37,123 nucleotides of DNA from Kiritimatiellia bacterium. GTDB taxonomy: Bacteria > Verrucomicrobiota > Kiritimatiellia > RFP12 > UBA1067. Shown here in pieces: positions 1 through 37,123 of the stretch. The first letter of the stretch is position 1; each line of letters opens with the position of its first letter. Under the pieces are notes generated by a model, which saw only the letters and a list, made by a program, of their open reading frames with translations, made no database searches and had not been told where the DNA came from. The stretch is from assembly GCA_017395505.1 (NCBI GenBank), contig JAFPUH010000023.1, forward strand, positions 1 through 37,123, written 5' to 3'. The position numbers and the translations under genes were made by a program.

Positions 1-14
1 ACTTGCGGCTTTCA

Positions 15-131
15 TGCCGGTGGCCATAGAGGGGCAGAAATACCAGTTCCCATTCCGAACACTGAAGTCAAGCGCCCCATCGCCGAGGGTAGTGCGGGAC
101 CCGCCCGTGCGAGAGTAGGACGCCGCCGGCT
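15..131 (+). rRNA. rrf: 5S ribosomal RNA
   Basis: 5S rRNA, a component of the large ribosomal subunit. Helix I is formed by 16-24 pairing with 122-130 over nine base pairs. Between them are the familiar 5S segments: a CCATAG block near 24, a CCCATTCCGAAC loop around 49-60, GAAGTCAAGC after it, and GCGAGAGTAGG before the closing strand. The roughly 117-nt length is normal. It lies at the left edge, so it is probably the last gene of an rRNA operon whose 23S gene is outside the window. Exact mature ends are approximate. Confidence 0.93.
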
Positions 132-155
132 TTTTTTGTACCCAAAAAAGCCGGC
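125..155. terminator. Rho-independent terminator at the 3' end of 5S rRNA
   Basis: A 12-bp perfect inverted repeat: GCCGGCTTTTTT at 125-136 and its complement at 144-155, with a seven-base loop. The left arm begins in the 3' strand of 5S helix I and runs into a run of seven T. It can work as the rRNA operon terminator on the plus strand. The mirrored arrangement gives a T run on the minus strand too. Confidence 0.7.
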
Positions 156-255
156 AGCGTCCGCGCACCCGCTTGGGCGCCCTTCGGGTTTGCGTTTGCA
201 AAGGTGCATTCTCCGCGTCGGCCTACGGCCTCGCAGATGATTCTTCGCGCCTAAG

Positions 256-344
256 GGCGCTCGAATAGCGCCGGCACTTTTTTTGCCCTCGTTCCTCGGG
301 CAGGAAAAGGGGCCCCCGGCCATTGGCGCTCGAATCGCGCCAAT
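256..344. repeat. Hairpin-rich spacer with repeated GGCGCTCGAAT palindromes
   Basis: The 156-423 stretch holds no convincing gene. GGCGCTCGAAT occurs twice (256-266 and 325-335), each time as the left part of a hairpin: a 6-bp stem at 256-272 and an 8-bp stem ATTGGCGC/GCGCCAAT at 322-344. Further hairpins with T or A runs lie between them. An open frame on the minus strand through this region also runs across the 5S gene and is unlikely to be coding. The segment may be a repeat family, a structured RNA or stacked terminators; I cannot choose between these. Confidence 0.45.
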
Positions 345-423
345 CATTCCGGCTTTTTATGCGTAAAAATCTGCGGTTTATCATATCTTTTCTATAATTA
401 AATAAGTTTTCTTATTTTTCCCC

Positions 424-453
424 TTGCGCAGTGTCAGTCGGATATGATATACT
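424..453 (+). promoter_or_regulatory. Promoter of the tRNA-Gly/Lys/Phe cluster
   Basis: A TTGCGC -35-like hexamer (424-429) lies 18 bp before an extended -10, TG-A-TATACT (TG at 445-446, hexamer 448-453). Predicted initiation is near 460, about 12 nt before tRNA-Gly. An AT-rich stretch at 380-420 precedes it and includes another TATAAT (393-398), which could be an alternative promoter or UP-like DNA. Confidence 0.55.
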
Positions 454-471
454 ACGCACTGTTTTCACGAT

Positions 472-547
472 GCGAGGATAACTCAGTTGGTAGAGTGCCA
501 CCTTGCCAAGGTGGTTGTCGCGGGTTCGAATCCCGTTCCTCGCTCCA
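472..547 (+). tRNA. tRNA-Gly (GCC)
   Basis: A 76-nt cloverleaf with CCA encoded. The acceptor arms are GCGAGGA and TCCTCGC. The anticodon stem CCACC/GGTGG encloses a loop with anticodon GCC, and the T arm contains GGTTCGAATCC. It is first in a three-tRNA cluster with 15-17 nt spacers, so the three are probably one transcript. Confidence 0.97.
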
Positions 548-562
548 GTGAAATCGGTGAAT

Positions 563-638
563 GGGAGCGTAGCTCAGCTGGTAGAGCAAGTGACTCTTAA
601 TCACTGGGTCCAGGGTTCGAATCCCTGCGCTCCTACCA
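563..638 (+). tRNA. tRNA-Lys (CTT)
   Basis: A 76-nt cloverleaf with encoded CCA. The acceptor GGGAGCG pairs with CGCTCCT. The anticodon stem AGTGA/TCACT encloses loop CTCTTAA with anticodon CTT, reading AAG. AAG is by far the commoner Lys codon in the neighbouring genes. Confidence 0.97.
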
Positions 639-655
639 TTCTCACCGACGGCTGT

Positions 656-731
<76 letters not shown>

Positions 732-743
732 AATCCCTCTCCA

Positions 744-803
744 TATTGCATTGTGCTGCGTTACAATATTTTGTTTTCCCCCTATTGCATAGTGCGGGGG
801 AAA
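744..803 (+). promoter_or_regulatory. Direct repeat plus inverted repeat at the pckG promoter (candidate operators)
   Basis: TATTGCATTGTGC (744-756) and TATTGCATAGTGC (783-795) match at 12 of 13 positions and are 39 bp apart. The second copy contains the -35-like TTGCAT. It sits in the loop of an 8-bp inverted repeat, TTTCCCCC (775-782) with GGGGGAAA (796-803), that ends just before the extended -10. The arrangement resembles operator sites covering a promoter. No regulator is identified. Confidence 0.4.
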
Positions 804-814
804 TATGGTATAAT
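785..814 (+). promoter_or_regulatory. pckG promoter
   Basis: TTGCAT (785-790) is 18 bp upstream of TATAAT (809-814), which carries the extended TGG (806-808). Predicted start is near 821, giving a leader of about 46 nt that ends in an AAGGAG ribosome binding site before the ATG at 867. Confidence 0.8.
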
Positions 815-866
815 GCATTCAATACTTTCGTAACACCCCATGTGGGAAACTAAGGAGTAAAAAAAC

Positions 867-2819
867 ATGGCCAAGACGCCGAAGTTCGCGAACGCCAAGG
901 TGTTCGCTTGGGTTGACAAGTGGAACAAGATCTGCACGCCCGATAAGATCGTGGTCGTGAAGGGCACGAAGGCCGAGCACCTCGCGATTTGCGAGATGAT
1001 GGTCAAGAAGGGCCAGTTCATCAAGCTGAACGCGAAGAAGCGCCCCGAATGCTACCTCGCCCGCTCGCACGAGAGCGATGTTGCGCGTGTCGAGGGCCGC
1101 ACGTTCATCTGCTCCAAGCGCGAGATCGACGCGGGTCCGACGAACCACTGGATGGATCCCGTCGAGATGAAGAAGAAGATGACGAAGGCTTACACCGGCT
1201 GCATGAAGGGCCGCACGATGTACGTCATCCCGTTTGCGATGGGTCCGATCGGCAACCCGATTACCCAGTACGGCATCGAGCTGACTGACTCGCCCTATGT
1301 TGTCGTCAACATGAACATCATGACCCGCACGGGCGATCAGGTTCTCAAGTATCTCGGCACCGACGGCGAGTTCATCCCCTGCATCCACTCCGTCGGCGCT
1401 CCTCTCAAGAAGGGTGAGAAGGATGTTGCGTGGCCCTGCGCGAAGAAGATTGACGACAAGTACATCACGCAGTTCCCCGAGGACCGCGAAATCTGGTCGT
1501 TCGGTTCGGGCTACGGCGGCAACGCGCTGCTCGGCAAGAAGTGCTTCGCGCTCCGCATTGCCTCCAAGATGGCGAAGGATCAGGGCTGGATGGCCGAGCA
1601 CATGCTCATCCTCACGCTCACGAGCCCCGAGAAGAAGCAGTACCACGTCACAGCGGCCTTCCCGTCCGCCTGCGGCAAGACCAACCTCGCCATGATGCTT
1701 CCCAAGCTCCCTGGCTGGAAGCTCCAGACGATTGGCGACGACATCGCGTGGCTCAAGCCCGGTGAAGACGGCCGCCTCTACGCCATCAACCCCGAGAACG
1801 GCTTCTTTGGCGTCGCGCCGGGAACCTCGAACGACTCCAACCCCAACGCGCTCAAGAGCTGCAAGAAGGGCACGATCTTCACGAACGTCGTCCTTACGCC
1901 CGACGGCGACATCTGGTGGGAAGACATGGGCATCAAGGCCCCGAAGGAAGGCGTCGACTGGAAGGGCAACCCCTGCTACGTCTGCGCTGACGATCCGTAC
2001 CGCATGGGCCCGAAGCCCGGCATGACCAAGAAGGAGATCAAGGAGCTCGGCTACGTCGCGGCCCACAAGAACAGCCGCTTCACCGCTCCCGCCGAGAACT
2101 GCCCCGTGCTCGACAAGGCTGGCTTCAATGGACTCTACAACAAGAAGCCCACCGGAGTGCCGATCGATGCGATCCTCTTCGGAGGCCGCCGTCCTTCGAC
2201 CATCCCGCTGGTGAACGAGGCCAAGAGCTGGACGCATGGCGTGTTCATGGGTTCTGCCGCCGGTTCCGAGGTCACCGCTGCTGTCATCTCCGATCAGATC
2301 GGCCAGGTTCGCCGCGACCCGATGGCGATGCTTCCGTTCTTCGGCTACAATGTCGCCGACTACTTCCAGCACTGGCTGGAGATGGAGCGCACCAGCGCCG
2401 ACGCGACTAAGCTTCCGAAGATATACTTCGTCAACTGGTTCCGCAAGGGCGACGACGGCCGCTTCATGTGGCCCGGCTTCGGCGACAACAGCCGCGTTCT
2501 CAAGTGGATTTGCCAGCGCATTGAGGGTCAGGTCAAAGCCAATGAGACCCCGATCGGAAACATCCCGTTCGCCAAGGACATCGACCTTACGAACAACGAC
2601 GAGAAGGCGAAGTTCCACGTCGTCAAGGCCGATCTCGACGAGATCCTCAAGGTTGACGTCGAGGGCTGGAAGAAGGAGATCGCCACGGTCGGCGCTTCGT
2701 ACGACGAGTACGATGCAAAGCCGTCCAAGGACTCTAAGGTCGCCTCCAAGACGGCCCGCCGCGTCCCGAAGGCTCTCCGTCAGGTTCTCGCCGACGTAAC
2801 CGCCGCGCTCAACAAGTAA
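867..2819 (+). CDS. pckG: Phosphoenolpyruvate carboxykinase (GTP)
   Basis: Interconverts oxaloacetate and phosphoenolpyruvate with GTP/GDP (EC 4.1.1.32). In anaerobes it often runs toward oxaloacetate for succinate or propionate production, or in gluconeogenesis. The 650-residue protein has the kinase-1 loop FPSACGKTN at 265-273, the kinase-2 segment GDDIAW shortly after, and the family segments GPTNHWMDP and FGGRRPSTIPLV. The family is usually about 600 residues; the extra length is a Lys/Arg-rich C-terminal tail. The start is fixed by AAGGAG eight bases upstream and by the promoter. Strong preference for C or G in third codon positions suggests high expression. A factor-independent terminator follows, so it is probably monocistronic. 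Confidence 0.96.
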   Translation: MAKTPKFANAKVFAWVDKWNKICTPDKIVVVKGTKAEHLAICEMMVKKGQFIKLNAKKRPECYLARSHESDVARVEGRTFICSKREIDAGPTNHWMDPVEMKKKMTKAYTGCMKGRTMYVIPFAMGPIGNPITQYGIELTDSPYVVVNMNIMTRTGDQVLKYLGTDGEFIPCIHSVGAPLKKGEKDVAWPCAKKIDDKYITQFPEDREIWSFGSGYGGNALLGKKCFALRIASKMAKDQGWMAEHMLILTLTSPEKKQYHVTAAFPSACGKTNLAMMLPKLPGWKLQTIGDDIAWLKPGEDGRLYAINPENGFFGVAPGTSNDSNPNALKSCKKGTIFTNVVLTPDGDIWWEDMGIKAPKEGVDWKGNPCYVCADDPYRMGPKPGMTKKEIKELGYVAAHKNSRFTAPAENCPVLDKAGFNGLYNKKPTGVPIDAILFGGRRPSTIPLVNEAKSWTHGVFMGSAAGSEVTAAVISDQIGQVRRDPMAMLPFFGYNVADYFQHWLEMERTSADATKLPKIYFVNWFRKGDDGRFMWPGFGDNSRVLKWICQRIEGQVKANETPIGNIPFAKDIDLTNNDEKAKFHVVKADLDEILKVDVEGWKKEIATVGASYDEYDAKPSKDSKVASKTARRVPKALRQVLADVTAALNK

Positions 2820-2840
2820 TCTGGCGCGTCAAGCAACATC

Positions 2841-2872
2841 GCGCCCCTCGTTCGCGAGGGGCGCTTTGTTTT
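2841..2872 (+). terminator. Rho-independent terminator of pckG
   Basis: A perfect 10-bp stem GCGCCCCTCG/CGAGGGGCGC closed by a TTCG tetraloop (2841-2864), followed by TTTGTTTT. The T tract ends one base before the ATG of the next gene. Confidence 0.92.
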
Positions 2873-2873
2873 A

Positions 2874-4202
2874 ATGAAGAGCTATCGCGAGATACTGAAG
2901 CTGGTCTGGCCCCTCGCACTGGGCATGGTGAACAATGCGGTCATGCAGTTCGTTGACCGCGCATACCTCGCCCGCGAGTCGATGGCGTCGCTCGAGGCTG
3001 CGTTGCCTGCTTCGATACTGGCATTCAACATTCTCGGATTCTTCCATTCCGTAATCGCATACTCTGGCACGTTCGTTGCCCAGTACCACGGCGCGGGAGA
3101 TCCGCGGATGTGCCGCATGAGCCTGAGGGCCGGCAACATGCTTGCGGTTGCGTTCGGCGTCATCGCACTTGCCTTTGTGCCTGCCGGTTCAGCGCTGCTC
3201 GCGCGCTTCACAGCGAGCCCCGAGGTGCTATCGCGTGAGGTGGTGTATTTCAGGATAGTCACTGCTGGAGGAATCTTCCTGTTTCTGCAGATGGCCGTCT
3301 CGTCGTATTTCACCGGACTTGGCAGGACGCGCCTAGTATTTTGGGTGAACGTGCTCGGCAATGTCTTCAATGCGGCGATAGACCCGCTGTTGATCTTCGG
3401 TTGGTGCGGGCTGCCCCGACTCGGCATGGCTGGTGCGGCGTATGCGACTGTGGCCTCTACTGCGTTGCAGTGGATCGTGCTTGCGGCCGTGGCCGGGTAT
3501 AGCCGTGAGAAGGGCGCTATGGTTCCGCTGATACTGCGGATTTTGCGCTTTGGGGTGCCAGCCGGTGCATACACCGTGCTGAACATGCTTTCGTTTACGA
3601 TATTCGTGTTCGTGACCGGCAGGGTCGGCGATGTCGCGTTCGCGGTGTCCAACGCCTGCTTCGCAGTGAACTATCTGATCTTCGCGCCGATGGAGGGCTT
3701 TGCTCTTGGTGCGGCGACGCTCGTGGGCCAGGCGCAGGGACGCGGAGACTCCGCCGCAGCTCACGAGAACGCAATGCGCACATTGCAGCTGGGGGTCGCC
3801 TTCGTCACTGTGACTTCTCTTCTCGCGGTCGTGTTCTGCCGTCCCATACTCTCGCTTTTTTCGCCGGAGAGCGTCGAGGTATCGGAGGAGTTCGTGTCGC
3901 TTGGCTCGACGCTATTCCTGTGGATGGCGGCATGGCAGGTGTTCGACGCTACGGACATCATAATCTCCGGCGCGCTCAAGGGTGCTGGCGACACCAAGTT
4001 CGTGTTCTGGTGGATGTTCATCGTGGCCTTCTGCGTGTGGCTACCGATAGTCGGAATCGTCGCGCATGTCGGTGGATCGATGTCTGATCTTTGGGGGACG
4101 ATGGTCGTGTATGTCGTCATAATCTGCATAGGCTCGTTCATACGTTGGCGTCGTGGCAGTTGGCGCAACATAAGCCTCGTATCCGCCGCATGCGGCCAGT
4201 GA
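2874..4202 (+). CDS. MATE family multidrug/metabolite efflux transporter
   Basis: A polytopic inner-membrane antiporter that exports drugs or metabolites using a Na+ or H+ gradient. The 442-residue protein has about twelve hydrophobic segments in two similar halves. The N-terminal WPLALGMVNNAVMQFVDRAYL and later GLGRTRLVFWVNVLGN and GALKGAGDTKF segments are MATE hallmarks. The length is normal. The start is chosen by homology: the first helix begins directly after MKSYREILKLVWP. The ATG abuts the T tract of the pckG terminator, so there is no Shine-Dalgarno and no obvious promoter. Expression may depend on read-through or on a later internal start. Substrate cannot be predicted. Confidence 0.9.
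   Translation: MKSYREILKLVWPLALGMVNNAVMQFVDRAYLARESMASLEAALPASILAFNILGFFHSVIAYSGTFVAQYHGAGDPRMCRMSLRAGNMLAVAFGVIALAFVPAGSALLARFTASPEVLSREVVYFRIVTAGGIFLFLQMAVSSYFTGLGRTRLVFWVNVLGNVFNAAIDPLLIFGWCGLPRLGMAGAAYATVASTALQWIVLAAVAGYSREKGAMVPLILRILRFGVPAGAYTVLNMLSFTIFVFVTGRVGDVAFAVSNACFAVNYLIFAPMEGFALGAATLVGQAQGRGDSAAAHENAMRTLQLGVAFVTVTSLLAVVFCRPILSLFSPESVEVSEEFVSLGSTLFLWMAAWQVFDATDIIISGALKGAGDTKFVFWWMFIVAFCVWLPIVGIVAHVGGSMSDLWGTMVVYVVIICIGSFIRWRRGSWRNISLVSAACGQ
4185..4196. promoter_or_regulatory. 12-bp palindrome upstream of hydE
   Basis: GCCGCATGCGGC is a perfect palindrome inside the last codons of the MATE gene. It covers about -36 to -25 relative to the predicted hydE start, where a -35 element would lie and where none is visible. 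It could be an operator, a weak hairpin ending the MATE transcript, or coding coincidence. Confidence 0.3.
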
Positions 4203-4205
4203 TTT

Positions 4206-4214
4206 TGGTATAAT
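4206..4214 (+). promoter_or_regulatory. hydE-nadA promoter (extended -10)
   Basis: TGGTATAAT with no recognisable -35. The hexamer ends at 4214. Seven bases later gives initiation at 4221, one base before the hydE ATG, so the mRNA should be leaderless. Confidence 0.8.
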
Positions 4215-4221
4215 ATCACAA

Positions 4222-5319
4222 ATGACCCTCGAACTGAACAGATTGGACGGAACACTCGCCAAAGCTGTGGAGAGCGCACGCGCCCTCTCGGTGGACGACA
4301 TGGCGTTTCTGCTTTCGCTAAGCGAGCCGGAAGACCTTGCCCGACTCTACGCCGCTGCACGCGAAGTGAAGCTCAAATGCTGCGGAAAGGGCGTGTCGGT
4401 TCGTGGACTTGTCGAAGCCGGGAACATATGCGCGAAGGATTGCTTCTACTGCGGTATACGCAAGTCTAACGGGGCTACAGCCAGATATTCGCTTTCGGCG
4501 GACGAGATAGTGTCCGCAGCCAAGGCGGCAAAGTCGCTAGGCTACGCTTCGCTCGTGGTGCAGTCGGGTGAGATCGAGAGCGAGGCCCACACGCAGTTCA
4601 TCGAGGAAGTGCTTCGCCGGATTGCTCCGCTTGATCTAGGCGTCACGCTTTCGCTCGGTGAGCAGACAGAGCCTGTCTATCGCCGCTGGCGCGAGGCAGG
4701 TGCTGAGCGATACCTGCTGAGAATCGAGACCTCGAACCCGAAGCTGTACGCGGCGTTGCATCCTGTGGAGTGCAGCTGGGAGCGCAGGGTTGAATGCCTG
4801 AGAGCTCTGCGGCGGACAGGTTATCAGGTAGGCACCGGCGTGATGTGTGCGCTGCCAGGGCAGACGGCAGAGGATCTCGCGCACGACATTTGGTTCTATG
4901 GCGAGATGGATGTCGATATGATCGGCATGGGCCCCTACATTCCGCATCCAGACACACCGCTTGCCGCAACTGCGCCGGCGCTTTCCAAGGCGGAGCGCCT
5001 GCAGCTGGGCCTGAAGATGATCGCCGTCACCCGCCTCTACCTGCACGATGTCAACATCGCCGCCGCGACCGCGCTTCAGGCTCTCGCGGACGACGGACGC
5101 GAACAGGGCGTCATGGCCGGCGCGAACGTGATAATGCCGAACGTGACCGAGACGCGCTACCGGCGCTCATACCAGCTTTACGAGGGCAAGCCCTGCCTCG
5201 ACGAGCAGGCTTCGCTCTGCCGCCACTGCCTTGAATACCGTCTCAAGACGATAGGCGAAGAGCTTCTTTTCGGACGGCGCGGGGACAGCCCGCATTTCCA
5301 CAGGAGGACGCATACATGA
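4222..5319 (+). CDS. hydE: [FeFe]-hydrogenase H-cluster radical SAM maturase HydE
   Basis: A radical SAM enzyme that works with HydG and HydF to build the diiron subcluster of [FeFe] hydrogenase. The 365-residue protein has CX3CX2C at C70, C74 and C77 for the SAM-binding [4Fe-4S] cluster. HydE-type segments follow: VVQSGE, VTLSLGEQ, RYLLRIET and GMGPYIPHPDTPLA. A C-terminal CX7CX2C (C325, C333, C336) matches the optional second cluster. These segments separate it from BioB and PylB. No Shine-Dalgarno is present, and the ATG is 7 nt after the -10. It overlaps nadA by four bases. HydF, HydG and a hydrogenase are not in the window, but HydE implies them elsewhere in an H2-metabolising anaerobe. 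Confidence 0.93.
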   Translation: MTLELNRLDGTLAKAVESARALSVDDMAFLLSLSEPEDLARLYAAAREVKLKCCGKGVSVRGLVEAGNICAKDCFYCGIRKSNGATARYSLSADEIVSAAKAAKSLGYASLVVQSGEIESEAHTQFIEEVLRRIAPLDLGVTLSLGEQTEPVYRRWREAGAERYLLRIETSNPKLYAALHPVECSWERRVECLRALRRTGYQVGTGVMCALPGQTAEDLAHDIWFYGEMDVDMIGMGPYIPHPDTPLAATAPALSKAERLQLGLKMIAVTRLYLHDVNIAAATALQALADDGREQGVMAGANVIMPNVTETRYRRSYQLYEGKPCLDEQASLCRHCLEYRLKTIGEELLFGRRGDSPHFHRRTHT

Positions 5320-6224
5320 CCGAAGCGATAACCGACGAAATCAAAAGGCTCAAGGCCGAACGCAATGCGGTGATACTTGCGCACAACTACCAGCGTGCGG
5401 AGGTTCAGGCCATCGCCGACTTCACCGGCGACTCGCTCGAACTCGCGAGAAAGGCGACGCAAGTGGATGCCGACGTCATCGTGTTCTGCGGCGTCTACTT
5501 CATGGCTGAGACTGCTGCGATACTGAATCCCGCGAAGACGGTGCTGATTCCCGACTCATCGGCAGGATGTCCCATGGCGGACATGATCACTGGCGAGCAG
5601 CTTCGTGCCCTTAAGGCGAAGCATCCCGGAGCGCTTGCGGTGTGCTACGTCAATTCGACGGCAGAGGTCAAGGCCGAGTGCGACATGTGCGTCACATCCG
5701 GCAATGCCGAGAAGGTGATGTCGTCGCTGCCGAAGGGACGTGAGGTGATATTCGTGCCTGACCGCCACTTGGCGAGCCACATAGCGGAGAAACGCGGCGA
5801 GAGCTACATACTTTGGCCTGGCTACTGCCCGACGCATCAGAGGCTTACTTCGAAGGCTATTGCTGACGCTCGCGCGGCGCATCCAGGCGCGCCTGTGCTG
5901 GTGCACCCGGAGTGTCCGAAGGAGGTGCGCGACGCTGCCGACGAGTGCCTTTCTACAGGCGGAATGTGCGCATATGCGAGAAGCTCTGACGCGAGCGACA
6001 TCATAGTTGGCACTGAGGTCGGCATACTGCACCGCCTCAAGACGGAGAACCCGGGCAAGAGGTTTTGGCCGGTGGACGAGATGACGATATGCCCCAACAT
6101 GAAGAAGACTACGCTTGCGAACCTGAGAGACGCGCTGCGCGACATGTCGCCTAGGGTGACTGTCGAGGCGGAGATCGCTACGAGAGCCAAGCGGGCTATT
6201 GACGCAATGCTTGCAGTTTCGTGA
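5316..6224 (+). CDS. nadA: Quinolinate synthase NadA
   Basis: Condenses iminoaspartate with dihydroxyacetone phosphate to quinolinate in de novo NAD synthesis (EC 2.5.1.72). At 302 residues it is the expected length. It contains AHNYQ near residue 22, GDSLELAR, and YVNSTAEVKA. C85 (AGCPMAD), C171 (GYCPTHQ) and C259 (ICPNMK) sit where the archaeal-type enzyme has its three [4Fe-4S] ligands. The ATG overlaps the hydE stop (ATGA), so translation is probably coupled. NadB and NadC are not nearby. Sharing a transcript with HydE groups two oxygen-sensitive iron-sulfur enzymes. Confidence 0.97.
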   Translation: MTEAITDEIKRLKAERNAVILAHNYQRAEVQAIADFTGDSLELARKATQVDADVIVFCGVYFMAETAAILNPAKTVLIPDSSAGCPMADMITGEQLRALKAKHPGALAVCYVNSTAEVKAECDMCVTSGNAEKVMSSLPKGREVIFVPDRHLASHIAEKRGESYILWPGYCPTHQRLTSKAIADARAAHPGAPVLVHPECPKEVRDAADECLSTGGMCAYARSSDASDIIVGTEVGILHRLKTENPGKRFWPVDEMTICPNMKKTTLANLRDALRDMSPRVTVEAEIATRAKRAIDAMLAVS

Positions 6225-6227
6225 ATA

Positions 6228-6236
6228 TGGTATAAT
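6228..6236 (+). promoter_or_regulatory. Promoter of the TIGR02757-yitT unit
   Basis: TGGTATAAT; the hexamer ends at 6236. Plus seven gives 6243, exactly the A of the ATG, so a leaderless mRNA is predicted. No convincing -35 at the right spacing. Confidence 0.8.
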
Positions 6237-6242
6237 ACAACC

Positions 6243-7013
6243 ATGAAGTTGACGGATGCCACACGATCGCTGCTAGCCAGTCTCGCCGACAGGTACGAGA
6301 CGACAGATTTCATTGATGGCGATCCCTCAGTATTCATGCATCGCGTGAAGGGCGATGCAAACCGCGAGGCGACTGCGTTTGTGGCGTCGGTGCTGAGCTT
6401 TGGGTCAAGAGTGCAGTTTCTCCGCAGGGTTGAGGATATAATCGATTTAGCGGACTGCGACGTCGACCAGTGGGTGCGCACAGGTAAGTTCAAGCGTGAC
6501 TTTGCGGACCACGACGGCAGGTGCTTCTACAGGTTCTTCACGCGCGGCGACATGCTGAGGTTCTTCGAGGCGTACCGTAGGCTGATGAACGAATTCGGCA
6601 CGCTTGGTGGATATGTGGGCAGGATGGCCGGGGGCGATGCTTACAAGGCGGTTGTTGCGATATGCAGCTGGTTCGCGGAGCATGACGGCGGTGGTGTAGT
6701 GCCGAAGGATGCGACCTCAGCGTGCAAGCGCATTTGCATGTTTCTAAGATGGATGGTCCGCAAGGATTCGCCCGTAGACCTTGGACTTTGGGCGGACATC
6801 ATAGACCGCAGGACGTTGATAGTGCCGCTAGACACGCATGTGGTGCAGGAGGCAATCAAGTTGGGACTCCTCAAGAGTCCGTGCGCCTCGATGTCGGCCG
6901 CGAGGCGGCTCACGGCGGTCTTGGCGGAGGCGTTTCCGGAGGACCCTTGCCGGGGAGACTTCGCGCTGTTCGGCTATGGAGTCGATGGAGTATCTTCAGG
7001 AGGTCCGGCATGA
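6243..7013 (+). CDS. TIGR02757 (DUF2400) family protein
   Basis: Member of a conserved family of unknown function, thought to have a helix-hairpin-helix DNA-glycosylase-like fold. The 256-residue protein has the family segments ATAFVASVLSFGSR near 45, CKRICMFLRWMVRKDSPVDLGLW near 160-185, and VPLDTHVVQ. The length is typical. The ATG is predicted to be the first transcribed codon; no ribosome binding site is visible. It overlaps the next gene by four bases. The family assignment is firm. A role in DNA repair would be an inference from fold only. Confidence 0.87.
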   Translation: MKLTDATRSLLASLADRYETTDFIDGDPSVFMHRVKGDANREATAFVASVLSFGSRVQFLRRVEDIIDLADCDVDQWVRTGKFKRDFADHDGRCFYRFFTRGDMLRFFEAYRRLMNEFGTLGGYVGRMAGGDAYKAVVAICSWFAEHDGGGVVPKDATSACKRICMFLRWMVRKDSPVDLGLWADIIDRRTLIVPLDTHVVQEAIKLGLLKSPCASMSAARRLTAVLAEAFPEDPCRGDFALFGYGVDGVSSGGPA

Positions 7014-7927
7014 AATCCAAGTCTCAGATCAAGGCTGAGGTCTTCAAGTATCTTGTCCTCACGTTCGCTTCGCTTGTCATGGCGCTCGACTACCGCACAT
7101 TCGTCGAGTGGGGCAACCTGTATCCTGGCGGAGCTGTCGGCATGGCGATGCTGGTGCAACGCGTTATGCAGTCGATATGCGATTCCATAGGTTGGCACGT
7201 CATGGTCCCGTTCAGCCCGATCAACGTTGCGCTGAACGCGATACCTGTATGGATCGGCTTTAAGTACATAGGCCGCAAGTTCACTTTGCAGTCGCTTTAC
7301 GTCATATTCATGTCGGGCTTCCTCGCAGACCTCGTGCCGGTGGGTGCGATTGAATCGGTGATACCGGCTGCAGACCTGGCGAGGCTACAGAGCGATCCAT
7401 TCCTTACTTCGCTATTTGGCGGCATCGTGTTCGGGTTCGGCATCGCTCTCAGCCTGAGGTGCAACGCCACGTCCGGCGGAACTGATTTCATAGCAATCTA
7501 CCTTTCGGAGAAGAAGGGCCGCGAAACGTGGAACCTCATACTCGCGTTCAATGCCGTGGTGCTTCTGTTGGGTGGTTTCATGTCTGGCTGGACGAGCGCG
7601 CTCTACTCCATCATATACCAGTTCGTCTACATCCAGGTGGTGCATCTGATGTACCGTACATACCAGTACCAGACGCTCATAATAATAACCACGAAGCCGA
7701 AGAAGGTATGTGAGGCGATATATCGCATAAGCCACCACGGCGCTACGGTCATTGACGGAAGAGGTGCGTTCAAAGGCGAGGCGAAGAGCGTTGTCATGTC
7801 AGTTGTCGCGGCGGACGACACTTCGCACATCTATGCGCTATGCAAGTCGATAGATGCTGACGCTTTCATAAATACAATCAGCACATCTCGCGTGATAGGC
7901 AGATTCTATCTGCGCCCGCGCGACTGA
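7010..7927 (+). CDS. YitT family membrane protein (DUF161/DUF2179)
   Basis: An inner-membrane protein with five or six hydrophobic segments in the first 200 residues (LVLTFASLVMALDYRTF, PFSPINVALNAIPVWIGF, LFGGIVFGFGIALSL, LILAFNAVVLLLGGFMSGW). A soluble C-terminal DUF2179 domain follows (QTLIIITTKPKKVCEAI and GRGAFKGEAKSVVMSVV). RCNATSGGTDFIA is the family signature. The function is not established. The frame is open further upstream, but the start at 7010 is preferred: AGGAGG precedes it at 6999-7004, it overlaps the upstream stop (ATGA), and the 305-residue product matches the family. Translation is probably coupled. Confidence 0.9.
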   Translation: MKSKSQIKAEVFKYLVLTFASLVMALDYRTFVEWGNLYPGGAVGMAMLVQRVMQSICDSIGWHVMVPFSPINVALNAIPVWIGFKYIGRKFTLQSLYVIFMSGFLADLVPVGAIESVIPAADLARLQSDPFLTSLFGGIVFGFGIALSLRCNATSGGTDFIAIYLSEKKGRETWNLILAFNAVVLLLGGFMSGWTSALYSIIYQFVYIQVVHLMYRTYQYQTLIIITTKPKKVCEAIYRISHHGATVIDGRGAFKGEAKSVVMSVVAADDTSHIYALCKSIDADAFINTISTSRVIGRFYLRPRD

Positions 7928-7929
7928 TT

Positions 7930-7938
7930 TGGTATAAT
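7930..7938 (+). promoter_or_regulatory. tRNA-Leu promoter (extended -10)
   Basis: TGGTATAAT beginning just after the yitT stop codon. Predicted start is 7945, five bases before the mature tRNA. No -35 is evident. Confidence 0.8.
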
Positions 7939-7949
7939 ATACGTAACAG

Positions 7950-8037
7950 GCCAGGATGGTGAAATGGCAGACACAGGGGACTTAAAATCCCTTGCCCAGT
8001 ATCGGGCGTGCGGGTTCGAGTCCCGCTCCTGGCACCA
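7950..8037 (+). tRNA. tRNA-Leu (TAA)
   Basis: An 88-nt class II tRNA with a long variable arm and encoded CCA. The acceptor GCCAGGA pairs with TCCTGGC. The loop CTTAAAA carries anticodon TAA, and the variable arm is TTGCCCAGTATCGGGCG-like. It has its own promoter and no clear terminator before the next promoter. Confidence 0.97.
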
Positions 8038-8046
8038 AGCACATCT

Positions 8047-8076
8047 TTGACGATTGTTGAGTGATTATGGTATAAT
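8047..8076 (+). promoter_or_regulatory. Promoter of the DUF1343 gene, with a consensus-like -35
   Basis: TTGACG (8047-8052), an 18-bp spacer, then extended TGG (8068-8070) and TATAAT (8071-8076). This is the most complete promoter in the window. Plus seven from the last T is 8083, the A of the ATG, so the transcript should be leaderless. Confidence 0.87.
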
Positions 8077-8082
8077 TCAAGC

Positions 8083-9189
8083 ATGAAAGTCAATTATCAA
8101 GGGCTTATAGACCACCTGGCCAAGAGCGATTATGCGTTCGGCCTTCTTACAATGCAGGCGACATCTACGACGGGGCGCCTCATGGAGACTTTCCCGAACA
8201 GGCTTAAGAGTCTGTTTTCTGCCGAGCATGGATTCTTCGGCGCGTCTAGCGCCGGCGAGAAGACGGCCAGCTCGTGGCATCCTTTCTGGAACCGTCCGAT
8301 ACATTCGCTTTACGGCGAGCACAGGCATCCAACGGATGAGATGCTGGAGGGGCTTGGATGCATCGTTATAGACCTCTGCGACATCGCGGTCAGGTGCTAC
8401 ACGTATCTCGCGACAATCAAGAATGTGCTTGAGACTTGCGCTAAGAAGGGCGTGTCGGTAGTCGTGCTTGACAGGCCGATTCCGCTTGGCGGAGTGCTAG
8501 ACGGCCCTATGCGCAAGCCGTCGTATTCGTCGTTCGTCGCGCCGCTGAACATTCCGCTGTGCCATGGCATGACACCGGGCGAATGTGCGATGTGGATAAA
8601 GAAGACTGAGGCTCTCGACGTGGACCTGACGGTCATAAGGTTGCTGGACTGGAACCACGCGACGCGCGAGCCGTGGCCCAACTTCATTCCGCCGTCGCCA
8701 GCAATACGTAGCTGGGACAGTGCGATATTCTATCCGATGCTGGTATTCACAGAGGCGTATCCGACAATCGACTGCGACCGCGACGGCTCGTTGGCATTCC
8801 GTGTGATAGGCGCGCCATGGCTTGACCAGAAGGGGCTCATAAAGGATCTTACTCCCGGTCTGTCGAGCTGCGGTGTAGGGCTCAGGCCATTCCGCTACTC
8901 TCCGCGTGCCGGTCATTACAAGGACCAGAACCTGAACGGAATACTTTTCACGATCTCGAACGTCGATGCGTTCTATCCAGTGACAGCGGGAATGCTCGTC
9001 TATACGGCGCTTCTGCAGCATCACGGCTCAAAGATGGCGTTTGGAGCGAACCCAGACTGGTTCGACAAGTTGTACGGATCTACAGAAATCCGCGACACGC
9101 TGCAGCATGGTGATCTCGGCGAGTTGTTCCAGTCGTGGATAGATGCTCAGGACGAGTATCTCAAGACGCGCATAGACCTTTACAGCTGA
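8083..9189 (+). CDS. DUF1343 / NamZ-like exo-N-acetylmuramidase family protein without signal peptide
   Basis: Characterised relatives (NamZ, GH171) release N-acetylmuramic acid from peptidoglycan fragments. The 368-residue protein keeps family blocks in order: LFSAEHGFFG near 44-53, SLYGEHRHPTDEML, VIDLCDIAVRCYTYLATI, VLDRPIPLGG, FVAPLNIPLCHGMTPGE and GAPWLD. The usual EGTN block is altered to TEAYPTIDCDRDGS. There is no signal peptide or N-terminal extension, unlike the exported relatives I know of, so it is probably cytosolic and might act in cell-wall recycling. The start is set by the promoter. An unknown gene follows after 24 bases, likely in the same operon. Catalytic activity is inferred and not certain, given the altered block. 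Confidence 0.8.
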   Translation: MKVNYQGLIDHLAKSDYAFGLLTMQATSTTGRLMETFPNRLKSLFSAEHGFFGASSAGEKTASSWHPFWNRPIHSLYGEHRHPTDEMLEGLGCIVIDLCDIAVRCYTYLATIKNVLETCAKKGVSVVVLDRPIPLGGVLDGPMRKPSYSSFVAPLNIPLCHGMTPGECAMWIKKTEALDVDLTVIRLLDWNHATREPWPNFIPPSPAIRSWDSAIFYPMLVFTEAYPTIDCDRDGSLAFRVIGAPWLDQKGLIKDLTPGLSSCGVGLRPFRYSPRAGHYKDQNLNGILFTISNVDAFYPVTAGMLVYTALLQHHGSKMAFGANPDWFDKLYGSTEIRDTLQHGDLGELFQSWIDAQDEYLKTRIDLYS

Positions 9190-9213
9190 GACAACATTGA
9201 AGGACGAAGCGCC

Positions 9214-10590
9214 ATGAAGGCGATTGGCGGAGAGGAGAAGTCGGCGGCGGTGACGCTCTCCGACATGGAGATATTCATCTTTCCAGAGTTGATGTTCTCC
9301 CTTGTGCTCGCGAACATGCTTTCGCCGCGGCTTTGGCTGTGGCGCGAGCTCGACTGGTTCGCCGGCATCCGTGAGATGAGGCCGAAGAAGCGGCTACAGC
9401 GATTGCGCCAGCACATAATGGACAACTACACCTTCAACCTCGACCTTGAAACGTGGGGGCTTACGACGCAGGAGCGCGAGCTGAAGCGCTTCGAGCCTTT
9501 CCTGTCGAGGGAGGAGATTGCGAAGTCCAACGCTCTCTTCGGATATCAAGGCGATGTGTACTACTACGATATTGACATACGGCGGCATTTCGGGTTGGAC
9601 AAGTACACCAGCGACGTTATACCTTACTGGAAGACCGAGACAATAGAGGCAATGGATGCATTCCGCCACAAGTCGGGACATCCGGTAGGCGCAGGAGAGT
9701 GCGTGTCGCTTGCCGGGCTGTATGCTGCTGCGGCATTTGTCGTGTGCGGGCTTCCGCTAGAGAGCATTTATTTGATGGCTACGCCACTGCATTCGCAGAA
9801 TTTCCTAGATGTGGATTCTGGCATACTAACCAACAACAGGCGTCTCGTCACAAGGGCTATGTGGAGCAACGGTACGGTCATTTCGCAACAGGCTAGGCGG
9901 GCGCTTGAGCATGAGCGGGTGACAATAGTGTCGCATGCGACGGGCTACATTCATCTGCTGTATCCGGAGGCGACGATAGATCCTGCGGCGTATGATCATT
10001 TCTCCGATCGGCTCAAGGCCTTTCTTGTGCCGCCGTCCGACGCTGAGGACAAGCGTCTTGTCGTGCCGCGACTCCCTGATGCGTCTAGGGTGGCGTTTGT
10101 ATCGCAGGGTGAGCCGCTTGGCCTCAAGCCAGAGATGGGCTATGCCGAAATATCGCAACGGTTGAGGGCAATCGCAAAGACTAACCGTGCAGCGGCTTTG
10201 GCGCCGTATGCCGCCCACGAGTTGGGCGAGACAGAGTCGGCGCCGTTCGTCAAAGCGTCGCTCGAAAGGTGTCCGGTGTCAAAGGCGGCGCTGTTGGGCA
10301 AGGACGTGATCGCGCAGGTGGCGGCATTGGCGGACGAGTCTATATACGATGGTGCGAGTCGTTGTGCGACGCCTGACGAAGTGTGGAATTTCAGTCGCGG
10401 CGATGGACTTGAAAAGTGCCTTTTGGTAGCAAACGCGCTTTCGCTTGACGCTGGGGAGATCGTGGTCGATGGTGGCGAGGCGGCACTTGTTCATGCGAAT
10501 CGAGAAATCTGCAGGTTCAGGTGCGTCAAAAAGCCACTTGAGCCGATAATCAGGCTGCATCCAAAGGTAAAGAACGATTGTGCGGTATGA
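9214..10590 (+). CDS. Conserved hypothetical protein with a possible transglutaminase-like Cys/His core
   Basis: I do not recognise a named family. The 458-residue protein has no signal peptide. Residues 20-50 are moderately hydrophobic, and residues 60-220 look most conserved in character (FNLDLETWGLTTQEREL, DIDIRRHFGLDK, ATPLHSQNFLDV). A cysteine in GECVSLAGLYAAA (C163) followed by H193 and by Asp/Asn at 200-208 is reminiscent of the transglutaminase-like Cys-His-Asp arrangement, but this is only a pattern guess. A weak GAAGGA precedes the ATG. It is 24 bases downstream of the NamZ-like gene with no promoter between them, so the two probably share a transcript and perhaps a cell-wall-related role. 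Confidence 0.7.
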   Translation: MKAIGGEEKSAAVTLSDMEIFIFPELMFSLVLANMLSPRLWLWRELDWFAGIREMRPKKRLQRLRQHIMDNYTFNLDLETWGLTTQERELKRFEPFLSREEIAKSNALFGYQGDVYYYDIDIRRHFGLDKYTSDVIPYWKTETIEAMDAFRHKSGHPVGAGECVSLAGLYAAAAFVVCGLPLESIYLMATPLHSQNFLDVDSGILTNNRRLVTRAMWSNGTVISQQARRALEHERVTIVSHATGYIHLLYPEATIDPAAYDHFSDRLKAFLVPPSDAEDKRLVVPRLPDASRVAFVSQGEPLGLKPEMGYAEISQRLRAIAKTNRAAALAPYAAHELGETESAPFVKASLERCPVSKAALLGKDVIAQVAALADESIYDGASRCATPDEVWNFSRGDGLEKCLLVANALSLDAGEIVVDGGEAALVHANREICRFRCVKKPLEPIIRLHPKVKNDCAV

Positions 10591-10591
10591 T
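10582..10591 (+). promoter_or_regulatory. Possible luxS promoter (degenerate -10)
   Basis: CGGTATGAT overlaps the stop codon of the upstream gene and resembles the window's TGGTATAAT element with two changes. A TATAAA also occurs near 10611. Either could start a short, AT-rich luxS leader. Weak evidence. Confidence 0.35.
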
Positions 10592-10628
10592 TTACAATCT
10601 ATCTATTAAACTATAAAACAAACAGAGA

Positions 10629-11162
10629 ATGGCAATGGAAGCAAAGCAGAGCAATTTGATAGCATCCTTTCAGGTGGATCACACAAAAATCGTGCCTGGC
10701 ATATACGAATCGCGGGTTGATGAGATTGGCGGAGATTTCACTACGACTTTTGACATACGAATGAAGTCTCCGAACAAGGAGCCGGCGATACATCCGAACG
10801 CGATGCATACGATAGAGCATGTGGTTGCAACGTTCCTACGCAATGATGTGGAGTGGAAGGATCGCGTCATTTACTGGGGGCCGATGGGCTGCCTGACTGG
10901 CAGCTATCTGATCTTGAAGGGCCATCCTAGGCCTCAGGAACTGCAGCCGCTTCTTCTGAGGGCTTTCGAGCATCTCCGCGACTATGAGGGGGAGGTTCCC
11001 GGGGCGACAGCGATCAACTGCGGGAACTATTTGTTGCACGACCTGCCTATGGCTAGATGGGAGGCTGCAAGATACATCGAGGTGCTCAAGTCTGGCGCAC
11101 GCTACGAGTATGAGGTGACGGAACGTCTTGAAACGTCTGGTGGAGTGTTCTACGATTCGTGA
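10629..11162 (+). CDS. luxS: S-ribosylhomocysteine lyase LuxS
   Basis: Cleaves S-ribosylhomocysteine to homocysteine and DPD, the precursor of autoinducer-2 (EC 4.4.1.21), in the activated methyl cycle. The 177-residue protein has the metal ligands H60 and H64 (HTIEH) and C131 (NCGNYLLHDL), plus the catalytic cysteine C88 in GCLTG. The length is slightly above the usual 150-170. Two in-frame ATGs (10629 and 10635) are possible, and neither has a strong ribosome binding site. Pfs/MTA nucleosidase is not adjacent. A possible weak hairpin with a T run (about 11164-11192) ends the gene and leads straight into the alaS promoter. Confidence 0.96.
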   Translation: MAMEAKQSNLIASFQVDHTKIVPGIYESRVDEIGGDFTTTFDIRMKSPNKEPAIHPNAMHTIEHVVATFLRNDVEWKDRVIYWGPMGCLTGSYLILKGHPRPQELQPLLLRAFEHLRDYEGEVPGATAINCGNYLLHDLPMARWEAARYIEVLKSGARYEYEVTERLETSGGVFYDS

Positions 11163-11192
11163 GCGCCAGCCGAACACGGAGGCGTCATTTTT

Positions 11193-11201
11193 TGGTATAA
11201 T
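11193..11201 (+). promoter_or_regulatory. Promoter of the alaS-rpoN operon
   Basis: TGGTATAAT directly after a run of six T that may be the luxS terminator tail. Predicted start is 11208, giving a leader of about 21 nt with AGGAAGAGGA before the alaS ATG. No other copy of this element occurs on the plus strand until 20759. Confidence 0.82.
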
Positions 11202-11228
11202 ACTCCATTCAAAAGGAAGAGGAAAGAG

Positions 11229-13049
11229 ATGAAGAATCTGACGGCGGATGAACTCCGCGACATGTATCTTAAGTTTTTCGAATCCAAGGGTCATAAAATC
11301 ATCCCTGGGGCGTCGGTAATACCAGAAAATGACCCCACGGTTCTGTTTACGACTGCTGGAATGCATCCGCTTGTGCCGTATCTTATGGGCGCGATGGAGC
11401 ATCCGGCAGGGACGCGCCTTACGGACGTCCAGAAGTGCGTCAGGACCGGCGATATCGACGAGGTGGGCGACTCGGCGCACCTGACGTTCTTTGAGATGCT
11501 CGGCAACTGGTCGCTTAACGACTACTTCAAGAAGGAGGCGATCGGCTGGAGCTTCGAGTTTCTTACGCAGCACCTCGGCTTTTCGCCTGATCAGCTTTCG
11601 GTTACCGTCTTCAAGGGCGAGGGCGTAGAGGGCGAGCCCGGCTACATTCCCGCCGACGAGGAAGCCGCCGCGATATGGCGCAGCCTCGGCATTCCGGACG
11701 AGCGCATCTACCGTCTGCCGCGCGAGGACAACTGGTGGGGTCCGGCGGGCACGACGGGTCCATGTGGTCCCGACACCGAGATGTTCATCGACACCGGCAA
11801 GCCGAAGTGCGGGCCGGACTGCCGTCCCGGCTGCCACTGCGGCAAGTTCATCGAAATCTGGAACGACGTGTTCATGCAGTACAACAAGAACGCCGAGGGA
11901 AAGTTCGAGCCTCTTGGCCGTCACAACGTTGATACCGGCATGGGCGTCGAGCGCACGATATGCATGATGAGCGGCGCACCGACGGTGTACGATACCGAGA
12001 TCTTCGCGCCGATCATGGCGAAGATAGACGAACTTTCGACAGTGACGCCCGAGGATGCCGAGCTGGCGCTCCGCGCCCGCCGCATCATCGCCGACCACAT
12101 GCGCACTGCCACTTTCATACTGTGCGATCCGAAGGGCGGGGTCAAGCCTGGCAATATCGGGGCGAACTATGTCTTGAGGCGCCTGATCCGCCGCGCTGTC
12201 CGCTACAGCCGCTTCCTCGGAATCGCCCCCGGCTTCACGGTGAAGCTGGCCGAGGTGATCTGCGAGAAGTACAAGCACGTATATCCGGAGCTCGCCGTAA
12301 ACCTCGAGACTTGCAAGATCGACCTTGAAGCCGAGGAGAACCGCTTCAACCAGACGCTGGACAAGGGCGAGGCGATGTTCAACAAGGTTGCCGAGCAGCT
12401 CAAGGCCCACGGCCAGACGCAGATCAGCGGCAAGACTGCGTTCAAGCTCTACGACACTTTCGGCTTCCCGTTCGAAATGACGCTGGAGATGGCGGACAAG
12501 GCGGGTCTTACGGTCGACAAGGAGGGCTTCGAGGAGGCGAACCGCAAGCATCAGGAGCTTTCGCGCACCACGAGTGCGGGCAGCTTCAAGGCGGGCCTTC
12601 AGGACAACAGCGAGGTCGTGACACGCATGCACACGGCGACGCACCTCCTGCACGCGGCGCTTCACAAGGTGCTGGGTCCGACGGCGAACCAGAAGGGGTC
12701 GAACATCACGGCGGAGCGTCTTCGCTTCGACTTCACGTGGCCCGAACCGATGACCGCCGAGCAGAAGACCGAGGTCGAGAAGCTCGTCAACGAGTGGATC
12801 GCCCAGGGCATCGAGGTCACGAAGAAGATGACGACGGTCGAGGAGGCCAAGAAGGAGGGCGCGATGGCGCTCTTCGGCGCGAAGTACGGCGATCAGGTTT
12901 CGCTCTACACGATAGGCGACGTCTCGAAGGAGATTTGCTGCGGCCCGCACGTCACTAACACCAAGGAGCTCGGCAGCTTCAAGATTCAGAAGGAGCAGTC
13001 GTCTTCGGCGGGCGTCCGCCGCATAAAGGCCGTGATCGGCAACATGTAA
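11229..13049 (+). CDS. alaS: Alanyl-tRNA synthetase, minimal form lacking the C-Ala domain
   Basis: Charges tRNA-Ala and hydrolyses mischarged Ser/Gly-tRNA-Ala. The 606-residue protein (usual about 870) has the class II catalytic domain (FFESKGHKIIPGASVIPENDPTVLFTTAGM and GNWSLNDYFKKEA, residues 16-100), the GPCGPDTE block at 177-184, and VDTGMGVERT. A four-cysteine insertion (C194, C198, C202, C204) is a likely zinc site. The editing centre is intact: H468/H472 in HTATH and C570/H574 in CGPH. Two parts are absent: the beta-barrel subdomain that normally precedes HTATH, and the whole DHHA1/C-Ala region after the editing domain. The gene ends cleanly in a stop 11 bases before purC, so this looks like a natural short form, not a truncation. 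Confidence 0.93.
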   Translation: MKNLTADELRDMYLKFFESKGHKIIPGASVIPENDPTVLFTTAGMHPLVPYLMGAMEHPAGTRLTDVQKCVRTGDIDEVGDSAHLTFFEMLGNWSLNDYFKKEAIGWSFEFLTQHLGFSPDQLSVTVFKGEGVEGEPGYIPADEEAAAIWRSLGIPDERIYRLPREDNWWGPAGTTGPCGPDTEMFIDTGKPKCGPDCRPGCHCGKFIEIWNDVFMQYNKNAEGKFEPLGRHNVDTGMGVERTICMMSGAPTVYDTEIFAPIMAKIDELSTVTPEDAELALRARRIIADHMRTATFILCDPKGGVKPGNIGANYVLRRLIRRAVRYSRFLGIAPGFTVKLAEVICEKYKHVYPELAVNLETCKIDLEAEENRFNQTLDKGEAMFNKVAEQLKAHGQTQISGKTAFKLYDTFGFPFEMTLEMADKAGLTVDKEGFEEANRKHQELSRTTSAGSFKAGLQDNSEVVTRMHTATHLLHAALHKVLGPTANQKGSNITAERLRFDFTWPEPMTAEQKTEVEKLVNEWIAQGIEVTKKMTTVEEAKKEGAMALFGAKYGDQVSLYTIGDVSKEICCGPHVTNTKELGSFKIQKEQSSSAGVRRIKAVIGNM

Positions 13050-13060
13050 GGAGAGAGAAC

Positions 13061-13960
13061 ATGAAATACGACAAGAACCATGCTTTGCTTGAGTGCGCGA
13101 TTCCTGGCCTTCCGCAGAAGAGCGGAAAGGTGCGCGACGTCTTCGATCTCGGCGACAGCCTTTTGATGGTCGTTACCGACCGCATCAGCGCTTTTGATGT
13201 GATACTGCCTTGCGGCGTTCCGGACAAGGGCAAGGTGCTGAACCAGCTCTCGCTCTTCTGGATGGAGTTCCTTGGAATGAAGAACCACCTCATCACGGCG
13301 GACGTCAACAAGTATCCCGAAGTGCTGAAGCCCTACGCGGCGGATCTCGCGGGACGCTCCATGCTCGTAAAGAAGGTCAAGATGGTCGAGGTCGAGTGCA
13401 TCGCCCGCGGCTACCTCACGGGTAGCGGATGGAAGGAATACCAGAAGTCGCAGACCGTGAACGGCGAGAAGCTGCGCGAGGGCTACCAGAACGCGTCGAA
13501 GCTCGACGAAGTTCTCTTTACGCCAACGACCAAGGCGGCGATCGGCGACCACGACGAGGCCATCAACTACGAAGAGACCGCGAAGCTCGTCGGCGAGGCT
13601 ACCGCCGCTAAGCTCAAGGAGGCGACGATCTCGCTCTACCAAAGGGCGGCGGACTACGCCATCCAGCACGGCATAATCATTGCCGACACTAAGTTCGAGT
13701 TCGGCATGGACGACGACGGCTCGCTCATCCTTGCGGACGAGGTGCTTACGCCGGACTCCTCGCGCTTCTGGCCCGAGTCCAGCTACGCGGTCGGCAAGAA
13801 TCCGCCTTCGCTCGACAAGCAGTATGTTCGCGACTGGCTCGATTCCATAAACTTCAACCACCAGCCGCCGGGGCCGGTTCTGCCCGACGACGTGATTGCC
13901 CGCACGCGCGAGATATACGTAAAGGCTTACGAGGAACTCAGCGGCAGGAAGCTCGCATAA
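13061..13960 (+). CDS. purC: Phosphoribosylaminoimidazole-succinocarboxamide synthase
   Basis: Joins aspartate to CAIR in purine synthesis (EC 6.3.2.6). At 299 residues it is of the longer, eukaryote-like/actinobacterial length class. The motifs are GKVRDVFDLGDSLLMVVTDRISAFD near 22-46, ARGYLTGSGWKEY, IADTKFEFG, and LADEVLTPDSSRFW. A GGAGAG site precedes the ATG. It is 11 bases after alaS and 32 before ybaB, so it lies within the long operon. No other pur genes are nearby. Confidence 0.97.
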   Translation: MKYDKNHALLECAIPGLPQKSGKVRDVFDLGDSLLMVVTDRISAFDVILPCGVPDKGKVLNQLSLFWMEFLGMKNHLITADVNKYPEVLKPYAADLAGRSMLVKKVKMVEVECIARGYLTGSGWKEYQKSQTVNGEKLREGYQNASKLDEVLFTPTTKAAIGDHDEAINYEETAKLVGEATAAKLKEATISLYQRAADYAIQHGIIIADTKFEFGMDDDGSLILADEVLTPDSSRFWPESSYAVGKNPPSLDKQYVRDWLDSINFNHQPPGPVLPDDVIARTREIYVKAYEELSGRKLA

Positions 13961-13992
13961 AGATTTAGGCAAAACACTTAAGGAGACATACA

Positions 13993-14313
13993 ATGGGCAT
14001 AATGGACCAGATGAAGGAAGCGATGAAGATGCGCTCCGAGTCCAAGAAGATAGAGGCGGCGATCAAGAAGATCTCGACCGAGTATTCCAACGGAGGCATA
14101 ACTGTCGTCGCCAAGGGCGATATGACGATCGAGAAGATTTCCGTAATCCCTGAGGCGTACGAAGAGGTGAAGGCCGGCAAGCCTGCCCGCTTCGAAACCA
14201 TGCTTCTTAATACTGTAAACGGCGCTCTCAAGAAAGTGCGCGAAGCCACTCAGCAGGAAATGATGAAGATGATGCAGGCTGGTGGTGGATTGGGCGGACT
14301 TTTCGGCAAGTGA
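13993..14313 (+). CDS. ybaB: YbaB/EbfC family nucleoid-associated protein
   Basis: A small DNA-binding protein that in many bacteria sits directly before recR, as here. The 106-residue product has an N-terminal helix rich in Met and Lys, a core with GGITVVAKGDMTIEKISV, the family's LLNTVNGALKKVREATQQEM helix, and a Gly/Met-rich tail. A strong AAGGAG precedes the ATG. The recR frame begins inside its 3' end. Confidence 0.92.
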   Translation: MGIMDQMKEAMKMRSESKKIEAAIKKISTEYSNGGITVVAKGDMTIEKISVIPEAYEEVKAGKPARFETMLLNTVNGALKKVREATQQEMMKMMQAGGGLGGLFGK

Positions 14314-14929
14314 TTCTGAAAGGGCGGCTGCGTTGCTGCGTCCGATTGACGAGCTTGAGAAGGCGCTTTCGCGTCTACCTGGCCTGGGACGACGCTCAGC
14401 GGCCCGCGCGGCCCTCGCTCTGGTTCGTGAGCCTGTGCGCTTGATGGAGCCGCTAGTTGCCGCGCTTCGGGAGGCAAGCGTCAATGTGCGGTGCTGCTCC
14501 CGTTGCGGTGCGTTTACGACAATCGACCGCGACCCCTGCGACTATTGTTCGGACCCGACGCGCGACGGTTCGTCGATATGCGTTGTCGAGGAGCCGGCCG
14601 ACATAGTGTCCATTGAATCCGCCGGTGCATTCAAGGGGCGCTACCACTCGCTTGGCGGCAAGCTCTCGCCGTCGCGCAGGCTCGGGCCGGAGAAGCTGCG
14701 CCTTCGCGAACTTGGCGAGCGCGTCCACACCGAGGGCATAACTGAAGTCCTGCTCGCCCTGTCAACGGACATGGAGGGCGACGCAACCGCCGGATACATT
14801 GCGGAGTTGCTGCGCGGCAGCGGCGCGAAGGTCACGCGGCTCGCGTTCGGCCTGCCGGTGGATTCCGGCATTGCGTATTCCGATCCTTTGACGCTAAGGC
14901 GGGCGATCGCCAACCGGATAGACCAGTGA
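14282..14929 (+). CDS. recR: Recombination mediator RecR
   Basis: Acts with RecF/RecO to load RecA at single-strand gaps. The protein has the N-terminal helix-hairpin-helix (LSRLPGLGRRSAARAAL), the four-cysteine zinc finger (CCSRCGAF and DPCDYCSD), and the Toprim domain (ICVVEEPADIVSIE, YHSLGGKLSPS, GIAYSDPLTLRRAI). The given start is GTG at 14282, overlapping ybaB by 32 bases. A TTG at 14333 with AAAGGG eight bases upstream would give a product closer to the family's usual 198 residues and may be the true start. The stop overlaps the next ATG. Confidence 0.93.
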   Translation: MVDWADFSASDSERAAALLRPIDELEKALSRLPGLGRRSAARAALALVREPVRLMEPLVAALREASVNVRCCSRCGAFTTIDRDPCDYCSDPTRDGSSICVVEEPADIVSIESAGAFKGRYHSLGGKLSPSRRLGPEKLRLRELGERVHTEGITEVLLALSTDMEGDATAGYIAELLRGSGAKVTRLAFGLPVDSGIAYSDPLTLRRAIANRIDQ

Positions 14930-15654
14930 TGAAACGCATTGCCGCGATAGTCGTGCTTTTGGTGCTCGCGGTCGCGGGACAGATCGCCCTGTCGGCCCGT
15001 CGTCCAGTGAAGTCCCCGGCTATGGAAGAGGGTGTGTTCGCTGCGTTCGGCGGCCTGCGCTCTGTCTTCGCCGAGATAATCTGGTTCAGGGCCGACCGGC
15101 TTCAGGAGGAAGGGCGCTACGTTGAGCTGGCGCAGCTGGCCCATGCCCTCGCCCTCGCCGAGCCGCATACGCCGGAGATCTGGAGCTACGCCGCGTGGAA
15201 TCTCGCCTACAACGTGTCCGTGATGATGGCCACGAACGAGGATCGCTGGCGCTGGGTGCATGCCGCGCTCGTGCTTCTGCGCGACGACGGCATAAGGCTC
15301 AATCCTGATTCCGTAGACCTGCACAGGGAGCTTGCGTGGCTGTTCGAGCTGAAGATCGGCGCGAGCATAGACGATGCCTCTCCGATATACCGCGCACGCT
15401 GGCGCGAGATAGTTGAGGACGTCGAGTCGCGCGGCGCATGGGACGAACTTAAGATGAATCCCATGCTCATGAACGAGATCGAATCGCGCTTCGGTGTGAC
15501 GGACAGGGCCGATGCGCAGTATTCGGCGATCTACTGGGCATACAGTGGCATAAAGGGTGCGCCCAAGGGACGCGACACCGCCGTGCTGACCGAGATAATA
15601 CGACAGGCGTGCATGATATACGCCAAGAACAGAACGGGGAAGACAAATGGCTGA
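14929..15654 (+). CDS. Hypothetical membrane-anchored protein of PVC type
   Basis: Function unknown. The 241-residue protein has one N-terminal transmembrane helix or uncleaved signal (IAAIVVLLVLAVAGQIAL). A soluble helical domain follows with tetratricopeptide-like spacing (WFRADRLQEEGRYVELAQLAHAL, EIWSYAAWNLAYNVSVMM, NPDSVDLHRELAWLFELK). Proteins of this appearance are familiar to me from Planctomycetes and Verrucomicrobia, but that is recall, not a search. ATG at 14929 overlaps the recR stop by one base; a GTG three bases earlier is possible. The 3' end overlaps the ABC ATPase start by eight bases, so translation is tightly coupled. Confidence 0.75.
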   Translation: MKRIAAIVVLLVLAVAGQIALSARRPVKSPAMEEGVFAAFGGLRSVFAEIIWFRADRLQEEGRYVELAQLAHALALAEPHTPEIWSYAAWNLAYNVSVMMATNEDRWRWVHAALVLLRDDGIRLNPDSVDLHRELAWLFELKIGASIDDASPIYRARWREIVEDVESRGAWDELKMNPMLMNEIESRFGVTDRADAQYSAIYWAYSGIKGAPKGRDTAVLTEIIRQACMIYAKNRTGKTNG

Positions 15655-16639
15655 AGTGCGCTTCGAGAACGTCGTAAAGGTCTATTCGCGCGGCGACACG
15701 CCGGCGGTCGCGGACTTTACGCTCGATGTGCGCGACGGCGAATTCCTCGTGCTGGTAGGACCCTCGGGCTGCGGTAAGTCCACTTCGCTTCGCATGGTCG
15801 CCGGACTCGAGACTCCGACCTCGGGCCGCATATCCATCGGCGGCAGGGATGTCACCAACCTGCCTCCGAAGGACCGTGACATAGCGATGGTCTTCCAGAA
15901 CTATGCGCTGTATCCTCACATGACCGTCGCCGAGAACCTTTCGTTTGGGCTCAAGCTTCGCCGATTTCCTAAGGACGAGATAGCGCGGCGCGTGAAGGAC
16001 GCCGCAGAGACGCTCGGTCTCACGCAGTACCTGAATCGCCTGCCGAAGGCGCTTTCCGGCGGGCAGCGCCAGCGCGTAGCCCTGGGCCGTGCGATAGTCC
16101 GCGAACCTGCTGTGTTCCTCTTCGACGAGCCGCTCTCGAACCTCGATGCGAAGATGAGGGTCGAGATGCGAGCGGAGATAATACGTCTTCATAATCGCCT
16201 TGGCGCGACCATGATTTATGTTACCCATGACCAGATCGAGGCGATGACTATGGGCGAGAGGATCGTCGTAATGTCTGCCGGAAGAATCCAGCAGGTCGCG
16301 CCTCCGCTTGAGGTATACGAGCGTCCGGCGAATCCGTTCGTCGCCGGATTCATCGGCACTCCACCGATGAACCTATTTCCTGCGGGAACGCTGGATCAGG
16401 GCAAGACGGTCGGCTTGAGGCCGGAGCATATCGCGATTGCACCGGATGGCGGTGTCGAGGAAGGCGGCGCCATTACGGCGAAGGTTGATTTCGTCGAGCC
16501 TCTCGGCTCGGAGACATTAGTGCATGTGCTGGTCGGCGACGGGCATCCGGCAATCGTCAGGGTGCCAGGTTTCGCCGACTGCCGCGCAGGGGACATCTTG
16601 CGTCTTCTGCCTGACATGTCCAAGGCTGTATTCTTCTGA
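15647..16639 (+). CDS. Carbohydrate ABC transporter ATP-binding protein (MalK/UgpC type)
   Basis: The energy-coupling ATPase of a CUT1-type sugar or glycerol-phosphate importer. The 330-residue protein has Walker A GPSGCGKST near 40, Q-loop VFQNYALYPHMTV, signature LSGGQRQRVALGRA, Walker B FLFDEPLSNLDAK and switch VTHDQIEAM. A C-terminal TOBE-like region follows (VGLRPEHIAI). No permease or binding protein is nearby. It probably serves as a shared ATPase for permeases encoded elsewhere, as MsmK does in streptococci. It is translationally coupled to the gene before it. Confidence 0.93.
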   Translation: MAEVRFENVVKVYSRGDTPAVADFTLDVRDGEFLVLVGPSGCGKSTSLRMVAGLETPTSGRISIGGRDVTNLPPKDRDIAMVFQNYALYPHMTVAENLSFGLKLRRFPKDEIARRVKDAAETLGLTQYLNRLPKALSGGQRQRVALGRAIVREPAVFLFDEPLSNLDAKMRVEMRAEIIRLHNRLGATMIYVTHDQIEAMTMGERIVVMSAGRIQQVAPPLEVYERPANPFVAGFIGTPPMNLFPAGTLDQGKTVGLRPEHIAIAPDGGVEEGGAITAKVDFVEPLGSETLVHVLVGDGHPAIVRVPGFADCRAGDILRLLPDMSKAVFF

Positions 16640-16654
16640 TGAAAGGTGATTTAG

Positions 16655-17077
16655 ATGGGAACTGAAGACAACAGGCAGCTAAGATGGATTTTTGCGATAG
16701 GCCTCAGCCTTGCGCTGCATGTGCTGTTGGTCGTGCTGATGGTCGGCATAGGCGGCGAGGATGCTCCTTCGCCAGTCGTGGCTCCCGCGAAGCCTGAGAA
16801 GGTCGAGCCGGATACTCCGAAGCCTACGTTCACGTCGCCTTCGGCCACGACGCTGACGCCGTCCGCGACTACGGCTGTAACGCCGTCCGCTCCGACGCAG
16901 CGCGAAGCGCCGGACTACAAGACTTATACCGTTAAATCTGGCGACAACCTCTCGAAGATCGCAAAGCTTGACGGCAGTACGCTCGCAGAGCTGGCCGAAC
17001 TCAACGGGACCGACATTAAGACGCTTTCGCGTCTTCAGCCGGGGCAGAAGATCAAGGTAAGGAATGGAATCGAATAG
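16655..17077 (+). CDS. LysM protein with TonB/TolA-like N-terminal anchor
   Basis: A 140-residue inner-membrane-anchored protein. A single helix (about 11-33) contains S18-x3-H22, the SxxxH pattern that TonB and TolA use to engage ExbB/ExbD or TolQ/TolR. A Pro/Lys/Glu then Thr/Ser/Pro-rich linker (about 40-85) precedes one LysM domain (YTVKSGDNLSKIA to LQPGQKIKV, about 91-137), which binds peptidoglycan N-acetylglucosamine. A GGTGAT site precedes the ATG. It overlaps the prepilin peptidase gene by 14 bases. It may simply be a LysM anchor; energy coupling is inferred from the helix motif only. Confidence 0.8.
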   Translation: MGTEDNRQLRWIFAIGLSLALHVLLVVLMVGIGGEDAPSPVVAPAKPEKVEPDTPKPTFTSPSATTLTPSATTAVTPSAPTQREAPDYKTYTVKSGDNLSKIAKLDGSTLAELAELNGTDIKTLSRLQPGQKIKVRNGIE

Positions 17078-17927
17078 CATGTACTGCGGTGAAGCAATAG
17101 GCTTGATCATGTCGGCGTTCTCATTCATGATGGGCGCTTGCATTGCGTCGTTCCTGAATGTCGTGATATGGCGGGTGCCGAGGGGCGAATCCATAGTCAG
17201 CCCTCCGTCGCACTGTCCCAAGTGCGGTGCGGAGATACGCTGGTGGCAGAACCTGCCGATCTTGAGCTGGCTGGCTCTTCGCGGCAAGTGCGCCAAGTGC
17301 CGTGCGCCGATATCTCCGCGCTACATAATAGTCGAGACCATAGGCGGCGTCTTGTTCCTTGCCGCATTCTGGCGCTTCGGTGAGTTTGCGCCGTTCATGT
17401 GGGTCTGGCTGTCGCTTATGATCGCCGGTTCGTTCATCGACTTCGGCCATCAGCTTCTGCCTGACTTCGTGACGGTCGGCGGCATGGTCTACGGCGTGGT
17501 GCTTTCGCTTGCCTCGTGGCTTGTCGCGCCCTATCTGCGGGTGCCTACGCTGCCGCTATATCCAGGTCTCCAGCCTTTCGCCGTGCCACCGCTCAACTCC
17601 CTTGTCGGCCTCGCGTTCGGCTTTTCATTGCTTTGGCTCGTGCGCTATCTCGGTACAAAGGCGTTCAAGCGCGAGGCTATGGGCATGGGCGACGTATTCC
17701 TGATGGGTGCGGTGGGCGCGCTGTTCGGTCCTGTCGCGGTGCTGATGACGCTTGTTCTTTCGTCCCTCTTCGGCTCAATCGTCGGCATTGCCCTGGTGTT
17801 GGCCGCTAAGGCCAAGATCGGCAAGTTTGTCGCGATTCCGTATGGCCCGTACATCTGCCTTGGCTGTCTGGCCTGGATGTTCTGGGGTCCGGAGCTTGTG
17901 GCGTGGTATGTTTCGCTTGTGAAGTAG
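17064..17927 (+). CDS. Prepilin peptidase / N-methyltransferase (A24 family)
   Basis: Cleaves and N-methylates type IV pilin-like and type II secretion pseudopilins at the inner membrane. The 287-residue polytopic protein has the N-terminal segment GACIASFLNVVIWRVPRGES, the zinc-type CPKC...CAKC loop (about 52-77), and the two catalytic aspartates in SFIDFGHQLLPD and the GMGD motif near 210. The length is normal. The start lies within the LysM gene. ATG codons at 17064 and 17079 are both possible. No pilin genes are adjacent. Confidence 0.92.
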   Translation: MESNSMYCGEAIGLIMSAFSFMMGACIASFLNVVIWRVPRGESIVSPPSHCPKCGAEIRWWQNLPILSWLALRGKCAKCRAPISPRYIIVETIGGVLFLAAFWRFGEFAPFMWVWLSLMIAGSFIDFGHQLLPDFVTVGGMVYGVVLSLASWLVAPYLRVPTLPLYPGLQPFAVPPLNSLVGLAFGFSLLWLVRYLGTKAFKREAMGMGDVFLMGAVGALFGPVAVLMTLVLSSLFGSIVGIALVLAAKAKIGKFVAIPYGPYICLGCLAWMFWGPELVAWYVSLVK

Positions 17928-17943
17928 ACGGGAGGTCGCTGGA

Positions 17944-19221
17944 ATGAAGACCATACGTGTAGGTTTGGTTGGACTTGGCGTGCGCGGCGGCATGGCGATG
18001 GACCGTCTGCCGATAATACCTGGCGTGGAAGTCGCGGCATTCTGCGAGATTCGCCAGCACCTAGTCGACAAGTATCAGGCGGCGCTGGAGAAGCGCTCTC
18101 TTCCTCGCGCCCGCGAGTTCGTCGGGCTTGAGGCATGGCGCAACTTGTGCGCTTGGGACGGGATCGATGTCGTCTACATCTGCTCGCCCTGGCATCTGCA
18201 TGTTCCGATCGCCCTCGCCGCCATGGAGGGCGGCAAGCATGCTCTCGTAGAGGTTCCGGCGGCGTTCACCGTGGACGAGTGCTGGAGCCTGGTCGAGACT
18301 GCCGAGCGCACTGGCCGCTATTGCATGCAGCTCGAGAACTGCTGCTACGGCGAGATCGAGATGCTGGCCCTAAATCTTGCGAGGGAGGGTAAGCTCGGCG
18401 ATGTGATACATGGCGAGGGCGCCTATCTGCACGATCTTAGGAGCTACAACTACAACTCGCCCGAAGACGACGCCGAATGGCACTACCGCGACTACTGGCG
18501 GCTCAAATGGAACGCGGAGCACAAGGGCAACCAGTATTGCACTCACGGTCTGGGCCCGATATGCCAGGCGATGGGCGTCAACCGAGGCGACAGGCTCTGC
18601 CGCGTGGTTTCGATGGAGACAGCCGCCAAGGGCTTCGCCGAATACGCCGCCGCAAAGGTGCCGTCCGGCGACTGGCGCAGAGACCTTCAGATCGCGATGG
18701 GCGACATGAACACCACGCTTGTCCAGACCGAGAAGGGGCGCACGATAATGATACAGCACGGCATAGCGAGTCCGCGCCCCTACAGCCGCCTCAACACGTA
18801 CGTGGGAACGCGCGGAATCCTGACGGACTATCCCTACCGTGTTGCGTGGGAGGAGGAGGTCGGCAAGGGCGCCCACAGGTATTTCGACGACCAGCGCGCT
18901 GCGAAAATACGCGAAGAGTTCATGCATCCGCAGTGGAAGTATGCCGGTAAGCTTGCCGTCGAGGTCGGAGGACACGACGGCATGGACCTCATCATGGACC
19001 TTCGCTGGGCCTACTGCCTGCAGAACGGCCTGCCTCTCGACTTCGACGTCTACGACCTTGCGTCGTGGTGCTGCCTTGGCGAGTTGACCGAGCGCAGCGT
19101 GCGCGAAGGCTCTGCGCCACAGGCCATACCAGACTTCACGAAAGGCCGCTGGCAGTCTCGCGCACCGCTTGGCGTAGAGGCCCTCGCCCCAGAAAAGATG
19201 CCGCTGCCTAGTTCCAAATGA
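17944..19221 (+). CDS. Gfo/Idh/MocA oxidoreductase, GH109-like, cytosolic
   Basis: An NAD-dependent enzyme of the family that includes GH109 alpha-N-acetylgalactosaminidases, which work by transient oxidation at C3. The 425-residue protein has a Rossmann start VGLVGLGVRGG and the GH109-type blocks KHALVEVPAAFTVDECW, MQLENCCYGE, YWRLKWNAEHKGNQY, THGLGPICQAMGVNRGDR and SPRPYSRLN. No signal peptide is present. The Tat-exported protein at 33687 is its close paralogue, sharing these blocks and the C-terminal DLASWCCL. AGGTCGC precedes the ATG. It overlaps rpoN by four bases. GH109 activity is a family inference; it could equally be a sugar dehydrogenase. Confidence 0.87.
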   Translation: MKTIRVGLVGLGVRGGMAMDRLPIIPGVEVAAFCEIRQHLVDKYQAALEKRSLPRAREFVGLEAWRNLCAWDGIDVVYICSPWHLHVPIALAAMEGGKHALVEVPAAFTVDECWSLVETAERTGRYCMQLENCCYGEIEMLALNLAREGKLGDVIHGEGAYLHDLRSYNYNSPEDDAEWHYRDYWRLKWNAEHKGNQYCTHGLGPICQAMGVNRGDRLCRVVSMETAAKGFAEYAAAKVPSGDWRRDLQIAMGDMNTTLVQTEKGRTIMIQHGIASPRPYSRLNTYVGTRGILTDYPYRVAWEEEVGKGAHRYFDDQRAAKIREEFMHPQWKYAGKLAVEVGGHDGMDLIMDLRWAYCLQNGLPLDFDVYDLASWCCLGELTERSVREGSAPQAIPDFTKGRWQSRAPLGVEALAPEKMPLPSSK

Positions 19222-20606
19222 AAGCCTCCGCCAGAATCTCGGGCGAGCAGCGCCAGACGCAGAAGCTCGCGCCGCACATGATGCAGGGGCTCAAGCTGCT
19301 TGCGAAATCGCTGCCTGAACTTCGCGCCGAGATAGCGGAGGAGATAAGCAGGAACCCTGCAATCGAAGACGTGGACCATCCCCTTGAGACTGCGCTCTCC
19401 GAGGTCGCCCGTCGCAACGACGAGACCGACCGCGAGCCGGACTATCCCGACGACGATTTCGAACCCGGTGTGGACTACGACAGCGAGGCTGCCGACCGTC
19501 GCCAGAGCTTCTTCGAAAACCAGGTGAAGGTCGAGACGCTTCAGGAGCACCTTCTTTCGCAGCTGCCGCTGTCCGACATACCTCGCGCCGACTGGCCGCT
19601 GGTTGAGACTCTGGTGGGAGATCTGGACGAGTCGGGCTACTACAAGGGGTCGCTGCCCGATGCCGAGATGGCGTTCGGCAGATCCGAGGGCGAGGTTCTG
19701 GCTCTGCTTGCGAAGATAATGGATTTCGATCCGCCCGGCTGCGGGGCACGAAGTGTGCGCGAGTGCCTGCTGGCGCAGATGGACGCCCTTGAGGATTCGC
19801 CTTACGAAGACGATGTGCGGGCCATAATAGAGCACCATCTTGAGGACCTTGAGGCCGGTCGCATAGGAACCGTCGAGAAGTCTTTGGGTCTGACCCACAC
19901 ACAGCTTGCGGCTGCGCTCAAGGAGCTTCGCACCCTTGATGGACGGCCCGGCCGCCAGTATGCTAGCGAGCGCGAACGCGTGGAGTACGTTAACCCTGAG
20001 ATCCATGCCGTAAAGCGCGAAGGTCATTGGATGGCCGAGACGGATGCGAGGTCGCTGCCTACTATAAGGCAGTCGAAGTCGTTTCGGCGGCTGTTGTCCG
20101 ACCCAAGCCAGTCCGACGAGACCAAGGCGTACGTCAGGGAGCGCATCGCCGCGGCCGAGGCGTTCGCCGACGCCGTTGCGCACCGCCAAGAGACGGTGCA
20201 GTCCATCGCGCAGGCCATATTCGACAGGCAGCAGGACTTCTTCGAGCACGGCCTCAAGGCGCTGAAGCCGCTGACGGAGCTTGAGATCGCCGAGGCTATC
20301 GGAGTGCACGGCACCACAGTGTCGCGTACGGTCCGCGACAAGTATGCGTCCACCCCGCAGGGTACAATCGAGCTTCGCAAGTTCTTTGTGACAGGCGTCA
20401 GGACCGCCGATGGCGAGGTTCTGTCGCAGGATGCCGTTCTCGGCAGGCTTCGCGAGATTGTGGACGCCGAGGACAAGTCGTCCCCGCTCTCCGATGAACG
20501 CATTGCCGCCAGGCTCAAGGAGCTTGGCTATCCAGTGGCGCGCCGGACGGTTGCGAAATACCGCGACAGACTTGGAATAAAGGGCGCTTCCGCCAGGAAG
20601 GTTTGA
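19218..20606 (+). CDS. rpoN: RNA polymerase sigma-54 factor RpoN
   Basis: An alternative sigma factor for -24/-12 promoters that needs an ATP-dependent enhancer-binding activator. The 462-residue protein has region I (QTQKLAPHMMQGLKLLAKSLPELRAEIAEEISRNPAIE), an acidic region II, and the core-binding domain (DFDPPGCGARSVRECLLAQ). The DNA-binding HTH follows (LTELEIAEAIGVHGTTVSRTVRDKY with the FF VTG block). The RpoN box is ARRTVAKYRD at about 441-450. The length is normal. The ATG overlaps the GH109-like gene's stop. No activator gene or clear -24/-12 site was seen in the window. Confidence 0.96.
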   Translation: MKASARISGEQRQTQKLAPHMMQGLKLLAKSLPELRAEIAEEISRNPAIEDVDHPLETALSEVARRNDETDREPDYPDDDFEPGVDYDSEAADRRQSFFENQVKVETLQEHLLSQLPLSDIPRADWPLVETLVGDLDESGYYKGSLPDAEMAFGRSEGEVLALLAKIMDFDPPGCGARSVRECLLAQMDALEDSPYEDDVRAIIEHHLEDLEAGRIGTVEKSLGLTHTQLAAALKELRTLDGRPGRQYASERERVEYVNPEIHAVKREGHWMAETDARSLPTIRQSKSFRRLLSDPSQSDETKAYVRERIAAAEAFADAVAHRQETVQSIAQAIFDRQQDFFEHGLKALKPLTELEIAEAIGVHGTTVSRTVRDKYASTPQGTIELRKFFVTGVRTADGEVLSQDAVLGRLREIVDAEDKSSPLSDERIAARLKELGYPVARRTVAKYRDRLGIKGASARKV

Positions 20607-20613
20607 TGGGGAT

Positions 20614-20689
20614 TGGTGGCGAGAAAGGGGATCGAACCCTTGACCTTAGGCTTATGAGTCCTGCGCTCTACCAACTGAGCTATCTCGCC
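20614..20689 (-). tRNA. tRNA-Met (CAT), elongator or Ile2 type
   Basis: A 76-nt cloverleaf on the minus strand with encoded CCA. The acceptor GGCGAGA pairs with TCTCGCC and the anticodon is CAT. Initiator features (a mismatched first pair and three G-C pairs in the anticodon stem) are absent, so it is elongator Met or a lysidine-modified tRNA-Ile. Its 3' end is 7 bp from the convergent rpoN stop codon. Confidence 0.93.
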
Positions 20690-20719
20690 AAGGCTCCTAA
20701 TAGGAGACAACAGAAACGT

Positions 20720-20728
20720 ATTATACCA
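20720..20728 (-). promoter_or_regulatory. tRNA-Met promoter (extended -10, minus strand)
   Basis: TGGTATAAT on the minus strand, 30 bases before the tRNA 5' end. It is divergent from the pyrF promoter; the two elements are separated by 30 bp. Confidence 0.8.
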
Positions 20729-20758
20729 AAATTTGCCCTTCGCCGTCAACCGTAAATT

Positions 20759-20767
20759 TGGTATAAT
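20759..20767 (+). promoter_or_regulatory. pyrF promoter (extended -10)
   Basis: TGGTATAAT. The predicted start near 20774 gives a leader of about 22 nt that includes TAGGAGG before the pyrF ATG. No consensus -35 is visible. Confidence 0.82.
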
Positions 20768-20795
20768 CTCTTTAACACTAAAATAGGAGGATGTT

Positions 20796-21491
20796 ATGGC
20801 TGAATTGATAGTTGCTCTTGATGTGCAGACTCGCGAGGAGGCTGTTGCGCAGGTCAAGCGTATCGGCGATCCGGTAGGCTTCTACAAAATCGGTCTTGAG
20901 CTTTTCACGGCGGAGGGGCCGGATGTCGTTAAGGCGGTAAAGGATCTTGGCAAAAAGGTGTTTCTCGATCTCAAGTTCCATGACATCCCTCGCACGGTTG
21001 AGCGTGCGGTGCGTTCTGGTGGAAAGCTTGGCGTAGACCTTATGACGATACATTCTGTTGGCGGACGCGCGATGATTCGTGCAGCAGCCGATGCTGCGGC
21101 GGAATTCGGCGAGGTGCGTCCGAGGATTCTCGCGGTCACGGTTCTTACTTCGCTTGACAAGACGGACCTTGTCGATGTGGGTATCGTTGGTCGTACTCCG
21201 GCCGAGCAGGTCGCCGCAATGGCGTGTTTCGCAACCGAGAATGGCGCGGATGGTATCGTGTCGTCGCCGATGGAGGTCGGCGCCCTCTCGCGCGCACTGA
21301 AGTCTGGCACGCTTTTCGTGACGCCCGGCGTGCGCCCTGCCGGTTCCGCTGTTGGCGACCAGAAGCGTGTTGCGACACCGGCAGATGCGGTTCGTGACGG
21401 AGCCACCCATCTTGTTGTCGGACGACCCATCCTTGACGCGCCAGATCCGACTGCTGCCGCGCGGACTATTCTCGCGGAAATGGGAGCATAG
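20796..21491 (+). CDS. pyrF: Orotidine 5'-phosphate decarboxylase
   Basis: Last step of UMP synthesis (EC 4.1.1.23). The 231-residue protein of the bacterial short type has the substrate-binding start LIVALDV, catalytic D58-K60-D63 in FLDLKFHDIP, VTVLTS, and the phosphate-binding VTPGVRP and VVGRPIL blocks. A strong TAGGAGG sets the start. Two bases separate it from the YdcF-like gene, so it is first in a three-gene unit. Confidence 0.97.
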   Translation: MAELIVALDVQTREEAVAQVKRIGDPVGFYKIGLELFTAEGPDVVKAVKDLGKKVFLDLKFHDIPRTVERAVRSGGKLGVDLMTIHSVGGRAMIRAAADAAAEFGEVRPRILAVTVLTSLDKTDLVDVGIVGRTPAEQVAAMACFATENGADGIVSSPMEVGALSRALKSGTLFVTPGVRPAGSAVGDQKRVATPADAVRDGATHLVVGRPILDAPDPTAAARTILAEMGA

Positions 21492-21493
21492 TC

Positions 21494-22258
21494 ATGTTCT
21501 ACCTGAACAAGATAGTCTGGTTCTGGCTCAACCCGTCTGCGCTTCCGCTGCTAGCAGCGGTCATAGGCATAATCCTCTTTCTTCGTGCGAAGCGTCCTCT
21601 TCTGCGCCGCGCAGGATTCGCGGCGATCATGGCCTCTATAGCGTTCATCTGGTTCTGCTCGACTCTGACTTGCGTATGCCTTATCGGTCTTCCCCTAGAG
21701 CGTCCGTATCTCGCCTTGCAGTCTGCGGACACTTCTCCTGATGCAGATGCGATAGTTATTCTGGGCGGAGGGATGAACTATGTAGAGGAGATGACATACC
21801 CGGACATGTCTGATGGAGCCGATCGCATATGGCATGGCGCGAGGCTGTACAAGGCCGGTAAGGCGCCGATTATTGTCGTTTCCGGCAAGAATGACCTTAA
21901 CTCTACGGTCCCGCTGCTGCTAGACTTTGGGGTTCCTTGCGAAGCGATCGTTGTTGATGACCAGTCGCGCAACACCTACGAGAATTCTCGTTTTACGGAA
22001 CAGTTGCTTGAAGGTTTGGGCGGCGAGACGGAGAAGAAACGCATTTTGCTTGTTACGAGCGCATGGCATATGACCAGGGCGCTCGGCAATTTCGCGAAGA
22101 CTTCGCTTGTTGCGATTCCGTGTCCGGCGGACTTCAAGGCCCATACCCTCTATTATGGCCGTCAGCATTGGTGGTCGTGGGTATCGCCGACCTCTGACAA
22201 CTTTGCCCAGGTATGTGCTTACGCCAAGGAGTGGCTTGGACGGCTTGCCCGCCGGTAG
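21494..22258 (+). CDS. YdcF/SanA/ElyC family (DUF218) membrane protein
   Basis: An envelope protein of a family linked in enterobacteria to cell-wall precursor or envelope integrity; the biochemical role is unclear. The 254-residue protein has two N-terminal membrane helices (about 15-30 and 38-60). A DUF218 domain follows, with AIVILGGG near 86, IIVVSGK, SRNTYENSRF and LLVTSAWHMTRA. The length is typical of the ElyC-like branch. It sits two bases after pyrF, probably by terminal re-initiation, and is followed eight bases later by the patatin gene. Confidence 0.87.
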   Translation: MFYLNKIVWFWLNPSALPLLAAVIGIILFLRAKRPLLRRAGFAAIMASIAFIWFCSTLTCVCLIGLPLERPYLALQSADTSPDADAIVILGGGMNYVEEMTYPDMSDGADRIWHGARLYKAGKAPIIVVSGKNDLNSTVPLLLDFGVPCEAIVVDDQSRNTYENSRFTEQLLEGLGGETEKKRILLVTSAWHMTRALGNFAKTSLVAIPCPADFKAHTLYYGRQHWWSWVSPTSDNFAQVCAYAKEWLGRLARR

Positions 22259-22266
22259 CATTTGTG

Positions 22267-23118
22267 ATGGCGGTTGGAAGTCAGTGTACGGGACTGGTTC
22301 TTGAAGGGGGCGCAATGCGCGGTCTCTTCACCGCTGGCGTACTTGACGTGCTGATGGAGCATGACGTCAAGTTTGACGGCGTCATTGGCGTATCTGCTGG
22401 CGCATGCTTCGGCTGCAACTACAAAAGCGGGCAGATCGGACGCGTCATACGCTACAACAAGCGATTTGCTGCTGATTCGAGATATTGCTCCTGGTCGTCG
22501 CTTTTTAAGACGGGCGATATGTTCGGCGCAGATTTTTGCTATCGAGAACTGCCGCTTGAACTTGATGTATTCGATTCTAATGCTTTTGCGGCAAATCCCA
22601 TAGAATTTCATGTCGTCGCTACAGACTGTGAAGACGGCAAACCCGTATACCGTAGACTGGAAAGGGCGGACGATGCTGCGTTCAGGTGGATACAGGCATC
22701 GGCCTCAATGCCGCTTGTGTCACGTCCGGTGGAGATAGATGGGAGGCATTATCTTGACGGAGGCCTTTCTGACGGAATACCATTACGGTATTTTGAATCA
22801 ATAGGCTATGAGCGGAATGTTGTCATCACTACGAGGCCTCATGGCTACCGGAAGTTCCCCAGAAAGACTACGTGCCTCTTGAAGCCATTTATGCGACGGT
22901 ATCCAGCGATATACCAGGCGCTTAAAACCCGTCACTTGTGGTACAACAAGGCGCTTGAGTATATAGATGAGAGAGTGGCTTCGGGGCACGCGTTCTTAAT
23001 CGCGCCAAAGGAGCCGTTGCCGATTTCTCGTGTTTGCCATGATCCCGATGTAATGCAACGGGTTTACGATATAGGTAGATCCGCAGGAGAGGAGGGTTTG
23101 CAATGTATGAGATTCTGA
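22267..23118 (+). CDS. Patatin-like phospholipase
   Basis: A serine-Asp dyad lipid acyl hydrolase. The 283-residue protein has the oxyanion motif EGGAMRG near 13, the nucleophile elbow GVSAG near 45, and the catalytic aspartate in DGGLSDGIPL. The overall arrangement resembles the YjjU branch, with no signal peptide. The ATG at 22267 is preferred because the patatin fold begins at TGLVLEGG; the frame is open upstream into the previous gene, and a GTG lies three bases earlier. No clear Shine-Dalgarno is seen. The codons are more AT-rich than in its neighbours. The substrate is unknown. Confidence 0.88.
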   Translation: MAVGSQCTGLVLEGGAMRGLFTAGVLDVLMEHDVKFDGVIGVSAGACFGCNYKSGQIGRVIRYNKRFAADSRYCSWSSLFKTGDMFGADFCYRELPLELDVFDSNAFAANPIEFHVVATDCEDGKPVYRRLERADDAAFRWIQASASMPLVSRPVEIDGRHYLDGGLSDGIPLRYFESIGYERNVVITTRPHGYRKFPRKTTCLLKPFMRRYPAIYQALKTRHLWYNKALEYIDERVASGHAFLIAPKEPLPISRVCHDPDVMQRVYDIGRSAGEEGLQCMRF

Positions 23119-23180
23119 TGTCGTTTGCGTTTTTCTCGTGGCCGGTATCACTGCGGCCTAGATTCCATGCAGTTGGGTGA
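23103..23180 (+). CDS. Possible 25-residue small protein
   Basis: A short frame starts at an ATG six bases after a strong GGAGAGGAGGG. It overlaps the 3' end of the patatin gene in another frame and would encode a hydrophobic, aromatic peptide (MYEILMSFAFFSWPVSL and a short basic end). It may be a real small membrane peptide, the remnant of a decayed gene, or coincidence, since the G-rich site also encodes Gly-Glu-Glu-Gly of the patatin. Nothing else coding is seen between 23118 and 23246. Confidence 0.25.
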   Translation: MYEILMSFAFFSWPVSLRPRFHAVG

Positions 23181-23245
23181 TGGCTTACGATATGGAACGT
23201 CCTGCCGGTCTGAGGCACCGCCACAAGTAGGCTCAAATCCAATTA

Positions 23246-23254
23246 TGGTATAAT
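23246..23254 (+). promoter_or_regulatory. rmuC promoter (extended -10)
   Basis: TGGTATAAT, no -35. The hexamer ends eight bases before the rmuC ATG. Initiation at 23261-23263 would leave zero to two untranslated bases. Confidence 0.8.
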
Positions 23255-23262
23255 ACACGGCC

Positions 23263-24471
23263 ATGAACAATTCAGTTTTAGTCATTGTGGGCCTTTGTGC
23301 TCTAGCCGCCGCTCTCCTTGCGGCTGTCTTGGCATTGCTCAGAGCATTGATTGCAGCGAAGACGAAGCTTGAGCTTGAGGTCATCCGCAGAGCCGACCAG
23401 GAGACCCTGAACGCTGCTCGACAGCATGCGCTTGATGCGCAGAGGATCAGCCTTAAGAACGAATTTGGCGAACTGGCCGCTAGATTGCTCAACGAACGGC
23501 AGAAAAACCTGTCCGAGACGAATGAACGTTCGCTTTCGGTTTTGTTCCGCCAGTTCCAGGAACGTATCGCCAAATATGAGGAGGAGGTTCAGAAGGCTGC
23601 AGGCGAAAATACGAAGCTAGGCGAGCACATGAAGACCCAGCTTGCGCAACTGCAGAACTTCGCCGATCGAGCCCAGGCGTTTACTGCGGCGCTTGTCGGA
23701 GGGAACAAGATACAGGGCGACCGCGGAGAGGAGATACTTGCAGGCATCTTGGAGCGTAGCGGATTCCAGAAGGGGGTGCAGTATGATGTGCAGATTGGCG
23801 GACCAGATGAAGGGCGTCCGGATGTCAGCATCTATGACGCTCTGAACAAGCATGTGATCTTGGTTGATGCGAAGATGAATATAAAGGACTACATTGCTGC
23901 TTGCAATATTCCCGACGACGAAACGAACAAGGCGGAGCGAGACAGAGCACTCAAAGCACATGTCGCCGGCATACGACGCCAGATCGATGGGCTTGCTGCC
24001 AGGAACTACGCCGAGACTGTCGCCCCCAAACGCGAGGGCTACACGAATCTGCCACTTGTGGCAATGTTTTGTCCGTTCAACGCTGTCCTTGAAGCCGCGC
24101 TGAACCAAGATCCCACTCTTATGCAGTATGCCTATGAGCGTAAAATCGTCCTTGTGACGCCGCTTACCCTTTGGGGATATCTTTGGCTCATCTCGTGGGG
24201 ATGGAAGCAGCGCGAGGTCGAGCGCAAGTTCGACGAGATACAGGAGCTCGGCCGTGACGTTGTTTCTGCGGTTGACTTCATGATGAACGATCTTGAGACA
24301 ATGGGCGAAGCGCTGAAGAAGTCCGTAAAAGCATATGACGACCTCTACAAGCGTGCGACGGTCGACAAGGGGCAGATGTCTGTCAGGCGGGTAGCAAGGA
24401 AGCTTATGGAATACGGCATAGTGCCGCCAGGTCGTTTGAAGCAGCTCGACGCTTGCGTCGGCGAGACATAA
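23263..24471 (+). CDS. rmuC: RmuC family DNA recombination protein
   Basis: A putative nuclease-fold protein that limits inversions at short repeats in E. coli; its mechanism is not established. The 402-residue protein has one N-terminal membrane helix (about 5-25), a long coiled coil (about 30-125), and the PD-(D/E)XK-like domain with NKIQGDRGEEIL, QIGGPDEGRPDVSIY, HVILVDAKM and LVAMFCPF. LVTPLTLWGYLWLISWGWKQ is typical. No Shine-Dalgarno; the mRNA is predicted to be leaderless. Confidence 0.94.
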   Translation: MNNSVLVIVGLCALAAALLAAVLALLRALIAAKTKLELEVIRRADQETLNAARQHALDAQRISLKNEFGELAARLLNERQKNLSETNERSLSVLFRQFQERIAKYEEEVQKAAGENTKLGEHMKTQLAQLQNFADRAQAFTAALVGGNKIQGDRGEEILAGILERSGFQKGVQYDVQIGGPDEGRPDVSIYDALNKHVILVDAKMNIKDYIAACNIPDDETNKAERDRALKAHVAGIRRQIDGLAARNYAETVAPKREGYTNLPLVAMFCPFNAVLEAALNQDPTLMQYAYERKIVLVTPLTLWGYLWLISWGWKQREVERKFDEIQELGRDVVSAVDFMMNDLETMGEALKKSVKAYDDLYKRATVDKGQMSVRRVARKLMEYGIVPPGRLKQLDACVGET

Positions 24472-24473
24472 TT

Positions 24474-24482
24474 TGATATAAT
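24474..24482 (+). promoter_or_regulatory. Promoter of the 24492-tsaB unit (variant extended -10)
   Basis: TGATATAAT, the one-base variant of the window's element, beginning just after the rmuC stop. The predicted start at 24489 leaves a three-base leader before the ATG. Confidence 0.65.
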
Positions 24483-24491
24483 TGCTCCATC

Positions 24492-25049
24492 ATGGTTGTG
24501 ATTTGGGGGTTGATAATGGGTATTCCGCTCCTCGCTTTCGGCGGGGGGGCGCTCATTTCGCCCAGCAGTGTTTCGCAGTTTGTCGAATGGTTCAGGACTT
24601 CACGCAGGATGGCGTTCATCCTGACGGTTTTTGCGTGGTTTTGGACGGCATACGAGTGCGACATAATAGGGATAGACGTCTTCGACATGGTGCTCAAGCG
24701 GTTCCCTGGCCAGCTTTGGCTCATGGCGGCTGTTTTGAGCTGGCTTACCTACTTATGGATGCCGCAGAACCTGCCCATGCGTGCTTTGACCGGTATACTT
24801 ATGCTGCTGCCAGCCGAACTTTTCAAGACAACGAGGCTGCTTGTTCCAGCCTCTGGCTTCGCTGCAGTGCATGTGTTGGTCGCTACCGCGTATATAGGTG
24901 CGGTTGTCGGAATGTACGGAATGTTCTACCCTTGGCGGCTTGAAAGGGCGATGGGCTGGCTTTTGCGCGGCAGGGTTCGGACTGTCGCGCTCGGCTCCCT
25001 TTGCGCCGCATGGGGGGCCAGTCTTGTTATTGCGGGGTTTGTCATATGA
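24492..25049 (+). CDS. Hypothetical polytopic membrane protein
   Basis: Function unknown. The 185-residue protein is mostly hydrophobic, with about five predicted helices: 1-21, 39-58, 76-94, 98-112 with an amphipathic interruption, 122-144 and 159-183. Polar pieces are short (RTSRR, ECDIIG, RLERAMGW). No known motif is recognised. It is the first gene of the unit and overlaps the next gene by four bases, which suggests a membrane partner of the Na/Pi symporter or simple co-expression. The start is the first ATG after the promoter; ATG at 24516 is an alternative. Confidence 0.7.
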   Translation: MVVIWGLIMGIPLLAFGGGALISPSSVSQFVEWFRTSRRMAFILTVFAWFWTAYECDIIGIDVFDMVLKRFPGQLWLMAAVLSWLTYLWMPQNLPMRALTGILMLLPAELFKTTRLLVPASGFAAVHVLVATAYIGAVVGMYGMFYPWRLERAMGWLLRGRVRTVALGSLCAAWGASLVIAGFVI

Positions 25050-26740
25050 AGGATGTGCTTCTGATATTGATCACTGTGTTCGGAGGGCTTGGGCTCTTCC
25101 TTCTTGGTATGAAGCACCTTTCTGACGGTCTTCAGGCGACCGCGGGCGGAGGACTGAGAAAGTTTATGGCCCATGCGACCAGCCACCGCATTGTCGGCGT
25201 AGGCACAGGCATAATATCGACGATGATCGTCCAGTCATCGTCGATAATTACTGTTATGCTTGTAGGGTTCGTCTCGACGGCCTTGCTTACGCTACCTCAA
25301 GCGATAAATGTTCTGATAGGCGCGAACATCGGCACTACTGCGACGGTATGGATAATCGCATACGCGCCGAATCCTCAGCTTGTCGGTTTTGTTGGCGTGG
25401 CGCTTGGCGGAATTCTCTACTTCTTCATGCGCGGCGAGCGGGTGCATAACCTTGGGCTTACGATAATCGGACTCGGCCTTGTGTTTCTCGGGCTATACTT
25501 CATGTCCAAGGGCGTTTTGCCGATACGCGAGAATCCCGATATCGCGAGGTATTTCACTTCAATGGACGGCTCTACCCTCTGGGGGTGCGTTAAGGTGGCT
25601 TTTGTATCCATGTTGCTGACGGCCGTGATCCAGTCTTCGGCGGCGACCGTTGCAATCGCCATGACTCTTGCGGCCCAGCAGCTGATAACATATGAGGTTG
25701 CGATAGCGGTTTTGTTCGGCGCGAACGTCGGCACTACGGCTACTGGCTGGATTGCCGCGATAGGCGGCAGCGCAGAGGCTCGCCGCACTGCGCTGGCGCA
25801 TACGCTGTCAAATCTGATAGGCTCTATTGTGCTGCTGCCGTTCCTGCCCCTGTTCGTTAAGGCAGGGCAGGCGATGTTCCCGAACTGGAACATGGCAGAG
25901 ACTACCATGGTAAGCGGAATAAAGACCACTGTTTTGTCGCGCATTACCGCTCCGATTGCTGTTACCGACACCCTGTTCGCCTTGTGCCGCGGCGCGCTGC
26001 TTTTCCCGTTCGTCAAAAAGTTTGCGAAGCTGATTGAATGGCTCGTGAAGCAGCCTGAGAACGAGAAGCCCCATCTGTCTGCGCTCAAGTTCGGCGAAAG
26101 GTTGTCGCCCGTCATCGCCTGCGATCAGGCGCTTCAGGAGGTCTTCTTCATGAAGTCGAGCAATCTCGAGCTTCTTCGTTGCGTCCGCCAGGTGTTGGAC
26201 GGCTCGAGCGACGAAACGGTGGAGAACCACATAGTCCACCGCGAGGACATACTCGACAATGTGCAGCGCGAAGTCACGGAATTCCTTGGCAGCATAATGA
26301 CCAAGCGCCTTGCGCTGGATGTCTCGGAGAGGGCGCGGCGGCTTTTGAGGCTTACGGATGAGCTTGAGTCGGTCTCCGACGAGGCGGCAACCGTATTGAA
26401 GGTCGTAAAGCGCCTAAGGTCGCACAAGCAGAAGATGTCGGAGGTCTCGGAGTCGCTCATGCTGAGTGTTCACGATAGGGTTGCGGAGTTTGCGGAGAAG
26501 GTTACGCCATGGATACGCTCGCCGCGTCCTCCGATCGACATAGAGGCCGTTCAGTCCGAGTCGAAGGCGATACACGAGTTCATCCGCACCTGCCGTAAGG
26601 CTCAGCTTGGACGCGTAGGCCCTGAGGATCCAGGCTCGTCAATTCGCGTGCTTGGCGAGCTCGACATAATAAACGCCTACGAGCGCATAAGGGCTTATTA
26701 TCTGAACATCGCCGAGACGCTGGCCGGCGGCAAGCGCTGA
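25046..26740 (+). CDS. Na+/phosphate symporter with PhoU-like domain (NptA/YjbB type)
   Basis: A sodium-coupled phosphate transporter. In the 564-residue protein, residues 1-330 hold two repeated units with the family QSS signatures (TMIVQSSSIITVML and TAVIQSSAATVAIAM) and the matching GANIGTTAT/GANVGTTAT blocks. A helical PhoU-like C-terminal domain follows (about 370-560). The frame is open upstream, but ATG 25046 is chosen: it overlaps the preceding stop as ATGA and begins directly at the first helix (LLILITVFGGLGLFLLGM). YjbB-type relatives can also work in phosphate export. Confidence 0.93.
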   Translation: MKDVLLILITVFGGLGLFLLGMKHLSDGLQATAGGGLRKFMAHATSHRIVGVGTGIISTMIVQSSSIITVMLVGFVSTALLTLPQAINVLIGANIGTTATVWIIAYAPNPQLVGFVGVALGGILYFFMRGERVHNLGLTIIGLGLVFLGLYFMSKGVLPIRENPDIARYFTSMDGSTLWGCVKVAFVSMLLTAVIQSSAATVAIAMTLAAQQLITYEVAIAVLFGANVGTTATGWIAAIGGSAEARRTALAHTLSNLIGSIVLLPFLPLFVKAGQAMFPNWNMAETTMVSGIKTTVLSRITAPIAVTDTLFALCRGALLFPFVKKFAKLIEWLVKQPENEKPHLSALKFGERLSPVIACDQALQEVFFMKSSNLELLRCVRQVLDGSSDETVENHIVHREDILDNVQREVTEFLGSIMTKRLALDVSERARRLLRLTDELESVSDEAATVLKVVKRLRSHKQKMSEVSESLMLSVHDRVAEFAEKVTPWIRSPRPPIDIEAVQSESKAIHEFIRTCRKAQLGRVGPEDPGSSIRVLGELDIINAYERIRAYYLNIAETLAGGKR

Positions 26741-26753
26741 GCATCGTCAGGGA

Positions 26754-27089
26754 ATGGCATTGGAGAACGGAGTTTGCTGGCGGCCGAAGGATCCGCAGTT
26801 GCGAGGAAGGTACGACACATTCAGGTCTGCCCTCGAGGCTGCGTTTCTAGACTTGACGACAGAACATGATCCATTTTTCGATTCGCTGCCCGACATATGG
26901 CCGCAGCTGTTTCCGAAGCTGGCGGCTAGGCCAGGCCGATATGAAGACGGACAGATTGTTCTTTACGTTAAGAATCCGTCGACGCTCTATGCCATGCGCA
27001 TGAAGCTCGGCACGATACGCAAGACACTCTCTGAACTGCCAAACGCACCAAAGAAGATCAACCTCAAGTTGGAGATACATTCGTCATGA
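26754..27089 (+). CDS. DUF721 (DciA-like) domain protein
   Basis: A 111-residue protein. The region from IWPQLFPKLAARPGRYEDGQIVLYVKNPSTLYAMRMKLGTI resembles the DUF721 fold found in DciA, the ancestral loader of the replicative helicase in bacteria without DnaC/DnaI. The protein is short, and the C-terminal extension common in DciA is missing. It overlaps the binding-protein gene by four bases and lies 13 bases after the symporter gene. The assignment rests on motif recall and is moderate; a helicase role is not shown by its context. Confidence 0.5.
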   Translation: MALENGVCWRPKDPQLRGRYDTFRSALEAAFLDLTTEHDPFFDSLPDIWPQLFPKLAARPGRYEDGQIVLYVKNPSTLYAMRMKLGTIRKTLSELPNAPKKINLKLEIHSS

Positions 27090-28585
27090 GGCATATTGCG
27101 TCGGCGTTTGGTGCGATTCTTGCATTCTCGGCGACTGCTGGGGGTGCCACCTTCACACGTTCGATGGAGCGGATATCAACGATGGATCCCGCGCAGGGCC
27201 GCTCCATCTACGATGCCAGGGCCCACCGATTGGTGTACAAGAGCGTGCTGGAGGTGGACTACTCAGCCCGGCCATACAAGATAGCCCCTTGTGCTTGCGA
27301 CCTGCCGGAAGTTTCGGAAGACGGTCTTTTGTACCGATTCAGGGTGATAGACGATGATCTTACGGCTCAGGATGTCGTTCGCTCGCTTGAGAGGCTTCGC
27401 GATCCTGAGACGGTCTCGCCTAACGGGTGGATGCTTAAAGGCGTTGCGACGATTGAAGCTTTGGATGAAAAGACGGTCGAGATAAGGCTAGAGCGGCGTT
27501 GCCACTACTTTCCGTGGCTGATGACCATGCCAGCTGCGGCAGTGATGAAGGGCGACGGCTCAGGGACTGGCGCGTTCGAGCTTAAACATTGGCGCAAGAA
27601 TCATGAGATGGTGTTCCGTAGACGCGAGCCGAAGGATGGCGCCTTTGACGAGATAAGGTATCTCGTCGTTGATGATGTGTCCACCCAGTGGCTAATGTTC
27701 CTTAAGGGGGAGATGGATTTTCTTGGCGAGATATCGCGCGACAACTGGGATGCCGTTGTCGGTGCGGACGGAAAGCTTGATCCGGCGCTGGAGGAGAAGG
27801 GGGTAAGGCTGTATTCCGTGCCTACCCTTGATACTATGTATCTTGGCATAAACATGCGTGATCCTGTGCTTGGCACGAATAAGAAGCTTCGCCAGGCGCT
27901 GAATGCTGCTTTCGACTACCCGGCATGGGAGCGATTCTATTCTGGGCGCATAATTGAGGCCGGGGGACCTGTGCCGCCAGGCATCGACGGTTATCTCGAC
28001 GAACCTTTCGAGTATTCGTTCGATCTTGAGAAGGCGCGGCGCCTGATGGCTGAAGCTGGGTATCCTGGTGGAATAGACCCCAAGACCGGTCGCCGACTGG
28101 TGCTGACCCTGACGATTGGTCGCGCCTCGCAGGACAGCCGCGAATCAGGCGAACTGGTGGCGGCTTTCTATGAGAGGATCGGCGTCAAGCTAGAGCTTGC
28201 CTTCCAGACCTGGGATGCGTTTCTGAAGTCCGTAAACGAGGGCCGTGTGCAGCTTTACAGGATGGGTTGGGTGGGCGACTATCCTGACGCGCAGAACTTT
28301 CTGCAGCTCTTCCATTCGAAGAACAAGAGCCCCGGGCCGAATCATTCCGACTACGAGAGCGAGGCCTTCGATCGCGAGTACGATCTCGCGCTTGAGTCTG
28401 CTACCGAGAAGGAGCGTAACATCCATTGGCGGCGATGCCAGGAGATATTGAGGGAGGACTGCCCTTGGGTGTTCACCCATTTCAACAAGTCCAACATGCT
28501 CGTGAGGCCGACGGTCGGCAATTATGTGCCAAGCGTCTTCCCATACGGCGCCGAAGAGCATTTCACCGTCATGGAGAGACAATGA
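27086..28585 (+). CDS. Extracellular solute-binding protein, family 5 (oligopeptide/DppA type)
   Basis: A periplasmic binding protein for an ABC importer of peptides, nickel or oligosaccharides. The 499-residue protein has an N-terminal signal (about 1-20, ending in TAGGA) and no lipobox. Family-5 segments include YRFRVIDDDLTAQDVVRSLERL, TGAFELKHW, TMYLGINMRDPVLGTNKKLRQALNAAFDY and the late DYPDAQNFLQLFHS. No permease or ATPase of this class is adjacent, so partners must be encoded elsewhere. The start overlaps the DUF721 stop (ATGA). The stop overlaps tsaB. Confidence 0.9.
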   Translation: MRHIASAFGAILAFSATAGGATFTRSMERISTMDPAQGRSIYDARAHRLVYKSVLEVDYSARPYKIAPCACDLPEVSEDGLLYRFRVIDDDLTAQDVVRSLERLRDPETVSPNGWMLKGVATIEALDEKTVEIRLERRCHYFPWLMTMPAAAVMKGDGSGTGAFELKHWRKNHEMVFRRREPKDGAFDEIRYLVVDDVSTQWLMFLKGEMDFLGEISRDNWDAVVGADGKLDPALEEKGVRLYSVPTLDTMYLGINMRDPVLGTNKKLRQALNAAFDYPAWERFYSGRIIEAGGPVPPGIDGYLDEPFEYSFDLEKARRLMAEAGYPGGIDPKTGRRLVLTLTIGRASQDSRESGELVAAFYERIGVKLELAFQTWDAFLKSVNEGRVQLYRMGWVGDYPDAQNFLQLFHSKNKSPGPNHSDYESEAFDREYDLALESATEKERNIHWRRCQEILREDCPWVFTHFNKSNMLVRPTVGNYVPSVFPYGAEEHFTVMERQ

Positions 28586-29115
28586 ACGTTTTGTACATAG
28601 AGCGGTCGACAGGTGACTGCAGGTCTGGTGAATGGGTGGACCGGCTTGATCTTGCCGTTCCCCCGCAGCGAATCGTCGTAGGCACAGGCCCAGGCTCGTT
28701 CGCCGGCATAAGGAGTGCGTTGGCGTTTGCTCAAGGGTATGCGATCGGTTCAGGCTGCGAGGTCCTCGGTCTGCCGTCTGCGTGTGCGCTGGCTGAACAC
28801 GGCAGGCGGACAGCCGTGGTTGGGGATGCTCGGCGCGACAAGTTCTGGGTGGCGCTCTTTGATGGGTTCCGCCAGATGGGCGACATCTTTCAAGTAGGGC
28901 GCGAGGGGCTTCTCAAGGCCGTGCCGGATGATTTTGCGGTAGTAACGCCAGACGCGCAAAGAATCGACCGTCTGCTTGCGGACACATTCGGATCGCGCTA
29001 CGAAGGCGGCCGAACCCCCTCTGTAGAGGGTCTTAAGGCGTTTGCGGAGGCCAACCCCGCCGCACTCAAGGCGGAGCCGCTGCCGATATATCTCAATCCA
29101 GCCGTTCGAGATTGA
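28582..29115 (+). CDS. tsaB: tRNA threonylcarbamoyladenosine biosynthesis protein TsaB, short form
   Basis: A scaffold partner of TsaD in making t6A37 of ANN-decoding tRNAs. The diagnostic VVGTGPGSFAGIRSALAFAQGYA lies at about 33-55, followed by GLPSACALA and GDARRDKFWVALFDG. At 177 residues it is shorter than the usual 210-240: the ASKHA start (here VLYIERSTG) reaches the GPGSF motif about 30 residues early, and the C-terminal subdomain is reduced. The ATG at 28582 overlaps the previous stop as ATGA. TsaD, TsaC and TsaE are not nearby. Confidence 0.87.
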   Translation: MNVLYIERSTGDCRSGEWVDRLDLAVPPQRIVVGTGPGSFAGIRSALAFAQGYAIGSGCEVLGLPSACALAEHGRRTAVVGDARRDKFWVALFDGFRQMGDIFQVGREGLLKAVPDDFAVVTPDAQRIDRLLADTFGSRYEGGRTPSVEGLKAFAEANPAALKAEPLPIYLNPAVRD

Positions 29116-29135
29116 CGCACAAGGAGCGAATATTT

Positions 29136-29144
29136 TGGTATAAT
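29136..29144 (+). promoter_or_regulatory. Promoter of the exbB-exbD-TPR-VWA operon
   Basis: TGGTATAAT. A TTGACG at 29112-29117 lies 21 bp upstream, too far for a normal -35. The predicted start near 29151 gives a leader of about 20 nt with GAAGGAGAC before the ATG. Confidence 0.8.
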
Positions 29145-29170
29145 ACACCCTAAACCAACGAAGGAGACTT

Positions 29171-29683
29171 ATGATCGACATCACGTTCGGACAGGCTTGG
29201 GAATACGGCGGACCGCTCATGTGGGTGCTGGCCGGCTTTTCCGTTTTTGGACTTGCAGTAGTGCTTTATCTTTGGATCGCCCAGGCGAGGTGGATATTCC
29301 TGCCGTCGGCCCTGAAGCGGCTCCATGCGGCGAAGGACTGGGTTGCCGAGGGCGGGCGCATCGCGGCGCGTGCGAATGCAGCCGTCGATTGGCTTGCCGA
29401 TATCGCGGCCATCGCTCCGCTGGTGGGGCTTCTCGGCACTGTGCTCGGCATGTTCAAGGCGTTTGGCGGAATTGCCAGCGACGTTTCGGCCGGAGCGAAG
29501 CCGGTCGTTCTTGCGCAGGGCGTCTCGCAGGCGATCGTCACGACCATCTTCGGTCTTGTAGTCGCGATTCCCGCGCTTGTGATGTATGCGTTCTTCCGCC
29601 GTCGTGCCGCGAAGCGAATAGCCGAGCTTGAAGAGTCGGCCGAAGATCTCGTCAACGGAGCCAAAGATGAAGTTCAAGGCTGA
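29171..29683 (+). CDS. MotA/TolQ/ExbB proton channel family protein
   Basis: Forms, with ExbD/TolR, the proton-driven motor that energises TonB/TolA-type proteins. The 170-residue protein has TM1 at about 16-37, the signature IAAIAPLVGLLGTVLGMFKAF at about 79-99, and TM3 VSQAIVTTIFGLVVAIPALVMYAFF at about 118-142. It is much shorter than E. coli ExbB or TolQ (about 230-245 residues) because the cytoplasmic loop after TM1 is cut to about 45 residues. GGAGAC precedes the ATG. It overlaps exbD by 17 bases. Confidence 0.93.
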   Translation: MIDITFGQAWEYGGPLMWVLAGFSVFGLAVVLYLWIAQARWIFLPSALKRLHAAKDWVAEGGRIAARANAAVDWLADIAAIAPLVGLLGTVLGMFKAFGGIASDVSAGAKPVVLAQGVSQAIVTTIFGLVVAIPALVMYAFFRRRAAKRIAELEESAEDLVNGAKDEVQG

Positions 29684-30086
29684 GGCCAAGTCGCATGCGC
29701 CGGCGCTCGCGCTCACGTCGATGCTCGACGTGATATTCCTGTTGCTGTGCTTCTTCGTGACAGTCAGCGTCTTTTCGCAGTGGGAGAGCGAGATATCCAT
29801 AAAGCTTCCCGCTGCCAAGACCTCCGAGCAGCCTGAGCGTCTGCCTGGCGAAATCATCGTCAACCTGACGAAGGATGGTACGGTCAAGGTCAACGGCTCG
29901 ATAATGCCGCTTACGGAGCTTCGCGATAGGCTGGCAAAGATCTCGAAGTTCTATCCCGGCCAGCCTGTCATAATCCGCGCCGATCGCGATGTGCGATACG
30001 AGTCGCTCGTCTCGGTCATCGACACTTGCCGCGAGGCTGACGTGTGGAACTTCTCTCTTGCCACTGAAGGGGAGTCGACCAGGTGA
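29667..30086 (+). CDS. ExbD/TolR family biopolymer transport protein
   Basis: Partner of the ExbB-like channel. The 139-residue protein has a short cytoplasmic N-terminus and one helix with the essential aspartate (SMLDVIFLLLCFFVT, D21). The periplasmic domain has the typical GEIIVNLTKDGTVKVNG, LTELRDRLAKI, VIIRADRDVRYESLVSVIDTCREA sequence. The ATG at 29667, inside the exbB 3' end, is preferred to upstream codons because it gives the normal short N-terminus. Its stop overlaps the GTG of the TPR gene. Confidence 0.94.
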   Translation: MKFKAEAKSHAPALALTSMLDVIFLLLCFFVTVSVFSQWESEISIKLPAAKTSEQPERLPGEIIVNLTKDGTVKVNGSIMPLTELRDRLAKISKFYPGQPVIIRADRDVRYESLVSVIDTCREADVWNFSLATEGESTR

Positions 30087-31999
30087 CGCTTCTTTCGGCA
30101 GTTCTCTTCGCGGCGATAACTGTTGCGCCCGCCGATAGGCTGGCGATGGCCGACAGGCTGTTCAACCGCGGCGCTTATGCCGACGCGAGGTCCGAGTACG
30201 AGGCGCTCAAGGGCGAGAACGTCCTGCCCTACGACGATCTGCTCTACCGTCTGGCCGAGTGCGACAGGGCGATAGGCCGCAAGGCCGAGGCGCGTGCGTC
30301 GTACGGCGAACTGCTTGAGCGGTTTCCTGCGTCGCGCCATGCTGACCGCGCCCGCCTCATGTGCGCTCTTGCGGGGACCGATGACGAGAAGCGCAGCGAG
30401 CTGAGGGTTCTCGACTCCGACAGGGTTGCGGCCGACATAAGGTCTGCGGCGCTCTACCACCTTGGCGTCCTGAACAACGACGTCGATGCGTTCGAGCGGT
30501 GCGTGTCAGTCTCGCCAAAGGGGCGCTACGCCCCCTATGCGAAGCTCCGCCGTGCCTCGCTGCTGGCCGCTTCGCAGGATGCCGCCGAACGTCGCCAGGC
30601 CGTCCGTCTGCTTCTTGAAATCGCCTTCAGCAACAGCGGCGAGTTTTCCGAAGAGGCCCTATACCTCGCCTCGACAACCAGCTATGGCGAGAAGCGTTAT
30701 GGCGAGGCTTCTACGCTCTTCCGCCGTTACATGAAGTACTATCCGAAAGGCAGGCACATCCGCGAGGCGGTTTCGATCTGCGCATGGTGCGACTACCTGA
30801 CCGGCAAGTACGCCGACGCCATTTCGCTTTGCGGCAACGGCACTACCGAAGATACCGCCTTTTTGATGGCCGCCGCCACCCATGCTTCGGGCGACGCCCA
30901 CAAGGCGAAGCCGCTCTTCGAGGCGTACATTGAGAAGTATCCTCAGGGTCGCTATGTGAAGGACGCCGAGTTGCCTCTTTCCCGTCTTGGATTCGCCGAG
31001 GCCGAGAAGGCCGGCGATTCTTCCAAGGCGCTCGAGTTCGCCAAGCGCGCTGCTGCGATATCAAACTCCGCGTCCGACAGGCTGCGCGTCGCGTGGGCCT
31101 ACGAGAAGTGCGGCTCGCCAGAAGACGCCGAGAAGGAGTATATGGCGGTGGCTTCGGATTTTCCCGGCACCCCGGAAGCCGCCGAAGCAATGTTCAGGAA
31201 GGCGCTCGCCGATCTTCGCGAGGAGCGCTGGTCTGCGGCCGAGCTTTCGCTTGCTGAGGCGCTAGGCGGACAGCTTGATCCTCGCCGCCATGCCGAGGCG
31301 CTCTACTGGCGCGGCATAGCCGCCATACGCATGGGCCACGAGGAGGAGGGCGTCGCCCATCTCAGGACGGCCATCGAGAAGGGCCTCGCGCTAGACCAGT
31401 CTCGCGAAGCGCGGCTTCTCATAGCAGATTGCGACTACAATTCAGGCCGGAGCGACGAGGCCAAGAGCGCATATTCGCTTCTTGTGAAGGAGGGTGCCGC
31501 GGCTCGCATGAGCGCCGCCAAGACTCTCGCCGTCGGCAAGCTGCTTTTTCCTGGCGAAGAGGCCGAGATCTGCGCAAAGGCCCTGATAAAGAGCGACGCC
31601 CCCGAGTGGCGGCAGGCCGGCTATGCGCTTCAGGGGTCCGTCGAGGAGAATGCCAAGGCCTTCTCTGCCGCGATCGAGTCGTACAGGCGCTGCATGGCCG
31701 AGAACTGCAAGACCGAGGATCTGCCGAAGGTCGCGGCGAGGCTTGGCGCGCTCGAGGCCGCGAACGGCGAGTGGGATAACGCCGAGGCGACGCTCTCCCG
31801 CGCCGTCGAGCTCAACGCAGAAGACGTGATGGCCCGCGCCGAGAGCTATCTGCATCTTGCGGAGGTGTCGGTCGCCAAGGGCAACATAAAGAATGCCCGC
31901 GCCTATGCGACTGTCTTGACCACGCTTTTCGAAGGTACTCCCTTCGCCAAGGAGGCGGAGGAGATACTCAAGGCGCATCCTGAGAAGGAGGCCAAGTGA
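30083..31999 (+). CDS. Periplasmic tetratricopeptide-repeat protein (BamD/CpoB-like repeats)
   Basis: A 638-residue protein with an N-terminal signal-like segment (LLSAVLFAAITVAPA) followed by helical repeats throughout. Examples are ADRLFNRGAYADARSEYEAL, RLAECDRAIGRKAEARASYGELLERFP, EASTLFRRYMKYYPKGRHIREA and AYEKCGSPEDAEKEYMAVASDFPGTPEAAEAMFRKAL. The spacing and the FPxxxxA endings resemble the outer-membrane-lipoprotein class of TPRs. It probably scaffolds protein contacts of the ExbBD/VWA system, as CpoB (YbgF) does for Tol-Pal. The start is GTG, overlapping the exbD stop; the stop overlaps the next GTG. Confidence 0.87.
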   Translation: MTLLSAVLFAAITVAPADRLAMADRLFNRGAYADARSEYEALKGENVLPYDDLLYRLAECDRAIGRKAEARASYGELLERFPASRHADRARLMCALAGTDDEKRSELRVLDSDRVAADIRSAALYHLGVLNNDVDAFERCVSVSPKGRYAPYAKLRRASLLAASQDAAERRQAVRLLLEIAFSNSGEFSEEALYLASTTSYGEKRYGEASTLFRRYMKYYPKGRHIREAVSICAWCDYLTGKYADAISLCGNGTTEDTAFLMAAATHASGDAHKAKPLFEAYIEKYPQGRYVKDAELPLSRLGFAEAEKAGDSSKALEFAKRAAAISNSASDRLRVAWAYEKCGSPEDAEKEYMAVASDFPGTPEAAEAMFRKALADLREERWSAAELSLAEALGGQLDPRRHAEALYWRGIAAIRMGHEEEGVAHLRTAIEKGLALDQSREARLLIADCDYNSGRSDEAKSAYSLLVKEGAAARMSAAKTLAVGKLLFPGEEAEICAKALIKSDAPEWRQAGYALQGSVEENAKAFSAAIESYRRCMAENCKTEDLPKVAARLGALEAANGEWDNAEATLSRAVELNAEDVMARAESYLHLAEVSVAKGNIKNARAYATVLTTLFEGTPFAKEAEEILKAHPEKEAK

Positions 32000-33642
32000 A
32001 GGGCGGAGTAAAGACAGATCTGCTCATCGCAGCCCTGGTGGTGTCTGCCGCGGTTCACGTTGCGATCATGATCTGGGCCGAGCCTAAGGTAATGACCCAC
32101 GTTGCCCAGCGCATAACGCGTTCGGTTCGTCGCGGACCTATGGTCGCGAAGCGTGCGGAGGCGCCGGAGGATCCGATAAAGTTCGAGATAGTGCAGGATC
32201 TGCCGGCTCAGAAGGATGCTCCCGAGGTCGAGGATGATGTCGTCGCAGCGCCTGCCCCTGAGCTGCTTTCTCCTGTTCAGGCTGCCGCGTTGCCTGTACC
32301 GACGGCGATCGAGGCGCCGAAGATACTCGAGCGTCTTCGTCCCGAGGCTGATGCGCCGGTCATACCTGTGGCGTCCAAGGTTGTCGAGTCGGTGGAGAAT
32401 CCAGATGCTGTCGCCGGCATGCCCCTCGACATATATGTGCCGATAATTGAGATCATAGGCCGCTCCGCGCCAGCCGGAGCCCCGCCGGTCGAGATGGATT
32501 TCGAGGCCCCCGATATCGAAGTGCCTGAGATGGACGTGATCGACGAAGTCGTCGCCGAGCCCGATCCGCCCGAGAAGATGCTTGCGAATGATGACGAGAA
32601 GGGTGAGGACAAGCCTGACTACACGCCGCTCGAAGAGGTGATGGGCGAGGTTGATGAGGCCGTCGTGGCCCAGGAAAAGGCGGCTGTCCGCGAGCTTGTG
32701 GATTCCGAATCGGCCGTTGAGATGAGCGAGGCGGTGGATGTGGGGCTCAAGAGCTTCGTCGGAGACGACGGCTACACCTACTTCGAGGTGGTGCTTACCC
32801 CGAAGCCCGACTTGATGGCTGTTCCAAAGGATGTCGTAATCCTGCTCGATGCGTCTGGTTCGATAGGCGACGACCGTCTTTCAAGTTGCCGCAAGGCGGC
32901 CCGCGCGATAATGAGGAGCTGCATGAATACGGGCGACCGCTTCAACATAGTGGCCTTCCGCGACCGCTTCTCGTATGCCTTCCGCACCTGGCAGGAGTGC
33001 AACGCCGACAGCTTCAAGAAGGGCGACGCCTGGCTGGCCAAGCAGGTCGCCCACGGCAGGACCGACGTGTTTGCGACGATTTCGTCCGTACTTACGCTGC
33101 CGCGCGATCCGAAGCGTCCGCTGATCGCGCTTGTCGTCACCGACGGCGACGCCAACTCGGGCGTCAGGGGAACGGCCGACATACTTTCCAAGTTCTCTAA
33201 CCTCAACGACGGGCTCGTCTCCGTCTATATGTACGGCGTGAAGGCGAGCGCAAATCGCGAGCTCATAGACGTGCTTACGCGCGGCAACCGCGGCGAGGGC
33301 TTCATATTCGACGGCTGGCGCTGGAAGGCAGGTTCGGAGATCGAGAACCTCTCGAAGCGCTTCCGCGATCCGCTGGTCACAGATCTTCGCGTAGTCTTCC
33401 CGTCGAACTGCCAGGCTGAGGCGTATCCCTCGCTGCTCCGGAACGTCTATCGCGGCAACACCGTAAGCTTCCTGGGGCGAGTGGCCGGTCAGCCTGAAGA
33501 CATTGCGTTCTCGCTCAAGGGCCTGGCCGGTGAGACGGCCTATGAAGGGTTCTTCCGTCTGCCTCTTGCCGGGGCGACGCGTGACGAATCGGTTCCAGCC
33601 AGGTGGCTGAGCGAGCGCACGATAGATGCGAAGATACATTGA
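31996..33642 (+). CDS. TonB/TolA-like protein with a von Willebrand factor A domain
   Basis: A 548-residue protein with an unusual architecture. A short basic N-terminus precedes one helix (about 9-27) containing S17-x3-H21, the TonB/TolA motif for the ExbB/TolQ channel. Next is a long acidic and proline-rich linker (about 45-265). A VWA domain follows (about 278-450) with a complete MIDAS: D285-S287-S289 in DASGS, T356, and D383 in TDGD. A beta-rich tail of about 100 residues ends the protein. No TonB C-domain is present. The start is GTG overlapping the TPR gene's stop. Its place directly after exbB-exbD-TPR mirrors TolA in tol operons. The ligand is unknown. Confidence 0.87.
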   Translation: MKGGVKTDLLIAALVVSAAVHVAIMIWAEPKVMTHVAQRITRSVRRGPMVAKRAEAPEDPIKFEIVQDLPAQKDAPEVEDDVVAAPAPELLSPVQAAALPVPTAIEAPKILERLRPEADAPVIPVASKVVESVENPDAVAGMPLDIYVPIIEIIGRSAPAGAPPVEMDFEAPDIEVPEMDVIDEVVAEPDPPEKMLANDDEKGEDKPDYTPLEEVMGEVDEAVVAQEKAAVRELVDSESAVEMSEAVDVGLKSFVGDDGYTYFEVVLTPKPDLMAVPKDVVILLDASGSIGDDRLSSCRKAARAIMRSCMNTGDRFNIVAFRDRFSYAFRTWQECNADSFKKGDAWLAKQVAHGRTDVFATISSVLTLPRDPKRPLIALVVTDGDANSGVRGTADILSKFSNLNDGLVSVYMYGVKASANRELIDVLTRGNRGEGFIFDGWRWKAGSEIENLSKRFRDPLVTDLRVVFPSNCQAEAYPSLLRNVYRGNTVSFLGRVAGQPEDIAFSLKGLAGETAYEGFFRLPLAGATRDESVPARWLSERTIDAKIH

Positions 33643-33686
33643 AAAGGACACATTCAAATACTGCAAAGGACAAGGAGAAAACAACA

Positions 33687-35198
33687 ATGAATACAAATCG
33701 CCGTGAATTCCTCAAGGGTACAGCATGGATGGGCGCCGCCGCCATAATGGCCGGCTGCGACTCCAAGGCAATGAAGCTTTCCGTCGGCGGCTCGATGCAG
33801 GGCTATGCCGCGCCTGCTCTCAAGAAGGTGCGCGTCGGTTTTGTGGGTCTCGGCATGCGCGGGCCTGGCGCCGTGCACCGCATCGCGGCCATTCCCGGCG
33901 CTGAAGTTGCGGCTCTCTGCGACATATATCCCGAGCGTGTCGCCGCCCAGCAGCAGTGGCTCGAGGCCAACGGCAAGCCCAAGGCCCTCGAGTTCACCGG
34001 CCCTGAGGGATACAAGGCCATGTGCGAGAGCGACGCGATCGATGTCGTCTACAACGCCACCAGCTGGAATATGCACGTGCCGATCGCCCTCTACGCCATG
34101 GAGCACGGCAAGCACGCCATGGTCGAGGTTCCCAGCGCGTTCACGGTCGAGGATTGCTGGGCGCTGGTCGAGACGAGCGAGCGCACTAAGATGCACTGCA
34201 TGCAGCTCGAGAACTGCTGCTACGGCGAGGCCGAGATGCTTGCGCTGAACCTCGTGCGCAGCGGGCTTCTTGGCGAGGTGGTGCACGGAGAGGGCGCGTA
34301 CATCCACGACCTCAGGGATCTCTGCTACGCCGACTGGGCGCCCGACTTCAGCAAGTACGGCTACTATGACTACTGGCGTCTGCGCTGGAATGTCGAGCAC
34401 AAGGGCAACCAGTACGACACGCATGGCCTCGGCCCGGTCTGCGAGTACATGAACATCAACCGCGGCGACCGCTTCGACTATCTGGTGTCGCTCGAGTCCG
34501 ACCAGTTCAACTTCGAGGCGTTCGCCAAGGCGAAGTTCCCGGACAACAAGTGGAAGCCCGAGCTCAAGGTTGCGATGGGCGACATGAACACGATGCTCAT
34601 CAAGACCGTCAAGGGCAAGAGCATCATGGTTCAGCACGACGTCAGCTCGCCGCGTCCCTACAGCCGCATCAACCGAGTCACCGGTACGATGGGTGCGTTC
34701 GAGGGTATCGGCTTCATGGGCAAGGACGCCAGCGACTTCGACAAGATGAACGCCCTTCAGATGGATGGCTGCTACGGCAAGTTCGGCTGGGCCGATCAGC
34801 CCGGCGGTCCGGTTCACTCCTACTTCAACGAGGCGACGATGCAGGCGATGCGCGAGAAGTATCGCCATCCGCTGTGGCGTCCCGAGATCAGCGACGTCGC
34901 GAAGGCGATCGGCGGACACGGCGGCATGGACTTCATAATGGACCTGCGCTGGGTCTACTGCCTGCAGAACGGCCTGCCGCTCGACACTGACGTGTATGAT
35001 CTCGCGTCCTGGTGCTGCCTCGCCGAGCTGAGCGAGAAGTCTGTCAAGAGCCGTTCGTCCTCCGTCGACATCCCCGACTTCACGAACGGCGGCTGGAAGA
35101 CCGCCAAGCCGCTCGGGATCGTCGATATCGATCTCGAGAAGATGGGCTTCAACCTTGGCGCTGATGTCAAGGCCGACACGTCGGCGCTCAACGTCTGA
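33687..35198 (+). CDS. GH109-type glycosidase/oxidoreductase, Tat-exported probable lipoprotein
   Basis: Gfo/Idh/MocA-fold enzyme of the GH109 type, whose characterised members are NAD-dependent alpha-N-acetylgalactosaminidases. The 503-residue protein has a twin-arginine signal (R5-R6-E-F-L-K) ending in MAGC, so C24 may be lipidated. The Rossmann start is VGFVGLGMRGPG, followed by KHAMVEVPSAFTVEDCW, MQLENCCYGE, YWRLRWNVEHKGNQYDTHGLGPV and NINRGDRFDY. Tat export fits folding with bound NAD. It is paralogous to the cytosolic protein at 17944. ATG 33687 is chosen over an open upstream frame because AAGGAG precedes it and the Tat signal then starts the protein. It is 44 bases after the VWA gene and 14 before argS. 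Confidence 0.92.
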   Translation: MNTNRREFLKGTAWMGAAAIMAGCDSKAMKLSVGGSMQGYAAPALKKVRVGFVGLGMRGPGAVHRIAAIPGAEVAALCDIYPERVAAQQQWLEANGKPKALEFTGPEGYKAMCESDAIDVVYNATSWNMHVPIALYAMEHGKHAMVEVPSAFTVEDCWALVETSERTKMHCMQLENCCYGEAEMLALNLVRSGLLGEVVHGEGAYIHDLRDLCYADWAPDFSKYGYYDYWRLRWNVEHKGNQYDTHGLGPVCEYMNINRGDRFDYLVSLESDQFNFEAFAKAKFPDNKWKPELKVAMGDMNTMLIKTVKGKSIMVQHDVSSPRPYSRINRVTGTMGAFEGIGFMGKDASDFDKMNALQMDGCYGKFGWADQPGGPVHSYFNEATMQAMREKYRHPLWRPEISDVAKAIGGHGGMDFIMDLRWVYCLQNGLPLDTDVYDLASWCCLAELSEKSVKSRSSSVDIPDFTNGGWKTAKPLGIVDIDLEKMGFNLGADVKADTSALNV

Positions 35199-35212
35199 GG
35201 CCGGCGCGGTTT

Positions 35213-36874
35213 ATGGATTTGACGCAGCTAGTCAGGTCTGCTTTCACGGCGGCCTTCCCTGGCGAGGACTTTTCGCAGGTGAAGGTCGTCCCGGCGACCG
35301 ATCCCAAGTTCGGCGACTACCAGTGCAACGATGCCCTGAAGGTCGCGAAGAAGGTCGGCCTCAAGCCGCGTGACGCCGCCCTCAAGGTGGCTGAGCATAT
35401 CGGCGAGGCGCTCAAGGTAGAGGTGGCCGGTCCAGGCTTCCTCAATCTCACGGTTTCTCCAGACTGGCTTGCCGGCGAGCTGGATTCCCTCGCCGCAGCC
35501 CCCTCGTGCGGAATCCCGCAGAAGGGCAAGGGCCGCCGTGTGGTGATGGACTACTCTTCGCCCAACGCCGCGAAGCAGATGCACATCGGGCATATCCGCT
35601 CGACCGTGATCGGCAATGCGATCGACAGGATCTTCCGTTCGCTCGGCTACGAGGTGATAGCCGACAACCATCTTGGCGACTGGGGTACGCAGTTCGGCAT
35701 TCTGATAAAGGGATACCGCGAGTGCCTTACCCAGGATGAGCGCGACAACCTGACCGTCGCCAACCTCGAGAAGTGCTACGTGCTTTCTGCGGCCAAGGCC
35801 AAGGACGTCGACGAGACGTGGAAGAACGCCTGCCGCGAGGAGCTGGTCAAGCTTCAGCAGGGCGACCCCGACAACCTCGCCCTCTGGCGCAGGTTCGTCC
35901 AGATATCCATCGGCGAATTCGAGCGGATGTATCTCAAGCTCGGCGTGAAGTTCGACACCTACCGCGGCGAATCCTACTACAACGCGATGATGCCGGGCGT
36001 CGTGGCCCGACTGATCGAGATAGGCCTTGCGAAGGAATCCGACGGCGCGCTCATAGTCGATCTCTCCGACGAGAAGCTTGGCGTTGCGATCGTCAGAAAG
36101 TCCGACGGCGGCTACAACTACACCACGAGCGACCTTGCCTGCGTCGGCAACCGTGTGACCGAGTATGCCCCTGAGCGCATCATCTACGTTACCGACGATC
36201 GCCAGCAGCTTCACTTCAAGCAGTTCTTCTCGATAGCCAAGAAGATGGGCTATACCGATGTGAAGCTCGTTCATGTTCCCTTCGGCCTTATGAGCTATCA
36301 GGGTAAGGCGATCTCTACCCGCGAAGGCAACCTTATACGCCTTGAGGAGCTGCTGGCCGAAGCCAAGCGCCGCTCGCTCGAAATCGTGAAGGACCGCGGT
36401 GGCGACGAGGCTCTGGCAGAGGCGATAGGCTATGGCGCCGTGAAGTACGCCGACCTCTCTCACGACCCTGCGACCGCGATCGACTTCGATTGGGACAAGG
36501 CTCTCGCGCTCGAAGGCAATTCGGGACCGTACCTGCAATACGCCTACGCCCGCGTCTGCTCCCTCCTGGAGAAGGCCGGCGAAGTTGGGGAGTGCGACTT
36601 TGCGATCTCGACCCAGCACGAAAAGCGCCTCGCGCTGCAGCTGCTGGAGTTTCCCGGCGCGGTCGTGCGCGCGGCCGAGGCGTACAAGCCGAGCATACTC
36701 GCGGACTACCTCTTCCAGACGGCTCAGCTCTATTCGAGCTTCTACCAGAACTCGCCCATATTGAAGAGCGAAGAGTCGGTGCGCAACGCGCGGCTCAGGC
36801 TTTGTGCGCTCTTCGGCGAGATACTGAAGACGGGGCTCTCGCTTCTCGGAATCGAGACGCCGCGACATATTTGA
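35213..36874 (+). CDS. argS: Arginyl-tRNA synthetase
   Basis: A class I aminoacyl-tRNA synthetase for Arg (EC 6.1.1.19). The 553-residue protein has the N-terminal Add1-type domain (1-100), the HIGH motif as HIGH at QMHIGHIRS (about 123), and the family GDWGTQFG and YTTSDLACV blocks. The KMSKS loop is KAISTREGN, followed by the helical anticodon domain with DYLFQTAQLYSSFYQNSPIL. The length is normal. It sits 14 bases after the GH109 gene and has no promoter element of its own visible. Confidence 0.97.
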   Translation: MDLTQLVRSAFTAAFPGEDFSQVKVVPATDPKFGDYQCNDALKVAKKVGLKPRDAALKVAEHIGEALKVEVAGPGFLNLTVSPDWLAGELDSLAAAPSCGIPQKGKGRRVVMDYSSPNAAKQMHIGHIRSTVIGNAIDRIFRSLGYEVIADNHLGDWGTQFGILIKGYRECLTQDERDNLTVANLEKCYVLSAAKAKDVDETWKNACREELVKLQQGDPDNLALWRRFVQISIGEFERMYLKLGVKFDTYRGESYYNAMMPGVVARLIEIGLAKESDGALIVDLSDEKLGVAIVRKSDGGYNYTTSDLACVGNRVTEYAPERIIYVTDDRQQLHFKQFFSIAKKMGYTDVKLVHVPFGLMSYQGKAISTREGNLIRLEELLAEAKRRSLEIVKDRGGDEALAEAIGYGAVKYADLSHDPATAIDFDWDKALALEGNSGPYLQYAYARVCSLLEKAGEVGECDFAISTQHEKRLALQLLEFPGAVVRAAEAYKPSILADYLFQTAQLYSSFYQNSPILKSEESVRNARLRLCALFGEILKTGLSLLGIETPRHI

Positions 36875-36875
36875 A

Positions 36876-36896
36876 GAGCGGGCGAGACGCCCGCTC
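36876..36896. terminator. Hairpin between convergent argS and the right-edge gene
   Basis: A perfect 9-bp stem GAGCGGGCG/CGCCCGCTC with an AGA loop, two bases after the argS stop. No T run follows on the plus strand, so it is at best an imperfect intrinsic terminator or an RNA-stabilising hairpin. CGCCCGCTC occurs again near 36917. Confidence 0.5.
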
Positions 36897-36949
36897 CCCA
36901 AAAGAGAACGCGTCCTCGCCCGCTCAAGTAACGAGCGTCCACGCCTCGT

Positions 36950-37123
36950 TTACAGCTGCACGAAGCGGACCGTCTTGGTGGCGGAGCCGCCATCCGCGAA
37001 GTAGAGCGTAAGCTCGACGTCGTGGTTCCAGAAGCTGCCGTCGACCTCCTCGGTGTCGTTCTCATCGTTCATGAACGAGACGGTCGTCTCGGTTGCGTTC
37101 ACGATGGTCTGCGTGTCGAGTAC
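36950..37123 (-). CDS. C-terminal part of an unknown protein (runs off the window)
   Basis: An open frame on the minus strand enters at the right edge and ends in TAA at 36950-36952. The 57 visible residues alternate polar and hydrophobic positions (TIVNATETTVSFMND, FWNHDVELTLYFADGG, TKTVRFVQL), suggesting a beta-rich domain, perhaps extracellular. The third-position GC preference matches its neighbours and supports coding. The family cannot be named from this fragment. Confidence 0.5.
   Translation of the reverse strand, partial: VLDTQTIVNATETTVSFMNDENDTEEVDGSFWNHDVELTLYFADGGSATKTVRFVQL

Follow-up and report, generated by a model that had tools for sequence, protein, structure and literature searches.

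The Ton and Tol motors have been regarded as ending in a single type of β-strand-adding domain. A family of vWA force transducers has already been described, on computational grounds only, in 2025 (Mol Biol Evol, PMC12204202). Its members in the PVC group neighbor TPR and tolQ/tolR-like genes, AF3 models put the transducer helix on the motor, and the authors propose a gliding-like role by analogy with Myxococcus gliding (CglB). The complete S-H-L-S motif occurs in "many" members (PMC12204202), so it is not strictly defining.

The stretch analyzed here (the window; 37,123 nucleotides of a Kiritimatiellia genome) encodes a VWA protein of 548 residues, which is a new member of the vWA force transducers, matched by the described architecture and synteny. 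Because PMC12204202 already describes these transducers, the novelty is that of a new member. An earlier note on this DNA did not know the combination to be characterized; this holds to the extent that no experimental description of such a cluster was found in the literature searched, but as a predicted family the combination was published in 2025 (PMC12204202). The present analysis adds that the S/H and MIDAS residues are strictly conserved, that the tail is a probable hub, that there are unlinked arrangements in which the TPR gene still co-occurs, and that neither TonB receptors nor TolB are detected in the window's genome.

The features of the locus are collected in Table 1. Its four genes lie in the order exbB-exbD-TPR-VWA, and each overlaps the next (4 to 17 bases) in the manner of an operon with translational coupling. 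The earlier note had the VWA gene directly after exbB-exbD, which is wrong: the TPR gene intervenes. The repeats of the TPR protein match NCBIfam TIGR02795 (YbgF/CpoB; E 3e-31). The VWA gene begins with GTG, and its ribosome-binding site, AAGGAGG, was read from the sequence upstream.

Table 1. Features of the exbB-exbD-TPR-VWA locus (positions in the window)
Feature	Position	Strand	Basis or remark
exbB/tolQ-like motor subunit, 170 aa	29171..29683	+	Pfam MotA_ExbB E 9e-25
exbD/tolR-like motor subunit, 139 aa	29667..30086	+	Pfam ExbD E 2e-28; 17-base overlap with exbB
Periplasmic TPR protein, 638 aa	30083..31999	+	many TPR families; 4-base overlap with exbD
Ribosome-binding site AAGGAGG of VWA gene, within TPR gene end	31985..31991	+	read from sequence
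VWA energy transducer (very probable assignment), 548 aa	31996..33642	+	4-base overlap with TPR gene
Transmembrane helix; S17 = 32044-32046, H21 = 32056-32058	32017..32076	+	S/H invariant in 54/54 aligned
D-box / motor box IKFEIVQ, residues 61-67, flanked by P60 and P70	32176..32196	+	published ExbD-binding pattern
Acidic/proline-rich linker, residues 49-240	32140..32715	+	composition
VWA domain, residues 279-439	32830..33312	+	Pfam PF00092 E 8e-11
MIDAS motif D285-A-S287-G-S289	32848..32862	+	D, S, S invariant in 54/54
MIDAS T356	33061..33063	+	54/54
MIDAS D383	33142..33144	+	54/54
β-rich tail, residues ~459-543, probable inter-alpha-inhibitor-type hub	33370..33624	+	TIGR03788 259-538; 6FPY matches

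The VWA protein possesses one hydrophobic helix only, and this carries both S17 and H21. The linker that follows (~49-240, 192 residues) contains 47 acidic, 14 basic, and 26 Pro residues and is poorly conserved in the alignment of 32 relatives (A1). The VWA domain has a complete MIDAS of the form DxSxS...T...D (D285, S287, S289, T356, D383). The helix with S17xxxH21, the acidic/proline linker, the VWA domain with intact MIDAS, and the β-rich tail had all been proposed in the earlier note, and each is borne out: the first by its position in the sole hydrophobic helix, the second by composition, the third by the Pfam match and five invariant residues, and the last by a predicted model in which the tail is mostly β.

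The best NCBIfam match of the protein is TIGR03788 (VIT-VWA), which aligns with residues 259-538 at 66.6 bits against a cut-off of 551.65; the Pfam scan revealed no VIT domain. Compared with the PDB, the family profile finds the inter-alpha-inhibitor heavy chains (E 8e-25). Residues 245-548 were modeled from the window protein and one relative; the model is weak (pLDDT 61.6) and served for fold comparison only. Its top Foldseek match is 6FPY (E 2e-13, TM 0.61), and VIA-align gives Z 12.7 over 267 residues of the same structure. Many other VWA chains equal this Z, but across ~170 residues only. Taken together, these matches make the β-rich tail most likely the hub that accompanies the inter-alpha-inhibitor VWA subtype. 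The relation to YfbK named in PMC12204202 was dropped, as YfbK-type Pfam families were not among the matches of the 32 members.

A homologue of the VWA protein was found in 36/40 related genomes, and two of the four misses are explained by a contig end that cuts off the gene, exbB-exbD-TPR closing a short contig in each. A related-locus search of genome contigs returned one relative, and a plasmid search distant VWA matches only. Two alignments were examined: a first with 32 members from several families of the order, and a second with 54, in which the wider class and phylum were added. In the first set, no residue ahead of the VWA region is invariant except S17 and H21, and SxxxH is the sole invariant helix pair in both, at identities down to 21%. 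Together with the five MIDAS residues they are identical in all 54 aligned proteins, which rules out a chance SxxxH, and a pseudogene is likewise rejected, every match in the related genomes having a stop-free frame. When the hydrophobic segment was located independently in the wider class and phylum set it always included SxxxH. A divergent homologue from G081 (L124:6650-7820), outside the 54, retains the start of the MIDAS and has a helix without SxxxH. The conservation in orthologues that the earlier note had proposed as a check is therefore present in 54/54, with one further homologue lacking the motif. In the G081 protein, nature thus supplies a case on which the proposed motor contact could be tested. 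SxxxH is also absent from VIT-VWA relatives bearing a signal peptide. The SHLS motif is incomplete; its L and S positions are occupied by A28 and V32 here and vary among the 54.

Behind the helix a second motor-contact element can be recognized. The D-box through which TonB binds ExbD reads hydrophobic-polar-hydrophobic-polar-hydrophobic-hydrophobic-polar between prolines (PMC10907165), and residues 60-70 of the VWA protein, P-IKFEIVQ-DLP, fit this pattern. The strict pattern recurs at the same place in 13/32 members, where shuffled linkers lead one to expect 0.99 (~13-fold), and is degenerate in the majority of distant relatives. In the motor itself, alignment of the window's ExbB with E. coli ExbB (5SV0) shows the GT and TT proton-path threonines to be retained, and the helix Asp of ExbD (LDVIFLLL) aligns with the Asp of E. 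coli ExbD IDV. These threonines and this Asp are established as functional residues of the Ton system. Genus-wide, ExbB is missing ~50 residues from the cytoplasmic loop that joins helices 1 and 2, as well as the N-terminal extension; other families of the order possess both loop and extension.

From the SxxxH conservation, the D-box, the ExbB/ExbD operon with its proton-path residues, and the intact MIDAS, we conclude that the VWA protein is very probably a proton-driven, trans-periplasmic force transducer of the TonB/TolA-like type, belonging to the vWA class. This agrees with the energy-transducer reading of the earlier note; for the "adhesion domain" in that note the support stops at the VWA fold. 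As to docking, force, metal binding, and target, we infer the following scheme. The transducer helix would dock on the ExbB pentamer via S17/H21, and the periplasmic ExbD dimer would grip the D-box strand. The long linker would span the periplasm, allowing the VWA-hub to grasp a partner via the MIDAS metal, and proton flow via ExbBD would then pull the bound partner. The TPR protein would be part of the same machine, as an adaptor or as a partner that presents the ligand.

Other families of the order retain the four-gene order, and so does one further family elsewhere in the class (f14). Outside the order the transducer is usually unlinked and exbB-exbD-TPR are still together, as in five other class genomes that were inspected, where no transducer gene adjoins them. 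An unlinked transducer may lie, for example, downstream of rho; in one family (f3; L043, L046, L050) it directly follows secA, with exbB-exbD elsewhere and the TPR gene at a third site. The trio adjoins pgsA in three families, two of which also have ftsK nearby. Across 115 genomes of the phylum, the transducer and a full-length TPR gene were scored as present or absent: 26 have both, 3 the transducer only, 2 the TPR gene only, and 84 neither, such that the TPR gene accompanies the transducer in 26/29 genomes (G081 among the 26). Fisher's test gives p 3e-20 for the 115 genomes, although it ignores relatedness and the occurrences cluster by family. Within the class the counts are 23/0/1/13 (p 4e-9, relatedness uncorrected), and counted by family they are 9 against 6 (p 2e-4). 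As read from these genomes, the co-occurrence supports one joint ExbB-ExbD-TPR-VWA machine, including in genomes where its genes are scattered.

By analogy with Myxococcus gliding, the motor could pull a surface adhesin or glycans through the VWA domain in motility or adhesion, the role proposed in PMC12204202; adhesins with a VWA-MIDAS domain are common, and the hub shares its fold with the inter-alpha-inhibitor heavy chain. We consider this rather unlikely, since the VWA domain should sit in the periplasm on an inner-membrane tether, the neighborhoods inspected gave no recognized adhesin or gliding gene, and the gene is retained in nearly all genomes of the genus, some of whose assemblies are just 0.9-1.8 Mb. 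Less probable still is a scaffold that does not pull, in which the SxxxH helix does no more than anchor VWA and TPR proteins to ExbBD, where they would act in sensing or as a chaperone, as the VWA-TPR pairs of Bat-type operons may do. The strong VWA-TPR pairing and the incomplete SHLS motif would suit it; energization accounts better for an SxxxH that is invariant, for the D-box, and for the retained proton-path residues.

The window's genome (G000) is ~90% complete, and in it no Plug domain of a TonB-dependent receptor was detected. TolB_N is absent from 17 genomes, including this one. TolB was found in only 5/115 genomes of the phylum, and because of this rarity a test of mutual exclusion between transducer and TolB has no power. 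With neither a Plug receptor nor TolB, import is unlikely as the main role of the VWA transducer. That the protein substitutes for TonB and energizes outer-membrane receptors is accordingly the least probable alternative, a very doubtful one: its ExbBD operon and the Plug-domain receptors of several relatives would allow it, but G006 and G025, like the window's genome, keep the transducer with no detectable Plug domain, the protein lacks a TonB_C domain, and a separate TonB_2 gene adjoins another exbBD.

The window's genome has four ExbB genes yet zero detected Plug-domain genes, and one of the four is the neighbor of the TonB_2-domain gene. The three further exbBD clusters lie at L066:4786-8512, L067:4762-7933, and L068:5096-8734; one contains the TonB_2-domain protein, whose helix has AxxxH, not SxxxH, together with a BatD-like gene, another two exbD-like genes, and another a TPR gene. 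A single OmpA-domain protein, possibly of the Pal type, is encoded, unlinked, on contig C54. Within the window, the 140-aa product of positions 16655-17077 (+) joins a TonB-like helix (S18xxxH22) to a C-terminal LysM domain through a short proline/threonine linker; it is possibly a peptidoglycan-binding protein coupled to a motor, and SxxxH is kept in the G006 homologue.

For the force transducer we tentatively place a Tol-like role in maintenance or remodeling of the envelope ahead of receptor-driven import. This is the weakest step, to which we give somewhat less than an even chance, as its basis is confined to gene neighbors and to what is missing from a 90%-complete genome; it would fit the CpoB-like TPR repeats and the pgsA and ftsK neighbors. 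A more specific version, which we regard as speculative and on the whole unlikely, is that in the absence of TolB and, here, of TonB receptors, ExbBD-TPR-VWA pulls the outer membrane inward or holds it attached, a metal-dependent, integrin-like VWA grip replacing the β-strand addition of TolA and TonB. More generally, that a motor variant ending in a putative metal-dependent VWA grip is widely kept suggests an envelope role not described so far. Strict conservation extends to two residues for the motor and five for the metal site, and a TPR partner is co-inherited.

By comparison with the vWA force transducers of the Tichowtungia type, the window protein shares the S/H helix, the motor box, the disordered linker, the C-terminal VWA domain, and a position downstream of TPR and tolQ/tolR-like genes. 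It differs in having a single exbD rather than a pair, a linker of ~190 residues where theirs is ~100, and no retention of the L and S of SHLS; its tail is probably an inter-alpha-inhibitor-type hub, whereas PMC12204202 likens the fold to YfbK. With TonB-ExbBD and TolA-TolQR it has in common the motor, the SxxxH helix, the D-box, and the long linker, and presumably works in the same way. Those proteins end in TonB_C or TolA domain III, whereas here there is a VWA-hub, and no Pfam match to a TonB_C or TolA C-terminal domain was found in any of the 32 members; the Ton and Tol systems also have TonB receptors or TolB, neither of which was found in the window's genome. TIGR03788 VIT-VWA proteins and inter-alpha-inhibitor heavy chain H1 (6FPY) share the VWA domain and hub over ~270 residues; in place of VIT, signal peptide, and sortase sorting, the window protein has a motor helix and a linker. 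The second family of PMC12204202, TPH-vWA, likewise consists of membrane-tethered VWA proteins working with a TolQ-like pentamer, but these are without the S/H motif and replace ExbD, whereas the window protein has S/H and is accompanied by a separate exbD.
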